Source of the DNA: Rhodoferax sp.
GTDB lineage: Bacteria; Pseudomonadota; Gammaproteobacteria; Burkholderiales; Burkholderiaceae_C
DNA: 64,000 nt
Reading direction: 5' to 3'
Assembly (NCBI GenBank): GCA_030682475.1
Contig: JAUXOA010000107.1
Location: 1 to 64,000, forward strand
Shown here piece by piece: positions 1 through 64,000 of the stretch. Position 1 is the stretch's first letter. Every line of letters begins with the position of its first letter. A program made the translations under genes and the position numbers. The notes beneath the pieces are model-generated. The model worked only from the letters and a program-made list of their open reading frames with translations. It ran no database searches and had not been told where the DNA came from.

Positions 1-186
1 AACGTTGAGGCTGTAAAAAAAGTCTCACCGTTACTATCGATACATGATGACGGAAAAATTGACCTCTCAGAATGCGCTGTATTCGACGATCGTGGTCTCG
101 GGAAGGGTAAACGGTACCCTCGAAATCGTCGCATTCTTTCAGTTCCGGACTTTTTTTACAGCTTCGTTGGGCGTCTCACACCGTGA
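1..186 (+). CDS. C-terminal end of an unknown protein, cut by the window edge
   Basis: Frame 1 is open from the first base to a TGA at 184-186 and gives about 61 residues with a protein-like, charged composition (it includes the stretch KIDLSECAVFDD). No start codon is needed if the gene begins upstream of the window. I do not recognise the family. It could equally be a chance open frame, because a stretch this short is weak evidence. Confidence 0.25.
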   Translation, partial: NVEAVKKVSPLLSIHDDGKIDLSECAVFDDRGLGKGKRYPRNRRILSVPDFFYSFVGRLTP

Positions 187-217
187 CCACTCACCGTGTA
201 CCCAGCATTGCGTATTA

Positions 218-233
218 GTATCTAACCGGATAC
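218..233. promoter_or_regulatory. Candidate operator of the toxin-antitoxin operon
   Basis: GTATC at 218-222 and GATAC at 229-233 form an inverted repeat around TAACCG, ending 10 bases before the toxin start codon. Type II antitoxins with an HTH domain usually repress their own operon from such a palindrome. This role is inferred from position and symmetry only. Confidence 0.3.
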
Positions 234-243
234 ACTGTGCTGC

Positions 244-543
244 ATGAACACCTTTGAGCGCTCCGAAGAATTCGACGCTTGGCTGGCCGACCTGAAAGAC
301 AAAGTAGGTCGCGCCCGGATCGCCCATCGTATCCGGTCTGCCGAGCACGGCAATTTCGGCGACTGTGAGCCGGTGGGCGAGGGAGTCTCAGAAATGCGCG
401 TACACGTTGGGCCTGGCTATCGAGTCTATTTCACGCGGCGTGCAGAGGTGGTCTATTTGCTTCTATTGGGCGGCGACAAGTCCTCGCAGAAGCGTGACAT
501 CAAACGCGCCAGTGAGATGGCGCAGGCTTTGGATAAGGAGTGA
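244..543 (+). CDS. RelE/HigB-type toxin (phage-derived Gp49-like addiction module killer)
   Basis: A 99-residue basic protein matching the RelE/ParE-superfamily addiction-module killer group. Seen features: an N-terminal FERSEEFDAWLADLKD helix, a central RIRSAEHGNFGD segment, then GVSEMRVHVGPGYRVYF and VYLLLLGGDKSSQKRDI, the typical RelE-fold strand order with a lysine/glutamine-rich C-terminal part. Such toxins are usually ribosome-dependent mRNA endonucleases, but no specific activity can be read here. The antitoxin gene follows 3 bases after the stop, so the order is toxin first, as in HigBA-type modules. The start at 244 is the first ATG after the palindrome at 218-233; no strong Shine-Dalgarno is visible. 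Confidence 0.85.
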   Translation: MNTFERSEEFDAWLADLKDKVGRARIAHRIRSAEHGNFGDCEPVGEGVSEMRVHVGPGYRVYFTRRAEVVYLLLLGGDKSSQKRDIKRASEMAQALDKE

Positions 544-546
544 GCC

Positions 547-834
547 ATGGCTAAATTTTCCCCCTTCGATGCTGCCGACTACCTCGATGATGAGGAAACC
601 GTCGCGGAATACATAAGCGCTGCGCTGGAAGATCCCAACCCCGATGTATTTCTAACCGCCGTGCGTGATGTGGCCCGCGCCCGTGGCATGACACAACTGG
701 CCAAAGATGCCGGTCTTGGCCGCGAGAGTCTTTACAAGGCGCTTACGCCAGGCGCTAAGCCACGCTACGACACGATGCTCAAGCTGCTTCATGCTCTCGG
801 CGTCAAGCTCTCGGCTTCTCCCGCCCATCCATGA
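547..834 (+). CDS. HTH antitoxin of the HigA-like addiction module
   Basis: A 95-residue protein of the addiction-module antidote family. The N-terminus (FDAADYLDDEETVAEYISAA) is the family signature. Residues about 45-85 form an HTH: ARGMTQLAKDAGLGRESLYKAL followed by PRYDTMLKLLHALGVKL. It should neutralise the upstream toxin and repress the operon. AAGGAG ends 6 bases before the start codon, a good Shine-Dalgarno. The gene is 3 bases downstream of the toxin gene, so the two are co-transcribed. Confidence 0.87.
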   Translation: MAKFSPFDAADYLDDEETVAEYISAALEDPNPDVFLTAVRDVARARGMTQLAKDAGLGRESLYKALTPGAKPRYDTMLKLLHALGVKLSASPAHP

Positions 835-915
835 GCATCTTGCTGCTCCACATCTCCGAGGCCCAACAGGTCGGCCCAGAGGCGACGGCCTACGGCCGCG
901 CCTGGCCTCCAACGA

Positions 916-1115
916 GTGTGCCGTGTATGGCACGAATCCAGTCGGGTGCAAGTCCCGATACCAGGCCTATGTAGAGCCGAAGCTTAGCCAAAGGGGGAGT
1001 GCGTCGTCGCGAGGCGGGGCGCGGTAAGCAAGTCCAAGGCGAAATCGCGGGACTGCCGTCCCCCGCGCTCAACCCCCAGGTGATAGCGGGCAACACGAGG
1101 CCGGGGTTGGGGTAA
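916..1115 (+). mobile_element. 5' remnant of a group II intron (domain I region), no reverse transcriptase
   Basis: The segment begins with GTGTG, matching the GUGYG 5' boundary of group II introns. It continues with GTCGGGTGCAAGTCCCGA, a stem-loop of the kind found near the 5' end of many bacterial introns, and with structured GC-rich blocks including AAGTCCAAGGCGAAATCG. No intron-encoded protein and no domain V hairpin follow before mlaF at 1173, so this would be a truncated, immobile copy. Assigned from recalled sequence style; a covariance-model search would settle it. Confidence 0.45.
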
Positions 1116-1172
1116 TCCCGTATGATTGATGGGTCGGGCATTCCCCGGTCTTTGACTTTTCAATCTCTGTTC

Positions 1173-1991
1173 ATGCCCGACTCCAAGCCTGAATCTCTCG
1201 TCGAATTGCGCAATCTCACCTTCGGTTATGGTGAGCGCGTCATTCTGGACGACATTTCTTTGGCCGTGCCGCGCGGCAAGGTGACGGCGCTGATGGGCGC
1301 GTCGGGCGGCGGCAAAACGACCATTTTGCGACTGATCGGCGGGCAGAATCGGGCGCAGGCCGGTGAACTGCTCTTCGATGGGCAAGATGTCACCCCCATG
1401 GACCAGCCGCAACTCTACGCCGCGCGTCGCCGCATGGGTATGCTGTTCCAGTTTGGCGCCTTGTTTGCCGACTTGTCGGTGTTTGAGAATGTGGCGTTCC
1501 CGCTGCGCGAGCACACTGATTTACCCGAAGCGCTGATTCGGGACATTGTGCTGATGAAGCTCAATGCGGTCGGCTTGCGCGGGGCGCGTGACCTGATGCC
1601 CAGCGACCTGTCGGGCGGCATGGCACGCCGCATTGCGCTGGCGCGTGCGATTGCGCTGGACCCTGAACTGGTGATGTATGACGAGCCGTTTTCCGGACTG
1701 GACCCGATTTCCCTCGGCACGGCGGCACGCTTGATCCGCCAGCTCAACGATTCCATGGGGCTGACCAGCATTTTTGTCTCCCATGAGCTGGAGCAGACGT
1801 TTGCGATTTCCGACCACGTTATCATTCTGGCCAATGGAAGAATTGCCACCCAAGGCACGCCCGAAGAAGTGCGGCAAAGTACCGACCCGCTGGTTTACCA
1901 GTATGTGAATGCCTTGTCGGACGGTCCGGTGCGTTTCCATTACCCGGGCCAGTCGATCGCGCAAGATTTTGGTCTGGGAGCGGCACCATGA
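1173..1991 (+). CDS. mlaF: MlaF, ATPase of the Mla phospholipid transporter
   Basis: A 272-residue ABC ATPase that powers the MlaFEDB inner-membrane complex, moving phospholipids between the membranes to keep the outer leaflet rich in LPS. Walker A is GASGGGKTT (about residues 42-50), the Q-loop lies in MGMLFQFGALF, the signature is LSGGMARR and Walker B is LVMYDEPFSGLDP, followed by the SHEL H-loop. The frame is open back to an ATG at 1122, but the ATG at 1173 fits the family N-terminus (VELRNLTFGYG). The stop overlaps the mlaE start by 4 bases. Confidence 0.95.
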   Translation: MPDSKPESLVELRNLTFGYGERVILDDISLAVPRGKVTALMGASGGGKTTILRLIGGQNRAQAGELLFDGQDVTPMDQPQLYAARRRMGMLFQFGALFADLSVFENVAFPLREHTDLPEALIRDIVLMKLNAVGLRGARDLMPSDLSGGMARRIALARAIALDPELVMYDEPFSGLDPISLGTAARLIRQLNDSMGLTSIFVSHELEQTFAISDHVIILANGRIATQGTPEEVRQSTDPLVYQYVNALSDGPVRFHYPGQSIAQDFGLGAAP

Positions 1992-2770
1992 GTTGGTATA
2001 AACCAGGCGATGTAGGGTTTGCCGTTCGCCGCCAATTGTCCGACCTGGGGCAAGGCGCCCGTCTATTTATTCGTCTGCTGGCCACCCTGGGCCCTGCTTT
2101 TAGACGCTTTGGGCTGATCCGGGATCAGATTCATTTTCTGGGTAATTATTCACTGGCCATCATTGCGGTGTCCGGGCTGTTCGTGGGCTTTGTTTTTGGC
2201 TTGCAGGGCTACTACACCTTGCAACGCTATGGCTCATCCGAAGCCCTGGGGCTGCTGGTGACGCTCAGTCTGGTGCGGGAGCTGGGCCCGGTGGTGACCG
2301 CCCTGTTGTTTGCCGGTCGGGCCGGCACATCGCTGACGGCCGAGATTGGTCTCATGAAGGCGGGCGAGCAAATCAGCGTCATGGAGATGATGGCGGTCGA
2401 CCCGGTGCAGCGCATCCTGGCACCCAGGTTTTGGGCCGGTGTCATCACCATGCCCCTGCTGGCAGCCGTTTTCAGTGCCACCGGCATCATCGGTGGCTGG
2501 GTGGTGGGCGTGCTGATGATTGGGGTCGATGCCGGTTCGTTCTGGAGTCAGATCCAGGGCGGCGTCGATGTTTGGAAAGACGTGGGTAACGGTATTATCA
2601 AGAGCATCGTGTTTGGTTTTACTGTGACCTTTGTCGCCCTGTTGCAGGGTTTTGAAGCGCAACCCACACCCGAAGGCGTGGCGAGCGCGACCACCCGAAC
2701 CGTGGTGGTCGCGTCCCTGGCAGTTCTGGGTCTGGATTTCATCCTGACCGCCATGATGTTTACGATATGA
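1988..2770 (+). CDS. mlaE: MlaE, permease of the Mla phospholipid transporter
   Basis: A 260-residue MlaE/YrbE-family integral membrane protein with about five hydrophobic segments. The conserved family stretch VRELGPVVTALLFAGRAGTSLTAEIGLMKAGEQISVMEMM is present in the middle. It pairs with MlaF in the ABC core. It overlaps mlaF by 4 bases, showing tight coupling. The next gene, mlaD, is separated by 187 bases that hold a dispersed repeat, unusual for an operon whose other junctions overlap or nearly abut. Confidence 0.95.
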   Translation: MSWYKPGDVGFAVRRQLSDLGQGARLFIRLLATLGPAFRRFGLIRDQIHFLGNYSLAIIAVSGLFVGFVFGLQGYYTLQRYGSSEALGLLVTLSLVRELGPVVTALLFAGRAGTSLTAEIGLMKAGEQISVMEMMAVDPVQRILAPRFWAGVITMPLLAAVFSATGIIGGWVVGVLMIGVDAGSFWSQIQGGVDVWKDVGNGIIKSIVFGFTVTFVALLQGFEAQPTPEGVASATTRTVVVASLAVLGLDFILTAMMFTI

Positions 2771-2804
2771 ATACCCCGCCGGGCATCGCCGATGCCGGGC
2801 GCAA

Positions 2805-2942
2805 GCGGGACAGACCGAATCTTGATACTTTGCGGGACAGACCGCAGCTACCAACCGAAAACCTTGTGGGACAGACCGCAGTTACATGCGCAATCGGCCC
2901 GTGCCGATTTCGGGGAAGTGAACAAGCTCTGTCCCCACCTGT
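2805..2942 (+). repeat. Dispersed GGGACAGA repeat, copy 1 (mlaE-mlaD gap)
   Basis: Three tandem units carry GGGACAGACCG at about 2807, 2851 and 2881. The tail CAAGCTCTGTCCCC is inverted relative to GGGACAGA, so the transcript could fold into a long hairpin. Closely related copies lie at 23589-23656 (before pdxA) and 49350-49460 (between clpS and clpA). All three are in the same orientation just upstream of a core gene. It resembles a REP-type or MITE-type non-coding element; no mobilising transposase is in the window. Confidence 0.75.
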
Positions 2943-2957
2943 TTAAAAGGAAGTTTT

Positions 2958-3446
2958 ATGCAACGCTCAAAAAATGATGTGTGGGTTGGCCTTTTTGTGC
3001 TGGTTGGTCTGGTGGCCCTGCTATTTTTGGCCTTGCAAGCAGCCAATTTGTTGAGTTTGAATTTTCAGACCACCTATCAGGTTAACGCCAAGTTTGACAA
3101 TGTTGGCGGGCTCAAGCCCAAAGCGGCGGTGCGCAGTGCTGGCGTGCTGGTGGGCCGTGTCGAAAAGATTATCTTTGACGATAAATCCTTTCAGGCACGT
3201 GTGACGCTGGCGATGGAGAGCCGTTATACGTTTCCTAAGGACAGTTCCCTGAAAATTCTGACCAGCGGCTTGCTGGGTGAGCAGTACCTGGGGCTCGAAC
3301 CCGGTGCCAATGACAAGCTGCTGGTGGCGGGTGATACCATTTCAGACACTCAGTCGGCGGTTGTGCTGGAGAACCTGATCAGCCAGTTTTTGTACAGCAA
3401 GGCCGCCGATGCAAGCACCGCTGATGCGAGCAAGGCTAAAAAATGA
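2958..3446 (+). CDS. mlaD: MlaD, MCE-domain lipid-binding subunit
   Basis: A 162-residue protein with one N-terminal membrane helix (about residues 10-30, VGLFVLVGLVALLFLAL) and one MCE domain (about 38-117, starting TYQVNAKFDNVGGLKPKAAVRSAGV). MlaD forms a hexameric ring in the periplasm that passes phospholipid through its pore. The length is normal for the family. AAAAGGAAG just upstream of the ATG is a good Shine-Dalgarno. The stop overlaps the next gene by 4 bases. Confidence 0.95.
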   Translation: MQRSKNDVWVGLFVLVGLVALLFLALQAANLLSLNFQTTYQVNAKFDNVGGLKPKAAVRSAGVLVGRVEKIIFDDKSFQARVTLAMESRYTFPKDSSLKILTSGLLGEQYLGLEPGANDKLLVAGDTISDTQSAVVLENLISQFLYSKAADASTADASKAKK

Positions 3447-4291
3447 CAGTAAATTTGCGCCTGTGCCGTGTTGATGATCGGGTCGCTGGAGGCGCCCGGT
3501 GGACGGGTGTGCTGCTGATTCTGCTGCTGGTTGGCTGCGCCACTGGGCCCAATGCCAATCCGCGTGATCCGCTTGAGCCCTTCAATCGTGGGGTTTTCAA
3601 GTTTAACGATGCAGTCGATGCGGCGATTCTCAAACCCGTGGCCACAGTCTATCGAGATGTCACGCCAGTGCGGGTGCGGCAAGGCATTGGCAATTTTTTT
3701 GGCAATTTGCAAGACGTCTGGTCGTTTGTGAACAACGCCTTGCAACTCAAAGGACAGGCTGCAATCGACAGTTTGAAACGTTTTGGCGTCAACACCTTCG
3801 TTGGCTGGGCTGGCGTTTTTGACGTGGCCACCGAGATGGATATCGAAAAACACACCAAGGATTTTGGGCATACCCTGGGTTATTGGGGGGTGGCGCCCGG
3901 CCCCTATCTCGTGCTGCCTTTGCTGGGGCCTTCAACTTTGCGCGATACGGTGGCACTTCCTGTTGATCTGAAGGGCGATATTGTTTCCAATATTGGGCAT
4001 ATCCCGACGCGCACCACCGCCACGGTGGTCAGAGCCATTGACAGCAGGTCGGACTTGCTCAAAACCACCACCATGCTGGAGGAAGCTGCGCTGGACCGGT
4101 ACACATTCACCCGTGACGCGTTTCTTCAGCGTCGCCGCAATACGATTTACGATGGCAACCCACCCGAGGAAGAGACGGCAGGAATAGGGCCTGCGCAGCA
4201 AGAGCCGGCCCAATCACGGGATGAAACTGAAATGCCCACTGAAACGTTAAGTAACTCCGGGCTTACCGGAAATGAGAAAGTCAAACCATGA
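3443..4291 (+). CDS. mlaA: MlaA (VacJ) outer-membrane lipoprotein
   Basis: A 282-residue lipoprotein. A signal peptide ends in the lipobox LLVGC (cysteine about residue 32), followed by the VacJ core DPLEPFNRGVFKFNDAVDAAILKPVA and the conserved GYWGVAPGPYLVLPLLGPSTLRDT stretch. MlaA sits in the inner leaflet of the outer membrane and extracts mislocalised phospholipids, handing them to MlaC. In E. coli mlaA is unlinked; here it is within the operon, between mlaD and mlaC, and overlaps both neighbours by 4 bases. The C-terminal 50 residues are low-complexity and acidic. Confidence 0.94.
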   Translation: MTVNLRLCRVDDRVAGGARWTGVLLILLLVGCATGPNANPRDPLEPFNRGVFKFNDAVDAAILKPVATVYRDVTPVRVRQGIGNFFGNLQDVWSFVNNALQLKGQAAIDSLKRFGVNTFVGWAGVFDVATEMDIEKHTKDFGHTLGYWGVAPGPYLVLPLLGPSTLRDTVALPVDLKGDIVSNIGHIPTRTTATVVRAIDSRSDLLKTTTMLEEAALDRYTFTRDAFLQRRRNTIYDGNPPEEETAGIGPAQQEPAQSRDETEMPTETLSNSGLTGNEKVKP

Positions 4292-4926
4292 ATTGTCGCT
4301 TTTTGAGTCGCCTGTTCGCCGTGCTTGTTATGAGCACATCAAGCCTGCTTGCCTTGCCGGTGAGCGCAGCAGATGAAACCGCAGACGGGTTGATCAAACG
4401 CCTGTCGACAGATATGCTGGACAACATCAGGACCGATAAAGCGGTCCAGGCCGGCGATGTGTCCCGCATCATTGCGCTGGTGGACGCCAAGATCATGCCG
4501 AACGTGAATTTCCAGCGCATGACCGCCTCCGCAGTGGGCCCCGGCTGGCGCCAGGCCAGCCCGGAGCAGAAAAAACGCTTGCAGGAAGAGTTCAAGATTT
4601 TGCTGGTACGCAGCTATGCTGGCGCGCTGGCCCAGCTTAGTGACCAGACCATTTTCGTTCGACCCATGCGAGCGGCTGCGGAAGACAAAGAGGTGGTGGT
4701 ACGGACCGAAATCAAAGGCCGGGGCGACGCCATTCAACTCGATTACAGGCTGGAGAAAACACCCGGTGAGGGCGCTGGCTGGAAAATTTACAACCTGAAC
4801 GTGTTGGGTGTCTGGCTGGTGGAAACCTATCGCAGCCAATTTGCCCAGGAAATCAATGCCAAAGGCATTGATGGTTTGATTGCCACCCTGACAGAGCGCA
4901 ACAAGGCCAACACCAGGAAGGGCTGA
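4288..4926 (+). CDS. mlaC: MlaC, periplasmic phospholipid shuttle
   Basis: A 212-residue periplasmic protein with a cleavable signal peptide (about residues 1-27, ending PVSAADE). The MlaC/Ttg2D fold is recognisable from PNVNFQRMTASAVGPGWRQASPEQKKRLQEEFKILLVRSYAGAL and the C-terminal WKIYNLNVLGVWLVETYRSQF motif. It ferries phospholipid between MlaA and MlaD. It overlaps mlaA by 4 bases and is followed 2 bases later by mlaB. Confidence 0.94.
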   Translation: MNCRFLSRLFAVLVMSTSSLLALPVSAADETADGLIKRLSTDMLDNIRTDKAVQAGDVSRIIALVDAKIMPNVNFQRMTASAVGPGWRQASPEQKKRLQEEFKILLVRSYAGALAQLSDQTIFVRPMRAAAEDKEVVVRTEIKGRGDAIQLDYRLEKTPGEGAGWKIYNLNVLGVWLVETYRSQFAQEINAKGIDGLIATLTERNKANTRKG

Positions 4927-4928
4927 TT

Positions 4929-5198
4929 GTGCTGGTATTGCCGCAAGAACTGACGCAGTCTCAAGCCACCGCGTGCCTGGCGCTGCTGGTGCAGGGCTTG
5001 CCCTCCCAGTCGGGTCCGGAAGTGGTGGTCGATGCCACCGGTTTAAGTCGCTTTGATTCGGCGGCGCTGGCCGTATTACTTGAATTCCGGCGCGAGAGCC
5101 TGGCACTGGGCAAGCGTTTCAGAGTCCGCGGGTTGCCGGTCCGCCTGGCTGATTTGGCTACTCTTTACGGGATTGTTGAGTTGCTGCCGTCAGCTTGA
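4929..5198 (+). CDS. mlaB: MlaB, STAS-domain regulator of the Mla ATPase
   Basis: An 89-residue STAS-domain protein starting at GTG. The VVVDATGLSRFDSAALAVLLEF segment is the STAS core with the conserved DS(A/S) motif. MlaB binds MlaF and is needed for complex assembly and activity. It ends the operon; the downstream DUF305 gene is convergent 32 bases away. The short gap contains TTGGGGACAG, a half-copy of the GGGACAGA repeat motif. Confidence 0.88.
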   Translation: MLVLPQELTQSQATACLALLVQGLPSQSGPEVVVDATGLSRFDSAALAVLLEFRRESLALGKRFRVRGLPVRLADLATLYGIVELLPSA

Positions 5199-5230
5199 TT
5201 ACCATCAGTTGGGGACAGTGTAGCGACTGA

Positions 5231-5665
5231 TCAGTCTCCGCGAGTGCCGCCGAGCGCCGGAAACTCCGGCTTGGAGCGTGCGGCTGTGGCCTGACACAGG
5301 GCTGCGAGTCGCCGGGTCATGCTTTCGATTTCGATGGTCTGACCGGCAATGATCTCTTCCGCCAACTGGCGGGTTGCCGGGTCGCGGCCATGCTTTAACA
5401 GCAACCGGGCCATCTCGACTGCGCCCGCATGGTGCGGAATCATCATCGCCAGAAAATCGACATCGACGTTGCCGCTGTAGCCGGGCGCGTGCATGTCTTG
5501 CATCATGCGCGTCATGCCTACATCCATGTCGTTTTGAAATCCAGGCACTGGGCTGGCCTGCATGGCTGCATGGGCAGGCTGCGCCATGGCGCTGTCCGTC
5601 AGAACAGCCAAGGCGAGCGCCAAACCGAGCGTCAACCCTGGCCGCATCTTGCGGGCTAGCCTCAT
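5231..5665 (-). CDS. DUF305 family secreted protein
   Basis: A 144-residue protein with a signal peptide (about residues 1-28, cleaved near AMAQPAHA) and the DUF305 core DVDFLAMMIPHHAGAVEMARLLLKHGRDPATRQLAEEIIAGQTIEIESM. The paired histidines and methionines suggest metal (often copper) binding in this family, though no function is proven here. Its ATG overlaps the stop of the upstream beta-propeller gene (ATGA), so it is the last gene of the sigma/anti-sigma transcript. Confidence 0.88.
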   Translation of the reverse strand: MRLARKMRPGLTLGLALALAVLTDSAMAQPAHAAMQASPVPGFQNDMDVGMTRMMQDMHAPGYSGNVDVDFLAMMIPHHAGAVEMARLLLKHGRDPATRQLAEEIIAGQTIEIESMTRRLAALCQATAARSKPEFPALGGTRGD

Positions 5666-7023
5666 GCCGTTTGCCCTTTCACGCCCGGTCGCACGTACAC
5701 CAGATTAATGCTCTTCTTGTTGCGCAACCCGCCCGACGGCAGGTTCAGGTTACCCAAGGGAATTTGCGCGATGAAATTCGGCTTGAACGGGTCGCTGACG
5801 TCGAAGGCGCTGCACACCGTCTGGCCGGCGTTGGGCGTGCCTGGCAATTCGTCTTGTTCATGCGCCACATACAGCAAGGTATTCTCCGGATTGGTCCACA
5901 GGCCATGTGATTCGCGGCCATGACTGAAAAAGCTGCCAACCATTTTGCGTTCGCCGGTTTTTGTGCTGCGGTCGATGATCGCAATCTGGCTGGCCGCCAC
6001 GCCACCGAGGCCGCTGTCGTCCACCCGTGCCAGGCTGGCATACACCACGCTGCCTTTGGTGTTGGCCACAAACTCCACATGGTTAGGCCGCCCCAGATTC
6101 CCCAGCGACACATTGTCGAGCAGATCGAAGCCCTCGCGCGTCGAGCGGCACGACACCGCATCAGCCAGTTTGTGCGAGAACCAGACTTCGCTGCCGTCAG
6201 GCGTGGACTTCATGAAGGGCGTGAAGCCCAGCTTGTCCTGCGCGCTGATATCGAGCGTGGTCAGGCGCTTCGGTTGCGAGTGGCCGTCGGCACCGGGATT
6301 GACGCTAAACACATCGACCTTCGACACCTTTTGGCTGACAACATAGGCCAACGTACCTTCACGGTTAAACCAGACTTGGGCCGGGCCGTTCAGCGTCGGC
6401 AGGAACTGGCGCAGCGCCGACACATCCGACCCCCGCAACTGCCGCAGCGCACGGTCGACATCCAGGATGGCGATGCGATCCTCACCGCGCAAGGTGACCC
6501 AGAGCTCTTTGCCGTTGCGGCTGAAAGTGGGCTCATGGGGCTCGCGTCCCAGCAGGATGCCGCTGGACAAACGTTCGGGGTTGGTCGTAGGCCCGGCGGC
6601 CGGGTTGGGCGTATTGCCGATCACGCGTTTTTCCACCGCGTCGATCAAGTAAATATTGCTGGAACCCCGCCCGCTGGTGGCCAGCAACCGGCCATCGGGA
6701 GAGGGTACGGCACCGTGGGCGTCAATGCATCCGTGGTACAGCGGCTTGTGAATCATGGCCGCATGGGTGGGCGCGATGCCGGCGGTGATGTAGCGGAAAG
6801 GCGGACGCGCATCTTCATCAAAGCTGGTCAGGTTGATGGTGGTTTCCACTGTGTTGGTGCGGGGATCAATAACGACCAGTGTGTTGGAGTCTTCGTTGGT
6901 GATGAAGACGCGGTCGCGAGGATCGATCCCGCTTGCGGCGTTTTGGGCAAAGCTGGCTGGCAGCGTTGCTGCGGCGGCTGCCGCTGCGGTGTATTTGAGA
7001 AGGTCTCGGCGATTGGCGTTCAT
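5662..7023 (-). CDS. Tat-exported YncE-like beta-propeller protein
   Basis: A 453-residue protein with a twin-arginine signal (NRRDLLKYTAAAAAAATLPASFA). The mature part reads as repeated beta-propeller blades of the YncE/surface-antigen type, such as RVFITNEDSNTLVVIDPRTNTVETTINL and LLATSGRGSSNIYLIDAVEKRVIGN. The frame extends 15 residues upstream, but the ATG at 7021-7023 places the Tat motif at the N-terminus. It follows the anti-sigma gene after 124 bases and overlaps the DUF305 gene. The substrate is unknown; such proteins often act in periplasmic metal or redox functions. Confidence 0.82.
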   Translation of the reverse strand: MNANRRDLLKYTAAAAAAATLPASFAQNAASGIDPRDRVFITNEDSNTLVVIDPRTNTVETTINLTSFDEDARPPFRYITAGIAPTHAAMIHKPLYHGCIDAHGAVPSPDGRLLATSGRGSSNIYLIDAVEKRVIGNTPNPAAGPTTNPERLSSGILLGREPHEPTFSRNGKELWVTLRGEDRIAILDVDRALRQLRGSDVSALRQFLPTLNGPAQVWFNREGTLAYVVSQKVSKVDVFSVNPGADGHSQPKRLTTLDISAQDKLGFTPFMKSTPDGSEVWFSHKLADAVSCRSTREGFDLLDNVSLGNLGRPNHVEFVANTKGSVVYASLARVDDSGLGGVAASQIAIIDRSTKTGERKMVGSFFSHGRESHGLWTNPENTLLYVAHEQDELPGTPNAGQTVCSAFDVSDPFKPNFIAQIPLGNLNLPSGGLRNKKSINLVYVRPGVKGQTA

Positions 7024-7147
7024 TTTTAATTCCTTGAAAAGTTGCTGACGGTAAAAAGATGAGCCCAAGCCAAAGGCTCAGAGAGGGAGATAAAAAATCA
7101 CTGGCGGGCGACAAGGGTGGCTGGCGCAAGAGGCCACTCCTGAATGC

Positions 7148-7993
7148 TCACATCAGGCTGAGCTGTCGATAGACCTCCTTCGATACGCGCATCAGTTCAT
7201 CGCGGTCCGAGCCACCGGAAATGGCGTAGCCAAAATTCTTATCCACCCAGTAGAAGACATTGACCGGGCCGTCCTGCCCAAACCGGAAAGCGGTTTCCGC
7301 TTGGTCCGACGCTTTGGGCACCTCGCGGGTCACATACAAGGTCAAGCGCTGACCCGTGGTGTCGTGGTACATGAATTGCGCCACAGGCCCGGCGTCACCC
7401 GGCAGCAGGCGGCCGCCAATCAGCGCGTAGCCGACGGCCTTGAGAACCGGCGGCTTGACCTCGGTGCCCAGGCGTTTGGACAACCAGGTCACCAGTTGCT
7501 GCTCCTGGTCGACACCCACTTCCACAGGGCGGCGGATGTCAGGGCTGTACACCACATGGGCCACCGCCGCGCGGCGGGCAAAACCGCTCAGGTCGCCCCC
7601 TTTGTAGGCCAAGGCAGGGGAGGGTGTCACAGACACAAGTCGCTCTGCATTGCTGCCGTCCAGCGATCCGCGTGCAAACCAGGCCGAGCTGGCGCTGACC
7701 ACGGCAATCGCCACCCCTGCAGCCAAGCCGCGCCAGGGCCACACGATGGCCTCAGGCCGCAACGGCAGGCGCAGTGGCAAGGGCTCGTCGAGCACCGGGT
7801 TCAAGAATTGGCGCAGCGATTCATTTTGCTTTTTCCAGTCTTGCACACGAAGACGCTCGTCGGTGCGGACGCTCAGAAATTGCTCTACCTCAGCCCGCCT
7901 CAGCGCAAGCAATTGCTGGTCGGCATAGGCATGCAGATCGGCTTCGGTGATCGGCGTTGCGCCGGTGGAGGGGGGTAACTTGATTTTGTCCAT
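7148..7993 (-). CDS. Anti-sigma factor, membrane-anchored
   Basis: A 281-residue protein with a cytoplasmic N-terminal part (ITEADLHAYADQQLLALRRAEVEQFL, typical of anti-sigma zinc-finger-like domains but without the HxxxCxxC motif). One membrane helix lies at about residues 92-109 (GLAAGVAIAVVSASSAWFA), followed by a periplasmic domain. The gene starts 1 base after the sigma-factor stop, the standard arrangement for an anti-sigma factor holding its partner inactive. The signal it senses is unknown. Confidence 0.85.
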   Translation of the reverse strand: MDKIKLPPSTGATPITEADLHAYADQQLLALRRAEVEQFLSVRTDERLRVQDWKKQNESLRQFLNPVLDEPLPLRLPLRPEAIVWPWRGLAAGVAIAVVSASSAWFARGSLDGSNAERLVSVTPSPALAYKGGDLSGFARRAAVAHVVYSPDIRRPVEVGVDQEQQLVTWLSKRLGTEVKPPVLKAVGYALIGGRLLPGDAGPVAQFMYHDTTGQRLTLYVTREVPKASDQAETAFRFGQDGPVNVFYWVDKNFGYAISGGSDRDELMRVSKEVYRQLSLM

Positions 7994-7994
7994 A

Positions 7995-8507
7995 TCATTT
8001 CACACGCTGCATCTTGCTGATCACTTCGCGTCCTTCCATTTCGGCCCTCAGGCGCTCACGGGCCCGCGACAGCCTTGACATCACCGTGCCCAACGGGACA
8101 CCTACGACACGGGCCACTTCCTGGTAGCTCATTTCTTCAACGCCTACAAGCAACAACACTTCGCGTTGTTCAGGCGGCAGGCGCTGCAACACCCGGTCAA
8201 GATCCCGCACTTCCAGCCGGTCCGACTGGGTTGCCCGGTCCGGAGTTTCTGGAAGTTCATCGCCTGCGTCCTGCTCGGATCGGCTGCGTTGGGAGCGCAC
8301 CCGGTCAATGAACAGGTTATGCATGATGCCAAACATCCATGCTCGAACCTCACCACGCCGCTGCCACAATGAAAACCGACCCCAAGCGCGTTCCAGCGTG
8401 TCTTGCACCAGGTCGTCGGCACGTTCCCGGTCAGCGGTCAGCCCGCGCGCATAGCGGCGCAAGCTGGGGATACAGGCAACAATATCCGCTTCGTCTTGGG
8501 CGCGCAT
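7995..8507 (-). CDS. ECF-type RNA polymerase sigma factor
   Basis: A 170-residue sigma-70 family protein with only regions 2 and 4. Region 2 is RRYARGLTADRERADDLVQDTLERAWGRF; region 4 is LPPEQREVLLLVGVEEMSYQEVARVVGVPLGTVMSRLSRARERLR. It should direct transcription of its own operon (sigma, anti-sigma, beta-propeller, DUF305). Its promoter must lie in the 340-base gap to 8847. Confidence 0.93.
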   Translation of the reverse strand: MRAQDEADIVACIPSLRRYARGLTADRERADDLVQDTLERAWGRFSLWQRRGEVRAWMFGIMHNLFIDRVRSQRSRSEQDAGDELPETPDRATQSDRLEVRDLDRVLQRLPPEQREVLLLVGVEEMSYQEVARVVGVPLGTVMSRLSRARERLRAEMEGREVISKMQRVK

Positions 8508-8847
8508 GGGGTGAGTCTGGCTTGTTTTGACAAAAATCAGCTCATGCCTGAATCAAGGCTTGATGACGTGCCAGTCGTTCTTGAAGTTGTCACCCGTGCG
8601 ATCACCCGCTTTGGTGTCTGGCGCATAGAGATAATCATGGTGAGTCCTTGGCGGTTGAAGTCCGGGGGAGACAAGTGGATAGACGGAACTACCCCGTCGT
8701 TTATTCCAGGATTGCACGAAATTTTTATGAAGAAGAAGTTCAACCACCCCAGACGAAGTATCACACCTTGGCCGGTCATGAAAACCCGCGCGAGTTCAAG
8801 CCTTCAGGATTTGGTCTGTCTCGCAAGTCTTTAGAATAGCTGCCTTC
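8508..8847. other. Intergenic region between the sigma factor and the ABC exporter
   Basis: A divergent 340-base gap that should hold the promoters of both flanking units. A short minus-strand frame at 8553-8747 ends in a protein-like tail (YLYAPDTKAGDRTGDN...), which may be the leftover 3' end of a lost gene, but I do not recognise it. Nothing else is clear. Confidence 0.4.
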
Positions 8848-9789
8848 ATGCCCGCAATTTCCTTCCAGTCTGTCTCCAAGGTCTATCCATCCCCGCGCGG
8901 ACCCAAAGGCAGTACTTTTCTCGCGCTCGACCGCGTCAGCCTCGATATTGAAGAGGGCGAATTTTTTGGTCTGCTCGGCCCCAATGGCGCGGGAAAGACC
9001 ACCATGATCAGCATTTTGGCCGGCCTCTCACGCGCTAATTCAGGCAAAGTGTCCGTGCTGGGTCATGATGTCCAAGCTGATTATGCCGAGGCGCGGCGCA
9101 GTCTGGGGGTGGTTCCGCAGGAGCTGGTGTTTGACCCGTTTTTCAACGTGCGTGAAGCGTTGCGGATTCAGTCCGGCTACTTTGGCGTGAAGAATAACGA
9201 CGCCTGGATTGACGAGCTACTGCAAAGCCTGGGCCTGGCTGACAAGGCCGATGCCAATATGCGACAGCTCTCAGGCGGCATGAAACGGCGGGTATTGGTA
9301 GCGCAGGCACTGGTGCACAAGCCCCCCGTGATCGTGCTCGATGAGCCCACCGCCGGTGTCGACGTGGAGTTGCGCCAGACCCTTTGGCAATTCATTGCCA
9401 AGCTCAACAAGCAGGGCCATACGGTGCTGTTGACAACCCATTATCTTGAAGAAGCCGAAGCACTGTGCGGGCGTATTGCCATGCTCAAGTCCGGCCGGAT
9501 TGTGGCCCTGGACCACACCAGCGAGCTTCTCAAGGCGGCATCCAGCAACGTGCTTCGCTTCAAAGTTGATAGCGAACTACCCAATGTTCTGGCGGACAAG
9601 GCCCGAATTACCGGCCGCATTGTCCAGTTCCCCGCGCACAATGCCCTGGAGATTGAACAGTACCTGGCAGCAGTACGCGAGGCCGGCCTGGTAGCGCACG
9701 ACGTCGAGATACGCAAAGCCGATCTGGAAGATGTTTTTCTGGACGTGATGAACAAAAGTCATGAACAACCGCGGGCGCTTTCAGCATGA
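8848..9789 (+). CDS. ABC-2 type exporter, ATPase subunit (YadG-like)
   Basis: A 313-residue ABC ATPase with Walker A GPNGAGKTT, signature LSGGMKRR and Walker B VIVLDEPTAGVD, then the TTHYLEEAE H-loop region. The C-terminal 80 residues form the accessory domain usual for ABC-2 exporters. It overlaps the permease gene by 4 bases. In related genomes this pair lies between the mla operon and bolA-murA. The substrate is not known; the link with envelope genes suggests an envelope component. Confidence 0.9.
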   Translation: MPAISFQSVSKVYPSPRGPKGSTFLALDRVSLDIEEGEFFGLLGPNGAGKTTMISILAGLSRANSGKVSVLGHDVQADYAEARRSLGVVPQELVFDPFFNVREALRIQSGYFGVKNNDAWIDELLQSLGLADKADANMRQLSGGMKRRVLVAQALVHKPPVIVLDEPTAGVDVELRQTLWQFIAKLNKQGHTVLLTTHYLEEAEALCGRIAMLKSGRIVALDHTSELLKAASSNVLRFKVDSELPNVLADKARITGRIVQFPAHNALEIEQYLAAVREAGLVAHDVEIRKADLEDVFLDVMNKSHEQPRALSA

Positions 9790-10541
9790 CCGGCTGGCAA
9801 GCCCTGTTGCACAAGGAAGTGCTGCGTTTCTGGAAAGTGGCCTTTCAAACCGTGGCCGGTCCGGTGTTAACCGCCATGCTGTACCTGCTGATTTTCGGGC
9901 ACGCCCTTGAGGCGCATGTCAAGGTCTACGACAAGGTCAGCTACACCGCTTTTCTGGTGCCGGGCCTGGCGATGATGAGCCTGTTACAAAACGCGTTTGC
10001 CAATAGCTCGTCGTCATTGATCATGAGCAAAGTGACGGGTAACCTGGTGTTTTTGCTGCTCACGCCGCTCTCGTACTTGAACTGGTTTGTGGCCTATGTG
10101 GGCGCGTCCGTCATTCGTGGCCTGGTGGTCGGATTGGGGGTATTTGCAGTTGCTGCCTTCTTTACCGATATCAGTTTTTTGGCGCCGTTGTGGATATTGA
10201 CCTTTGCCGTGATGGGCGCCGCGCTGATGGGCGCCTTGGGGCTGATCGCAGGCCTGTGGGCAGAAAAGTTTGATCAACTGGCAGCCTTTCAAAATTTCGT
10301 CATCATGCCCATGACTTTTTTGAGTGGTGTGTTTTACTCCATTCATTCCTTACCCCCGTTTTGGCAGAAAATCAGCCACCTGAACCCGTTTTTCTACATG
10401 ATTGATGGTTTTCGCTACGGCTTTTTTGGCGTGAGCGATGTGTCGCCCTGGCTGAGCGTGGGCGTCGTGGGCGCGGCGCTGGCGCTGGTCAGTGCCATTG
10501 CCGTTTACCTGCTTCGCACCGGCTACAAAATTCGCGGCTGA
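9786..10541 (+). CDS. ABC-2 type exporter, permease subunit (YadH-like)
   Basis: A 251-residue membrane protein of the ABC-2 permease family with about six hydrophobic segments. The family motif region FLVPGLAMMSLLQNAFANSSSSLIMSK and the C-terminal IMPMTFLSGVFYSIHSLPPFWQKISHLNPFFYMIDGFRYGFFG are present. It forms the exporter with the overlapping ATPase gene. The substrate is unassigned. Confidence 0.9.
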   Translation: MTGWQALLHKEVLRFWKVAFQTVAGPVLTAMLYLLIFGHALEAHVKVYDKVSYTAFLVPGLAMMSLLQNAFANSSSSLIMSKVTGNLVFLLLTPLSYLNWFVAYVGASVIRGLVVGLGVFAVAAFFTDISFLAPLWILTFAVMGAALMGALGLIAGLWAEKFDQLAAFQNFVIMPMTFLSGVFYSIHSLPPFWQKISHLNPFFYMIDGFRYGFFGVSDVSPWLSVGVVGAALALVSAIAVYLLRTGYKIRG

Positions 10542-10571
10542 AGCGCTTTTTTCACTTTTTGGATTGTTGAC

Positions 10572-10829
10572 ATGACTGCAGACCAGATCAAAGACATTAT
10601 CGCGGCGGGTCTCCTGTGCGAGTACATCACGCTGGAAGGCGATGGCCGTCACTGGTACGCCACCATTGTGTCGTCCGAGTTTGAGGGCAAACGTGCCATC
10701 CAGCGCCATCAGCGTGTGTACGCCACGCTGGGTGCGAAAATGCACACCGATGAGGTGCATGCCCTGTCGATGAAAACTTTCACGCCGGCCGAATGGGCGC
10801 TACAAGCAAGCGCATCGGTTTTTTGCTGA
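10572..10829 (+). CDS. BolA-family protein, IbaG-like
   Basis: An 85-residue BolA/IbaG protein. The core EYITLEGDGRHWYATIVSSEFEGKRAIQRHQRVYATLG has the conserved RHQ motif and an HTDEVHALSMKTFTP C-terminal region. Members work with monothiol glutaredoxins in iron-sulphur handling; the IbaG branch is commonly linked to murA, as here (9 bases upstream of it). Start ATG at 10572. Confidence 0.88.
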   Translation: MTADQIKDIIAAGLLCEYITLEGDGRHWYATIVSSEFEGKRAIQRHQRVYATLGAKMHTDEVHALSMKTFTPAEWALQASASVFC

Positions 10830-10838
10830 ACTGACCTG

Positions 10839-12104
10839 ATGGATAAATTATTGATTCGTGGCGGCCGACCACTGCACGGTGAGGTCTCTATATCCGGCGC
10901 CAAGAATGCGGCCCTGCCAGAGCTGTGTGCCTGCCTGCTGACGGCTGAGCCCGTGACACTGAGCAACGTGCCGCGCTTGCAGGATGTGTCCACCATGCTC
11001 AGGCTGATTCGCAACATGGGCGTGCGCGCTGAGTCCAGCGAGGATGGTGTGGTACGGATGGACGCCGGGTCGCTGAGCTCGCCCGAGGCGCCCTATGAGC
11101 TGGTCAAGACCATGCGCGCTTCGGTGTTGGCACTCGGCCCTTTGCTGGCGCGTTTTGGCCACGCCAAGGTGTCTTTGCCGGGCGGCTGTGCCATTGGTTC
11201 ACGGCCCGTGGACCAACATATCAAGGGCCTGAGCGCCATGGGTGCCGAGATTGTGGTCGAGCATGGCTACATGATCGCCAAATTGCCCAAAGGCTGGACG
11301 CGCCTCAAGGGCGCGCGGATTGCCACCGACATGGTCACCGTCACCGGGACTGAAAACTTTTTGATGGCGGCCAGCCTGGCCGAGGGCGAGACTATTCTGG
11401 AGAATGCCGCGCAAGAGCCCGAGATTCCCGATCTGGCAGAAATGCTGATCAAGATGGGGGCCAGGATTGAAGGGCATGGCAGCAGCCGGATTCGCATTCA
11501 GGGGGTGGATGCCTTGCATGGCTGCCAGCACCAGGTGGTGGCCGACCGCATCGAGACCGGCACTTTTTTGTGCGCGGTGGCGGCCACCGGCGGCGATGTG
11601 CTGCTGCGCCATGGCCGCGCCGAGCACCTGGAAGCGGTGCTGGAAAAACTGCGCGATGCCGGGGCTACGGTCACTGAGGTGGCTGGCGGCATTCGCGTCC
11701 AGTCACAGGGCCGCCTCAAGGCCCAGAGTTTTCGCACCACCGAGTACCCGGGCTTTCCAACCGACATGCAGGCGCAATTCATGGCGCTCAATTGCATTTC
11801 GCATGGCACTGCCAAGGTAACAGAAACGATTTTTGAGAACCGTTTCATGCACGTCAATGAGATGGTCCGGCTCGGTGCCAGCATCCAGATTGAGGGCAAA
11901 GTGGCGCTGGTGGAGGGGGTGGAAAAACTCTCGGGCGCGACGGTGATGGCCACCGACCTGCGCGCTTCTGCCAGCCTGGTGATTGCCGGTTTGGTGGCCG
12001 ACGGTGAAACTGTGGTCGACCGCATCTACCATCTGGACCGGGGCTACGACCAGATGGAAACCAAGCTGCGTGGCCTGGGTGCCGATATTGAAAGGGTGAA
12101 ATGA
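10839..12104 (+). CDS. murA: MurA, UDP-N-acetylglucosamine 1-carboxyvinyltransferase
   Basis: A 421-residue cytoplasmic enzyme for the first committed step of peptidoglycan synthesis, transferring enolpyruvate from PEP to UDP-GlcNAc. The N-terminal [14 protein letters not shown] and the active-site loop [19 protein letters not shown] with the catalytic cysteine (fosfomycin target) are visible, as is the C-terminal [19 protein letters not shown]. Full length for the family. Its stop overlaps hisG by 4 bases. Confidence 0.96.
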
Positions 12105-12763
12105 TCACATTGGCATTGTCCAAGGGCAGAATTTTTGAAGAGACTTTGCCGCTGCTTCGGGCCGTCGGCATTGAGGTGCTGGAAGATCCCGAAAAATCGC
12201 GCAAACTCATTCTCCGCACCAACCAGCCGGACGTGCGCGTGCTGGTGGTGCGCGCCACCGATGTGCCAACCTACGTGCAATATGGCGGTGCAGACTTGGG
12301 CATCACCGGCAAAGATACGCTGCTGGAGCATACCGCCGACTGGGGCGGCAGCACAAGTGCGGCGGGCCTCTATCAACCGCTGGATCTGCAAATTGCCAAG
12401 TGCCGCATCAGTGTGGCAGTGCGCGCGGATTTTGACTACGCGTCGGCCGTCAAGCAGGGTTCGCGCCTGACGGTGGCGACCAAGTACGTGGCGATTGCGC
12501 GCGAATTTTTCGCCGCCAAGGGCGTGCATGTGGACTTGATCAAGCTCTATGGCAGCATGGAGCTGGCGCCGCTGGTCGGGCTGGCCGATGCGATTGTCGA
12601 TCTGGTCTCCACCGGCAACACGCTCAAGGCGAATCATCTGGTCGAGGTCGAGCACATCATGGACATCAGCGCGCGGCTGGTAGTGAATCAGGCCGCGCTC
12701 AAACTCAAGCAGGCGCCGATTCGAAAAATCATTGATGCCTTTGCCTCTGCCGTTAGCAAATAA
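12101..12763 (+). CDS. hisG: HisG, ATP phosphoribosyltransferase (short form)
   Basis: A 220-residue protein, the short HisG form lacking the C-terminal regulatory domain. It catalyses the first step of histidine synthesis. Recognisable blocks are [30 protein letters not shown] and [21 protein letters not shown]. Short HisG needs the HisRS-like regulator HisZ for activity; hisZ is not in this window, so it must be elsewhere. It overlaps murA by 4 bases and begins the his genes. Confidence 0.95.
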
Positions 12764-12781
12764 CCCAGTTCTAAAAACGCT

Positions 12782-14101
12782 ATGACTTTTATAGCCACCC
12801 CCGCCCGTCTATCAACGTCTCGCAGCACATTTGAGGCTGAATTCAAGGCGCGCCTGCATGGGTCGGCCCAGGCCGATGCAGAAATCGAGGCGCGGGTGGT
12901 GGATATTCTCGCGGACGTCCAACAACGCGGCGATGCGGCAGTGCTGGAATACACGCAGCGCTTTGATGGCGTGAACGCTGCGACCCTGGCCGAGCTGGAA
13001 CTCACCCAGGCCGAACTCAAGGCGGCGTTCGAGGCCATCCCCGCCACCCAGCGCGACGCCTTGCAAGCGGCGGCGCGCCGCGTGCGCAGCTACCACCAAG
13101 CCCAGATAAAAGCCTGTGGTGGGAGTTGGAGCTACCGCGACGAAGACGGCACGCTGCTGGGCCAAAAAGTCACGCCGCTGGAGCGCGTCGGCATTTATGT
13201 GCCCGGCGGCAAAGCGGCCTATCCGTCATCGGTATTGATGAACGCTATTCCCGCCCACGTGGCGGGTGTCGGCGAGATCATCATGGTGGTGCCGACGCCG
13301 CGCGGTGAGAAAAATCCGTTGGTGCTGGCTGCCGCCTATGTGGCCGGCGTCAGCCGCGCTTTCACCGTCGGCGGTGCGCAAGCAGTGGCGGCGCTGGCCT
13401 ATGGCACCGTCACCATCCCGAAGGTGGACAAAATCACCGGCCCCGGTAACGCCTACGTGGCAGCCGCCAAGCGGCGTGTTTTTGGCGCCGTGGGCATCGA
13501 CATGATTGCTGGGCCGAGCGAGATTCTGGTGCTGGCGGACGGCAGTACGCCGCCCGACTGGGTGGTGATGGATTTGTTCAGCCAGGCCGAACACGATGAA
13601 TTGGCGCAGAGCATTTTGCTGTGTCCCGATGCTGACTACATCGATCAGGTGCAGGCCGCTATCAACCGTTTGCTCAATGAGATGCCGCGGGCCGAGATCA
13701 TCGCCAAGTCGCTCAATGGCCGCGGCGCCCTGATTCACACGCGCAGCATGGAAGAGGCCTGCGAGATCAGCAACCGGATTGCACCCGAGCATCTGGAAGT
13801 GGCCTGCGACCAGCCGCAGCGCTGGGAGCCGCTGCTCAAACACGCCGGCGCGATTTTTTTGGGCGCCTACACCAGCGAGTCCCTGGGTGACTACTGTGCC
13901 GGCCCGAATCATGTGTTGCCGACCAGCGGCACGGCGCGTTTCAGTTCCCCGCTGGGGGTGTATGACTTTCAGAAGCGCTCCAGCCTGATTGAAGTGAGCG
14001 AAGCCGGCGCCCAGACTCTGGGGAAAATCGCCTCGGTGCTGGCGCACGGCGAGGGCCTGCAAGCCCATGCCCGGGCAGCCGAGATGCGCTTGAAAAAATA
14101 G
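12782..14101 (+). CDS. hisD: HisD, histidinol dehydrogenase
   Basis: A 439-residue NAD- and zinc-dependent enzyme for the last two oxidations from histidinol to histidine. Family blocks present: [70 protein letters not shown] and [14 protein letters not shown]. Starts 18 bases after hisG. Normally hisC follows closely; here a toxin-antitoxin pair lies between. Confidence 0.96.
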
Positions 14102-14125
14102 GCCAATTTACACTAAATCCGTGGA

Positions 14126-14140
14126 ACACGAAATTCGTGT
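14126..14140. promoter_or_regulatory. Perfect palindrome before the VapB-like antitoxin gene
   Basis: ACACGAAATTCGTGT is a perfect 7+1+7 inverted repeat ending 11 bases before the antitoxin start, with outer GGAAC and GTTCC flanks that extend the symmetry. It is the likely autoregulatory operator for the toxin-antitoxin pair, an inference from position and symmetry. Confidence 0.6.
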
Positions 14141-14151
14141 ATCATGGTTCC

Positions 14152-14397
14152 ATGAAAAACGTCACCATCACTGTTGAAGATGCTGCCCTGGAGTGGGCGC
14201 GCATTGAGGCGGCCAAACGCAATACCAGTGTGTCGCGGCTGGTGGGGGCCATGCTGTCGGACAAGATGCGACACGATGACGCCTACTCGCGCGCCATGCA
14301 CGAGTGGATGGCTGACTCGTCGTTTTTTGAGTCGAACGGGCAGCCCTACCCGACACGGGAAGAAATTTATGCTGAACGACTTGACCGTTTTCGTTGA
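14152..14397 (+). CDS. Ribbon-helix-helix antitoxin, VapB-like
   Basis: An 81-residue protein. The N-terminus MKNVTITVEDAALEWARIEAAKRNTSVSRLVGAML has the strand-helix-helix pattern of a CopG/RHH DNA-binding domain, and the C-terminal half would wrap the toxin. An upstream start at 14137 is possible but would begin inside the palindrome; ATG 14152 is preferred. Its 3' end overlaps the PIN toxin gene by 29 bases. It sits within the histidine operon. Confidence 0.8.
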   Translation: MKNVTITVEDAALEWARIEAAKRNTSVSRLVGAMLSDKMRHDDAYSRAMHEWMADSSFFESNGQPYPTREEIYAERLDRFR

Positions 14398-14818
14398 CAC
14401 CAATGTTCTGATTTACGCCGATGACACGCGGGATGCAGGCAAGCAAGCGTGTGCACGGCAATGGCTGTTGCGTTTGTGGGAGCTCCGCGCAGGCCGGCTG
14501 AGCACCCAGGTGTTGAACGAGTATTACGTCAATGTCACGCGCAAGTTGGGTTTGCCGCAGGGTGATGCGCGTGCCAAAGTTCGGCGTTTTCAGCTCTGGC
14601 AACCTTGGCAGATTGACCAGCAGACGGTAGAAACGGCATGGGGTGTGGAAGCGCGTTTTGGTTTGGCTTATTGGGACTGCCTCATTGTTGCGGCTGCGGC
14701 GCAGGCAGGCTGCACGCATGTGTTGAGCGAAGACATGCAACACGGTCAGCAAATGGACGCCATCGCCATCGTCAGCCCATTTCAGTGCACGCCCCAGGAA
14801 CTGTTCCCTCCGTCATGA
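14369..14818 (+). CDS. PIN-domain toxin, VapC-like ribonuclease
   Basis: A 149-residue PIN-domain protein. Acidic active-site residues are visible in VFVDTNVLIYADD near the N-terminus, the conserved STQVLNEYY glutamate in the middle, and the AYWDCLIVAAAAQAGCTHVLSEDMQHG segment with two further aspartates. VapC toxins cut tRNA or rRNA. The start overlaps the antitoxin gene and the stop overlaps hisC (ATGA), so the module is transcribed inside the his operon without breaking it. Confidence 0.87.
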   Translation: MLNDLTVFVDTNVLIYADDTRDAGKQACARQWLLRLWELRAGRLSTQVLNEYYVNVTRKLGLPQGDARAKVRRFQLWQPWQIDQQTVETAWGVEARFGLAYWDCLIVAAAAQAGCTHVLSEDMQHGQQMDAIAIVSPFQCTPQELFPPS

Positions 14819-15930
14819 TAATGACCGAAAAAACCGACCTCGCTATTCGCCGCATCCGCCAGGACATCCGGTCCACGCACGCCTATGCCATCCAGGACTC
14901 GGCTGGCATGGTCAAGCTCGATGCCATGGAGAATCCGCACCGTTTACCGCAAGACTTGCAGGAAAAACTGGGCCAACGCCTGGGGGCGCTGGCTTTCAAC
15001 CGCTATCCGGACGGCCGGCTCAATGATCTGCGCCACGCGCTGGCCGCCTATGCCGGTATGCCAGAAGGCTTTGACATCATGCTGGGCAACGGTTCGGATG
15101 AATTGATCAGCCTGCTGGCGCTGGCTTGTGCCGTGCCACCCAGTGCTGCCAACGACTTCAAGCCTGCCAGCGTGCTGGCGCCGGTGCCGGGTTTTGTGAT
15201 GTACGCCATGAGCGCGCAGTTGCAGGGACTGGCGTTCCACGGCGTGCCGCTCACCGCCGACTTCGAGCTCGATGAGGTGGCCATGCTGAGCGCCATCGCG
15301 CAGCACAAGCCGTCTATCACCTACTTGGCCTACCCCAACAACCCCACCGCCAACCTGTGGGACGACGCGGTGATCGAGCACATCATCCTGGCAGCAGGCG
15401 AGCAGGGCGGCCTGGTGGTGATGGACGAGGCCTACCAGCCGTTTTCCAGCAAAAGCTACATCGATCGCCTGGCCCGTCACAGCCATGTGTTGCTGCTGCG
15501 CACGCTCAGCAAATTTGGGCTCGCCGGTGTGCGCTTGGGTTACATGATTGGCCCGCAGGCACTGATTGCCGAGATTGACAAGGTGCGCCCGCCCTACAAC
15601 ATCAGCGTCCTGAATTGCGAGTGCGCCCTGTTTGCGCTTGAAAACAAGCAAGTTTTTGCAGCGCAAGCCATCGATCTGCGGGCGCAACGTGCTATGCTTT
15701 TGGAAGCGTTGGCGAATTTGCCCGGCGTCCAGGCCTATCCCAGCGATGCCAATATGATTTTGCTGCGGGTGGCGGATGCGCAGAAAACCTTTGAAGGCAT
15801 GAAGTCGCACCAGGTCCTCGTCAAGAACGTTTCTAAAATGCACCCACTGCTCGTCAATTGTTTGCGCCTGACGGTCGGCACCGCCGATGAAAACCGGCTT
15901 ATGCTGACTGCACTGAACGAATCACTCTAA
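14815..15930 (+). CDS. hisC: HisC, histidinol-phosphate aminotransferase
   Basis: A 371-residue PLP-dependent class I/II aminotransferase. Blocks: [12 protein letters not shown], the [10 protein letters not shown] motif, [10 protein letters not shown] and the PLP-lysine region [18 protein letters not shown]. It converts imidazole-acetol phosphate to histidinol phosphate. The ATG at 14815 overlaps the toxin stop; a second ATG at 14821 is an alternative. Downstream is a palindromic repeat, then hisB. Confidence 0.95.
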
Positions 15931-15932
15931 AC

Positions 15933-15982
15933 CGTTCGCGTTGAGCTGGTCGAAACGCCCTTCGACAGGCTCAGGACGAACG
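15933..15982. repeat. Palindromic dispersed repeat (TTCGACAGGCTCAGG type), copy 1
   Basis: CGTTCG...TGAGCTGGTCGAA is followed by the inverted TTCGACAGGCTCAGGACGAACG, an imperfect hairpin of about 50 bases in the hisC-hisB gap. This is a common extragenic palindrome of proteobacteria. A second, rearranged copy lies at 17255-17297. It may act as an RNA hairpin within the operon transcript. Confidence 0.8.
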
Positions 15983-15997
15983 GGGAAATACCACACT

Positions 15998-16588
15998 ATG
16001 AATCGAACCGCTGAAGTTTCCCGCAATACCGCCGAGACCAAAATCACGGTCAAAGTCAATCTGGACGGTACCGGCCAGGCCAGGCTGCACACCGGCATTG
16101 GATTTTTTGACCACATGCTGGACCAGATCGCCCGCCACGGCATGATCGACCTCGATATCCAGGCCGACGGTGATCTGCACATTGATGGCCATCACACGGT
16201 GGAAGACGTCGGTATTGCCTTCGGCCAGGCCGTGCACCAGGCGGTGGGCGACAAAAAAGGCATTCGCCGCTATGGCCACGCCTATGTGCCGCTGGACGAG
16301 GCACTCTCAAGAGTCGTGATTGACCTGTCCGGGCGCCCCGGCCTGGTCATGAACGTGCCTTTCAAGAGCGGCATGATCGGCACTTTTGACAGTCAGTTGG
16401 CGCACGAGTTTTTTCAGGGCTTTGTGAACCACGCTTTTGTCACGCTGCACATTGACAATCTCAAGGGCGAGAACGCGCACCACCAGGCCGAGACCGTGTT
16501 CAAGGCCTTTGCCCGCGCCCTGCGCGCCGCGCTCGAGCTGGATCCGCGCGCCCTGGGCACGATTCCATCGACCAAGGGCTCTTTGTGA
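15998..16588 (+). CDS. hisB: HisB, imidazoleglycerol-phosphate dehydratase
   Basis: A 196-residue monofunctional dehydratase (no phosphatase domain). Metal-binding motifs: [36 protein letters not shown], then [16 protein letters not shown] and [17 protein letters not shown]. The frame is open upstream through the palindromic repeat, so the ATG at 15998 is chosen. It overlaps hisH by 4 bases. Confidence 0.96.
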
Positions 16589-17241
16589 AAACCGTTGCCG
16601 TAGTGGACTACGGCATGGGCAACCTGCGTTCGGTGTCGCAGGCGGTGCAGGCGGCGGCGGCCGACAGTGGCTACCAGGTGCTGATTACCGCCAACCCGGA
16701 CCAGGTGCGCGCCGCCGAACGCGTGGTGCTGCCAGGGCAGGGCGCCATGCCGGACTGTATGCGCGAGTTGCGTGAATCGGGCCTGCAAGCGTCGGTGCTC
16801 GAAGCGGCTGGCAGCAAACCCCTGTTTGGGGTCTGTGTCGGCATGCAAATGCTGCTGGACCACAGCGCCGAGGGTGACACCCCCGGCCTGGGGCTGATTC
16901 ACGGCGAGGTGCTCAAGTTCGACCTGACGGGTCAGTTGCAGCCCGACGGCAGCCGCTACAAAGTGCCGCAAATGGGCTGGAACCAGGTCTATCGCAACAA
17001 CCATGGGGGTGCACCGCACCCGGTGTGGGGGGGAGTGCCTGATGGCAGCCACTTCTATTTTGTACACAGTTTTTACGCCCGACCGTCTGATGCGCGCCAC
17101 AGCGTTGGTGAGACTGACTATGGCAGCCGCTTTTGTTCAGCAATTGCGCGCGATAATATTTTCGCAACCCAATTTCACCCCGAAAAAAGCGCCGAGCACG
17201 GTTTATCCCTTTACAGAAATTTCCTTCACTGGAATCCTTGA
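16585..17241 (+). CDS. hisH: HisH, glutamine amidotransferase subunit of IGP synthase
   Basis: A 218-residue class I amidotransferase. The nucleophilic cysteine is in [14 protein letters not shown], and the His-Glu pair is in [13 protein letters not shown]. It supplies ammonia to HisF to form imidazole-glycerol phosphate and AICAR. It overlaps hisB by 4 bases and is followed by a palindromic repeat before hisA. Confidence 0.96.
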
Positions 17242-17254
17242 CCCCACCTCTACG

Positions 17255-17297
17255 CTCGTTCGGACTGAGCTTGTCCTGAGCTTGACGAAGGGTCGAA
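17255..17297. repeat. Palindromic dispersed repeat, copy 2
   Basis: CGTTCGGACTGAGCTTGTCCTGAGCTTGACGAAGGGTCGAAG carries the same CTGAGCTTGTC and GTCGAAG words as the repeat at 15933-15982, in the opposite orientation and partly duplicated. It fills most of the hisH-hisA gap. Confidence 0.7.
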
Positions 17298-17327
17298 GCC
17301 TCTCTTCCTCCACCACACTGAAGCATC

Positions 17328-18068
17328 ATGCTTTTAATCCCTGCAATTGACTTAAAAGACGGCCATTGTGTGCGCCTCAAACAGGGCGACATGGACCAAT
17401 CAACCATCTTCAGTGAAGACCCGGCCGCGATGGCGCGCAGCTGGGTTGCCAAAGGCGCGCGGCGCCTGCACCTGGTGGACTTGAATGGGGCGTTTGCGGG
17501 GCACCCGAAAAACGAGATGGCGATCCGCAAAATTCTCAAGGAAGTGGGCAGCGAAGTGGATGTGCAGCTTGGCGGTGGCATCCGCGATCTCGACACCATC
17601 GAGCGCTACCTGGACGCCGGTCTGCGCTACGTCATCATTGGCACGGCGGCCATCAAAAACCCCGGTTTTCTGCAAGACGCATGCACTGCCTTTGGCGGCC
17701 ACATCATCGTCGGCCTGGATGCCAGGGACGGCAAGGTGGCTACCGACGGCTGGAGCAAACTCACGCGCCATGATGTGGTGGACCTGGGCAAGAAATTTGA
17801 AGACTATGGTGTGGAATCCATCATCTACACCGACATTGGCCGCGACGGCATGCTCAGCGGCATCAATGTGGAAGCCACCGTGAAGCTGGCGCAGGCCCTG
17901 AGCATTCCGGTCATCGCATCGGGTGGCCTCTCCAACATGGCCGACATTGAAGCCTTGTGTGCCGTGGAAGACGAGGGCATCGAAGGCGTCATTTGTGGCC
18001 GCGCCATTTACAGTGGCGACCTGGATTTTGCCGCCGCACAAGCACGGGCTGACGAGCTCAATGGCTAG
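17328..18068 (+). CDS. hisA: HisA, phosphoribosylformimino-AICAR ribotide isomerase
   Basis: A 246-residue TIM-barrel isomerase. Seen: [20 protein letters not shown] with the first catalytic aspartate, [18 protein letters not shown], and [13 protein letters not shown] with the second aspartate. Full length. The last two bases of its TAG stop coincide with the left edge of the inverted-repeat element at 18067. Confidence 0.96.
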
Positions 18069-18208
18069 GGGCCTCTATAAATCCGATTTTCGGGCGCATG
18101 GCTTCGTTGCGTGGTGCCCGGAATCCTCATGCACCCAAGTACATTCCGGTATCCTGCACTCCGAGCGCCTCGCCCTGCATCCCGAGAATCGAATTTCTAG
18201 AAGCCCCT
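18067..18208. repeat. MITE-like element with 28-bp terminal inverted repeats between hisA and hisF
   Basis: Left arm 18067-18094 begins AGGGGCCTCTATAAATCCGA; right arm 18181-18208 is its inverse with 24 of 28 positions matching. The 86-base interior (GGCTTCGTTGCG...) resembles a non-coding repeat I recall from Comamonadaceae genomes. It carries no protein. Its left edge lies on the hisA stop codon, so insertion either created or preserved the stop. It lengthens an otherwise compact operon junction. Confidence 0.75.
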
Positions 18209-18252
18209 TAAGGTTTCGTAAATTTTCTTAATCCATCCCCCCGCTAGTCCAT

Positions 18253-19059
18253 ATGCTCGCCAAACGAATCATTCCCTGCCTCGACGTCACCGGTGGGCGC
18301 GTCGTCAAGGGTGTCAATTTTGTCGAGTTGCGTGATACCGGCGACCCGGTGGAGATTGCCGCGCGCTACAACGAGCAGGGCGCAGACGAACTCACCTTTC
18401 TCGACATCACCGCCACCAGCGACGGGCGCGACCTGATCCTGCACATCATCGAAGCCGTGGCCGCGCAAGTGTTCATTCCGCTGACCGTCGGCGGCGGTGT
18501 GCGCACGGTTGACGATGTGCGTCGACTGCTTAACGCCGGGGCCGACAAGATCAGTTTCAACTCGGCGGCCATCGCCAACCCACAGGTCATCGAAGACGCC
18601 TCGACCAAATACGGCGCGCAGTGCATTGTGGTGGCGATTGATGCCAAGCGCCGCTCGGAGTTGGATGCCAGACGCCTGGCGTCCGATGGCTTGGAGGTCG
18701 GCCCCGGCTGGGATGTCTACAGTCACGGCGGGCGCAAAAATACCGGGCTGGACGCCGTGGCCTGGGCGACCGAGATGGCGCGGTGCGGTGCCGGCGAGAT
18801 TTTGCTTACCAGCATGGACCGCGACGGCACCAAGGCCGGCTTCGATTTGGCGTTGACGCGGGCCGTGAGCGACGCCGTCAGCGTGCCCGTGATCGCGTCC
18901 GGGGGCGTGGGCACCTTGGACCATCTGGCCGACGGCATCCAGATCGGCGGCGCCGACGCCGTGCTGGCCGCCAGCATTTTTCACTATGGCGAATTCACCG
19001 TGGACCAGGCCAAAGCCAGAATGGCCGAGCGCGGCATTCCGGTGCGAATCACCCCATGA
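18253..19059 (+). CDS. hisF: HisF, cyclase subunit of IGP synthase
   Basis: A 268-residue TIM-barrel cyclase that works with HisH. Blocks: [21 protein letters not shown] with the catalytic aspartate, [28 protein letters not shown], and [16 protein letters not shown] with the second aspartate. The stop overlaps hisI by 4 bases. Confidence 0.97.
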
Positions 19060-19445
19060 ACTGGCTTGACGAAATCAAATGGGATGCACAGGGCCTGATC
19101 CCCGTGATTGCGCAAGAGCGCGGCAGCAACGATGTACTGATGTTTGCCTGGATGAACCGCGAAGCCCTGCAAAAAACGGCGGAACTCGGTCGTGCGGTGT
19201 ACTTTAGCCGTTCGCGTGGCAGACTGTGGTTCAAGGGCGAAGAGTCGGGCCATGTGCAGACGGTGCATGAAATCCGCATCGACTGCGACAAGGACGTGAT
19301 TTTGCTGAAGATCACCCAGCTTGGGCACACGCCCGGCATTGCCTGCCACACCGGGCGCCACACTTGTTTTTTCAGCGTTTACGAGAATGGTGACTGGAAA
19401 GTCACCGAGCCGGTCTTGAAAGACCCGCAAACCATCTACAAGTAA
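19056..19445 (+). CDS. hisI: HisI, phosphoribosyl-AMP cyclohydrolase
   Basis: A 129-residue zinc enzyme that opens the PR-AMP ring. Motifs: [45 protein letters not shown] and the cysteine pair in [13 protein letters not shown]. The gene is separate from hisE rather than fused as in enterobacteria. The frame continues upstream inside hisF; the ATG at 19056 is chosen because it overlaps the hisF stop. Confidence 0.95.
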
Positions 19446-19451
19446 GTGTCT

Positions 19452-19832
19452 ATGTCATCCAACGTCTCCTCCCCTGACTCACTGGCCCGTCTGGCGCAGG
19501 TGATCGAGAGCCGCTTGCCGCAAAACGGCGGCGACCCGGACGCCAGTTATGTGGCGCGCCTGCTGCACCAGGGCTCCAATGCCTTCCTGAAAAAAATCGG
19601 TGAGGAAGCCACCGAAGTGGTGATGGCGGCCAAAGATGCCGACTTTGGCGGCGACAAGACAAAAATCGTCAATGAAGTGGCTGACCTGTGGTTCCACTGC
19701 ATGATTGCGCTGGCGCACTACGGCCTCAAACCGGCCGATGTGGTGGCTGAACTGGAGCGTCGTGCGGGCACCAGCGGGATCGAAGAGAAGGCCTTGCGCA
19801 AAGTACTGGCGCGTGAGGGAGACGCCTCGTGA
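19452..19832 (+). CDS. hisE: HisE, phosphoribosyl-ATP pyrophosphatase
   Basis: A 126-residue all-alpha NTP pyrophosphatase. The conserved helices [31 protein letters not shown] and [21 protein letters not shown] carry the acidic metal ligands. GTG at 19446 is an alternative start two codons upstream. The stop overlaps the DUF4870 gene by 4 bases. Confidence 0.94.
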
Positions 19833-20248
19833 CACAGGACTACTCCAACCCAACGCGCCCTGATTCCACTCAGGACCAGGCCACTCTGCAAAAACTCCAA
19901 TCGCTCAATACGGTGGGCACCATCAGCTACATCCTGCATTTGATCGTGGCGGTGGGCGCCTTGATTCCCGGTGGGCAGTTTGGCACGGTGCTGTTGATCG
20001 TTGCCTTGGTCATCGACTTGGTCAAACGATCCGAGGCTGAGGGCACCTGGCATGCCTCACATTTTCGCTGGCGAATCCGGACCGTCGTCATTGCCGCCCT
20101 GCTGTACGCGGTAACAGTCCCCTTGTGGTTTCTTTTTATCCTGCCGGGATGGATCGCCTGGGCTCTGATTTCGATCTGGTTCCTCTACCGTATCGTGAGC
20201 GGCATGGTGCGCATGAACAAGGGGCTTGCCATGGAGTTTGCCGCATGA
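19829..20248 (+). CDS. DUF4870-like small membrane protein
   Basis: A 139-residue protein starting at GTG. After a polar N-terminus there are about three hydrophobic segments (residues near 30-45, 50-63 and 87-125), with the DUF4870-like spacing ISYILHLI...[31 protein letters not shown]. No function is known. It is translationally coupled to hisE and to the HIT gene (ATGA overlaps on both sides), so it belongs to the his-tat transcript. Confidence 0.75.
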
Positions 20249-20619
20249 TCGAAGCGATTGTTCAAAGCGACCCGGCGTGCCTGTTTTGCAAAATAGTCGC
20301 GGGCAAAATTCCGTCCACGGTGGTTTACCAGGACGAGGAAATATTCGTGTTCCGCGACATCAACCCGTGGGCGCCGGTGCATTTCCTCATGATTCCCAAG
20401 CTGCACATTCCGTCCATGGCGCACATCGGCCCCGCGCACGCGGCGCTGCTGGGACGTATGATGGCGCTGGCGCCCAGGCTGGCCTTGCAGGAAGGCTGTA
20501 ACCCTTACCCGGACGGGGGCTTTCGCATTCTGAGCAACACGGGTGCAGAGGGGCGCCAGGAGGTGCCTCATCTGCACATCCACGTGATGGGCGGCCCGCG
20601 GCCCTGGCTCAGGGGCTAA
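20245..20619 (+). CDS. HIT-family nucleotide-binding hydrolase (HinT-like)
   Basis: A 124-residue HIT protein. CLFCKIVAGKIPSTVVYQDEEIFVFRDINPWAPVHFLMIPKLHI is the family N-terminus and VPHLHIHVMGG is the HxHxH triad. It probably hydrolyses AMP-lysine or AMP-NH2 type substrates. It overlaps the DUF4870 gene (ATGA). This gene is often next to hisE and tatA in beta-proteobacteria. Confidence 0.92.
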   Translation: MIEAIVQSDPACLFCKIVAGKIPSTVVYQDEEIFVFRDINPWAPVHFLMIPKLHIPSMAHIGPAHAALLGRMMALAPRLALQEGCNPYPDGGFRILSNTGAEGRQEVPHLHIHVMGGPRPWLRG

Positions 20620-20644
20620 TTAATTGGGGTCAGATTCCAATTAA
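20620..20644. repeat. Short palindrome after the HIT gene (TTAATTGG...CCAATTAA)
   Basis: TTAATTGG at 20620-20627 and CCAATTAA at 20637-20644 form a perfect 8-bp inverted repeat around GGTCAGATT. The GGGGTCAGA word resembles a dispersed palindromic repeat found in many proteobacteria. It begins directly after the HIT stop. No U-tract follows, so it is not an obvious terminator. Confidence 0.5.
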
Positions 20645-20688
20645 ACACTTCGTCGACTAAAATTGGCGCAATTCGCTAGGAGAAACTT

Positions 20689-20931
20689 ATGGGATTTTCG
20701 ACAACACATTTAATTATTTTTTTGGTCATCATCATCGTGATTTTTGGCACCAAGAAGCTCCGTAATCTTGGTTCGGACATCGGTGGCGCGGTCAAAGGTT
20801 TCAAGGATGGCATGAAAGACGGCTCCGACAAAGCGGCTGACGCGCCGGTTGCCGATGCCACGCAACAGGTCAGTTCCAGCGCAACGGTTGCCAAAGAAAC
20901 GATTGATGTTGAAGCCAAGACCAAGGTCTGA
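20689..20931 (+). CDS. tatA: TatA, twin-arginine translocase pore subunit
   Basis: An 80-residue protein with one N-terminal membrane helix ([20 protein letters not shown]) followed by the amphipathic [24 protein letters not shown]. TatA oligomers form the passage for folded, twin-arginine-tagged proteins, which in this window include PhoX and the beta-propeller protein. TAGGAGAAACTT before the ATG is a good Shine-Dalgarno. Confidence 0.95.
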
Positions 20932-20974
20932 TTGCGCAGGCTTCGAGCTGTTCAGATCAGCGGAATACGTGTAA

Positions 20975-21439
20975 GTGTTTGATATCGGGGTCACCAAGCT
21001 CGCCATCATTGGCGGGATCGCACTGCTGGTCATTGGCCCTGAAAAGCTGCCGGGTCTGGCAAAGACAATCGGAACCCTGTTGGGGCGCGCGCGGCGTTAT
21101 GTGGCCGATGTCAAATCCGAAGTCAATCGGTCCATGGAGCTTGATGAACTCAAGAAAATGAAGGACACGGTTGAAAACGCGGCGCGTGATGTTGAAAACT
21201 CAATCCAGACCAGCGCCAGCGATTTTGAGAAAAGCTGGGCCGAGACCACCGCAATCGCATCGAACCCGCAGCCCGCTGACATGCCCCCCAGTTTTCCAGA
21301 GTACAAACACCCCAAGAAGAAATGGCGCCTCAAGCAAGGTGCCACCCCAAGCTGGTACAAAGCCCGTACCGGCACCCGCACCAAGGCCCTGTCAGGGGCG
21401 GCCCGAGTGGCCCGGTTTCGACCTCACCAATTTAGCTGA
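20975..21439 (+). CDS. tatB: TatB, twin-arginine translocase receptor subunit
   Basis: A 154-residue protein starting at GTG. The N-terminal helix [33 protein letters not shown], with its conserved glutamate and proline, is typical of TatB. A long charged helix and a proline-rich tail follow. With TatC it recognises twin-arginine signals. The last base of its stop is shared with the tatC start region. Confidence 0.94.
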
Positions 21440-22233
21440 TGACTGACCCTGTCAACAAAGAAGACGAACTGGCCGGCACGGAACAGCCCTTCGTACAGCA
21501 CTTGTTCGAGTTGCGCGACCGACTCTTGCATTCGCTGTATGGCGTTGTCGCCGTGCTGGTTGTTCTGCTGTTCTACCCTGGCCCCTCCCAACTCTACGAC
21601 TTGCTGGCGATGCCGCTGGTCAAGGCACTGCCCGAAGGTTCCCGGATGATTGCCGTGGGCGTGGTGTCGCCGTTTCTGGTGCCGATCAAGGTGTCGGTGA
21701 TGGCAGCCATTGGTTTGACCTTGCCCTGGATTCTTTACCAGGTCTGGGCCTTTGTGGCGCCGGGCCTATACAAGAACGAGAAGAAGCTGGTGTTGCCCCT
21801 GGTTGCGGCAAGTACCTTTCTGTTTTACCTGGGCGCGGCGTTCTGCTACTTCTTCGTGTTTGGGCAAGCCTTTCCGGCGATCCAGAAAATGGCCCCGATG
21901 TCGGTGGCCGTCAGTCCGGACATCGAGGCCTATCTTGACTTCGTCATCACCATGTTCATCGCGTTTGGCGTTGCGTTTGAAGTGCCGATTGTGGTCATTA
22001 TTCTGGCCCGCATGGGCATCGTGACGATTGCGCAGTTCAAGTCATTTCGTTCTTACTTTGTGGTCGGCGCGGCGGCTGTCGCCGGGCTGGTCACGCCGCC
22101 CGATCCGGTTTCCATGATTGCCTTGCTGGTTCCGATGTACCTGCTTTACGAAGTTGGCATCCTGGCGGCACAAATATTCATCAAGCACACCAAAGCCCCT
22201 GAGGAAGGTGTTGATGAAGCAGCAAAACTTTAG
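21439..22233 (+). CDS. tatC: TatC, twin-arginine signal receptor
   Basis: A 264-residue, six-helix membrane protein. Family stretches: PFVQHLFELRDRLLHSLYGV at the N-terminus with the conserved LRxR motif, LTLPWILYQVWAFVAPGLYKNEKK in the first periplasmic loop region, and FGVAFEVPIVVIILARMGIV. The gene ends 30 bases before the convergent protease gene. Confidence 0.96.
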   Translation: MTDPVNKEDELAGTEQPFVQHLFELRDRLLHSLYGVVAVLVVLLFYPGPSQLYDLLAMPLVKALPEGSRMIAVGVVSPFLVPIKVSVMAAIGLTLPWILYQVWAFVAPGLYKNEKKLVLPLVAASTFLFYLGAAFCYFFVFGQAFPAIQKMAPMSVAVSPDIEAYLDFVITMFIAFGVAFEVPIVVIILARMGIVTIAQFKSFRSYFVVGAAAVAGLVTPPDPVSMIALLVPMYLLYEVGILAAQIFIKHTKAPEEGVDEAAKL

Positions 22234-22263
22234 ACCTCGCCAGCGTGGCAGGCACGTTGGGGT

Positions 22264-23406
22264 CTACTGAGCCACTCTGCGCGGTTTGGGCCGCACGCCG
22301 GGCGTCACGTCCAGTTCGACCCTCTCGTCCCGACGCAACAGACTGAACTTGGACGCCGTACCCGGCTTCAGGGCGGCAACGTTGCTCAGTAACTCGGATA
22401 CATCGCTGACCGGCTTGCCCGCTACACGGGTGATGACATCGCCGGGCCGGATACCCGCTTGCGCGGCCGGTCCGCTTTGCAGCACGCCGGTGATGATCAC
22501 GCCCTCTTTGGCCTTGACGCCAAAGGTTTCAGCGAGTTCGGGCGATAAATCATTGGGCTCCACGCCGATCCAGCCGCGCGTTACCTGCCCGTCCTTCACA
22601 ATGCTCTCCATCACGAGCCTGGCCGTGGACACGGGAATGGCAAAGCCAATGCCCATGCTGCCGCCCGAGCGCGAATAAATGGCGGTGTTGATGCCCAGCA
22701 GATTGCCGTTGGTGTCCACCAGGGCACCGCCCGAATTGCCGGGATTGATGGCAGCGTCGGTCTGGATGAAGTTCTCGAAGGTGTTGATCCCCAGCTGGTT
22801 GCGCCCCAGCGCACTGACAATGCCGCCGGTGACGGTTTGCCCGACGCCAAACGGGTTGCCGATGGCCAGCACCTGGTCCCCCACCTGCAGCGTATCGGAG
22901 TTGCCCAGCACGATGGCGGGTAGTCGGTCCAGCGCAATCTTCAGGACAGCGAGGTCGGTATCCGGGTCGGTCCCAATCACTTTGGCCCGTGCGCGGCGGT
23001 TATCGTTGAGAATAACCTCAATTTCATCGGCACTTTCCACCACATGGTTGTTGGTCAGGATATAGCCGCTGGCACTCACAATCACCCCGCTGCCCAGCCC
23101 GACCTGAGGCTCATTGCCCTGGTCGCCAAAAAAGAACTTGAACCAGGGGTCGTCGCTGCGCGGGTTATTTTTGGCCGCTTTGCTGGTGTTGATGCTGACC
23201 ACCGCAGAGGATGATTTTTGTGCCGCGAGCCTGAAACTGCCCGGTGGCACCGCGCCTGAGCTGGTGGCGGGCGCCTCCAGCAGGGCCACTGTGCCTGAGT
23301 GGGAGGGCCGGTTTCCCAGCCAATCGGGCTTGAGTGTCCCGACCACAAAATACGCCGCCAGCAGCACGGTGACCGTTTGGGAAAACAACAACCAGAGACG
23401 TTTCAT
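22264..23406 (-). CDS. HtrA/DegS-type periplasmic serine protease (S1C)
   Basis: A 380-residue protein with an uncleaved N-terminal membrane helix (about residues 5-25). The trypsin-like domain (about 85-270) has the triad in ILTNNHVVESAD (His), DPDTDLAVLKI (Asp) and AAINPGNSGGALV (Ser). One PDZ domain follows (about 285-370, GVIITGVLQSGPAAQAGIRPGDVI). A single PDZ plus membrane anchor fits a DegS-like sensor protease, but the family name alone does not fix the target. It is convergent with tatC. Confidence 0.92.
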   Translation of the reverse strand: MKRLWLLFSQTVTVLLAAYFVVGTLKPDWLGNRPSHSGTVALLEAPATSSGAVPPGSFRLAAQKSSSAVVSINTSKAAKNNPRSDDPWFKFFFGDQGNEPQVGLGSGVIVSASGYILTNNHVVESADEIEVILNDNRRARAKVIGTDPDTDLAVLKIALDRLPAIVLGNSDTLQVGDQVLAIGNPFGVGQTVTGGIVSALGRNQLGINTFENFIQTDAAINPGNSGGALVDTNGNLLGINTAIYSRSGGSMGIGFAIPVSTARLVMESIVKDGQVTRGWIGVEPNDLSPELAETFGVKAKEGVIITGVLQSGPAAQAGIRPGDVITRVAGKPVSDVSELLSNVAALKPGTASKFSLLRRDERVELDVTPGVRPKPRRVAQ

Positions 23407-23588
23407 GAAAAATTGCGGGCGCTACGCCCTTTGTGTAAATGGATAAAGCAGGAGTAAGCCCCCAAATTGTAGGCGTCGCGCGGGTGAAACCATGAATCGC
23501 CATCGGCCAGGGCTGCGACAGCAGCCTAGAGTGCGCCGTGTTGGAGGGCTGTCCGCTTCGAATATTTCGTCGACAATGGGGCAAGTCT

Positions 23589-23656
23589 CCTGAGACTTTG
23601 CGGGACAAACCGCAGCTACGCGAAGCGAGCCAGCTCTGTCCTCAACCGTTCAAAGA
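23589..23656 (+). repeat. Dispersed GGGACAGA repeat, copy 2 (upstream of pdxA)
   Basis: A single unit CTTTGCGGGACAAACCGCAG...GCGAAGCGA...CAGCTCTGTCC that matches the other copies at 2805-2942 and 49350-49460. It ends 2 bases before the pdxA start, so it would form most of the 5' leader of pdxA and could supply or mask its ribosome-binding site. Confidence 0.75.
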
Positions 23657-23658
23657 AT

Positions 23659-24714
23659 ATGAAGAAACCCATTGCAATCACGCTCGGCGACCCCGCCGGG
23701 ATCGGCCCCGAGATCATTGCCAAGGCGTTTCGGGATGCGCCCGACGTCACGCAGGGATGTTTTGTGGTGGGCGATGTCGCGACCTTGCGGCGAGCGGTAC
23801 AGATGATCAGCGCCGAACAGATCCCGCTTCCCGTCGCGCTGATCGAGGCGCCGACCGGGGCGCTGACCACGCCACCGCGTTGCCTGCCGGTGTTGCAGGT
23901 CGGGGCCCTGGCGGCGCCGGTTGAATTCGGGCGTTTGAGCGCCAGCGCCGGCAGACTGGCCGCCGAATGGGTAGTCTGGGCCGCGCAGGCCGCTTTGCGT
24001 GGTGACGTTGCGGCACTGGTGACCGCGCCGTTAAACAAGGAAGCGTTGGCACTGGCGGGTCCACCTCACTCAAGCTATCCGGGGCACACCGAAATGCTGC
24101 AAGCCCTGGCGGCTGCGCATGGGGGCAAGCCGCTGGCTGATGTGCCGGTGCGCATGATGCTGGTCAACGACGAGTTGCGCGTTGTCCTGGTGAGCATTCA
24201 TGTGTCCCTGCGTAACGCGATCGAGGCAGTCACTTTTGACAATCTGTTGCAGACCCTGCACATCACCCATGCGTCACTTGCGGCGACCCTGGGCCGCGTG
24301 CCGCGCATCGGGGTTGCCGGTCTGAATCCGCATGCCGGCGAGGGCGGTCTGTTCGGCTGCGAAGAAGTTGACATCATCGCGCCAGCCATTGCGGCAGCTC
24401 GCTCACAGGGCCTGCAGGTCAGTGGCCCGTTCGCCCCCGATACCGTGTTCATGCGCGCGCGCGCCAAGGGCGGCCAGCCAGGGAAATTTGATGTCGTGGT
24501 GGCGATGTACCACGACCAGGGCTTGATCCCGGTGAAGTACCTCGGTGTAGAGAAGGGCGTCAACGTCACGCTGGGCCTGCCGCTGGTGCGCACCAGCCCG
24601 GATCACGGCACAGCATTTGATATCGCCGGTACCGGCCAGGCCGACGCGTCCAGCCTGATCGCGGCAATTCGCATGGCGCGGCACCTTTGCAAGCTGCCGC
24701 AAGGCAAGGGTTAA
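23659..24714 (+). CDS. pdxA: PdxA, 4-hydroxythreonine-4-phosphate dehydrogenase
   Basis: A 351-residue enzyme of pyridoxal phosphate synthesis. The N-terminus ITLGDPAGIGPEIIAKA is diagnostic, with VTAPLNKEAL, the metal-binding histidines in YPGHTEML and MYHDQGLIPVKYL, and the C-terminal RTSPDHGTAFDIAGTG. The gene begins right after a dispersed repeat and no good Shine-Dalgarno is visible outside it (CAAAGAATATG). Confidence 0.96.
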   Translation: MKKPIAITLGDPAGIGPEIIAKAFRDAPDVTQGCFVVGDVATLRRAVQMISAEQIPLPVALIEAPTGALTTPPRCLPVLQVGALAAPVEFGRLSASAGRLAAEWVVWAAQAALRGDVAALVTAPLNKEALALAGPPHSSYPGHTEMLQALAAAHGGKPLADVPVRMMLVNDELRVVLVSIHVSLRNAIEAVTFDNLLQTLHITHASLAATLGRVPRIGVAGLNPHAGEGGLFGCEEVDIIAPAIAAARSQGLQVSGPFAPDTVFMRARAKGGQPGKFDVVVAMYHDQGLIPVKYLGVEKGVNVTLGLPLVRTSPDHGTAFDIAGTGQADASSLIAAIRMARHLCKLPQGKG

Positions 24715-24740
24715 ATTCACCTTAAACGGTCAGCTACAAT
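24711..24740 (+). promoter_or_regulatory. Candidate promoter of the petABC operon
   Basis: TTAAAT at 24711-24716 and TACAAT at 24735-24740 are separated by 18 bases, giving a plausible sigma-70 promoter at the pdxA stop and about 45 bases before petA. Based only on resemblance to consensus. Confidence 0.35.
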
Positions 24741-24783
24741 CGCGGGTTCACCCCAATAGCGAAGTTTTTCATTGAGGATTCCC

Positions 24784-25398
24784 ATGAGTGAAACCCTTGT
24801 CGACAGCAGCCCGATCGACGCCAGCAAACGGACCTGGCTGATCGCGTCCAGTTGTGCAGGCGCCGTCGGCGGTATAGCCGCAGCCATCCCCTTTGTCAGT
24901 AGTTTTCAGCCGTCCGAAAAAGCCAAAGCGGCTGGCGCGGCAGTAGAAGCGGACATCTCTGCGCTCAAGCCGGGCGAAAAAATGACCGTGGAATGGCGCG
25001 GCAAGCCGGTCTGGATCGTGCGTCGCACGCCGGAGCAGCTGGCCACTTTGCCCAAGCTGAACCCGCAGTTGGCAGATCCAAAATCCGAACGCAAGCCAGC
25101 CGAGCAGGCGCCCGACTACGCACGCAACGAAACCCGCTCGATCAAGCCGGAGTACCTGGTTGCGGTGGGTATTTGCACGCACCTGGGGTGCTCGCCATCC
25201 GACAAGTTCCAGACTGGCGCCCAGCCTTCCCTGCCGGACGACTGGCAGGGGGGCTTTTTCTGCCCCTGCCACGGCTCCACCTTTGATTTGGCTGGCCGCG
25301 TCTACAAGAACAAGCCGGCGCCGGACAACCTTGAAGTCCCGCCCCATATGTATCTCTCTGAAACCAAGTTGCTCATTGGCGACGACAAAAAAGCCTAA
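24784..25398 (+). CDS. petA: PetA, Rieske iron-sulphur subunit of cytochrome bc1
   Basis: A 204-residue Rieske protein with an N-terminal membrane helix that also resembles a Tat signal ([28 protein letters not shown]). The 2Fe-2S ligands are in CTHLGC and CPCHGS. It receives electrons from ubiquinol and passes them to cytochrome c1. Start at the ATG 24784, preceded by TGAGGA. It is followed 11 bases later by petB. Confidence 0.96.
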
Positions 25399-25409
25399 GA
25401 AAGAACAAC

Positions 25410-26810
25410 ATGGCTGAATTCCACGAAATTTCCCCGAACGCTCCGGCGGCTGAAAAACTGCTCAACTGGGTGGACAACCGGTTTCCGGCGAGCAAGCTCT
25501 TCAAAGAGCACATGAGCGAGTACTACGCGCCGAAGAATTTCAACTTTTGGTACATTTTTGGCTCACTCTCACTCTTGGTGCTGGTGATCCAGATCGTCAC
25601 CGGCATTTTCCTGACGATGCACTACAAACCCGATGCCGCGCTGGCGTTCGGCTCGGTTGAGTACATCATGCGCGACGTGCCTTGGGGCTGGCTGATTCGT
25701 TACATGCATTCGACTGGCTCGTCGGCTTTCTTTGTCGTGGTCTACCTGCACATGTTCCGTGGACTGATGTACGGCAGCTATCGCAAGCCGCGTGAGCTGG
25801 TCTGGCTTTTTGGCTGCGGCATTTTCCTCGCTCTGATGGCGGAGGCGTTCATGGGCTATCTGTTGCCTTGGGGGCAGATGAGCTACTGGGGCGCACAGGT
25901 GATCGTCAACCTGTTCGCTGCCATTCCATTTGTTGGCCCTGATCTGGCGCTGCTGATTCGCGGTGACTTTGTGGTGGGCGACGCCACGCTGAACCGCTTT
26001 TTCGCCTTCCACGTGATTGCCGTGCCCCTGGTGCTGCTGGGGTTGGTGGTGGCCCACATCATTGCCTTGCACGAAGTCGGCTCCAACAACCCGGATGGCA
26101 TCGAGATCAAGGCCAGCAAAGATGCCAACGGACGCCCGCTGGACGGCATTCCCTTCCACCCCTACTACTCGGTGCACGACATCTTCGGGGTCGGCGTGTT
26201 CCTGATGGTGTTTAGCGCCATCATCTTCTTCGCACCGGAGATGGGTGGTTACTTCCTCGAGTACAACAACTTCATCCCGGCCGATCCCTTGCAAACGCCG
26301 CTGCACATTGCGCCGGTCTGGTATTTCACGCCCTATTACTCAATGCTGCGTGCCGTCACGGACGAGATGATGTATGCGCTGATGGCCTGTGTGCTGGTCG
26401 GTGCCGTGCTGGCTGTGACCAAAGCGAAAATGCCCAATCTGTTCAAGGGCGCTATTGTGGGTGGGGCAGTCGTGTTGGTGGCCATGATGCTTGCCATCGA
26501 TGCAAAATTCTGGGGCGTCGTCGCCATGGGCGGCGGCGTGATAATTTTGTTTTTCCTGCCCTGGCTGGACAACAGCCCGGTCCTGTCGATCCGCTACCGG
26601 CCGGACTGGCACAAGTACCTGTATGCGATTTTCGTCATCGACTTTCTGGTGCTGGGCTACCTCGGTATGCTGCCTTTCTCAGACATCAGCAATCGCATTT
26701 CGCAAGTGGGAACCCTGTTTTACTTTGGTTTCTTTCTGCTGATGCCCTGGTGGAGCCGTATGGGAACACCGAAGCCGGTGCCGGACCGTGTCACCTTCAC
26801 GGCGCATTGA
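25410..26810 (+). CDS. petB: PetB, cytochrome b of the bc1 complex
   Basis: A 466-residue membrane protein with about eight or more helices, the full-length (non-split) cytochrome b. Haem-ligand regions [23 protein letters not shown] and [32 protein letters not shown] are visible, and the quinol-site PEWY-type motif appears as [10 protein letters not shown], with the glutamate of PEWY replaced by valine. It oxidises ubiquinol within the complex. Confidence 0.96.
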
Positions 26811-26825
26811 GCAGGAGAAAAAATC

Positions 26826-27599
26826 ATGAAAACCATGGCTTTCACCAAAAATATCATTCTCGGTTTGATGCTGACGTTTGGGTTCACTTTCGGCGCTCAA
26901 GCCGCTGGTGGCGGCATCGCGTGGGACAAGGCCCCGAACCAGACCAATGACTTGGCGGCTCTGCAAAATGGCGCCAAACTGTTTGTCAATTATTGCCTTA
27001 ATTGCCACTCGGCGGCTTTCATGCGCTACAACCGTTTGCAAGACATCGGCTTGACTGAGGCGCAAATCAAGGACAAGCTGCTGCTGACCAATGCCAAACT
27101 TGGCGACACCATGAAGGCCGCTATTGATCCGCAGCAAGCCAAGGCCTGGTTCGGCGTCAATCCGCCGGACCTCACCGTGATTGCCCGCTCGCGTGCCGGT
27201 CCGGGTGGAAGCGGTGCAGATTATCTGTACACCTATATGCGGACCTTCTACCAGGACTTCGACAAGCCAACTGGCTGGAACAATCTGGTTTTTCCCAATA
27301 TTGCCATGCCGCACGTCCTGTGGGAGTTGCAGGGTGAGCGTCGTCCAGTCTTCAATGAAGTCATCGAGCAGGGCCATAAAGCGCAGGTTTTCAAGGGCTG
27401 GCAGCAACTCAAGCCCGGCACCCTGACACCCCTGCAATACGATCAGGCGGTGGCTGACTTGGTGAGCTATTTGCAGTGGATGGGTGAGCCGGTTAAAAAC
27501 ACGCGCGTTCGTATCGGCGTCTGGGTTTTGTTGTTCCTCGGTGTCTTCACTTTCTTCGCCTGGCGACTCAACGCCGCCTACTGGAAAGACATCAAGTAG
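26826..27599 (+). CDS. petC: PetC, cytochrome c1
   Basis: A 257-residue protein with a cleaved signal peptide (about residues 1-26, ending FGAQA), the haem-binding motif CLNCH (about residue 56), the axial methionine region LVFPNIAMPHVLWELQG, and a C-terminal membrane anchor (LLFLGVFTFFAWRLN). AGGAGAAAAAATC precedes the ATG. It closes the bc1 operon and is followed by a terminator. Confidence 0.95.
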   Translation: MKTMAFTKNIILGLMLTFGFTFGAQAAGGGIAWDKAPNQTNDLAALQNGAKLFVNYCLNCHSAAFMRYNRLQDIGLTEAQIKDKLLLTNAKLGDTMKAAIDPQQAKAWFGVNPPDLTVIARSRAGPGGSGADYLYTYMRTFYQDFDKPTGWNNLVFPNIAMPHVLWELQGERRPVFNEVIEQGHKAQVFKGWQQLKPGTLTPLQYDQAVADLVSYLQWMGEPVKNTRVRIGVWVLLFLGVFTFFAWRLNAAYWKDIK

Positions 27600-27651
27600 T
27601 ACAGATAAATTGTTTGGGTTTCGCTTCAAAAAGCGTGACCTGAGCTTCTCG

Positions 27652-27684
27652 GAGTGGAGTGGCTTGCAGCACCCCGCTCTTTTT
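27652..27684 (+). terminator. Rho-independent terminator after petC
   Basis: GAGTGGAGTG (27652-27661) can pair with CACCCCGCTC (27670-27679) across an 8-base loop, with one G-U pair and one mismatch, and TTTTT follows. It separates the bc1 operon from sspA. Confidence 0.6.
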
Positions 27685-27754
27685 AGTTTCATCCTGACTT
27701 GGGTACAAGTTGGATTGCACTGAAGCTACGTTTTAATTTTTAGGAGTCCGCGCC

Positions 27755-28366
27755 ATGATGGTGTTGTATTCAGGTACTACCTGCCCGTTTTCCCACCGTT
27801 GCCGTTTTGTCCTGTTCGAGAAAGGCATGGACTTTGAGATTCGCGACGTCGATCTGTACAACAAGCCCGAAGACATCAACGTGATGAATCCCTACGGCCA
27901 GGTGCCGATTCTGGTTGAGCGCGATTTGATTTTGTATGAATCGAACATCATCAATGAATACATTGACGAGCGTTTTCCGCACCCCCAGTTGATGCCCGGC
28001 GATCCGGTCGATCGGGCCCGTGTGCGCCTGTTCCTGCTCAATTTTGAGAAGGAACTGTTTGTGCACGTGTCCACACTCGAGTCTCGTGCCGCCAAGAGCA
28101 ACGAAAAGGTGCTGGAGAAAGCACGCGCCCACATCCGCGATCGCTTGACGCAACTGGCCCCGGTATTTTTGAAGAACAAATACATGTTGGGTGACGGCTT
28201 CTCCATGCTTGACGTGGCCATTGCCCCCCTGCTGTGGCGGCTCGATTACTACGGCATTGACCTCAGCAAAAATGCGGCGCCCCTGCTCAAATATGCCGAG
28301 CGCATTTTCTCGCGCACAGCTTACATCGAAGCGCTGACACCGTCTGAGAAAGTGATGCGCAAATAA
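27755..28366 (+). CDS. sspA: SspA, stringent starvation protein A
   Basis: A 203-residue glutathione-transferase-fold protein that binds RNA polymerase rather than acting as an enzyme. MVLYSGTTCPFSHRCRFVLFEKGMDFEIRDVDL and NPYGQVPILVERDLILYESNIINEYIDERFPHP are characteristic. A TAGGAG Shine-Dalgarno precedes the start. It lies next to sspB and downstream of the bc1 genes, the usual order. Confidence 0.94.
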   Translation: MMVLYSGTTCPFSHRCRFVLFEKGMDFEIRDVDLYNKPEDINVMNPYGQVPILVERDLILYESNIINEYIDERFPHPQLMPGDPVDRARVRLFLLNFEKELFVHVSTLESRAAKSNEKVLEKARAHIRDRLTQLAPVFLKNKYMLGDGFSMLDVAIAPLLWRLDYYGIDLSKNAAPLLKYAERIFSRTAYIEALTPSEKVMRK

Positions 28367-28384
28367 GCGCTTTGCCAAAGACCG

Positions 28385-28912
28385 ATGATTGACGCTCCAG
28401 ACGCTACCTCCACGCGCCCCTACCTGATCCGGGCCTTGTACGAATGGTGTACCGACAACGGCTTCACGCCTTATGTGGCTGTGGCCGTGGACAACAGTGT
28501 GCAGGTGCCTCGCGAGTACGTGAAAGACGGGGAGATTGTTCTCAATATCGGCCTCGATGCCACGAGTTCACTCAAACTGGGCAACGACTTCATTGAGTTC
28601 AAAGCCCGGTTCGCCGGAACCACGCGGGAGATCATGGTGCCGGTTAACCAGGTTATGGCGATCTACGCCCGGGAAAATGGACAGGGCATGGCCTTTCCCC
28701 TGGCCCCCCCTCAAGGTGTTAAAACAGTTGCATCGTTCTCGACAAACCTGGTTTCTGTGGCAGACGGTACCCCTGTCGCAGCGCCTGAGCTTAAAACGGT
28801 CCAGTTGACAAGCGTCGAATCGGAGCGGCAAAAGGATGAGCCAAACGACGAACCAGATCCGCCACGACCATCCACCACAAGCCCGCGGCCCGCGCTGAAA
28901 CGGGTGAAATAA
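28385..28912 (+). CDS. sspB: SspB, ClpXP adaptor (stringent starvation protein B)
   Basis: A 175-residue protein. The folded N-terminal domain TRPYLIRALYEWCTDNGFTPYVAVAV...VPREYVKDGEIVLNIGLDATSSLKLGNDFIEFKARFAG binds ssrA-tagged substrates. A long disordered linker leads to a short C-terminal tail (ALKRVK) that contacts ClpX. It is 18 bases downstream of sspA. Confidence 0.94.
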   Translation: MIDAPDATSTRPYLIRALYEWCTDNGFTPYVAVAVDNSVQVPREYVKDGEIVLNIGLDATSSLKLGNDFIEFKARFAGTTREIMVPVNQVMAIYARENGQGMAFPLAPPQGVKTVASFSTNLVSVADGTPVAAPELKTVQLTSVESERQKDEPNDEPDPPRPSTTSPRPALKRVK

Positions 28913-28963
28913 CAGGGTACTTGTCCGCGGGATGCTTGAAGAGTCCAGTAAAATATAAAAAGT

Positions 28964-29039
28964 GCCGATTTAGCTCAGTTGGTAGAGCAACCGCCTTGTA
29001 AGCGGTAGGTCATCAGTTCGAATCCGATAATCGGCACCA
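28964..29039 (+). tRNA. tRNA-Thr (anticodon TGT), CCA encoded
   Basis: A 76-base cloverleaf. The acceptor GCCGATT pairs with AATCGGC, the D-arm holds AGCTCAGTTGGTAGAGC, the anticodon loop CTTGTAA is enclosed by ACCGC/GCGGT and gives anticodon TGT, and the T-arm has TTCGAATCC. Discriminator A and CCA are in the DNA. It follows sspB, and TAAAAT 10 bases upstream may be its -10 element. Confidence 0.97.
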
Positions 29040-29063
29040 TTTATTTTTCCAGGCTGACCCGCA

Positions 29064-29375
29064 TCAGCGGTCACGGGTGATTTGGACCTTCAGCCGAATT
29101 GAGTTAACCTCCCACCCCTTGACCCGCAAATGAGCTTCAAGCGCGGGCAATAGCTGGCGAATTTTTGCCGCGGCCGCGTTGTTGTCCAAAATCAGGCACC
29201 ACACCGGGCCTTCAATCGGCCCTGCTTTGACGGCTGGACGCAGCGGCCCAGGAATCAGGGATTCAATCGCCTTGAGTCGCGCGACCGAATCCCGGGTGAG
29301 ATCAATCAATCTTGCCAGCGTTGGCGAGTCCTGGCTGGCCTGTAGCAGCGAGACTGGATGTTGGCGGCGGTTCAT
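29064..29375 (-). CDS. DciA-like protein (DUF721), putative replicative-helicase loader
   Basis: A 103-residue protein from ATG 29375. The segment PAVKAGPIEGPVWCLILDNNAAAAKIRQLLPALEAHLRVKGWEVNSIRLKVQ fits the DUF721/DciA domain, which loads DnaB in bacteria without DnaC. The N-terminal SPTLARLIDLTRDSVARLKAIESLIPGPLRP is also usual. It lies just upstream of and divergent from the M23 peptidase, in the common lpxC-secA neighbourhood. Confidence 0.75.
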   Translation of the reverse strand: MNRRQHPVSLLQASQDSPTLARLIDLTRDSVARLKAIESLIPGPLRPAVKAGPIEGPVWCLILDNNAAAAKIRQLLPALEAHLRVKGWEVNSIRLKVQITRDR

Positions 29376-29401
29376 AAACAAGTTGTTGAGGGACTATCCG
29401 A

Positions 29402-30406
29402 ATGCAATTGATTATCACGGATACATGGCTGGCCAAAAGTCGTGCGCTGCACCTCAGTGGCAGCAAGCTGGTGCTGGCCGCGTTGCTGGCGTCATTCATC
29501 TTGATGCTGGTGGCGGCGGGCCTCTACCACTGGGTGTTCCTGAAGGGCGCCAGAGAAGGCTGGCCGGTGGTGGGCACGCTGCTCCGGCTGGTGGTCAAGG
29601 ATGAGTTTGAGCAGCGTGATCGATTTATGCGTGAGAACCTGGACGCGTTAGCACGCAAGTTGGGCGAAATGCAGGCCAAGCTGACGCAGCTTGAATCCTT
29701 GGGTGAGCGTGTTTCTGGATTGGCCGGCGTCAATCCCAACGAGATCAGGATGAAGCCCGGTCAGGGCGGCGCGCTGGTGTCGGGCCGCCCCTTGTCGATG
29801 GAAGAACTGCAAGCCACGCTGGCAGAACTTGATCGCCTGACCGATCAACGTAGCGACTTGATGACCGTGCTGGAGTCCCGCCTGTTTGATCAGAAAATTC
29901 GCAACATGATGGTGCCCACTCAGCCACCAGTGACGGCGGGCAACCTGGGTTCCCTGTTTGGCTGGCGCATTGACCCGTTTACCGGACGCTCGGCGCTTCA
30001 CACCGGACTGGACTTCCAGGCGGATCAGGGAACCCTCATACTGGCGGCTGCCGGTGGTGTCGTGGTAACACAGGAGTTTCATCCGGCCTATGGAAACATG
30101 ATCGAAGTTGATCACGGCAACGACCTGATGACACGTTATGCCCATGCTTCGAAAACGTTTGTCAGACGAGGTGACTTGATCAAGCGGGGTCAGAAAATTG
30201 CCGAGGTCGGAACCACCGGACGCTCCACCGGAGCGCATTTGCATTTTGAAGTGTTGGTGCAGGGAATTCCGCAAGACCCGCAGAAGTTTCTGGCGGCTGG
30301 CCGTAAGCTGCCGGCGCAACAGGTGGCCAGGCGTGTGACCCCGACCGGTGCGCTTGCGTCAACCCCGACCGGACCGTCCGCCAGGCGCTTGCCTGGGCAA
30401 AGGTAA
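29402..30406 (+). CDS. M23-family peptidoglycan peptidase (LysM-free, membrane-anchored)
   Basis: A 334-residue protein with an N-terminal membrane helix (about residues 22-42, LVLAALLASFILMLVAAGLYHWV), a coiled-coil-like middle (about 70-150), and a C-terminal M23 domain (about 185-300). Zinc-site motifs are HTGLDFQ and HLHFEV. The TRYAHASKTFVRRGDLIKRGQKIAEVGTTGRSTGAHLHFEV stretch is typical. It probably trims or regulates peptidoglycan cross-links. It is placed before secA, as in relatives. Confidence 0.92.
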   Translation: MQLIITDTWLAKSRALHLSGSKLVLAALLASFILMLVAAGLYHWVFLKGAREGWPVVGTLLRLVVKDEFEQRDRFMRENLDALARKLGEMQAKLTQLESLGERVSGLAGVNPNEIRMKPGQGGALVSGRPLSMEELQATLAELDRLTDQRSDLMTVLESRLFDQKIRNMMVPTQPPVTAGNLGSLFGWRIDPFTGRSALHTGLDFQADQGTLILAAAGGVVVTQEFHPAYGNMIEVDHGNDLMTRYAHASKTFVRRGDLIKRGQKIAEVGTTGRSTGAHLHFEVLVQGIPQDPQKFLAAGRKLPAQQVARRVTPTGALASTPTGPSARRLPGQR

Positions 30407-30548
30407 AATCAGGCGCTCAGGTTTCTCAGCGTTGCGTATTCCGTTGAAACGGTTGCATTTCGCGCCAGTGACCCCATTTCATCCAGATTAGAAAAAGGAT
30501 TGCGCTGTTCTGTTGGCCCAAGCGGGCTGGCGGGTCCGTCTTGCATTC

Positions 30549-33314
30549 ATGGCCACCAATATTCTCACCAAAATTTTCGGCAGTCGCAATGACCGCCTGC
30601 TCAAACAGTACCGCAACAGTGTGCTTCGCATCAATGCGATGGAAGTCGAGCTGGAGAAGCTGTCCGACGATGCCTTGCGCGGCAAGACACAGGAGTTCAA
30701 GGACCGCGTCGCCCAGGGAGAAACCCTGGATGCCCTGTTGCCGGAGGCGTTTGCGGTGGTGCGCGAGGGTTCCAAGCGCGTCATGAAAATGCGCCATTTC
30801 GACGTCCAGTTGCTGGGCGGTATGTCGCTGCACAACGGCAAGATTTCAGAAATGGGAACAGGGGAGGGTAAAACACTGACCGCCACCATGCCGGTGTACC
30901 TCAACGCGTTGACCGGCAAGGGCGTTCACGTGGTGACGGTGAATGACTACCTGGCCAATCGGGATGCGCAGTGGATGGGCAAGCTCTACAATTTTCTGGG
31001 GCTGACAGTCGGCATCAATTTGCCGAACATGGCGCGCGAGGAAAAGCAGGCGGCTTACCGTGCCGACATTACCTACGGCACCAATAACGAATATGGCTTT
31101 GATTACCTGCGCGACAACATGGTCTACGAGACCGCCGACCGTGTTCAGCGCGGTCTGAATTACGCCATTGTTGACGAAGTGGATTCGATCCTGATTGACG
31201 AAGCGCGCACCCCCCTGATCATCAGCGGCCAGGCGGAAGACCACACCGAACTCTACATTGCGATCAACAAAGTGGTTCCCTTGCTGCAGCAGCAGGAAGG
31301 CGAGGCCGACCCGCGCACTGGCGAAGGGGTCACCAAGCCGGGCGACTTTACGCTGGATGAAAAAAGTCGTCAGGTCTTCCTGACCGAACAGGGCCATGAG
31401 AGCGCCGAACGTATTCTTTTCGACCTGGGGCTGATTCCTGAGGGCGCAACGCTGTACGACCCGGCCAATATCACGCTGATGCATCATTTGTATGCGGCCT
31501 TGCGTGCCAACCACCTCTACCACCGCGACCAGCACTATGTGGTGCAGGATGGCGAGATCGTGATCGTGGACGAGTTCACGGGCCGCCTGATGTCGGGTCG
31601 GCGCTGGAGCGAGGGCTTGCATCAGGCGGTGGAAGCCAAAGAGGGGGCGGCCATCCAGCCTGAAAACCAGACCATGGCGTCGATTACCTTCCAGAACTAT
31701 TTCCGTCTTTATGGCAAGCTGGCGGGCATGACCGGTACCGCTGATACCGAAGCCTATGAATTCCAGGAAATTTACGGATTGGAAACGGTGGTGATGCCGC
31801 CCAACCGCCCCAGCAAGCGCGAAGACCAGCTTGATCGTGTTTACAAGACAACGCGCGAAAAATACGAAGCCGCCATCCAGGATATCCGGGAGTGCCATGA
31901 GCGGGGCCAGCCGGTGCTGGTCGGTACCACCTCGATCGAGAACTCGGAAATCATTGCGCAGTTGCTGGAAAAAGAAAAGTTGCCGCACCAGGTGCTCAAC
32001 GCCAAGCAGCATGCGCGGGAAGCCGATATCGTGGCCCAGGCTGGCCGCGCCAAAATGATCACCATCGCTACCAATATGGCGGGCCGTGGCACCGACATTG
32101 TGCTGGGCGGCAACATGAGCCAGGCGGTGGAGGCGCTGGAGGCGGACGAATCGCTGGCCGCCGGTCAGAAACAAAAACAGCTTGATGCGCTGCGTGCGCA
32201 GTGGGAGCGAGACCACGAGCAGGTCAAGGCACTGGGTGGGTTGCGCATCATCGCCACCGAGCGGCACGAGTCGCGCCGCATCGACAACCAGTTGCGGGGT
32301 CGTTCCGGCCGCCAGGGCGATCCCGGCTCGTCGCGCTTCTACCTGAGTCTGGATGATGCGCTGATGCGCATTTTTGCCGGTGACCGGGTCAAGGCGATCA
32401 TGGACCGGCTCAAAATGCCCGATGGTGAAGCGATCGAAGCCGGCATTGTGACGCGCAGCATCGAGAGCGCCCAGCGCAAGGTGGAAGCGCGCAATTTCGA
32501 CATGCGCAAACAGTTGCTTGAGTATGACGATGTGTCCAATGACCAGCGCAAAGTGATTTACCAGCAGCGCAACGAAATTCTGGATGCAAAGGATCTGTCG
32601 GCCCAGATTGCGTCCTTGCGTGAAGGCTGTTTCAATGACCTGGTGCGCCAGTACGTGCCGGTCGAATCGGTCGAGGAACAGTGGGATATCGCGAGCCTGG
32701 AACAGGTGTTGGCCGATGAATGGCAGGTGACGCTGCCCCTGCAGCAGCAAGTGAGCGCGGCCAGTGCCATTACCGATGAAGACCTGCTGGAAAGCGTGCG
32801 CAGCGAAGCCAACAAGGTATTTGCAGCCAAGGTTGAGCAGATTGGCGGTGAAAACTTCACCCAGTTCGAACGCATGGTGTTGCTGCAGAGCATTGACACG
32901 CATTGGCGCGAACACCTGAGTTCGCTGGACTACCTGCGCCAGGGCATTCATTTGCGCGGCTACGCGCAAAAGCAACCCAAACAGGAATACAAACGCGAGG
33001 CGTTCGAGCTGTTCGGTCAGTTGCTTGACTCGGTTAAAAATGACGTCACCAAGGTGCTCATGACGGTCAGGGTTGAATCCAGCGCGCAACTGGAACAGGC
33101 GGCCGAGGCGATGGAGGATCGCGCTGAAAGCATGGTCAACGTGACCTACAGCGCGCCGACTGAAACCGGCGAGGTTCAAACCACGGTTGATAAAGAAACG
33201 GTTGGCAAAAGATCGCCGACCTTCGGTGGCGCCGTTCCACGCGTTGGTCGCAATGAACCCTGTCCTTGTGGCAGTGGCAAAAAATACAAGCAGTGCCACG
33301 GCAAGCTAGCCTGA
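30549..33314 (+). CDS. secA: SecA, preprotein translocase ATPase
   Basis: A 921-residue motor of the Sec pathway. N-terminal [21 protein letters not shown], Walker [12 protein letters not shown], Walker [16 protein letters not shown], the [11 protein letters not shown] motif, the helical scaffold region, and a C-terminal zinc motif [14 protein letters not shown] that binds SecB. The ATG at 30549 fits the family N-terminus better than the longer frame. argJ follows after 1 base. Confidence 0.97.
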
Positions 33315-33315
33315 C

Positions 33316-34545
33316 ATGGCCGTTAATTTACCCGCCCCCAATCCACTAGAGCTGTATCCAATCGCGGGGGTTCGCATCGGCGTGACCGAAGCCGGTATCC
33401 GCAAGGCCCAGCGCAAAGACCTGAGCGTCGTTTTGATCGACCCGGGGGCGTCGGTGGCGGGCGTCTTCACCCAGAACCGCTTTTGCGCGGCACCGGTGCA
33501 GCTCTGCCGCGAGCATCTGGCCAGCGGCGTGGGGGTCAGGGCCCTGCTCATCAATACCGGCAACGCCAATGCCGGCACCGGCGCAGATGGACGCTCCCGC
33601 GCCCTGAGCACCTGTGTGGCGCTGGCCGGCAAGCTCGGCATCTCAGCCGCGCAAGTTTTGCCATTTTCAACCGGCGTCATCATGGAGTCCTTGCCGGTTG
33701 AGCGGATCGAGGCCGGGCTGGATGGCGCTTGTGCCGATGCGCGCGAAGACAATTGGCTGCGCGCTTCTGAGGCCATCATGACCACCGACACCGTGGCCAA
33801 GGCCTTTGGTGCGCAACTGATGATTGATGGTGCCCTGGTGAGCATCACCGGCATCAGCAAGGGGGCCGGCATGATTCGGCCCAATATGGCGACCATGCTG
33901 GGCTTCATGGCGACCGACGCGTGTGTCAGCCAGGCGCTGATGCAGCAGTTGGCGACGGAACTGGCCAATGGTTCCTTCAACCGGGTGACGGTGGATGGCG
34001 ACACCTCCACCAACGACTCCTTCGTTCTCATTGCCACCAACCAGGCGGCCCATGCGACTATTGATTCGCTTGACAGCGCATCCGGGCGCGCACTCCAGGC
34101 GGCCATGCTGGGCGTCGCGCAAAAGCTCGCGCAAGCGATCGTGCGCGACGGCGAAGGAGTTACAAAATTTATAGCAATCAAGGTGGCAGGCGGAAAAACT
34201 CAGGCCGAGTGCCGCCAGGTGGCCTATGCCATTGCCCATTCGCCCCTGGTCAAAACAGCCTTCTTCGCCAGCGACCCGAACCTGGGGCGCATCCTGGCCG
34301 CTGTGGGCTACGCCGGTATCGATGATCTGGACCAGGCCGGCATTGACTTGTACCTGGATGACGTTCATGTGGCAGCTCAGGGCGCTCGCCATCCCCTGTA
34401 CCGCGAGGCAGACGGCCAGCGCGTCATGCAGCAGAGCGAGATCACGGTGCGGGTGGTTCTGGGGCGCGGTGATGCGGTGGATACGGTCTGGACTTGCGAC
34501 CTCAGCCATGACTACGTCACGATCAACGCAGACTACCGCTCATGA
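33316..34545 (+). CDS. argJ: ArgJ, bifunctional ornithine acetyltransferase / N-acetylglutamate synthase
   Basis: A 409-residue self-cleaving enzyme of arginine synthesis. The cleavage threonine is in [21 protein letters not shown]. Other blocks are [13 protein letters not shown] and [11 protein letters not shown]. The ATG lies 1 base after the secA stop, and the stop overlaps the DUF815 gene by 4 bases. Confidence 0.96.
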
Positions 34546-35420
34546 ACGAGAAATTCGCGCATTTGCTGCTTCGGGCGGAGCAACTCATCAGCCAGATTGA
34601 ATCTGTGCTGCCACAAGCACTCTCGCCGCCTGACTGGAGCGCCTCCGTGGCCTACCGATATCGCAAACGAAGCTCGGGCCATGGCCTGCTTGCGCCGGTT
34701 CGTCATGTTGGCGTCATGCGCTTGGCGGACTTGAAAGAAATTGACCTGCAAAAAGAAAAAATCCAGCTCAACACCCTGCAGTTTGTCAACGGCAAACCAG
34801 CCAACAACGTGTTGCTCACAGGGGCCCGCGGCACCGGCAAGTCCTCGCTCATTAAAGCCTGTCTGAACGAATACGCAGGCCGTGGCTTGCGCCTGATCGA
34901 GGTTGACAAAGCGGATTTGACCGACCTGCCCGATATTGTGGACGTGGTGTCGGAGCGGAGCGAGAAATTCATTGTGTTCTGCGATGACCTGAGCTTCGAG
35001 GACGGCGAGCCGGGCTACAAGGCACTCAAGTCCATCCTGGACGGCTCGGTCGCCGCCACCACCCCCAACGTGCTGATTTACGCCACCAGCAACCGGCGCC
35101 ATTTGTTGCCCGAGTACATGAAGGAGAACCTCAGCTACACCCATACCGACGACGGCGAGGTGCATCCCGGCGAGGTGGTGGAGGAAAAAATCTCCCTCTC
35201 CGAACGCTTTGGTTTGTGGGTCAGCTTTTACCCGTTCACCCAGAATGAATACCTCACCATCGTGGCGCAATGGCTGGCGTCGTTCGGCGTGGCGTCAACC
35301 GCCATTGAAGCCGCAAGACCACAAGCACTGGTGTGGGCGCTGGAGCGCGGTTCACGCAGTGGCCGGGTGGCCTACCAGTTTGCGCGTGACTATGCGGGCA
35401 AACATGACGCAAGCGCATGA
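34542..35420 (+). CDS. DUF815 AAA-like ATPase
   Basis: A 292-residue protein of the DUF815 family. Walker A is [15 protein letters not shown] (about residue 95), Walker B is in [11 protein letters not shown], and [29 protein letters not shown] is a family block. Function is not established. It overlaps argJ and mutT by 4 bases each, suggesting co-translation. Confidence 0.9.
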
Positions 35421-35881
35421 GCAGCCAGCCCCTGGTTGCCGACGCCGCGCTGCCCCGCCAGGGCGGCACCGGGCGTAGCGTCGTCGATGTCGCGGTCGGG
35501 GTTCTGTTTCGAGCTGATGGCAGCTTCCTGCTCACCTCCAGACCGGCGGGCAAGGTCTACGCCGGCTACTGGGAGTTTCCCGGCGGCAAGATCGAGCCGG
35601 GCGAAACTATTGAGCAGGCATTGCAGCGTGAATTGCAGGAAGAGCTCGGCATCCGCATCGGCCCGGCAGCACTGTGGAGAGTTGAAACAGTGGATTACCC
35701 CCATGCGCTGGTGCGCTTGAACTTTTGCAAGGTCGTTGGCTGGACCGGTGACTTGCAGATGCGCGAGGCGCAGTCGTTTTCCTGGCAGCGTCTGCCGGTG
35801 CAGGTCGCACCCCTGCTGGCGGGCACGCTACCGGTTCTTCAATGGCTGGTGGACGAGTCGGGTTCAGCGCCAGTGATTTGA
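35417..35881 (+). CDS. MutT-like Nudix hydrolase
   Basis: A 154-residue Nudix protein. The Nudix box GGKIEPGETIEQALQRELQEELGI is intact. The short length and close match to the MutT branch (VVDVAVGVLFRADGSFLLTSRPAGKVYAGYWEFPGGKIE) suggest removal of 8-oxo-dGTP. Its last 43 bases overlap the convergent yacG gene, an unusually long 3' overlap. Confidence 0.88.
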   Translation: MSSQPLVADAALPRQGGTGRSVVDVAVGVLFRADGSFLLTSRPAGKVYAGYWEFPGGKIEPGETIEQALQRELQEELGIRIGPAALWRVETVDYPHALVRLNFCKVVGWTGDLQMREAQSFSWQRLPVQVAPLLAGTLPVLQWLVDESGSAPVI

Positions 35882-36069
35882 TCTTCTGACGGGCCGTCGG
35901 TGGGCATGCGAAAGCTCTCACTGGCCCAGGCGCCCAGATCAATATTTTTGCAACGCGCGCTGCAAAAAGGGCGAAATGGGTTGACGGTCGCAAAAACACT
36001 GTCGCCACCGCAGGTCGGACAGATAACCCGTTTGGCTGGTCCGGGCGGGGACGTGTTTGCGGGTTTCAT
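35839..36069 (-). CDS. yacG: YacG, zinc-finger DNA gyrase inhibitor
   Basis: A 76-residue protein with the four zinc cysteines: CPTCGG, then FRPFCSARCKNIDLGAW. YacG binds GyrB and inhibits DNA gyrase in E. coli. A GTG at 36075 is an alternative start, but ATG 36069 overlaps the zapD stop (ATGA). It ends the pilC-pilD-coaE-zapD-yacG unit. Confidence 0.9.
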   Translation of the reverse strand: MKPANTSPPGPAKRVICPTCGGDSVFATVNPFRPFCSARCKNIDLGAWASESFRMPTDGPSEDQITGAEPDSSTSH

Positions 36070-36821
36070 GAGCACAGGGCGAGTTCAAAAGCGGTGTCTT
36101 CACTGCAAGGGTGGAGTCTGTCATCGTCCTCCTGGCGCATCAGCCGGATCGACACCATGAGTCGATTGCCGCTGATCTCCGGGATCAATTCCAGTGACGA
36201 GTCGAGCGCCAGACGCAACAGTTGAAACGGTCTGCCTTGAGGCAGGTTTTGCTGAAACTGTCCCCCGTTGGCAATCACTTTTTGCGGTGCGCCGGAATCC
36301 CGCAGCAGCTTGAGCAAGACGTGAATCGAGTCCGCGAAAGGCGTTAGCGTGGCGGTCCAGCAGTGCAGATCATTTCTGCGCTGGACGCCTGTTTTGTGCT
36401 GCCACGCATAGTAGGCCGGGAGGTCGAACTCGCAGGTTCCACCAGGAATTCCGACGCGGCTTCGGATACTCATGAGCCAGTCATTCTCGGTCAGCGATTG
36501 ACCGGCTTTGCCGGGCAGACTGTTCAAGGTCTGGAAACACCGGTCCAGCTCGCTGATCACGTCATCCAGAGCGCTTTCGGAGATGGCCGGATTGCCCCGA
36601 TAAGCGTCAAGCATGTGTTTTTGTTTGTCCAGGTCTTTGAGGACATCGGACTTGAGGTCGGCACGTGCACCCACATCCATGACCTCGAAGAGGGTGGTGA
36701 GCGCGTAGTGATGGTCCAGTGCCTGCTCGCGCGAGACCAGTTCTGTCAGGCGATTAAACAGGTGTTCCAGTCGCAAATAGGTTCGGATGCGCTCGTTGAT
36801 GGGGTATTCGTAAAGGATCAC
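36066..36821 (-). CDS. zapD: ZapD, FtsZ-bundling cell-division protein
   Basis: A 251-residue protein of the ZapD (DUF1342) family, which stabilises FtsZ filaments. VILYEYPINERIRTYLRLEHLFNRL is the family N-terminus, so the GTG at 36821 is chosen; a longer frame starting at 36893 would overlap coaE. RSRVGIPGGTCEFDLPAYYAWQHK and the C-terminal LVSIRLMRQE-like region also match. The 25-base gap to coaE has only a weak ribosome-binding site. Confidence 0.88.
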   Translation of the reverse strand: MILYEYPINERIRTYLRLEHLFNRLTELVSREQALDHHYALTTLFEVMDVGARADLKSDVLKDLDKQKHMLDAYRGNPAISESALDDVISELDRCFQTLNSLPGKAGQSLTENDWLMSIRSRVGIPGGTCEFDLPAYYAWQHKTGVQRRNDLHCWTATLTPFADSIHVLLKLLRDSGAPQKVIANGGQFQQNLPQGRPFQLLRLALDSSLELIPEISGNRLMVSIRLMRQEDDDRLHPCSEDTAFELALCS

Positions 36822-36846
36822 GCTGATTTTTTCGGTGGACCAGAGG

Positions 36847-37464
36847 CTACCCGGATGATAGCCCGAAGCGATGTGAAATTTGACGGACCTCATCCGCCAG
36901 TTCGGCAAGCGACAGACCTACGTTGAAAATAACCGTGTCAGCCGCGCCCAGCCTGCGCCCGCGCCCAGCCTGCGATGACATAATTTTCTCGACCTCGTGG
37001 CGCGTTAAATGGCTGCGCGCCATGACCCGGCTGATCTGAACTTCGGGCGTGCAATCGACCACCAGCACGTGATCCACTTTTTGCCGCCAGGTGGCGGATT
37101 CAACCAGCAGGGGAATGTCAAAGACGACGCAAGCGCGCTCTTCGCTTGCGGCGGATGCGGCCTGGCTTTGTGTTGCCAGTCCCACCAGGGGGTGAATAAT
37201 GGACTCCAGCCGCTGGCGCGCCGTGGGGTCGGTGTGGATAAGGACCCGCATTTTCTCCCGGTCCAGTGCGCCGGCCGGGGTCACGAAATTCTGGCCAAAA
37301 ATGGCGGCAACCATTGGCATGGCCTGACCTCCCGGTGCTGTCAGCTCGCGGGCTATGGCATCGGCATCCACCACGGCGGCGCCCCGCTCCGCCAGGCGTT
37401 GGGCCACGGTACTTTTGCCGCTGCCAATGCCGCCAGTCAGTCCCAGCCGGATAAGGGGTAACAC
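36847..37464 (-). CDS. coaE: CoaE, dephospho-CoA kinase
   Basis: A 205-residue kinase for the last step of coenzyme A synthesis. P-loop GLTGGIGSGKSTVAQRLAERGAAVVDADAIA, then the VVDCTPEVQISRVMARSHLTRHEVEKIMSSQ block. The gene follows pilD after 3 bases in the standard pilBCD-coaE-zapD-yacG order. Confidence 0.95.
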   Translation of the reverse strand: MLPLIRLGLTGGIGSGKSTVAQRLAERGAAVVDADAIARELTAPGGQAMPMVAAIFGQNFVTPAGALDREKMRVLIHTDPTARQRLESIIHPLVGLATQSQAASAASEERACVVFDIPLLVESATWRQKVDHVLVVDCTPEVQISRVMARSHLTRHEVEKIMSSQAGRGRRLGAADTVIFNVGLSLAELADEVRQISHRFGLSSG

Positions 37465-37467
37465 AGC

Positions 37468-38310
37468 TTAGAGCCCGACGAAGCGAAGAATGGTGCCGGG
37501 GCCAAAAATCATGGCCGTCAGCCCGGCACCGGCCAGGAAGGGGCCAAAAGGCAGGTAGCCGCCTTCCCGCAAAGCGCTGGAGAACTTCATGGCAATACCG
37601 ACGATGGCGCCAATGACCGAGGCCATCAAAATGATGGGTACCAGTGCCTGCCAGCCGAACCAGGCACCTAGCGCGGCAAACAGCTTGAAGTCCCCAAAGC
37701 CCATGCCCTCCTTGCCGGTGATCAGCTTGAAGGCCCAATAGACAAGCCACAAGGACAGATAGCCGGCCACAGCGCCCCAGAACGCCGTTGCCAGGGTCAC
37801 GCTGGTCCATTGCAGTGTGGCCGCGATCAGACCCGCCCACAACAGGGGCAGGGTGATGTCATCGGGCAACAGCGTGGTATCCCAGTCGATCAAGGCCAGT
37901 GCCAGAAGCGATGCGGAAAACCCGCTCCAGGCCAGAGCGGAGGGTGTCATGCCCCAGCGCCAGGCGCAATAGAAAAACAGCGCGCCGGTTGTCAACTCCA
38001 CCAAGGGATAGCGCAGACTGATGGGCGTGGCGCAGGCGGCGCATTTTCCCCGCAAAAAAAGATAACTCACGAGCGGAATGTTTTCATACCAGCGGATCTG
38101 ATGGCCGCACTTGGAGCATCGGGAACGTGGCACTGCCAAATTGAATCTCTCTGCCGACGGCACTTCTTTTCCGGACAGCTCGACACACTCGGCCCGCCAC
38201 TGTGCTTCAAGCATGATCGGTAGGCGGTAAATCACGACATTGAGAAAGCTGCCGACAACCAAGCCCAGTACGCCGAAAACGGTGGCGTCAAACCATTGCG
38301 AAACTGGCAT
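37468..38310 (-). CDS. pilD: PilD, prepilin peptidase / N-methyltransferase
   Basis: A 280-residue membrane enzyme with about seven hydrophobic segments. The zinc cysteines CSKCGH and CAAC lie in the first cytoplasmic loop, and catalytic aspartates are in LIDWDTTLLPDD and GFGDFKLFAALGAW. It trims and methylates type IV prepilins and pseudopilins. The start overlaps the pilC stop. Confidence 0.94.
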   Translation of the reverse strand: MPVSQWFDATVFGVLGLVVGSFLNVVIYRLPIMLEAQWRAECVELSGKEVPSAERFNLAVPRSRCSKCGHQIRWYENIPLVSYLFLRGKCAACATPISLRYPLVELTTGALFFYCAWRWGMTPSALAWSGFSASLLALALIDWDTTLLPDDITLPLLWAGLIAATLQWTSVTLATAFWGAVAGYLSLWLVYWAFKLITGKEGMGFGDFKLFAALGAWFGWQALVPIILMASVIGAIVGIAMKFSSALREGGYLPFGPFLAGAGLTAMIFGPGTILRFVGL

Positions 38311-39527
38311 CAGACCACCTGGCCCAGTTTGAAGATGGGCAGGTACATGGCCACCACAATGCCGCCAATCACGGTACCCAGAATCACAATGATGATGGGC
38401 TCCATCAGGCTCGAGATGCCGGCCACCATGTCGTCAACTTCGGCTTCGTAAAAATCAGCCGCCTTGCCCAGCATGTGATCGAGCGAACCCGACTCTTCGC
38501 CGATAGAGCACATCTGCAAGACCATGGACGGAAACAGATTGGCATTGGTCATGGCCGTGGTCAGTGCGGTACCGGTTGACACCTCCTGCTGAATCTTGAT
38601 GGTGGCCGATTCATACACCCAATTGCCGGCGGCACCGCCCACGGAATCAAGTGCTTCCACCAAAGGCACGCCCGCTGCAAACATGGTGGACAGCGTTCGC
38701 GTCCAGCGTGCAATACATGACTTATCGACCAGGGTGCCAAAAATCGGCATCTTGAGCATGATGCGGTCCATCACTTGCTGCATCTTTTTGTTGCGACGCC
38801 AGGCTTGCATGAAAAAGTAAAAACCACCGCCGATACCGCCAAAAATCAACCACCAGTAGTTGACAAAAATCTCGCTGATGGCAATCACGGCAAGCGTCGG
38901 TCCGGGCAGATCGGCACCAAAATTGGAGAACACCTCTTTGAATGCCGGCACCACAAAAATCATGATAACGGCGGTGACGACAAAGGCCACGATCAGGACC
39001 GATATGGGATACATCAGGGCCGATTTGATTTTCGACTTGATGGCCTCGGTTTTTTCCATGTAAACCGCAAGCCGGTCCAGCAACTGGTCCAAAATACCGG
39101 CAGTTTCACCGGCCTCGATCAGGTTGCAATAGAGATTGTCGAAATACAGCGGGTACTTGCGAAATGCAGCGCTCAGTGAGGTTCCGGTTTCGACGTCGGT
39201 ACGGATATTGTTGAGTAGCTTGGTGACGCTGGGGTTGGGGTTTCCGCGTCCCACGATGTCAAAGGACTGCAGCAGGGGAACGCCGGCTTTCATCATGGTG
39301 GCGAGCTGGCGGGTGAAGATGGCGAGATCTTTGGGCTTGATGGACTTGCCAGAGCGCATCCAGCGCTTCTTGATCTTGGTCGGTATGACCCCCTGGCGAC
39401 GCAGGGCCGCTTGTACCTGGTTTACTCCGCCCGCTCTTGTTTCTCCGCGAACTGGTTTGCCGTTGCGGTCTTTGCCTTGCCATTCAAAGACAAATTCTTT
39501 GCTGCCTTTTGACTTTGTGCTTGCCAT
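38310..39527 (-). CDS. pilC: PilC, inner-membrane platform of the type IV pilus
   Basis: A 405-residue GspF/PilC protein with two repeated cytoplasmic domains and about three membrane segments. Motifs: LAIFTRQLATMMKAGVPLLQSFDIVG and TLSTMFAAGVPLVEALDSVGGAAGN. pilB, normally directly upstream, is absent; the 5' side is a 325-base gap followed by the secretion island. pilB may be elsewhere or may have been displaced. Confidence 0.93.
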   Translation of the reverse strand: MASTKSKGSKEFVFEWQGKDRNGKPVRGETRAGGVNQVQAALRRQGVIPTKIKKRWMRSGKSIKPKDLAIFTRQLATMMKAGVPLLQSFDIVGRGNPNPSVTKLLNNIRTDVETGTSLSAAFRKYPLYFDNLYCNLIEAGETAGILDQLLDRLAVYMEKTEAIKSKIKSALMYPISVLIVAFVVTAVIMIFVVPAFKEVFSNFGADLPGPTLAVIAISEIFVNYWWLIFGGIGGGFYFFMQAWRRNKKMQQVMDRIMLKMPIFGTLVDKSCIARWTRTLSTMFAAGVPLVEALDSVGGAAGNWVYESATIKIQQEVSTGTALTTAMTNANLFPSMVLQMCSIGEESGSLDHMLGKAADFYEAEVDDMVAGISSLMEPIIIVILGTVIGGIVVAMYLPIFKLGQVV

Positions 39528-39678
39528 AGGGTCCCCTGGGTTATTGGTTTATGGGTTGAAGCGCGCGGCTCAGCCTGGCAAGGGCAGGGGTGGGAGATTC
39601 ACGATCAGTGGTATCGACTGCGGTCATAGCCCAAGAATGTACTACGTCAGGAAGGGAACCCTCCGATCATCGCCGATT

Positions 39679-39704
39679 GCCTTCTCGATGTAAATCGAGA
39701 AGGC
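39679..39704. repeat. Perfect 11-bp hairpin in the pilC upstream region
   Basis: GCCTTCTCGAT (39679-39689) and ATCGAGAAGGC (39694-39704) form a perfect stem with a GTAA loop. There is no U-tract, so it is more likely an operator or a structured RNA than a terminator. It lies in the 325-base gap between pilC and the TnpB-like gene, which otherwise holds no recognised gene. Confidence 0.6.
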
Positions 39705-39816
39705 CGCGAGATTGCGCCGCGGGGAATCGAGCCTCCGGGTCGATCAAACACGTCTATCTTGACCGGCACGGGCTTGCCACTGTGAGGCCCTGGCAGTGTC
39801 AGAAGGAGGTGTTTAA

Positions 39817-39861
39817 AAAGTTCATATATGAGGATGTTATAATTTTTCTTATATGAACTTT
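39817..39861 (+). promoter_or_regulatory. Promoter inside a perfect 12-bp inverted repeat, overlapping the start of the TnpB-like gene
   Basis: AAAGTTCATATA (39817-39828) and TATATGAACTTT (39850-39861) are exact inverted repeats 21 bases apart. Between them is a consensus -10 hexamer TATAAT at 39838-39843. The gene's ATG (39853) lies in the right arm, about 10 bases after the -10, so transcription from it would give a nearly leaderless mRNA. A strong Shine-Dalgarno-like AGGAGGT lies at 39804-39810 but is too far upstream to serve this start. Confidence 0.6.
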
Positions 39862-40458
39862 GTGTTACACATCCCGTTGCAGACTTCGGCTGAACAGTTG
39901 ACCCGATTGCACGCCTTGCAGGCGGCGTTTGCGCGGGTCTGCAACGCGCTGGCCCCCACGGTCCAGCAGACGCGGGTGTGGAACCGGGTGGCGCTGCACC
40001 ACCTGATGTACCGCAGTTTGCGCGAGCGTTTTCCGGAGCTCGGTTCGCAGATGGTGTGCAATGCCATTTACTCGGTGTCGCGCACCTGTCGTTTGGTGTT
40101 CCAGCATCCGCAAAGTCCGTTCCATCTGTCGCGGCTGGGCGATAAACCCCTGCCTTCGCTGCGTTTTGCTGATAACTGCCCGGTGTATTTTGACCGGCAT
40201 ACGCTGAGTGTGAAGGCCGGGCAACTCTCCATGTACACGCTGGATGGCCGCATGCGTTTTGCGCTGGCCTTGAAGCCGGTGGATGAGGCCAATTTCAAAG
40301 AAAAGAAGCTGCGCGAAATCGTGCTCTCGCGCCGCCTGGACGGTGTGTTTGATCTGTGCTTCCTGTTCAGCGATGCGCAGGACAAGGAAGCGCCCGAGCC
40401 AGCCGCGCCCGATGGCGCTGAAGTTCCTGAATATGTGATGGTCGAGGAGGCCCAATGA
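39853..40458 (+). CDS. TnpB-derived protein lacking the RuvC nuclease domain
   Basis: A 201-residue protein resembling the N-terminal half of IS605-family TnpB. Seen: a start like TnpB (TSAEQLTRLHALQAAFARVCN, residues 11-31), a helical block RVALHHLMYRSLRERFPELGSQMVCNAI (45-72), and a WED-like strand block YFDRHTLSVKAGQLSMYTLDGRM (112-134) then FDLCFLFS (166-173), where TnpB has a DLVYRDGKFYLHVTVE-type strand. In TnpB the RuvC domain with its DxG motif follows; here the protein ends in a short acidic Pro/Ala-rich tail. It cannot be a nuclease. Its stop overlaps the first T1SS ABC gene by 4 bases. By analogy with nuclease-dead TnpB repressors (TldR) it may be a regulator; that is inference. 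Confidence 0.7.
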   Translation: MNFVLHIPLQTSAEQLTRLHALQAAFARVCNALAPTVQQTRVWNRVALHHLMYRSLRERFPELGSQMVCNAIYSVSRTCRLVFQHPQSPFHLSRLGDKPLPSLRFADNCPVYFDRHTLSVKAGQLSMYTLDGRMRFALALKPVDEANFKEKKLREIVLSRRLDGVFDLCFLFSDAQDKEAPEPAAPDGAEVPEYVMVEEAQ

Positions 40459-42188
40459 ATCCCAACAAACCCCCGTCAGAACTGCGCCAAGCGATCACAG
40501 CGCTGCGGCCCTATTTCAGGCAGGCGGCCTGGTTCAGCCTATTCGCCAGTCTGCTGGTGTTGGCGCCGTCGGGCTATATGCTTGAAGTGTATGACCGGGT
40601 GCTGAACAGCCGCAGCCATCTGACACTGGCCATGTTGACGCTGCTGGTGCTGGCGGCGTATGTGCTGATGGAGGTGCTGGGGTGGGTGCGCTCCGAGGTC
40701 ATGCACGAGGCGGCCATGGCGTTTGACCGGCGCATGAGTGGCCGCATTTTTGCGGCGATTTTTGAGGCCAATCTCAAGCGCATGCCGGGCGGCACGGCCC
40801 AGCCCATGAATGATTTCCGCACGGTCCGCGATTTTTTGCATGCACCGGCCTTGTTGGCCTTGATGGAGACCCCGGTGTCGCTGGTGATTCTGGTGCTGCT
40901 CTTTGCCATCAGCCCGGTCCTGGGCTGGGCCGCGGTGGTGGCGGCGGTGCTGCAGACTTTTGTCGGCTGGCTCAATGAGCGCAGCACCCAGCCGCCGCTG
41001 CTGGCGGCCAACCGCAGCGCGATGGCCGCACAGCAGTATGTCGACGGCACTTTGCGCAATGCGCAGGTGATTGAGTCGATGGGGATGCTGCGCGATATTC
41101 ACCGCCGCTGGATCGGCAAGCAGCGCGAGTTTCTGGGGCTGCAGGCGCTGGCGTCAGACCACGGTGGTTTTTACCAGGCGGTGTCGAAATTTTTGCAAAA
41201 CACGGTCAGCTCCATGCTGTTGGGGCTGGGTGCCTGGTTGTTGTTGCGCAACCAGCTTAACGGCGGAGCCGCCTATATGATCGTCGGCTCGATTCTGGGC
41301 GGACGGGTGCTGGCGCCTCTGGTCCAGATTGTGACGCAGTGGCAAACCGTGGTGAATGTACGAGAGGCTTATGGCCGGCTGGAGAACCTGTTGGGTACAG
41401 TGCCCCTGCGTCCGTCTGGCATGGCTTTACCAGCGCCGCAGGGCAAGCTGCAGGTTGAAGCCCTGGTGGCGGGTGCGCCCGGAAGCCAGGTGGCCATCCT
41501 CAAAGGCGTGAGCTTTGCGTTGCAGCCGGGCGAGGTGCTGGCGGTGGTGGGGCCGTCGGCCTCCGGCAAGACCACCCTGGCCCGCTTGCTGGTGGGCTTG
41601 TGGCCGGCGCTGAATGGCAAAGTGCGACTCGACGGCGCTGATGTGTATGCCTGGGACAAGATCGAACTGGGCCCACACGTGGGGTATTTACCGCAAGGGG
41701 TGGAGTTGTTTGACGGCACCGTGGCCGAAAATATTTCCCGCTTTGGCGAGGTCGATCAGGCCAAGGTGCAGGCTGCGGCCCGCGCCGTGGGCTTGCACGA
41801 GTTCATCATGGCGCTGCCGCAGGGCTATGACAATCCGGTCGGGCGTGAGGGCGCCATGCTGTCGGGCGGGCAGCGCCAGCGCGTGGCATTGGCCCGCGCC
41901 ATTTACGGAAATCCGGCTTTTGTGGTGCTGGACGAGCCCAACTCCAGCCTGGACGAGCAGGGCGACGCTGCGTTGACAGCTGCGATAGCGCAACTCAAGG
42001 CGCGTGGCACAACTTTCGTGGTGATGACGCACCGCACCAGCGTGTTGGGGGTGGTCGATAAGATGCTGGTGCTGCGCGATGGACAGACCCAAATGTTGGG
42101 GCCGCGTGACGATGTCTTGAAGGCACTGGCCGATGCGGTGGCGCAGGCGCGCCAACCCGTCGCGCAAGCGTCTGCAAGCACTTCATAA
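40455..42188 (+). CDS. Type I secretion ABC transporter, PrtD-like, first paralogue
   Basis: A 577-residue half-transporter of the PrtD/AprD family: about six membrane helices (residues 20-320), then an ATPase domain with Walker A GPSASGKTT, signature LSGGQRQR and Walker B FVVLDEPNSSLDE, and H-loop VMTHRTS. No C39 peptidase domain, as usual for PrtD. It would export an unfolded C-terminal-signal protein through HlyD and TolC partners. It is coupled to the TnpB-like gene by a 4-base overlap, and 16 bases from its paralogue. Confidence 0.9.
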   Translation: MNPNKPPSELRQAITALRPYFRQAAWFSLFASLLVLAPSGYMLEVYDRVLNSRSHLTLAMLTLLVLAAYVLMEVLGWVRSEVMHEAAMAFDRRMSGRIFAAIFEANLKRMPGGTAQPMNDFRTVRDFLHAPALLALMETPVSLVILVLLFAISPVLGWAAVVAAVLQTFVGWLNERSTQPPLLAANRSAMAAQQYVDGTLRNAQVIESMGMLRDIHRRWIGKQREFLGLQALASDHGGFYQAVSKFLQNTVSSMLLGLGAWLLLRNQLNGGAAYMIVGSILGGRVLAPLVQIVTQWQTVVNVREAYGRLENLLGTVPLRPSGMALPAPQGKLQVEALVAGAPGSQVAILKGVSFALQPGEVLAVVGPSASGKTTLARLLVGLWPALNGKVRLDGADVYAWDKIELGPHVGYLPQGVELFDGTVAENISRFGEVDQAKVQAAARAVGLHEFIMALPQGYDNPVGREGAMLSGGQRQRVALARAIYGNPAFVVLDEPNSSLDEQGDAALTAAIAQLKARGTTFVVMTHRTSVLGVVDKMLVLRDGQTQMLGPRDDVLKALADAVAQARQPVAQASASTS

Positions 42189-42204
42189 CTGCAAAAAAAT
42201 CAAT

Positions 42205-43944
42205 ATGAAAACACCCGAATTTTTCAAACGCAGCGAATTGACATCGACTCTCTGGCGTTTTCGTCGCGAGTTTTTGGTGGTGGGCGCCTTCAGCATGGTG
42301 GCCAATGTGCTGATGCTGGCGCCCACGCTGTACATGTTGCAGGTGTTCGACCGGGTGCTCACCAGTCAGAACGAATTGACGCTGGTGGCTTTGTCTTTGG
42401 TGACATTGTTCCTGCTTGCCGTGATGGCGTTTGCCGAATGGATGCGTTCGCGCCTGCTGGTGCGGACCGGGGTACGTCTGGACGAGCAGCTCAGTACCCA
42501 GGTGTTCAATGCCAGTTTTGAGTCTCACCTGAGCCAGTCGGGGGGCAGCCCCTCGCGGGCGTTTGGCGACTTGATCCAGATTCGTCAGTTTCTGACAGGC
42601 AACGGCATTTTTGCGTTTTTTGACGCGCCCTGGACACCGATCTACATGGCCGTGCTGTTCTTTCTGCACCCCTGGCTGGGCGTGCTCGGCGTGGTGTTTA
42701 TGCTGGTTCAGGCGGCGCTGGCCTGGTTCGGTCACCGTCATACGCTGGTGCCGTCAGAGGATGCAGCCAAAGCCAGTGCCGAAGCCGGCAGCTTCCTGCA
42801 GAGCAAGTTGCGCAATGCCGAAGTGCTTGAGTCGATGGGCATGATCCGCAACCTGCAGACGCGCTGGGCCGAGCGGCATCAGGCCTACCTGGCGCGAAGC
42901 GGCGCGGTGCAGCAATTAACGCACCGCATTACCGCCTGGAGCAAGTTCATCCGCTACAGCCAGCAGTCGTTGGCGCTGGGCGCGGGTGCCTTGCTGGTGA
43001 TTGACGGCCAGCTCACGCCGGGCGGGATGATTGCGGCCAATGTGCTGATGACGCGAGCGCTCGCACCGATTGACATGATTGTCGGTAGCTGGCGTCAGTT
43101 CATTGGCATGCGCGCTGCGTTTGCCCGGCTGGAGCAGTTGCTGATCGAGTATCCGCTGCGGGACCCGGCCTTCAAGCGGGTGACGCCGGCCGGAGAAATC
43201 ACGTTGCGCCAGGTGTTTGCGAGCGCACCGGGCCGGTCGACCCCGATTCTTCAAAATCTGAACCTGAATATGCCGGCCGGTACGGTGACGGCGATTCTGG
43301 GGCCGTCCGGCTCCGGCAAGTCCACGCTGGCGCGGGTGCTGGTGGGAATCTGGCCGGATGTGTCGGGAGATGTGCTGCTGGACGGTTTACCCATTGGGGG
43401 CTGGAACCGGATCGAGCTCGGCCCCCATGTGGGTTACCTGCCGCAGGATATCGAGTTATTTGAAGGCTCGATTGCCGAGAATATCGCCCGTTTTGGTGAG
43501 GTAGATCCTGCGCAGGTGATTGAAGCGGCACAGAGCGCGGGCTTGCACGAGATGATTTTGCGTTTTCCCAAGGGCTACGATACCGCCATCGGCGAGGCCG
43601 GCAATTTGCTCTCGGGTGGGCAGCGTCAGCGCATTGGTTTGGCGCGCGCCATCTACGGTAAGCCGGTGCTGATTGTGCTGGACGAACCCAATGCGAATCT
43701 GGATGACGCCGGTGAGGCCGCGCTCTTCAAGACGGTCGAGGAACTCAAAACCAGGGGCAAGACGGTGTTTTTGATTACCCATCGCCCAGGCGCTGTGGCG
43801 GTGGCCGACCGCATTCTGATTTTGCGCGATGGCCAGGTGCAGGCCTACGGCCCGCGTGATGCCGTGGTGGCTGCTTTGCAGGCACCACGCCCAGTACCCC
43901 CGAATCCGGCGCCGCCATCTGGCGCGTCGGCCTTGCCGGCCTGA
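42205..43944 (+). CDS. Type I secretion ABC transporter, PrtD-like, second paralogue
   Basis: A 579-residue protein with the same architecture and clear similarity to the upstream gene. Walker A GPSGSGKST, LSGGQRQR, Walker B LIVLDEPNANLDD and H-loop LITHRPG are intact, so both copies look ATP-competent. The ATG at 42205 is chosen because MKTPEFFKRSELTSTLWRFRREFLVVGAFS fits the family N-terminus. Two ABC genes in one T1SS operon suggest a heterodimer or substrate-specific pair; this cannot be decided from sequence. Confidence 0.9.
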   Translation: MKTPEFFKRSELTSTLWRFRREFLVVGAFSMVANVLMLAPTLYMLQVFDRVLTSQNELTLVALSLVTLFLLAVMAFAEWMRSRLLVRTGVRLDEQLSTQVFNASFESHLSQSGGSPSRAFGDLIQIRQFLTGNGIFAFFDAPWTPIYMAVLFFLHPWLGVLGVVFMLVQAALAWFGHRHTLVPSEDAAKASAEAGSFLQSKLRNAEVLESMGMIRNLQTRWAERHQAYLARSGAVQQLTHRITAWSKFIRYSQQSLALGAGALLVIDGQLTPGGMIAANVLMTRALAPIDMIVGSWRQFIGMRAAFARLEQLLIEYPLRDPAFKRVTPAGEITLRQVFASAPGRSTPILQNLNLNMPAGTVTAILGPSGSGKSTLARVLVGIWPDVSGDVLLDGLPIGGWNRIELGPHVGYLPQDIELFEGSIAENIARFGEVDPAQVIEAAQSAGLHEMILRFPKGYDTAIGEAGNLLSGGQRQRIGLARAIYGKPVLIVLDEPNANLDDAGEAALFKTVEELKTRGKTVFLITHRPGAVAVADRILILRDGQVQAYGPRDAVVAALQAPRPVPPNPAPPSGASALPA

Positions 43945-43978
43945 TCCCCCTGTTCCCCACTTTTTTTCCGAGTCTGAT

Positions 43979-45355
43979 ATGTCCAAACTAGATATGCTCA
44001 AACGTCTTTCATCCAAGCCGCCGTCCTCCAGCGTCCTGCCCGGCGCTTCTGATCCTGCCGCGCAGGAGCTGCCGGCTGACACCGGGCGCGCGGCCCGGAT
44101 CGGGCTGTGGGCCCTGGGCCTTGGTTTTGGCGGCTTTCTGTTATGGGCCGGTTTTGCTCCGCTGGATGAAGGGGTGCCGGCTCAGGGCATGGTCGCCATT
44201 GACACCAAGAAAAAGACGCTACAGCACCTCACCGGGGGCCTCGTCAAGGAGGTACTGGTGAGAGAGGGCGACCGCGTGAAGGAGGGGCAACTGCTGATGC
44301 GGCTTGACGAGGCCGTTGCGCGGGCGAACTTCGAGACCGTGCGGCAGCGCTACATCGGCTTGCGCGCCATGGAGGGGCGATTGCTGGCCGAGCAGAGCGG
44401 GCGGGCAAAAATAGCGTTTCATCCGGATGTGCTGGAAGCCAGCCAGGACCCGCAGATAAAGCAGGTAGTTTTGACACAGGAGCAGTTGTTTACCTCGCGT
44501 CGGGCCGCCTTGCGTGCAGACCTGCAGTCAATTGAGGAGAGCATTCTGGGTCAAGGGAGCCTGATCCAGGCTTATGGAAAGATGCAGGTCAATCGCGAGA
44601 ATCAGCAGGCGCTGCTGGCCGAGGAGCTCAATAACACGCGCGGACTGGTCAAAGAAGGTTACGCCCCGCGCAACCGGCAACTGGAGCTTGAACGCATGGC
44701 GGCCGAAGTCAGTTCAGGCATTGTCGAGTTGCAGGGCAATACTTTCCGCGCCAAACATGCTGTTGGCGAGCTAAGGCAGCGTGCCATTGTGCGGCAGCAG
44801 GAGTACCGCAAGGAGGTCGAGTCCCAACTGGCCGAAGTCGGCCGCGAGGTGCCGGGGGATGCGGAAAAGTTCCGCGTCGCCAGGGACGATCTGGGGCGCA
44901 TCGAGATCAGGTCGCCAGCGACTGGTCAGGTCGTGGGCTTGGCGTTCCAGACGGTGGGTGGGGTCATCGGGCCAGGACAGAAACTGATGGACGTGGTGCC
45001 GCAGGATCAGGCGCTGCTGGTCGAGGCCCGGGTGGCACCGCACCTGATTGACCGTGTGCATGAAGGCTTGCCGGTGGATGTCCGTTTTTCTTCTTTTGCC
45101 CATACCCCGGAACTGGTGGTGGAGGGTAAGGTGGTCTCTGTTTCTGCTGATTTGCTGACCGATCAACAAACCGGCGTCGGCTACTACCTGGCACGGGTCG
45201 GCGTTACCGCAGCCGGGTACCAGAAGTTGGGCAAGCGCCAACTCCAGCCGGGCATGCCGGTTGATGTGATTTTTGTGACGGGTGAGCGCTCCATGCTGAC
45301 CTATCTGCTAAGCCCATTGACCAAGCGGATGGCCGCGTCCATGAAGGAGGAGTGA
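43979..45355 (+). CDS. HlyD/PrtE-type periplasmic adaptor of the T1SS
   Basis: A 458-residue membrane-fusion protein with one N-terminal membrane helix (about residues 40-58, IGLWALGLGFGGFLLWAGFAPL), a lipoyl-like region (QHLTGGLVKEVLVREGDRVKEGQLLMRLDE), a coiled-coil hairpin (about 120-270), and a C-terminal beta-barrel half. It bridges the ABC transporter and the outer-membrane channel. It starts 34 bases after the second ABC gene and ends 4 bases before the TolC-type gene. Confidence 0.92.
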   Translation: MSKLDMLKRLSSKPPSSSVLPGASDPAAQELPADTGRAARIGLWALGLGFGGFLLWAGFAPLDEGVPAQGMVAIDTKKKTLQHLTGGLVKEVLVREGDRVKEGQLLMRLDEAVARANFETVRQRYIGLRAMEGRLLAEQSGRAKIAFHPDVLEASQDPQIKQVVLTQEQLFTSRRAALRADLQSIEESILGQGSLIQAYGKMQVNRENQQALLAEELNNTRGLVKEGYAPRNRQLELERMAAEVSSGIVELQGNTFRAKHAVGELRQRAIVRQQEYRKEVESQLAEVGREVPGDAEKFRVARDDLGRIEIRSPATGQVVGLAFQTVGGVIGPGQKLMDVVPQDQALLVEARVAPHLIDRVHEGLPVDVRFSSFAHTPELVVEGKVVSVSADLLTDQQTGVGYYLARVGVTAAGYQKLGKRQLQPGMPVDVIFVTGERSMLTYLLSPLTKRMAASMKEE

Positions 45356-45359
45356 GCAC

Positions 45360-46733
45360 ATGATGCGCAATACTTTGAATACCTTGAGCAGGGCAAGCGC
45401 CCGGCCGTTCAAGCGCCTGGTGTTGGGCGGCACGCTGCTGTCCTTGTCGATGGCGGTCTGGCCGATCGACTTGTTACAGGCTTACGAGGCGGCACGAAAA
45501 CAGGACGCTACCATTCTGGCGTCTCGCGCCGCAACCGAGGCCGGACGCGAACGCCTGCCGCAGGCGCGTGCGCAGTTGTTGCCCAATGTGGCGGCCAGTA
45601 TGGCGAGCAATAACAACCAGTTGACCAGTAGCGCCCCCAATTTTTTGGGGCAGGAACAAACTTCCAGCACCAATTATCCCAGCAGCAACCAGACCCTGAC
45701 AGTGCGCCAGCCCTTGTTTCGCCCCTACCTGACGGCGCAACACCGGCAAGCCAAGGCACAGGTGGATGACGTCGATGCCTTGCTCGCACAAGATGAGCAA
45801 AACCTGGCCGTGCGGGTTAGCGGTGCTTATTTTGAAGCCATGCTGACGCATGAACAACTGGCACTTGTTTTGGCGCAGCGCACGGCCAACATGACACAAC
45901 TGGATGCCGCCCGCAAGTCATTCGCGGCCGGTGCCGGTACCCGCACCGACGTGGACGAAGCGCAGGCCCGGCTTGACATGACCCTGGCCCTGGAGATCGA
46001 AGCCAGAGCGAATGTGGCCTACACCTTGCGGCAATTAGAGGCCCTGGTCAACCAGCCGATTGACAGACTGGCGACGCTCGATGTATCAAAGCTTGAGCTG
46101 CTCGACCCGCAGCCCAACCGTCTGGACGACTGGACCGGACGTGCTGAGCAGAACAGCCCTCAGTTGCAATCTCTCAGGGCCCAGGTTGAAGTGGCGCGTC
46201 AGGAGGTGGAGAAGGCTAATTCCGGACACTATCCAACGCTCGATGCGGTAGTGCAATGGTCGCGCAGCGAAAGCGAAAACGTCACCAATATCAAATCTCG
46301 TTACACCAATTCAGCCATCGGCTTGCAGCTCAATATCCCGATTTTTGCGGGCGGTTACGTCAACTCTTTGGTCCGACAAGCCCGCGCTGGACAGGAGCGT
46401 TCCACGCAAGCGCTGGAGGCTGGCCGGCGTGACCTGGGGCTGCGTGTACACAAAGAGTTTCGGGGTGTCACTGAAAACGTCCCCAGAATCAAGGCGCTGG
46501 AGCAGGCGCTGCGTTCGGCTGATCAACTGGTGTTGTCAAGCCGCAAGTCGTTTCAGGCGGGTAGCCGCACGCTGCTTGACGTGTTGAACGCCGAGCAGCA
46601 ACGTGTGCTGGTTCTGCGCGACCTGGCGCAAGCGCGCTATCTGTATCTGATATCAAATATCAGGCTACTCGCTCTGGTGGGTGGGGCTGATGTCGAGGCC
46701 GTGGTTGCGATTAACCGTTTGCTGCAGAACTGA
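45360..46733 (+). CDS. TolC-type outer-membrane channel of the T1SS
   Basis: A 457-residue outer-membrane factor with a signal-peptide-like N-terminus (RLVLGGTLLSLSMAVWPIDLLQAY). Paired OEP repeats (QAYEAARKQDATILASRAATEAGRERLPQARAQLLPNVAAS and the C-terminal half) form the TolC barrel-coil. A second ATG is 3 bases downstream. It completes a full T1SS set. No RTX-like substrate gene is seen in the window. Confidence 0.9.
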   Translation: MMRNTLNTLSRASARPFKRLVLGGTLLSLSMAVWPIDLLQAYEAARKQDATILASRAATEAGRERLPQARAQLLPNVAASMASNNNQLTSSAPNFLGQEQTSSTNYPSSNQTLTVRQPLFRPYLTAQHRQAKAQVDDVDALLAQDEQNLAVRVSGAYFEAMLTHEQLALVLAQRTANMTQLDAARKSFAAGAGTRTDVDEAQARLDMTLALEIEARANVAYTLRQLEALVNQPIDRLATLDVSKLELLDPQPNRLDDWTGRAEQNSPQLQSLRAQVEVARQEVEKANSGHYPTLDAVVQWSRSESENVTNIKSRYTNSAIGLQLNIPIFAGGYVNSLVRQARAGQERSTQALEAGRRDLGLRVHKEFRGVTENVPRIKALEQALRSADQLVLSSRKSFQAGSRTLLDVLNAEQQRVLVLRDLAQARYLYLISNIRLLALVGGADVEAVVAINRLLQN

Positions 46734-46791
46734 GCGTTAAGCTTGAACGAACAGGAGCAGGCGTAAAGGAATCTGCCCCCTTTTAGCGCGA

Positions 46792-47298
46792 TCAATGCAA
46801 TGAACAGATCGCTGCCGATGGGGCGTCGCCAAGCGCTCCAAACCACTGCGGCCAGGCATGTTTGGGCCATTCGGCGGTATCGAACAGGCGGTGAAGAATA
46901 CCCAGCCACTGCCGCAACTCGGTACCGCTCAGCCTCAACTGTGCAGTGCCTGTTGCCCGCCACTTGAAGGTTAAGGTATAGCCATACAGGCTTCGCGCCA
47001 AATCTACCGCTTCCAGCAAAGCTTCACCCTTCGCCACCGTGGCTTCTACCGGCCGGCCGGGTTTGAGTTGTGCCTGCGCGGCCGCCTGCTCCCACGCATG
47101 CAGGCTGGGTACGGACTGTCCTGCGGCCTGGATTTTCAGATCATCCTCCAGCCAGTTGCTCAAGGCACCCGCCAAGCGATTGGCCAGGCGTTGCGTGAGC
47201 CAAAGCAACAGCACCTTGCCATCGCTGTCTTGCACACTCAGGCAGATGCGGTCTTGCGTCGGGTCAAAACACTGCGTAATTTTTTGGACAATAAACAT
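46792..47298 (-). CDS. Hypothetical protein at the edge of the T1SS island
   Basis: A 168-residue protein from ATG 47298 (an upstream start at 47325 is possible). I do not recognise the family. It has no signal peptide or membrane helix. It has helix-rich blocks VLLLWLTQRLANRLAGALSNWLEDDLK and LSGTELRQWLGILHRLFDTAEWPKHAWPQWFG and a beta-like N-terminus MFIVQKITQCFDPTQDRICLSVQ. It is convergent with the TolC gene (58-base gap). Possibly linked to the T1SS. Confidence 0.6.
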   Translation of the reverse strand: MFIVQKITQCFDPTQDRICLSVQDSDGKVLLLWLTQRLANRLAGALSNWLEDDLKIQAAGQSVPSLHAWEQAAAQAQLKPGRPVEATVAKGEALLEAVDLARSLYGYTLTFKWRATGTAQLRLSGTELRQWLGILHRLFDTAEWPKHAWPQWFGALGDAPSAAICSLH

Positions 47299-47394
47299 AG
47301 CCCTTACTCCTTGCCGCCTATGCATAAAGGGGTCAAACCCGTTTTATCATGCTTTCGCTTTCGACGTTCCAAGCTCGGCAGGCTGCCAGGCAGA

Positions 47395-48693
47395 TCAGTG
47401 CAGCGCCCGCTCCAGAAAGTCAGCGGCTCTCAGGCATTGGCGGTCTGCGCGCGGCCCGCCAATGATTTGCAGACCCATCGGGTTGCCAGTCACGCCCACG
47501 GCGCCCGCTACATTCACGCAAGGCAAACCCAGCAGCGTCCAGGCGCGGTTGAACGTGGAAACGCCCGTGCTATCAAACCCCAGCGGCGCTTCGTCGGGTG
47601 CGCTGGGCGTCATCAACACGTCAAACTGACTGAGCCAGTCGACACCGGCCCAGCGCGCCGCAGCGGCGGTATTTTGCGCCGCTTCATAGGCCCGCGCACT
47701 GATGTGGCGCGCGGCGAGCAGGTAGTCGCGCAGTACCGCCGACAGCGCCTGTGGGTGCCGGTCCAGTTGGTCGACCTCGCGCGCCAGTGCGCGCCAGGCT
47801 TCGTAGCCCTGGATCACATCCTGCGCCTCAAACACGTTTTTCATCCAGGCTGGCAGGGTGACGCTTAGCACCTCGGCACCGGCCGCCCGTAACGCCTGGC
47901 AGCCGGTTCCTATCGCCAACTGCGCGCTGGGCGATACCTGGCCCCAAGGGTAGGACTCGGGCACCCCGACCCGCCACGGCCGGGTCGGCGTTTCATCCTG
48001 TGCTGGCTCAAGCGCCAGCGCATGACCGCTCACGGCTTGGGCAAACCAGGCCACCTCGGACACGCTGGGCGCAAACAGGCCGACGGTGTCAAGCGACCAC
48101 GAAAAGCATTTGAGGCCAGCCGTCGGCAACAGGGTAAAGCTGGGCTTGAAACCGGTGACGCCGCAGTACGACGCCGGACGAATGATGGAGCCGCCGGTTT
48201 GGCTGCCAATCGCAAAAGACACGAGGCCGGCCGCGACCGCCGCCGCCGATCCGGCTGAAGAGCCGCCCGGCGTGCGACCTGGTGCATTGGGGTTGCGTGT
48301 GGCGGTCGGGTTGAGAAAAGCAAATTCTGTGGTGCTCGATTTTCCGATCACCAGACCACCCGCACGGCGGATGGCGCTAACCATGGCCGCGTCCGTGCGT
48401 GCGTTTGCACCCGCGTAAAGTGGTGAACCATAGCTGGTGGGCAGATCGCAGGTGTCGAAGATGTCCTTGACGGCAACCGCAAGGCCTTGCAGCGGACCCA
48501 CGCGCCCGCTCTGTTTTAGCTGCTCCAGGTGTGCAAGCGCAGTGGGCAGGTCCAGCCGGGCGACAAATGCGCCCAGCGTGGCGTCTGTAGCGTCGATACG
48601 TGCAAAGGTGTCGGCGAGCAGGGTGGCGGCATCGAGGGTGCCCGCCGCCAGTTGTGTGGCGGTGGCAATTGCTGTAAGTGTTTGATGGCTCAT
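47395..48693 (-). CDS. Amidase-signature hydrolase
   Basis: A 432-residue amidase. The Ser-cisSer-Lys triad is visible: GKSSTTEF (Lys region), GGSSAGSAAAVAAGL (cis-Ser) and GSQTGGSIIRPASYCGVTGFKPSF (nucleophile serine region). The start at 48693 (MSHQTLTAIATATQLAAG) gives the family N-terminus. The substrate is unknown; the similarity is to general amidases rather than GatA. It is divergent from clpS across a 289-base gap in which I see no gene. Confidence 0.9.
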   Translation of the reverse strand: MSHQTLTAIATATQLAAGTLDAATLLADTFARIDATDATLGAFVARLDLPTALAHLEQLKQSGRVGPLQGLAVAVKDIFDTCDLPTSYGSPLYAGANARTDAAMVSAIRRAGGLVIGKSSTTEFAFLNPTATRNPNAPGRTPGGSSAGSAAAVAAGLVSFAIGSQTGGSIIRPASYCGVTGFKPSFTLLPTAGLKCFSWSLDTVGLFAPSVSEVAWFAQAVSGHALALEPAQDETPTRPWRVGVPESYPWGQVSPSAQLAIGTGCQALRAAGAEVLSVTLPAWMKNVFEAQDVIQGYEAWRALAREVDQLDRHPQALSAVLRDYLLAARHISARAYEAAQNTAAAARWAGVDWLSQFDVLMTPSAPDEAPLGFDSTGVSTFNRAWTLLGLPCVNVAGAVGVTGNPMGLQIIGGPRADRQCLRAADFLERALH

Positions 48694-48982
48694 GCTGCAA
48701 AAAAAAGTGGTAGCGCGCATGGTGGAGTAGTCCTCCACCCCCGACTACGGGCGGCTTTCCGTGATGCTGCAAAGCCGCTTCGACAGGCAGCTTTGATACG
48801 AACAGTGCAGAATATGCACTTCGGCAAGAGATTATGAAGCATGGCGAATTCACCCTTCGCCCAAGTTTATCTGGCCTGTTGGTTTTGAGCGGTTTTTTGT
48901 TTTCCTTGCTTGAATATAGTAAAACTGTCACCAATTCACCCTTGGCGCTGCAGCGCTTCGGTACGCTCGATAGAATGAAATC

Positions 48983-49345
48983 ATGGCAAGCAAATCTCCC
49001 GTAATTCCCCCAGCTCCGCCGGTTCATCAACCTGACCGGGATGATGGGGGCTCAGTTGTGCTCGAGCGGCGAACGCAGAAGGTCCAGCCGCCGCAGCTGT
49101 ACCAGGTGGTCATGCTCAATGATGACTACACGCCGATGGAGTTTGTGGTGGTGGTGATCCAGGAATTTTTTGGCAAGGATCTTGAGGCGGCAACGCAAAT
49201 CATGCTCAAGATCCATCTGGACGGGAAAGGTGTTTGCGGGGTTTATTCCAGGGATGTGGCAGCCACCAGGGCGGACCAGGTTCTTGAGGCGGCAGCGAAG
49301 GCCGGGCACCCGTTGAAGTGCGTCAGTGAGCCGGTTGATACTTGA
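48983..49345 (+). CDS. clpS: ClpS, N-degron adaptor of ClpAP
   Basis: A 120-residue adaptor. The core [65 protein letters not shown] has the conserved NDDxTPMEFV and the substrate-binding region. It directs N-end-rule substrates to ClpA. clpA follows after a gap of about 190 bases filled with a dispersed repeat. Confidence 0.95.
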
Positions 49346-49349
49346 AAAT

Positions 49350-49460
49350 TTGCGGGACAGACCGAATCTTGAGACTTTGCGGGACAGACCGCAGTTACGC
49401 GAAGCGAACAAGCCCTGTCCCCAACTGATCGTCATTCGCAGGCTCTGTCCTCAACTGATT
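49350..49460 (+). repeat. Dispersed GGGACAGA repeat, copy 3 (clpS-clpA gap)
   Basis: Two GCGGGACAGACC units at about 49352 and 49380 are followed by GCGAAGCGAACAAGCCCTGTCCCC and by CAGGCTCTGTCCTCAACTGA. The GGGACAG/CTGTCCC words are inverted, so a hairpin can form. It matches the copies at 2805-2942 and 23589-23656 and sits between the co-functional clpS and clpA genes. Confidence 0.8.
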
Positions 49461-49533
49461 AAGCCTCGGCGCGGAATTGGTATTGAAATCGGATTACAGT
49501 TAACCATCAAAGCAAGGCTAAAAAGGAAATTAC

Positions 49534-51855
49534 ATGATTGCCCAAGAATTGGAAGTCAGCCTTCACATGGCGTTTGTCGAGGCGCGCCAGCAGCGTCATG
49601 AGTTCATCACGGTGGAGCACTTGCTGCTCGCCTTGCTGGACAACCCCAGCGCAGCTGAAGTGTTGCGCGCCTGTTCGGCCAATATTGACGACTTGCGCAA
49701 ATCCCTGGCGAACTTCATCAAGGACAACACGCCGCAAGTGGCTGGTTCAGACGATGTGGATACGCAGCCCACCCTGGGCTTTCAGCGCGTGATTCAGCGC
49801 GCCATCATGCATGTGCAGTCCACCGGCAGCGGCAAGAAGGAAGTGACCGGCGCCAATGTGCTGGTGGCGATATTTGGCGAGAAAGACTCGCACGCGGTGT
49901 ATTACCTGCATCAGCAGGGGGTGACCCGACTGGATGTGGTGAACTTCATTGCGCACGGCATCAAGAAAAGTGATCCACCGGAGTCGTCCAAAGCGGGCGA
50001 AAGCCAGACTGAGAGCGAAGAAGGTGCGGCTGAGAAAAATGAGAAGTCTTCGCCGCTGGAGCAGTACACCCAGAATCTCAATCAGCTGGCCAGGGACGGC
50101 AAGATTGACCCCCTGATCGGGCGTGATTACGAAGTCGAGCGCGTGATCCAGATTTTGTGTCGCCGCCGCAAGAACAACCCCTTGCTCGTAGGTGAGGCCG
50201 GTGTCGGTAAAACAGCTATTGCAGAAGGCCTGGCCTGGCGTATCACGCAGAAGGATGTGCCTGAAATTCTGGCCGAATCCATGGTCTATTCGCTCGACAT
50301 GGGTGCTTTGCTGGCAGGTACCAAATACCGGGGCGATTTTGAGCAGCGGCTCAAAGGTGTTTTGAAGTCGCTGAAAGACAAGCCCAATGCCATTTTGTTC
50401 ATTGATGAAATTCACACGCTGATTGGTGCCGGTGCGGCGTCGGGCGGCACACTGGATGCGTCCAATTTGCTCAAGCCGGGATTAAGTTCGGGTGCGCTCA
50501 AGTGCATTGGCGCGACCACCTTTACTGAATACCGTGGCATCTTCGAGAAGGACGCCGCGCTGTCGCGCCGTTTCCAGAAAATCGATGTGGTCGAGCCCAC
50601 CGTCGAGCAGACGGTGGAAATTCTCAAAGGCCTCAAGTCCCGTTTTGAAGAGCATCACAACGTCAAGTACGCGGTGGCTGCATTGCAGGCGGCGGCAGAG
50701 CTGAGCGCCAAGTACATCAATGACCGCCATCTGCCGGACAAGGCGATTGATGTGATTGACGAGGCGGGTGCCGCGCAACGCATTCTGCCGCCCTCCAAAC
50801 GCAAGAAGATCATCAGCAAGACCGAAGTTGAGGAAATTGTGGCCAAGATCGCCCGCATTCCACCGGCCAATGTGTCCAATGACGATCGCGGCAAGCTCAG
50901 AACGCTGGAGCGGGATCTCAAGAATGTGGTGTTCGGGCAAGACAAGGCGATTGACATGCTGGCATCGGCCGTGAAGATGGCGCGCTCCGGTTTGGGCAAG
51001 GGGGACAAGCCGATTGGCTCTTTTTTGTTCAGCGGTCCCACTGGGGTCGGTAAAACCGAGGCTGCCAAACAGCTGGCCTACATCATGGGCATTGATCTCA
51101 TTCGCTTTGACATGAGTGAGTACATGGAACGCCATGCCGTGAGCCGCCTGATTGGCGCGCCACCGGGCTATGTGGGGTTTGATCAGGGCGGGCTGCTGAC
51201 CGAAGCTGTCACGAAGAAGCCGCACTGTGTGCTGTTGCTCGATGAGATCGAGAAGGCGCATCCGGACATCTTCAATGTGTTGTTACAGGTGATGGACCAC
51301 GGCACCTTGACTGACAACAATGGACGCAAGGCTGACTTCCGCAACGTCATCATCATCATGACCACCAACGCCGGTGCCGAAGCCATGAACAAGGCGATCA
51401 TGGGATTTACCAATGTGCGAGAAGCGGGCGACGAGATGGCGGACATCAAACGTCTGTTCACGCCTGAATTCCGCAACCGGCTTGATGCCGTTGTCAGCTT
51501 CAAGGCCTTGGATGAGATCGTCATCATGCGGGTGGTTGACAAGTTCTTGCTGCAGTTGGAAGCCCAGTTGGCCGACAAAAAAGTGGACGTCACCTTTACC
51601 GACAAACTGCGCAAACACCTGGCCAAGAAAGGCTTTGATCCGCTGATGGGAGCGCGTCCGATGCAGCGTTTGATTCAAGACACGATTCGCCGCGCGCTGG
51701 CCGACGAATTACTCTTCGGCCGCCTGACCGACGGCGGCCGCCTGACGGTGGACCTGGACGACAAGGATGAAAGCAAGACCGAGGTCTTGCTCGATATTCA
51801 GCCCTTGCCCAAGAGAGAGGGCAAGCCCAAGGTGCAAGAGGTGACGGCAGGCTAG
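49534..51855 (+). CDS. clpA: ClpA, ATPase subunit of the ClpAP protease
   Basis: A 773-residue Hsp100 protein with an N-domain (about residues 1-140) and two AAA+ modules: first Walker [17 protein letters not shown] and [11 protein letters not shown], second Walker [16 protein letters not shown] and [23 protein letters not shown]. The IGL/F-type ClpP-docking loop is in the second module (about residue 610). AAAGGAAAT before the ATG serves as ribosome-binding site. ClpP is not in the window. Confidence 0.96.
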
Positions 51856-51887
51856 CCAGGGCGTCGGCGAATTTGAGTTCGCGTGGC

Positions 51888-52931
51888 CTACTTGAAGCCG
51901 ACGCGGTCGAGCATTTGCTGCACCTTGACCTGATTCATTCCTACCACACTGATGGGAATGGTTTCGCTCTTGAAGCTGCCGCCTGTCATGGCCTGCAGGG
52001 CGGGGTTGCTGATTTTCATGCCTTTGACCACCGGCCATTCGTTATTGCCGTTGGCAAAATGATCCTGCGCTGGTGCGCTGGCCAGATATTCCAGAAATTT
52101 GATGGCGTTGGCCGGGTTCTTGGCATTTTTAGCCATCGCGCCACCGGCGATGTTGACGTGTGTACCCCAGGATGCCTGGTTCGGGAAAACAATACCGACA
52201 CGGTCCATGATGGCCTTGTCCTCGGCTTTGTCCGAGCGCATGATGCGGGCGAGGTAGTAGCTGTTAGTCACTGCAATGCCGCATTCGCCGGCGGCAACCG
52301 CTTTGATCTGGTCGGTGTCGCCGCCTTTGGGTGTGCGAGCCATGTTGTCGACCATGCCTTTGAGCCAAGCCTCAGCTTTTTGCGCACCCAGATGCTCGGT
52401 CACGGCACCAAAAAGGGACAGGTTGTAGGGATGTGATCCGGAGCGGATGCACAGTTTGCCCTTGTTTTTGGGATCACCCAATTCTTCGTAGGTATCGACG
52501 TCGTCTTTTTTAACTTTCACTTTGTCGTACACGATGACACGGGCGCGGGTTGAAAAACCGAACCACGGGGAGGCACCGTCAGAAGATGCTTTGCCGCGCA
52601 AATGAACGGGAATAGTTTGGTCAAGCACCTTGGACTTGACGGGCTGGAACAGTCCTTCAATTTCGCCTTTCCACAAACGCGCAGCGTCCACCAGCAGAAT
52701 CACGTCGGCGGGTGATGCGCTCCCTTCCGCCTTGAGACGGGCCAGAATGCCGGCATCATCTGCATCGACCCGATTGATCTTGATGCCTGTGGCTTGGGCG
52801 AAGTTGCTGTAGAGCGCTTCGTCCGTCGGGTAATGACGGGCTGAGTAGATGTTGACGACCTGGTCTTGTGCTTGAGCGGCAGTGCAGGCGAGCAAAATGG
52901 CGCAGGTAAGCGGGATGTGTTTCTTGAACAT
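51888..52931 (-). CDS. Periplasmic Fe(III)-type substrate-binding protein (FbpA-like)
   Basis: A 347-residue binding protein with a signal peptide (CAILLACTAAQAQDQ). VVNIYSARHYPTDEALYSNFAQATGIKINRVDADDAGILARLKAEG and the later WFGFSTRARVIVYDKVKV are typical of FbpA/FutA-type iron binders. No permease or ATPase is adjacent, so the transporter partners are elsewhere or lost. A candidate Fur box lies upstream. Confidence 0.88.
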   Translation of the reverse strand: MFKKHIPLTCAILLACTAAQAQDQVVNIYSARHYPTDEALYSNFAQATGIKINRVDADDAGILARLKAEGSASPADVILLVDAARLWKGEIEGLFQPVKSKVLDQTIPVHLRGKASSDGASPWFGFSTRARVIVYDKVKVKKDDVDTYEELGDPKNKGKLCIRSGSHPYNLSLFGAVTEHLGAQKAEAWLKGMVDNMARTPKGGDTDQIKAVAAGECGIAVTNSYYLARIMRSDKAEDKAIMDRVGIVFPNQASWGTHVNIAGGAMAKNAKNPANAIKFLEYLASAPAQDHFANGNNEWPVVKGMKISNPALQAMTGGSFKSETIPISVVGMNQVKVQQMLDRVGFK

Positions 52932-52972
52932 GTTGTTTCCTTCCAAAAATTGAGTGGTTTTATATTAACACA

Positions 52973-52991
52973 AACACGAATCATTCGCAAC
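52973..52991. promoter_or_regulatory. Candidate Fur box
   Basis: AACACGAATCATTCGCAAC lies 42 bases before the iron-binding-protein gene (minus strand) and 3 bases before the patatin gene. The GAATCATTC core resembles the AATGAGAATCATTCTCATT type of Fur site, but only about 12 of 19 positions match. Confidence 0.4.
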
Positions 52992-52993
52992 AA

Positions 52994-53920
52994 ATGACTT
53001 TTAGTAAATTTAATTTCAGACGCATGTCCCTGCTGCTGGCGGCGCTGTGGCTGGTCGGGTGTGCGTCCGGGCCGGTGTCGACAATACCACCTGATGCGCC
53101 TGCTGCGGTGCAAGCGACACCTAAAAAACCGCTCAAAATCGGTTTGGTGCTGGGCGGCGGCGCGGCCCGGGGCTTTGCGCATATTGGGGTGATTCAGGTG
53201 CTGGAAGAGGCGGGTATCCGCCCCAGCCTTGTGGTGGGCACCTCCGCCGGCAGTCTGGTGGCGGCCTTTTATGCCAGTGGCAAGACCGGGGCCCAGTTGC
53301 AACAAGTGGCTGAAACCATGGAAGAGGCCACTTTTGCCGACTGGACTTTGCCTATTTTCAGTCGTGGCATGTTGCGCGGCGAGGCTTTGGCGCGCTACGT
53401 CAGCGCACAGGTCAACGGTCGGCTGATTGAAAACATGGCTCTGCCATTGGGTATTGTGGCGACCGATCTCAACAGTGGTCAGGGCGTGCTGTTTCAGCGG
53501 GGGGATACGGCCACGGCAGTGCGTGCCTCAAGCGCCGTACCCGCCCTGTTTCAGCCGGTCAAAATAGCTGGCCGCGAGTATGTGGACGGCGGACTGGTGT
53601 CGCCAGTGCCGGTGCGCTACGCCCGCCAGATGGGTGCGGAGCTGGTCATTGCCGTCGATATTTCCAGCCCGCCAGAAGGCAACGCTGCAAGCGACTCCCT
53701 GCAAATTTTGTTGCAAACCTTCTCCATCATGGGCAAAAGCATCAACACCTTTGAACTGCGTGAAGCCGATGTGGTGGTGCGTCCTTCACTGGTCGGGGTG
53801 GCGAGCTCGGATTTTGGTGCACGGCGCCGCGCGATCGAGGCGGGTCGGGTGGCGATGCAGGCATTGTTGCCCCAACTGCGGGCGGCCATGCATGCTCACG
53901 AGTTTGGACCGAAGCCATAA
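52994..53920 (+). CDS. Patatin-like phospholipase lipoprotein
   Basis: A 308-residue lipoprotein with a lipobox (LWLVGC, cysteine about residue 23) and a patatin domain: oxyanion motif GGGAARGFAHIGV, nucleophile GTSAG and DGGLVSPVP with the catalytic aspartate. The likely activity is hydrolysis of phospholipids or lysophospholipids, which would fit the neighbouring lipid-remodelling genes. Its 3' end overlaps the convergent olsA-like gene by 25 bases. Confidence 0.88.
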   Translation: MTFSKFNFRRMSLLLAALWLVGCASGPVSTIPPDAPAAVQATPKKPLKIGLVLGGGAARGFAHIGVIQVLEEAGIRPSLVVGTSAGSLVAAFYASGKTGAQLQQVAETMEEATFADWTLPIFSRGMLRGEALARYVSAQVNGRLIENMALPLGIVATDLNSGQGVLFQRGDTATAVRASSAVPALFQPVKIAGREYVDGGLVSPVPVRYARQMGAELVIAVDISSPPEGNAASDSLQILLQTFSIMGKSINTFELREADVVVRPSLVGVASSDFGARRRAIEAGRVAMQALLPQLRAAMHAHEFGPKP

Positions 53921-54681
53921 CGGTGACGTGCCAGTTGCCCACGAATGCTCTGATGGGCTTGATGGGCCAGCGATTTTCGGGTCTGACCCTGTGAATAGAG
54001 GCGCTCTCCAATGTGCACATGGGTTCTGATCGTGGTTCTTGCCATCACCTGTCGCAGCGAAGACACCAGCGTCATGTTACCTATGAAAAGTGCGGCATCA
54101 GTGGGCAAGCCGGTAGCTCCATGCACATACCTCAAAGTTACCGGTTGAACGTGGGTCTGGGCCTTGATCGCACTCTCGAAAATGTTGGAATGAAAGACCG
54201 CCAGATCAGAGCCATCGCTGCTGGTGCCCTCCGGGAACGCGACCACCGAATAGCCCTGCTCGAACGCCTTCATCGTGCCCTCAACCATCGCTCGGGTAGA
54301 CCTCGGTGACGAACGTTCCACAAAGATGGTTTCACAGGCCTGCGCCATCGAGCCGACCAGCGGCCAGCGTTGGACTTCGGCTTTGGCGACAAACACGCCG
54401 GGCATCAGCGACTGGATGACCAGAATGTCAAGCCATGACAGGTGATTGGCCACCACCAGCCCAGCGCAGGTAGTGGACGACGACCCATCGCACTGGACCT
54501 CAATGTCCAAAATCAGCAACACCCTCCTGGCCCAGCGTTGAATTTGCTCGAGTTTGTCGTCCCGGTGAAGCTGCGGAAAGTGCAGCCACAAAACCAGACC
54601 ACCCCTGATGAACTCAGCCATGAATCGCAGAAGCTTGACGAGCGGGAAGCCGCTCAAAGAAGTCAATCTGGCAATGGCCAT
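53896..54681 (-). CDS. OlsA-like acyltransferase (lyso-ornithine lipid O-acyltransferase / PlsC family)
   Basis: A 261-residue membrane-associated acyltransferase from ATG 54681 (a longer frame starts at 54759). PlsC motifs are NHLSWLD (the HX4D catalytic pair) and FPEGTSSDG. The family includes both lysophosphatidic acid acyltransferases and OlsA. With olsB next door, OlsA is the likely role: adding the second acyl chain to lyso-ornithine lipid. The gene lies downstream of a Pho-box-like site on the same strand. Confidence 0.8.
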   Translation of the reverse strand: MAIARLTSLSGFPLVKLLRFMAEFIRGGLVLWLHFPQLHRDDKLEQIQRWARRVLLILDIEVQCDGSSSTTCAGLVVANHLSWLDILVIQSLMPGVFVAKAEVQRWPLVGSMAQACETIFVERSSPRSTRAMVEGTMKAFEQGYSVVAFPEGTSSDGSDLAVFHSNIFESAIKAQTHVQPVTLRYVHGATGLPTDAALFIGNMTLVSSLRQVMARTTIRTHVHIGERLYSQGQTRKSLAHQAHQSIRGQLARHRYGFGPNS

Positions 54682-54871
54682 GACGCCGGGCACAGGGTTA
54701 AAAGTGAGCGTGTCAGCTCTGAAAACGGAAACGCTGCAAAACAAGGAATTCGAGGACACCCCAGACCATACAGGCCGGGATTGCCATGACGCGAAAGAAG
54801 GCGGTTTTATGTAACATGGTGTGAGAGCTTGAAACCCTAGAGTTGCTAGCTACTCAAGTTACGGACCTTAT

Positions 54872-54889
54872 ATGACACCTTCGTGTCAG
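54872..54889 (-). promoter_or_regulatory. Candidate Pho box of the olsA-like gene
   Basis: Read on the minus strand this is CTGACACGAAGGTGTCAT, two 7-base halves separated by 4 bases, close to CTGTCATAWAWCTGTCAT. It is also a perfect inverted repeat (TGACAC/GTGTCA), so a plain hairpin or other operator is possible. It lies about 190 bases before the chosen olsA start and also overlaps the presumed start of the hydrolase on the other strand. Confidence 0.45.
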
Positions 54890-55551
54890 TGCAAAATTAC
54901 GACGCGAGCACGCTCAAATGTTGCATTCGCGGCCGCAGCGCGTGCTTCGCCAGCACCAATTGCTACTGGATTTTTCTGCGTGGCCTGACCCGGGAGCGCA
55001 GGCCCTGGGGCGGCTTCATGGGTCAATTTCAATACGCTCTGTCGGGCCGCCGGGTGGTGGCGCTGGACCTGCCGGGTAACGGCTACCTGCATCAGCAGTG
55101 CAGCCCTCTGCGGGTCCAGGACCTGGTGGCTCACTGTCGGGCTCAGCTCGCGTTGCGCAGCATTGAGCCACCCTACGGTTTGCTGGCCATGTCGCTCGGC
55201 GCCATGGTTGCGGTGGCTTGGGCCGACGCCTATCCGCAGGAAGTGGCCGCCAATGTGCTCATCAACACCAGCACGCGACCCTTCAGTCCGTTTTATCAGC
55301 GCCTTCGGCCCACAAACTATGGCGCTTTGTTGAAGCTGGCTATGTTGGGTGCTGCGCCTACATTGGTGCTGGCCAGCGAGCAGGATCATCTGGTCTCGGT
55401 TGAATGCTCCAGAGCATTGGCCAGGCATTGGCAGTGCCCCCTGCCTGTCCATGCAGGCGCCGGGCACGATCTGCCGCTGGACAACGGGTATTGGGTTGCT
55501 GCCCAGGTTCAGGAATGGCTGATGGCAGGTCCCGGTTTCTCTGTCACGTAA
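54883..55551 (+). pseudogene. Alpha/beta hydrolase with a likely internal deletion
   Basis: A 222-residue alpha/beta hydrolase-like frame. The nucleophile elbow AMSLG (serine about 104), a later acid in ASEQDHL and the histidine GAGHDLP are present. However, the segment between LLKLAMLG and AAPTLVLAS (junction near residue 156) is very short; related hydrolases, as I recall them, have about 70-80 residues of cap and helices there. An in-frame deletion is likely. The N-terminus is also uncertain, since the GTG start lies in a Pho-like site. It may be inactive. Confidence 0.5.
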
Positions 55552-55580
55552 ATGTCATTCAATTGCCATCGCACCGTAAC
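55541..55580 (+). promoter_or_regulatory. Pho-box array upstream of olsB
   Basis: CTGTCAC (55541), ATGTCAT (55552), TTGCCAT (55563) and CCGTAAC (55574) are spaced exactly 11 bases apart. The first two give CTGTCACGTAAATGTCAT, a strong match to the PhoB-binding consensus. The array spans the stop codon of the upstream hydrolase and ends 45 bases before olsB. It predicts phosphate-starvation induction of olsB and the following plcP-like gene. Confidence 0.75.
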
Positions 55581-55624
55581 CTAAGGCCGCCAATATTCGG
55601 GGATGCAACAAAAAAGGAGAGAAA

Positions 55625-56473
55625 ATGAAAGAGCTGCCCAACCCCACCTTTCCCTTGTCCCCGGTGTCCTTGCCCAGGGGCTTGCTGCACCGATTTCATA
55701 CACGTCGCCAGGGAGCGAGTCAAGCCCCCGTGCCGCCGACTGAGCGCGGCGGTCTGGCGGTTTCGTGGGCCCGGCACATTGACGAAGTCCGGCAAGCGCA
55801 GCGCTTGCGGTTCAGGGTCTTCGCTGACGAGATGGGCGCCCGCTTGAATACGAGCTTGCCCGGGCACGATGTTGATTTGTTCGATAGCTACTGTGAGCAC
55901 CTTCTGGTGCGCGATCAGCTCACCAGGGAGGTGGTGGGAACCTACCGGGTTCTCACGCCCGCGCAAGCCCGGCGCGTGGGCAGCACCTACAGCGATATCG
56001 AGTTTGATCTCACCCGTCTGCGCAGCCTGCGCGAGCGCATGGTCGAACTCGGGCGCAGTTGTGTGCATCCTGACTATCGCCACGGCGGGGTCATCATGGC
56101 TTTGTGGGGTGCGCTGGCTGAGTTCATGGTGCGCAACAAACTCGACACCATGATTGGCTGCGCGAGCATTCCCATGCTGCATAACGGTATCGTTAGCGGC
56201 GACGTGGCGGCCAGCATCTGGCGCCAGCTCAAACAGAGCCACCTGGCGCCCATTGAGCACCACGTGCGCCCGCGCCTGCCGTTGCCAGTTGACCAGTTGG
56301 ACAGCAGTTTGATGGTCGATCCACCGGCCTTGATCAAAGGCTATCTGCGCCTGGGCGCCAAGGTTTTGGGTGCCCCCGCCTGGGACCCGGACTTCAATAC
56401 GGCCGATCTTCCCATGATGATGCGCATCAATGATCTGCCTCCGCGCTACCGCAAACATTTCCTGGGTACGTAA
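55625..56473 (+). CDS. olsB: OlsB, ornithine N-acyltransferase (ornithine-lipid synthesis)
   Basis: A 282-residue GNAT-fold acyltransferase. IDEVRQAQRLRFRVFADEMGARLNT and DSYCEHLLVRDQLTREVVGTYRVLTPAQARRVGSTYSDIEFDLTRL followed by MVELGRSCVHPDYRHGGVIMALWGALAEFMVRN match the OlsB/HlyA-type acyltransferase family. It makes lyso-ornithine lipid, a phosphorus-free membrane lipid typical of phosphate limitation. A Pho-box array precedes it. Its last base is shared with the next gene (1-base overlap). Confidence 0.87.
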   Translation: MKELPNPTFPLSPVSLPRGLLHRFHTRRQGASQAPVPPTERGGLAVSWARHIDEVRQAQRLRFRVFADEMGARLNTSLPGHDVDLFDSYCEHLLVRDQLTREVVGTYRVLTPAQARRVGSTYSDIEFDLTRLRSLRERMVELGRSCVHPDYRHGGVIMALWGALAEFMVRNKLDTMIGCASIPMLHNGIVSGDVAASIWRQLKQSHLAPIEHHVRPRLPLPVDQLDSSLMVDPPALIKGYLRLGAKVLGAPAWDPDFNTADLPMMMRINDLPPRYRKHFLGT

Positions 56474-57336
56474 TGCGGGTGACCTTCGACGCCATGGGGC
56501 CGTGGAGCAGTGGCTTCACAGCCGACGATGTCGATGACCATGACGATGATTTGGAGAGCAGAAGGTACCGCGCCATTTTTATCTCGGATCTGCATCTGGG
56601 CACCCCCGGTTGCCAGGCCAGCGCGCTGCTGGATTTTATGAAGTTCCACGCCAGCGACTATCTGTACCTGGTGGGCGATATTGTGGACGGCTGGCAGTTG
56701 CGCCGCAGGTGGTACTGGCCGCAGGCGCACAACGATGTGGTGCAAAAGCTGTTGCGCCGGGCGCGCAAAGGGTGTCGCATTATTTATGTCCCTGGCAACC
56801 ATGATGAGTTCGCCCGAGCCTTCATCGGACACCAATTTGGCGGCATCGAAGTGGTGAACGATGCGGTTCATACCACCGCCGATGGCCGCAATCTGTGGGT
56901 CACCCACGGCGACTACTTTGATGGTGTGATCCAGTGCGCCAAGTGGCTGGCCTATGTGGGGGACAACCTGTATGAGTTCACCCTCAAACTCAACCGTTAC
57001 CTCAACTCGCTGCGTGCCCGTATCGGCCTGCCGTACTGGTCACTCTCGGCCTACCTCAAACAAAAGGTCAAGAAGGCGCTCAACTATGTCACCGATTTTG
57101 AGGTGGCGGTGGCCAACGAGGCCCGGCATCGCGGTCATCAGGGTGTGGTGTGCGGTCATATCCATCGCGCCGAGATGCGCGAGATCAATGGCACGCTGTA
57201 CTGCAACGATGGTGACTGGGTGGAAAGCCGCACGGCTCTGGTGGAGCACCATGACGGCCGCCTGGAGCTGGTGCAGTGGGCGCCAGCCCATGAAACACAA
57301 GGCCAGGGTCATCAAATCAGCGTGCTGGTGGCATGA
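56473..57336 (+). CDS. PlcP-like metallophosphatase (phospholipase C of lipid remodelling)
   Basis: A 287-residue calcineurin-like enzyme with motifs DLHLG, GDIVDG, GNHDE, THGDYFD and GHIHR. It resembles LpxH (UDP-2,3-diacylglucosamine hydrolase) but the long blocks RRRWYWPQAHNDVVQKLLRRARKG and GDWVESRTALVEHHDG match PlcP, the enzyme that degrades phospholipid to diacylglycerol during phosphate starvation in Sinorhizobium. Placement directly after olsB, behind a Pho-box array, supports PlcP over LpxH. Function is inferred. Confidence 0.75.
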   Translation: MRVTFDAMGPWSSGFTADDVDDHDDDLESRRYRAIFISDLHLGTPGCQASALLDFMKFHASDYLYLVGDIVDGWQLRRRWYWPQAHNDVVQKLLRRARKGCRIIYVPGNHDEFARAFIGHQFGGIEVVNDAVHTTADGRNLWVTHGDYFDGVIQCAKWLAYVGDNLYEFTLKLNRYLNSLRARIGLPYWSLSAYLKQKVKKALNYVTDFEVAVANEARHRGHQGVVCGHIHRAEMREINGTLYCNDGDWVESRTALVEHHDGRLELVQWAPAHETQGQGHQISVLVA

Positions 57337-57447
57337 ACTGGCGCTGATCACGCAGACAGTTCAAGACACGGCCCGGTCCCCTTGCAGGGACCGGGCAACC
57401 GGCAGAGCCGGAACCAACTTCGATTTGTGAACTGAGGTGTCAACGCA

Positions 57448-59655
57448 TCAGGTGCCGATCTTGCCGCCATCGTTCTTGGTGATGACGATGGTGGCGGTGC
57501 GGGGCCGCTGGCCGGCGCCGTAACCGGCGTTGCTGGGCCACTGGCTGGTGTACTTGGTCGGGTCGGCGATGTCGGCCATCCTGGTGCCTTCACCGGGATG
57601 CTGGATGTTGATGAACATGGCCTTGCCGTCGGGCGACTCACACAGACCGGTGATTTCGCAGTCCTTGGGGCCCACCAGGAAGCGCTTGAGCGTGTTGGCC
57701 GTGGGGGCCTTGCCGACGTAGGTATCCACGCTCAGCGTGCTGTTGTCGGCCTTGGTGTAGCTCAGCGTTTTCTTGCCGCCGTCGCCCACCTGGCCCGGCT
57801 GCGCGGCCAGCATCATGCAGTTGGTGACGTCGGTGTAGGCGCCGTCGTCGGTCTGGATCCACATGATGCCGGTGTAGGGGCTGAACACCAGGCCGTCGGG
57901 GCTGGAGAAGTCCTGATCGACGGTCAGATTGGACAGGTTGACCTTGGTGGCGTCGGCGTCCGACTGGGCACCGAAGGCGTACACGTCCCAGGTGAAGCTG
58001 GTGGCAGCGGAGCCGGCCGCGCCTTCCTTCATGCGCAGGATGTGGCCGTTGGGGTTGCCGCTTTGCGTCGTGGTGCCCTTCATGTCGGTGTAGAAGCGTG
58101 GGTTGGCGCTGTCGGGTGCCAACTGGCTGCTGCTGGCGGGATCGACACGGCGGTTGCTGTTGTTGGTTAGCGTGAAGTAGATCTCGCCGTTGGCCGGGTT
58201 GACGCCGCACCACTCGGGCCGGTCCATCTTGGTCGCGCCCACCGCGTCGGCGGCGATGCGGGCATTGACGCACACATCGGCCTGGCTGGCAAAGGCATAG
58301 CCGGTGTAGCCGGCGATCGTGGCGTTGCTGATGGACAGTTCCAGCCACAAGCCCGTGCCGTCGTTGTTGTACCTGGCAACGTACAGCTTGCCGCTGTCGA
58401 GGTACTTGTCTCCGGTGGCCATGGCGCTGATGGGGCTGGCATCGGTGGCATCCCAGTTGGCAGTGCTGACAAACTTGTAGATGTACTCGTTGCGCGCGTC
58501 GTCACCCATGTAGACGGCGAGCGGCTTGCCGACCACCGGGACGCCGAAGGAGGCGCTCTCATGCGCGTAGCGGCCCATTGCGGTGCGCTTCTTGGCGGTG
58601 CGGGTCTTGTCGTAGGCATCGACCTCAACGATGTAGCCCATGGTGTTGAGCTCGTTGCGGTAGTCGTCGCTGCCGTCGCTGCTGATGCCGGTCTTGCTGT
58701 TGTTCCAGCGCAAGTATTTGTCGGCGCTGCCGCCGGTTTCCCAGCCGTGGCGCGAAGCAGCGCCCTGGTTGCGGCCATAGCGCTTGAGCGCGGTGACGCT
58801 CTTGTCGTTGTTGTGCGCCGTGTCGTCCGTGGCGCTGCGGAAAAAGTAGCCGGCCCAGTTTTCCTCACCGGTCAGGAAGCTGCCCCACGGTGTCTTGCCG
58901 GTACCGCAGTTGTTGAGCGTGCCACGGGTGCGGGTGCCGTTGGTCGAGTACTTGGTGACCAGCAGCGCATTGCCGCGGGCTGGCCCGGCGATTTCGATGT
59001 CGCTCAGACAAGTGAGGCGGAAGTTGAACGCGGAGCTTTGCACGGTAGCCCACTTGCCGCTGGTCTTCTTCACTTCGACCACCGAGATGCCGTGAATCGC
59101 GATTTCCTTGTCCACTTCGACCGCCGGGCGCGGCAGCGTGGCCGTGCCGCCGTTGGCGTGAAGGAAGAAAGAGCTGCGGGTCTCGTCCGTGGTGGCTTCG
59201 TGGTTCATGGCGAGCAAGCCGCGCTCGGTGGCGGAGGTGGAAGGCTTGCCGCTGGCATCGAGGCCGAACCATTCCATGCCGTCATGGTGGTCGCCGGCGC
59301 GGTTCTCGAAATCGGTGTCGGTGCCGTCGTTCTTATAGGCTGGAGTGCTGGCCGTGAGCGGGTCGCCCAGGGCGTAGATCACGCTGGCGGTGTAACCGGC
59401 CGGCACGGTCACGACATCAGCCAGGCTCTTGGCCACGGCGCTGAAACCCAGCAGCGTGGCGGCGGGCACCGCAGCGACGACGTCACCGCCGCCGCAGGCC
59501 GCAACGCCCAGGCCACCCAGCATGGCCGTGCCTACGCTACCGACGCTGCCGCGCAGCAGACCGCGCCGGCTCAGGCGGGCCTGTAGCACCGAGTCGAAGC
59601 TCGGGTTGGCGCTGGTGTTGGAGTTTTCATCGTTGAAGTCAATTTGATCGGTCAT
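57448..59655 (-). CDS. phoX: PhoX-type alkaline phosphatase (DUF839), Tat-exported
   Basis: A 735-residue protein. A twin-arginine signal (SRRGLLRGSVGSVGTAMLGG) is followed by GVAACGGG, which may also be a lipobox. The PhoX domain covers the rest: AGDHHDGMEWFGLD, GLLAMNHEATTDE, GTLNNCGTGKTPWGSFLTGEENWAGYF and FSPDGLVFSPYTGIMWIQTDDG, all typical calcium/iron PhoX blocks. It releases phosphate from organic esters in the periplasm. Its upstream region holds four Pho half-sites. The 111-base gap downstream before plcP holds a hairpin-prone GGGACCGGG-type stretch but no gene. Confidence 0.93.
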   Translation of the reverse strand: MTDQIDFNDENSNTSANPSFDSVLQARLSRRGLLRGSVGSVGTAMLGGLGVAACGGGDVVAAVPAATLLGFSAVAKSLADVVTVPAGYTASVIYALGDPLTASTPAYKNDGTDTDFENRAGDHHDGMEWFGLDASGKPSTSATERGLLAMNHEATTDETRSSFFLHANGGTATLPRPAVEVDKEIAIHGISVVEVKKTSGKWATVQSSAFNFRLTCLSDIEIAGPARGNALLVTKYSTNGTRTRGTLNNCGTGKTPWGSFLTGEENWAGYFFRSATDDTAHNNDKSVTALKRYGRNQGAASRHGWETGGSADKYLRWNNSKTGISSDGSDDYRNELNTMGYIVEVDAYDKTRTAKKRTAMGRYAHESASFGVPVVGKPLAVYMGDDARNEYIYKFVSTANWDATDASPISAMATGDKYLDSGKLYVARYNNDGTGLWLELSISNATIAGYTGYAFASQADVCVNARIAADAVGATKMDRPEWCGVNPANGEIYFTLTNNSNRRVDPASSSQLAPDSANPRFYTDMKGTTTQSGNPNGHILRMKEGAAGSAATSFTWDVYAFGAQSDADATKVNLSNLTVDQDFSSPDGLVFSPYTGIMWIQTDDGAYTDVTNCMMLAAQPGQVGDGGKKTLSYTKADNSTLSVDTYVGKAPTANTLKRFLVGPKDCEITGLCESPDGKAMFINIQHPGEGTRMADIADPTKYTSQWPSNAGYGAGQRPRTATIVITKNDGGKIGT

Positions 59656-59717
59656 GGTGGTTTCCTTGGTGTTTCGAAGCGAAAAGATGGCTCGCTACCG
59701 AACGATAGGGACGCACC

Positions 59718-59756
59718 GTGACACCCGTGTGAAAAACAGGTGATGGTTTCGTGACG
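59718..59756 (-). promoter_or_regulatory. Pho-box array of phoX (four 11-bp repeats)
   Basis: On the plus strand, GTGACA (59718), GTGAAA (59729), GTGATG (59740) and GTGACG (59751) recur exactly every 11 bases; their complements are TGTCAC, TTTCAC, CATCAC and CGTCAC in the phoX direction. A -10-like TATCGT follows at 59702-59707, about 10 bases beyond the array. This is the arrangement expected for PhoB-activated promoters. Confidence 0.75.
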
Positions 59757-59806
59757 TTGAGAGGGGCGCAGGCCCACCGTGCCGATAGAACAGTGCTTTT
59801 CTTTGG

Positions 59807-59846
59807 CTGTCACACAAATGCCATTGAAGTGACATCGCCATGTCAC
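59807..59846 (+). promoter_or_regulatory. Pho-box array of the glycosyltransferase gene
   Basis: CTGTCAC (59807), ATGCCAT (59818), GTGACAT (59829) and ATGTCAC (59840) are spaced 11 bases apart, ending 22 bases before the start at 59869. The first and last halves fit the PhoB consensus best. The short distance to the start codon leaves little 5' leader. Confidence 0.7.
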
Positions 59847-59868
59847 CTCACGTCGCCAAACTTTGCAC

Positions 59869-60960
59869 ATGAAAATTGCACTGGTCACGGATGCGTGGCA
59901 GCCACAAGTCAACGGCGTGGTGACGACACTGCTTGAATTGGTGCGCGAGATTGAAAACATGGGCCATCAGATTGACGTGATTCACCCCGGACTGTTTAAA
60001 ACCCGTCCCTGTCCCGGCTACGCGGGTATCGATCTGGCAGTGCGTCCCGCAAGAATCCTGCATCAAAAGCTCGACGCGCTGGCCCCGGATGCCATTCACA
60101 TCGCCACCGAGGGCCCCCTGGGGTGGGCGGCCCGTGCTTACTGCATCAAGAAAAAACTCTCGTTTACGACGGCCTTTCACACAAAATTTCCGGAAATTCT
60201 GAATGCGGCACTGAAGTTGCCGCTGGCCTGGGGATACGCCTGGCTTCGTCAATTTCACAAGCCTTCATCGGGTGTCATGGTGCCTACGCAAGGTGTTCTG
60301 CGCATGCTGGATAAACGGGGTTTCAGAAATCTTCGCAGTTGGACGCATGGCGTCGACATGACCTTGTTTGTCTATCACGAACAGGCCAAAACTCATCCAT
60401 CACTGGGTACCCTGGCCCGCCCCGTTTCATTGTTTGTGGGGCGCCTCTCGCGTGAAAAAAACATTGAAGCGTTCTTGCAGTTGGATATCCCGGGGACCAA
60501 AGTCGTGTGCGGGGTCGGACCGCTGGAGACTTCCCTGATAGCGCGTTATCCCCAGGTGCGCTGGCTTGGCAACTTGCCACGTGACGAACTGGCTCGAATT
60601 TATGCGGCCGCCGACCTGTTCGTGCTTCCCAGCAAAGCGGAGACTTTCGGACTGGTGATGCTGGAGGCCATGGCCTGCGGCACACCGGTGGTGGCGTATC
60701 CGGTAGATGGACCGCTGGAGGTTTTGGGGCAAAGCAGCGGCGCTGCGAAAGGGGGTGTGCTGCATGATAATCTTTTGATTGCCTGGTATCGGGCGCTTGC
60801 GGTGCCCCGGCACGAAGCACGTACCCGCGCGCTGGATTTCAGTTGGGCACAGGCCGCGCGCTTGTTTTTGGGGAATCTGGTCCCGGTTCGAAGCGCTGTT
60901 TCAGTCGAGCAGGGGTTGCAGCAAGCAGCTACTGTCACACGAGTGTCATTAAACCGGTAA
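59869..60960 (+). CDS. GT4 glycosyltransferase, probable glycolipid synthase (Agt-like)
   Basis: A 363-residue GT-B enzyme. N-terminal IALVTDAWQPQVNGVVTTLLELVREIENMGHQIDVI and the nucleotide-sugar site VLPSKAETFGLVMLEAMACGTPVVAYPVDGPLEVL (with the E-X7-E motif) are clear. This family includes the Agt enzymes that add sugars to diacylglycerol released by PlcP. Here it is divergent from phoX and controlled by a Pho-box array. A glycolipid role is inferred from context. Its last codons contain the ppk Pho box. Confidence 0.82.
   Translation: MKIALVTDAWQPQVNGVVTTLLELVREIENMGHQIDVIHPGLFKTRPCPGYAGIDLAVRPARILHQKLDALAPDAIHIATEGPLGWAARAYCIKKKLSFTTAFHTKFPEILNAALKLPLAWGYAWLRQFHKPSSGVMVPTQGVLRMLDKRGFRNLRSWTHGVDMTLFVYHEQAKTHPSLGTLARPVSLFVGRLSREKNIEAFLQLDIPGTKVVCGVGPLETSLIARYPQVRWLGNLPRDELARIYAAADLFVLPSKAETFGLVMLEAMACGTPVVAYPVDGPLEVLGQSSGAAKGGVLHDNLLIAWYRALAVPRHEARTRALDFSWAQAARLFLGNLVPVRSAVSVEQGLQQAATVTRVSLNR
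60932..60949 (+). promoter_or_regulatory. Pho box of ppk, inside the end of the glycosyltransferase gene
   Basis: CTGTCACACGAGTGTCAT is two 7-base halves with 4 bases between, an excellent match to the PhoB consensus. It lies within the last codons of the upstream gene and 51 bases before the ppk start, which leaves room for a -10 element and a short leader. ppk can thus be induced separately. Confidence 0.75.
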
Positions 60961-61000
60961 ACAATAGTCATCTATTTGTAATAAATGGGTCCGGCACGTC

Positions 61001-63103
61001 ATGTCTTCTTCCTTCCGTCAACTGAAATTGACACCGACCTCTCCAGGTGTGGCGCTTCTTGATCGCGATGACAGCATTCTCGCGTTCAACGAGCGGGTGC
61101 TTGATTGGGCTTGCCGCAAGGACGTGCCCCTGCTGGAGCGCCTGCGTTATTTGTGTATTGTTTCTTCCAATCTGGATGAATTTTTTGAAGTTCGGGCCGA
61201 ACCCCATTTGGCGGCGAACCAGGGTAAGGACGAGAAAGGTCTGTTCTCGGTAGCGTCCTTCAAAAGGCTGGCAGACGTGGCGCACACCTTGGTGGCGCGC
61301 CAGTATGCGCTCTACAACGATGACTTGATGCCGGCCCTTGAAAAGCAGGGTATCAAAATTGTTTCCCACGGCGACCGCAACATGGCACAGCGGCGCTGGG
61401 TCAAGCAGTATTTCGAGCGTGAAGTTCGCCCCTTGTTGATTCCGGTAGGGCTGGATCCCTCACATCCGTTTCCACAAGTTGCCAACAAGTCGCTCAACTT
61501 CATCGTGCGCCTGGGCGGACGCGATGCGTTCGGGCGTGAAAACGAGATTGCCATCGTGAAAGTGCCGCGCGTGTTGCCGCGCATGATCCGCATGCCGGAC
61601 AAGGTCTCTGGCAGCAGCAACTTTTTCGTCTCGTTGTCGAGTGTCATTCGTGCGCATCTGACGGAGTTGTTTCCGGGCCGCGACGTTGGGCAATTTTCAC
61701 AGTTTCGGGTGACCCGCCACTCCGATCTTGCGGTGGACGAAGACGACGTCAAGAATTTGCGCACGGCATTGCGCCAGGGCTTGCAGCACCGCCATTTTGG
61801 GCAGGCGGTGCGGCTGGAGGTGTCGGCCGGGTGTTCTGAGCATCTGTCAGACTTTTTGCTCAAACAGTTCGATTTGCCGGAACCGGCTCTGTACCGTGTC
61901 CCAGGGCCCGTTAACCTGGTTCGATTGACTCAATTGATCGATCTGGTGCACGCGCCGCAACTGTGCTTTCCCTCCTATAAATCGTGTTATCCGACCCAGC
62001 TCGCGCCAGGTGTTTCATTCTTTGATCAGCTCAAATTGGGCGATGTTTTCATTCACCAGCCGTTTGAGAGTTTTGACGGCGTATTGGCTTTTCTGCGTGA
62101 AGCGGTCCATGACCCGCAGGTGCTGGCGATCAAGCAGACCATCTACCGCACCGGCTCTGACACCGAACTCATGGATTTGTTACGTGAGGCGGTACGTCGC
62201 GGCAAGGAGGTGACCGTGGTGGTCGAGCTGATGGCCAGGTTTGACGAAGAGGCCAATATCAACTGGGCTGAGATGCTGGAGTCTATTGGGGCTCAGGTCT
62301 TGTACGGGGTGGTGGGGCTCAAAACCCACGCCAAGATGATGCTCATCACGCGCCGGGAAGGCAGACAGCTCAAACACTACGCCCACTTGTCCACCGGTAA
62401 TTACAACCTCCGTACCGCGCGCTTGTACACCGACTGGAGCCACCTGACGGCCGATACGGCACTTGCGGCTGACGTGGAAAATGTATTTATTCATCTGGCC
62501 AGTCACAGTCGTTTGCCCAAGTTGAACCGGGTGTTGTTGGCACCGTTTTATTTGCACAGCAAGTTGATCCAGAAAATCAATGATCTGGCGAATGTGGCCG
62601 CTTCAGGTGGGGTCGGCCGAATCGTTGCCAAGATGAATGCTTTAACCGATGAGGCGATCATTCATGCACTAATCCGGGCCGGACAAAAAGGCGTCAAGGT
62701 TGACCTCATCGTGCGGGGTGCCTGCATATTGCCAGCCCAGGTGCCGGGCGTGACTGACAACATTCATGTGCGTTCCGTGATCGGCCGCTTTCTGGAGCAC
62801 TCGCGGGTTTTTTACTTTCGCCGTGACGATGTGGAAGAACTTTACCTCTCCAGTGCCGACTGGATGAACCGCAACATGATGCGCCGGGTGGAGCTCGCCT
62901 GGCCGGTGACTGATCCGGTACAGCGGCAACGCATTATTGATGAAGAACTGGTGGCGTATCTGCATGACGGCGTGGACGCCTGGGATTTGTTGCCGGATGG
63001 CACCTATGCCCGTGTCAAGCCGGATGGCCGTCGCTTGGCGCATGGTGCGCAAGCGGCCTTGATGGTACGGTACGCCGGGCAAGTTAATGGCGGGGGAGTT
63101 TGA
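61001..63103 (+). CDS. ppk1: Polyphosphate kinase 1
   Basis: A 700-residue PPK1 that reversibly makes polyphosphate from ATP. The N-terminal domain has LLDRDDSILAFNERVLDWA and LRYLCIVSSNLDEFFEVRA. The catalytic histidines are in LKTHAKMMLITRREG and HYAHLSTGNYN, and the C-terminal RVELAWPVTDPVQRQRI is typical. The start at 61001 fits the family. Its 3' end is close to sixA and the two are likely co-transcribed. Confidence 0.96.
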   Translation: MSSSFRQLKLTPTSPGVALLDRDDSILAFNERVLDWACRKDVPLLERLRYLCIVSSNLDEFFEVRAEPHLAANQGKDEKGLFSVASFKRLADVAHTLVARQYALYNDDLMPALEKQGIKIVSHGDRNMAQRRWVKQYFEREVRPLLIPVGLDPSHPFPQVANKSLNFIVRLGGRDAFGRENEIAIVKVPRVLPRMIRMPDKVSGSSNFFVSLSSVIRAHLTELFPGRDVGQFSQFRVTRHSDLAVDEDDVKNLRTALRQGLQHRHFGQAVRLEVSAGCSEHLSDFLLKQFDLPEPALYRVPGPVNLVRLTQLIDLVHAPQLCFPSYKSCYPTQLAPGVSFFDQLKLGDVFIHQPFESFDGVLAFLREAVHDPQVLAIKQTIYRTGSDTELMDLLREAVRRGKEVTVVVELMARFDEEANINWAEMLESIGAQVLYGVVGLKTHAKMMLITRREGRQLKHYAHLSTGNYNLRTARLYTDWSHLTADTALAADVENVFIHLASHSRLPKLNRVLLAPFYLHSKLIQKINDLANVAASGGVGRIVAKMNALTDEAIIHALIRAGQKGVKVDLIVRGACILPAQVPGVTDNIHVRSVIGRFLEHSRVFYFRRDDVEELYLSSADWMNRNMMRRVELAWPVTDPVQRQRIIDEELVAYLHDGVDAWDLLPDGTYARVKPDGRRLAHGAQAALMVRYAGQVNGGGV

Positions 63104-63105
63104 AT

Positions 63106-63567
63106 ATGGACCTGGTCTTGTGGCGTCACGCTGAGGCGCAGGAATGGGTTGAAGGTTGCGATGACATGGCGCGTACGTTGACTTCGCGCGGCGAGAAGCA
63201 GGCCGCCCGCATGGCCAACTGGCTGGACCGACAGTTGCCGGAAGGTGCACGCATTTTGGCGAGTCCCTCGCGCCGTACCGAGCAGACGGTGGTGGCGCTG
63301 GGCCGCAAATACAAGCTAAGGCCGGAACTGGCCCCCGGCGGCAGCGTCGCCCAGTTGCTCGAGCTGGTGCAATGGCCGGTTGCAAAAGGGTGCGTGCTGG
63401 TGGTGGGCCATCAGCCCACACTGGGGCAGACCATCGCCCAGTTGCTCGCTTTGAGCACCACCGAATGCCCGGTAAAAAAAGGCGCTGTCTGGTGGCTGCG
63501 CCATCGGGAGCGTGAAGCACTCTCCCAAACCGTGGTGGTCACGGTGCAGTCGCCCGAAGTCCTTTAG
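63106..63567 (+). CDS. sixA: SixA-type histidine phosphatase
   Basis: A 153-residue protein of the RHG/histidine phosphatase superfamily. The phosphohistidine motif appears as LWRHAEA (SixA-type RHA), with SPSRRTEQTV and the second histidine in VVGHQPTL. SixA dephosphorylates histidine phosphotransfer domains or PTS components. The start at 63106 is 2 bases after the ppk stop. Its position after ppk1 is common in beta-proteobacteria. Confidence 0.88.
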   Translation: MDLVLWRHAEAQEWVEGCDDMARTLTSRGEKQAARMANWLDRQLPEGARILASPSRRTEQTVVALGRKYKLRPELAPGGSVAQLLELVQWPVAKGCVLVVGHQPTLGQTIAQLLALSTTECPVKKGAVWWLRHREREALSQTVVVTVQSPEVL

Positions 63568-63612
63568 CCCCTACATTGCTGGCGCACTTGCGGCTGCGCT
63601 CCCGGTGCTCCA

Positions 63613-64000
63613 TCAGTTTGCTTTGGCTTTTGCAGGGCGTCCGGTCTTGATGGCTGGCACGGCCTTCAACGCCGCCACAAATGCCGCGTCCGACATCGCG
63701 GCCAGCGCCTTGACGCCGGCACGGATCAATTCACTCTTTTTGGCAGCGCTGGCCAGCTTGCCTGCGCGTTGTTTGAGGCCGTCCAGCACGGTGTACTCGG
63801 CTTTGGGGATAGTGAAGCTGTCGCGCACCAGTTTCGGCTTTTTGGCCTTGACGGGTTTTTCGGCTTTGGGCTGGGTCAAAGGTTGGGTCAATGACTTGGC
63901 AGGGGTCTTGGTCGTCGCCTTTACCGAAGATTTGACGGGTGCCTTGACGGGCGCCTTTGCCGAAGACCTGACCGATGCCTTGGCGATCAAAGCTGATTTT
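63613..64000 (-). CDS. Lys/Ala/Pro-rich nucleoid-like protein, N-terminus cut by the window edge
   Basis: The last 129 residues of a minus-strand protein; the frame is open to the window end (K-S-A before the first available TTG), so the true start is outside. The N-terminal visible part is a low-complexity AKAPVKAPVKSSVKATTK tract, and the C-terminal part KLVRDSFTIPKAEYTVLDGLKQRAGKLASAAKKSELIRAGVKALAAM ends in GRPAKAKAN. This resembles small histone-H1-like or AlgP-like proteins seen in beta-proteobacteria; DNA binding is inferred only from composition. Confidence 0.7.
   Translation of the reverse strand, partial: KSALIAKASVRSSAKAPVKAPVKSSVKATTKTPAKSLTQPLTQPKAEKPVKAKKPKLVRDSFTIPKAEYTVLDGLKQRAGKLASAAKKSELIRAGVKALAAMSDAAFVAALKAVPAIKTGRPAKAKAN

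What the first reader, a model, noticed from the sequence alone, without database searches (positions are those of the whole stretch)
39853..40458. A RuvC-less TnpB derivative fused into a type I secretion operon
The 201-residue protein carries TnpB-like N-terminal blocks (residues 11-72 helical, 112-134 and 166-173 WED-like) but ends before the RuvC domain, so it cannot cut DNA. It starts at a palindromic promoter and its stop overlaps the first T1SS ABC gene by 4 bases. Nuclease-dead TnpB repressors (TldR) are known beside flagellin and ABC-transporter genes, but they keep an inactivated RuvC; a protein with RuvC wholly lost, operon-coupled to a T1SS, would be a distinct case. The absence of a downstream guide-RNA region is notable.
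Basis: partly seen in the sequence, partly recalled or inferred. Interest (0 to 1): 0.85.

Follow-up and report, generated by a model that had tools for sequence, protein, structure and literature searches.

The report
Half a TnpB running secretion genes
A conserved bacterial protein that is the front half of a transposon's RNA-guided DNA cutter, with the cutting half gone, sits at the head of a protein-secretion operon beside its own dedicated promoter sites, and probably works as a switch that reads DNA without a guide RNA.

Summary
Pfam, NCBIfam and PHROGs do not know the 201-residue protein, but its family profile hits full-length TnpB (E 1e-39) and its AlphaFold model (pLDDT 88.5) matches Cas12f/TnpB over residues 1-178. 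It ends before RuvC. It is no fragment: 78 of 80 homologues are followed directly by the T1SS ABC gene (two contigs end there), selection is purifying, and 31 of 31 sampled RuvC-less proteins form one clade. New here: a 12-bp site, TTCATATAGGAA, flanks the -10 box (upstream arm 74 of 77, start-codon arm 66 of 77). The strict pair occurs in 200 family genomes only at this promoter (9 of 9 sites). It begins with TTCAT, the sequence bordering related TnpB elements (12 of 12 left ends), their likely TAM; a similar site overlaps the tnpB start in 9 of 10 near relatives. One genome that lost the gene keeps a decayed operator. No omega-RNA was found. Best reading: an autoregulator of the T1SS operon using TnpB's TAM-reading WED/REC module, probably without guide RNA. 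Binding by the protein is inferred, not shown.

The parts
39853..40458 (+). RuvC-less TnpB derivative ('Q'), 201 aa: WED-REC-WED module (1-178) plus acidic tail ending in the conserved PEYVMVEE motif
39821..39832 (+). upstream operator arm TTCATATATGAG (family consensus TTCATATAGGAA)
   Evidence: an upstream arm is present in 74 of 77 homologous promoters
39846..39857 (-). start-codon operator arm (plus strand TTCTTATATGAA), overlaps the ATG of Q
   Evidence: present in 66 of 77 homologous promoters
39838..39843 (+). -10 hexamer TATAAT between the two arms; implies a very short or absent 5' leader
   Evidence: TAnnnT found in 74 of 78 promoters; the transcription start itself is inferred
40455..42188 (+). 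T1SS ABC protein 1 (PrtD type, TIGR01842); start overlaps the stop of Q; its ribosome-binding-like GAGGAGG lies in the VEE codons of Q
42205..43944 (+). T1SS ABC protein 2 (PrtD type); start chosen by eye
43979..45355 (+). T1SS membrane fusion protein (HlyD family); start chosen by eye
   Evidence: (scanned from 43973)
45360..46733 (+). T1SS outer membrane protein (TolC family)

Best explanation
Q descends from a TnpB nuclease of an IS200/IS605-type element that lost its whole RuvC/zinc-ribbon half, apparently once, and was fixed as the first gene of a type I secretion operon. It keeps the WED-REC-WED module that in TnpB reads the target-adjacent motif (TAM). It most likely binds the 12-bp site TTCATATAGGAA (TTCAT, the likely TAM of its relatives, plus ATAGGAA) on both sides of its own -10 box and so represses, or otherwise sets, transcription of the Q-ABC-ABC-HlyD-TolC operon. 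It probably needs no guide RNA. Shown here: ancestry, absence of RuvC, operon linkage, the operator and its near-confinement to this promoter, the TTCAT/TCAT border of related elements. Inferred: that Q is what binds the operator, that the effect is repression, that no RNA is needed.
For: Ancestry: profile hits on full-length TnpB (PF07282 and/or PF01385 in 4 of 4 scanned), fold match to Cas12f/TnpB, tree. In ISDra2 TnpB the TAM duplex is bound by WED and REC, and the omega-RNA scaffold mainly by WED and RuvC (PMC10097598, passages), so Q keeps the DNA reader and lost much of the RNA holder. Model helices 45-59 and 64-84 have 7 of 15 and 13 of 21 residues invariant in 59 sequences; that they hold the TAM contacts is inferred from the fold. 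Operator. Border of related elements: TTCAT in 12 of 12 tnpA-tnpB left ends, TCAT in 5 of 10 nearer, tnpA-less ones. Same kind of site at the tnpB start codon in 9 of 10 near relatives and at 0 of 10 other starts checked. Natural loss of Q with a decayed operator (by eye). No omega-RNA found; no TnpB zinc-ribbon domain in the window's genome.
Against: No binding was measured. The TTCAT match is a 5-base coincidence; I estimate, without a calculation, that chance could give it about one time in a hundred. 11 of 77 promoters lack a start-codon arm and 3 of 77 an upstream arm; 8 of 17 Q genomes lack the strict paired pattern and one of 15 (G223) has no site within one mismatch at Q. One-mismatch sites elsewhere in 15 Q genomes number 14 against 7 for the reversed control. 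The site is a near-palindrome (TTCNTATANGAA), which TAM reading alone does not predict. About six conserved bases after TTCAT resemble the TldR seed length, so a guide RNA encoded elsewhere is not excluded. The omega-RNA model missed one true distant relative (L098). Two of the 10 comparison starts have 9-10 of 12 matches 21-29 bases upstream.
Confidence: 0.6

Rival explanations
1. RNA-guided repressor without RuvC: Q still carries a short guide RNA, encoded elsewhere, whose seed reads ATAGGA next to the TAM TTCAT at both operator arms.
For: Conserved bases after TTCAT number about six, like the nt 1-6 seed of TldR (figure legend). TldR is a known TnpB-derived RNA-guided repressor.
Against: Much of the omega-RNA contact surface lies in the lost RuvC. 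No omega-RNA found in the window, 80 loci or own genome (limited sensitivity). A like site stands at the tnpB start of related transposons, whose guides should differ with each insertion (inference). The site is near-palindromic.
Confidence: 0.12
2. Another host regulator binds the operator; Q itself does something else for the secretion system, for example binds RNA or acts as a chaperone.
For: Operator and Q are linked only by position. Q has a conserved acidic tail of its own.
Against: The strict pair was found at no other place in 200 genomes, and 8 of 8 exact sites in 15 Q genomes lie at Q; a general regulator should have more targets. Seven fetched loci with an ABC1-like gene but no Q hold no TTCATATA/TATATGAA core (two of the seven, at 48% identity, may not be orthologues). 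Related transposons already carry such a site at tnpB.
Confidence: 0.2
3. Q is an inert relic kept only as a leader for translational coupling to the ABC gene.
For: Four-base overlap in 70 of 80 loci, with a ribosome-binding-like sequence inside its last codons in 62 of 71 overlapping loci, the window's own copy L001 counted.
Against: dN/dS 0-0.115 in 11 of 11 pairs; 57 invariant columns in 59 sequences. Where Q is lost, a short remnant stands before ABC1.
Confidence: 0.03

Closest known systems
TldR, TnpB-like nuclease-dead repressors
   Same: Domesticated TnpB associated with non-transposon genes, no nuclease activity expected, promoter target beside a TAM
   Different: TldR carries an inactivated RuvC domain and a guide RNA and acts RNA-guided (introduction and passages of PMC13418256); Q has no RuvC, no omega-RNA was found, and its site lies at its own promoter, mostly in two copies
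TnpB of IS200/IS605 elements (closest: L086 and IMG/VR elements L156-L165)
   Same: WED-REC-WED module, shared RxWNRVALHHLxY and GSQMxCNAI blocks, TTCAT/TCAT bordering the elements, like site at the start codon
   Different: TnpB has RuvC and zinc ribbon (about 370-440 aa against 201), an omega-RNA and transposon ends
Cas12f, Cas12k, Cas12m
   Same: Fold of the N-terminal half; Cas12m2 silences without dsDNA cleavage (abstract in listing); that Cas12k does not cut is recalled
   Different: All keep a RuvC fold and a guide RNA (recalled in part)
PrtD/HlyD/TolC type I secretion operons
   Same: Transporter genes of all three kinds present
   Different: Two ABC genes in tandem and a TnpB-derived first gene; Q is absent from several related operons, so it is not a core part

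Membership tests
TldR | Descends from TnpB | tested here: met
TldR | RuvC domain present but inactivated | tested here: not met
   201 aa, ends before RuvC-I; lengths in the 80 loci 192-227 aa, the 192 cut by a contig end
TldR | Guide RNA, adjacent to the gene | tested here: not met
   no omega-RNA match in window, 80 loci or own genome; ABC gene begins at the stop codon. The model has limited sensitivity, and a guide encoded elsewhere is not excluded
TldR | Represses transcription | not testable with these tools
   inferred from the operator position only
TnpB nuclease | WED and REC domains | tested here: met
TnpB nuclease | RuvC catalytic residues and zinc ribbon | tested here: not met
TnpB nuclease | Lies in a transposon with ends | tested here: not met
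   conserved operon position; gene flanked by operator and ABC gene
T1SS core component | Present in all such operons | tested here: not met
   ABC1-like genes of 53-70% identity without Q in 5 fetched loci, two more at 48%

The most novel reading that the evidence does not exclude
An RNA-guided nuclease was turned into a conventional, protein-only transcription factor: the TAM-reading half of TnpB became a stand-alone DNA-binding domain with a 12-bp TAM-containing operator. This self-control was already present in the parent transposon, at the tnpB start codon, and was carried into a secretion operon.
Probability: 0.45. Interest if true: 0.93.

Novelty: new variant of a known kind. Interest (0 to 1): 0.86.

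Why it matters
TnpB and Cas12 are thought of as RNA-guided throughout. A natural protein that keeps only the DNA-reading front half would show that TAM recognition can stand alone as a gene switch, would give a 200-residue minimal domain for studying it, and would add a guide-free route by which transposon nucleases become regulators. It also offers a clean test of whether TnpB proteins control their own genes.

Tried and rejected
Family libraries gave nothing for the protein (Pfam over 59 members gave only scattered weak hits). The PDB profile search with Q alone found no relative; the link came from fold searches and intermediate TnpBs. A wider regulon, such as RTX substrates, was not supported: 0 off-promoter sites at 11 of 12 or better in 983,338 bp of loci; 14 scattered one-mismatch sites in 15 Q genomes against 7 for the reversed control; in the own genome 3 of 4 one-mismatch sites lie elsewhere, control 1. 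First motif counts double-counted because the site is near-palindromic; one search replaces them. Weak omega-RNA hits in L058/L051 look like a terminator hairpin by eye; those in L041 and L059 (14.9 and 13.7 bits) were not looked at. A residue-by-residue map of the ISDra2 TAM contacts onto Q was not obtained: the PDB sequence alignments to TnpB covered only its C-terminal half. Left ends were not resolved for L158, L159, L163 and L165; L164 was dropped as a near copy of L162; L088, a seventh G019 copy, has another sequence upstream and no shared left-end block, and L090, L091, L094, L095 and L172 gave none either. Print: searches listed no title or abstract start about a RuvC-less TnpB or a TnpB relative in a T1SS operon; I read listings only, apart from two papers in part. 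The founding TldR paper was not found in the library and is recalled.

Full report
What is there. ORF 39853-40458 encodes 201 residues and its stop overlaps the start of the first ABC gene of a complete T1SS operon. I call it Q. Pfam, NCBIfam and PHROGs have no match for it.

It is a real, old gene. A scan of GTDB genomes gave 150 relatives among 168 candidate stretches, of which the best 80 (61-87% identity) were kept. In 78 of these 80 the T1SS ABC protein follows, mostly at once and always with a gap under 100 bases after the Q reading frame; in L004 and L018 the contig ends 77 and 1 bases after the match. The 4-base stop/start overlap is kept in 70 of 80. Among 200 genomes of the family, 20 gave a match at E 0.001 or better: 16 have full-length Q (the window's own included), one a copy cut by a contig end, and three only weak matches to short ORFs. 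The 17 with Q all have ABC1 next to it. dN/dS is 0-0.115 in 11 of 11 chosen pairs. The own genome has one copy.

One origin. In a tree of the N-terminal half (169 columns; 30 Q, Q-like L154 and 21 TnpBs; rooted by me on five distant TnpBs) the 31 RuvC-less proteins form one clade (UFBoot 96) among full-length TnpBs; its exact place there is weakly supported (74-79). L154 was the only match besides the own genome in 369 genomes of the class at E 1e-6; it is the deepest branch and also precedes a T1SS-type ABC gene.

The operator. Upstream of Q nearly every locus carries the 12-bp site TTCATATAGGAA, a near-palindrome, on both sides of the -10 box. Of 77 loci with at least 60 bases upstream, 74 have the upstream arm, 66 the arm over the start codon, 69 two or more sites (9 of 12 or better). 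Mononucleotide shuffles gave one or more in 348 and two or more in 12 of 3850; windows 400-488 bases upstream gave a site in 0 of 74. In the 74 upstream arms TTCATATA, then G and A at places 10 and 11, occur 73-74 times each and the G at place 9 63 times; arms were picked by matching, which inflates these counts. TAnnnT lies upstream of the start in 74 of 78 promoters, at -17 or -16 in 47 of the 74. That implies a leader of only a few bases and arms that overlap the promoter spacer and the start point, an arrangement that would block RNA polymerase (inference).

It belongs nearly to Q alone. The strict pair occurs in 9 of 200 family genomes, 9 of 9 times at the Q promoter, with 0 for the reversed pattern; the other 8 of 17 Q genomes lack the strict pair. 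In 15 Q genomes 8 of 8 exact sites and 18 of 32 one-mismatch rows lie at Q (one site listed twice), 14 elsewhere; the reversed control gives 7; G223 has none at Q. No further sites of 11 of 12 or better were found in 983,338 bp of loci. Seven fetched loci with an ABC1-like gene but no Q (five at 53-70% identity, two at 48% that may not be orthologues) hold no TTCATATA or TATATGAA. One of them, L135, looks by eye like a natural deletion: a promoter with decayed arms and the last dozen codons of Q remain in front of ABC1. So the T1SS operon can be kept without Q, and in this one case the operator has decayed.

The TAM link. TnpB is an RNA-guided nuclease that needs a TAM. In ISDra2 TnpB the TAM duplex sits between WED and REC, with contacts at Y52, S56, K76, F77, Q80, T123 and N124, and the omega-RNA scaffold is recognized mainly by WED and RuvC (PMC10097598, passages). 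I therefore asked what borders Q's relatives. In all 12 element copies with a recognisable tnpA-tnpB left end (six in G019, three in G094, two in G149, one in a Methylomarinovum plasmid), the variable flank runs into TTCAT followed by AGAA. In two of these (L087, L098) TTCAT falls inside what looks by eye like the host's own coding sequence, so there it belongs to the target. In the tnpA-less elements closest to Q, five of ten left ends show TCAT (L156, L157, L160, L161, L162), L086 probably does too, and four were not resolved. Calling TTCAT the TAM rests on the rule, recalled, that the left flank of such elements is the TAM. Q's operator begins with TTCAT in the same polarity.

The site is older than Q. 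In 9 of 10 of those tnpA-less elements a match of 9 of 12 or better to the same site overlaps the tnpB start codon, as in Q; L159 is the exception. Of ten other starts checked (five from other TnpB groups, partly with guessed start codons, and five from tnpA-tnpB elements) none has it at the start, though two have 9-10 of 12 matches 21-29 bases upstream. The parent transposon thus seems already to have carried one arm, and Q's operon gained the second. TnpB itself is the natural candidate to bind it (inference).

No guide RNA found. A model of the omega-RNA ends of eight related elements finds those of three further TnpB loci at 36-72 bits but misses the distant L098; in the window and 80 Q loci the best score is 17.9, and 17.0 in the own genome. 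The own genome has no TnpB zinc-ribbon domain. Rfam gives nothing at 36000-48000.

Reading. The most economical account is that Q kept TnpB's DNA reader, lost its cutter and much of its RNA holder, and controls its own T1SS operon by binding the paired TTCAT-containing site. Autoregulation is strongly suggested; that Q itself binds, that it represses, and that it needs no RNA are inferences. A guided version is not excluded: TldR repression is lost on mutations in seed nucleotides 1-6 (figure legend), and about six bases are conserved after TTCAT.

Known or new. TldR is the nearest kind: exapted, nuclease-dead, RNA-guided (introduction and passages of PMC13418256; the founding paper is recalled). 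By what was tested, Q lacks two of its features, a retained RuvC and an adjacent guide RNA. Eight literature searches listed no title or abstract start describing such a protein; the library lacks most subscription papers.

Noticed in passing
L142 (G259), L143 (G225), L144 (G390): ORFs of 103-119 aa matching only the helical REC part of the Q profile (best E about 6e-10): possibly a still smaller relative; context not read.
   Followed up: partly
L156-L165 and L086, tnpB start codons: Related TnpB transposons carry sites like TTTCCTATATGA over the tnpB start with a -10-like box just upstream, suggesting leaderless tnpB mRNA and self-control of TnpB.
   Followed up: partly
L135 (G363): Apparent natural internal deletion of Q: decayed promoter and last codons remain in front of ABC1 (by eye).
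   Followed up: partly
L141 (G208): Q with an extra N-terminal stretch of roughly 80 residues whose likely start codon still lies in the operator arm.
   Followed up: no
G000:C44:23587 (L104): A lone TTCTTATATGAA site over the start codon of a gene that looks by eye like dihydrolipoamide dehydrogenase; may be chance, as the reversed control gave one match.
   Followed up: no
L015, L019, L031, L041, L042, L043, L072; own genome C2 and C101: ORFs with three or more GGxGxD repeats lie near Q in 7 of 80 loci, and two RTX ORFs lie elsewhere in the own genome: possible T1SS substrates.
   Followed up: partly
window 36847-39527, minus strand: A pilC/gspF-like gene (below the curated cut-offs), then by eye a pilD-type peptidase and coaE, lie directly upstream on the other strand.
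   Followed up: no
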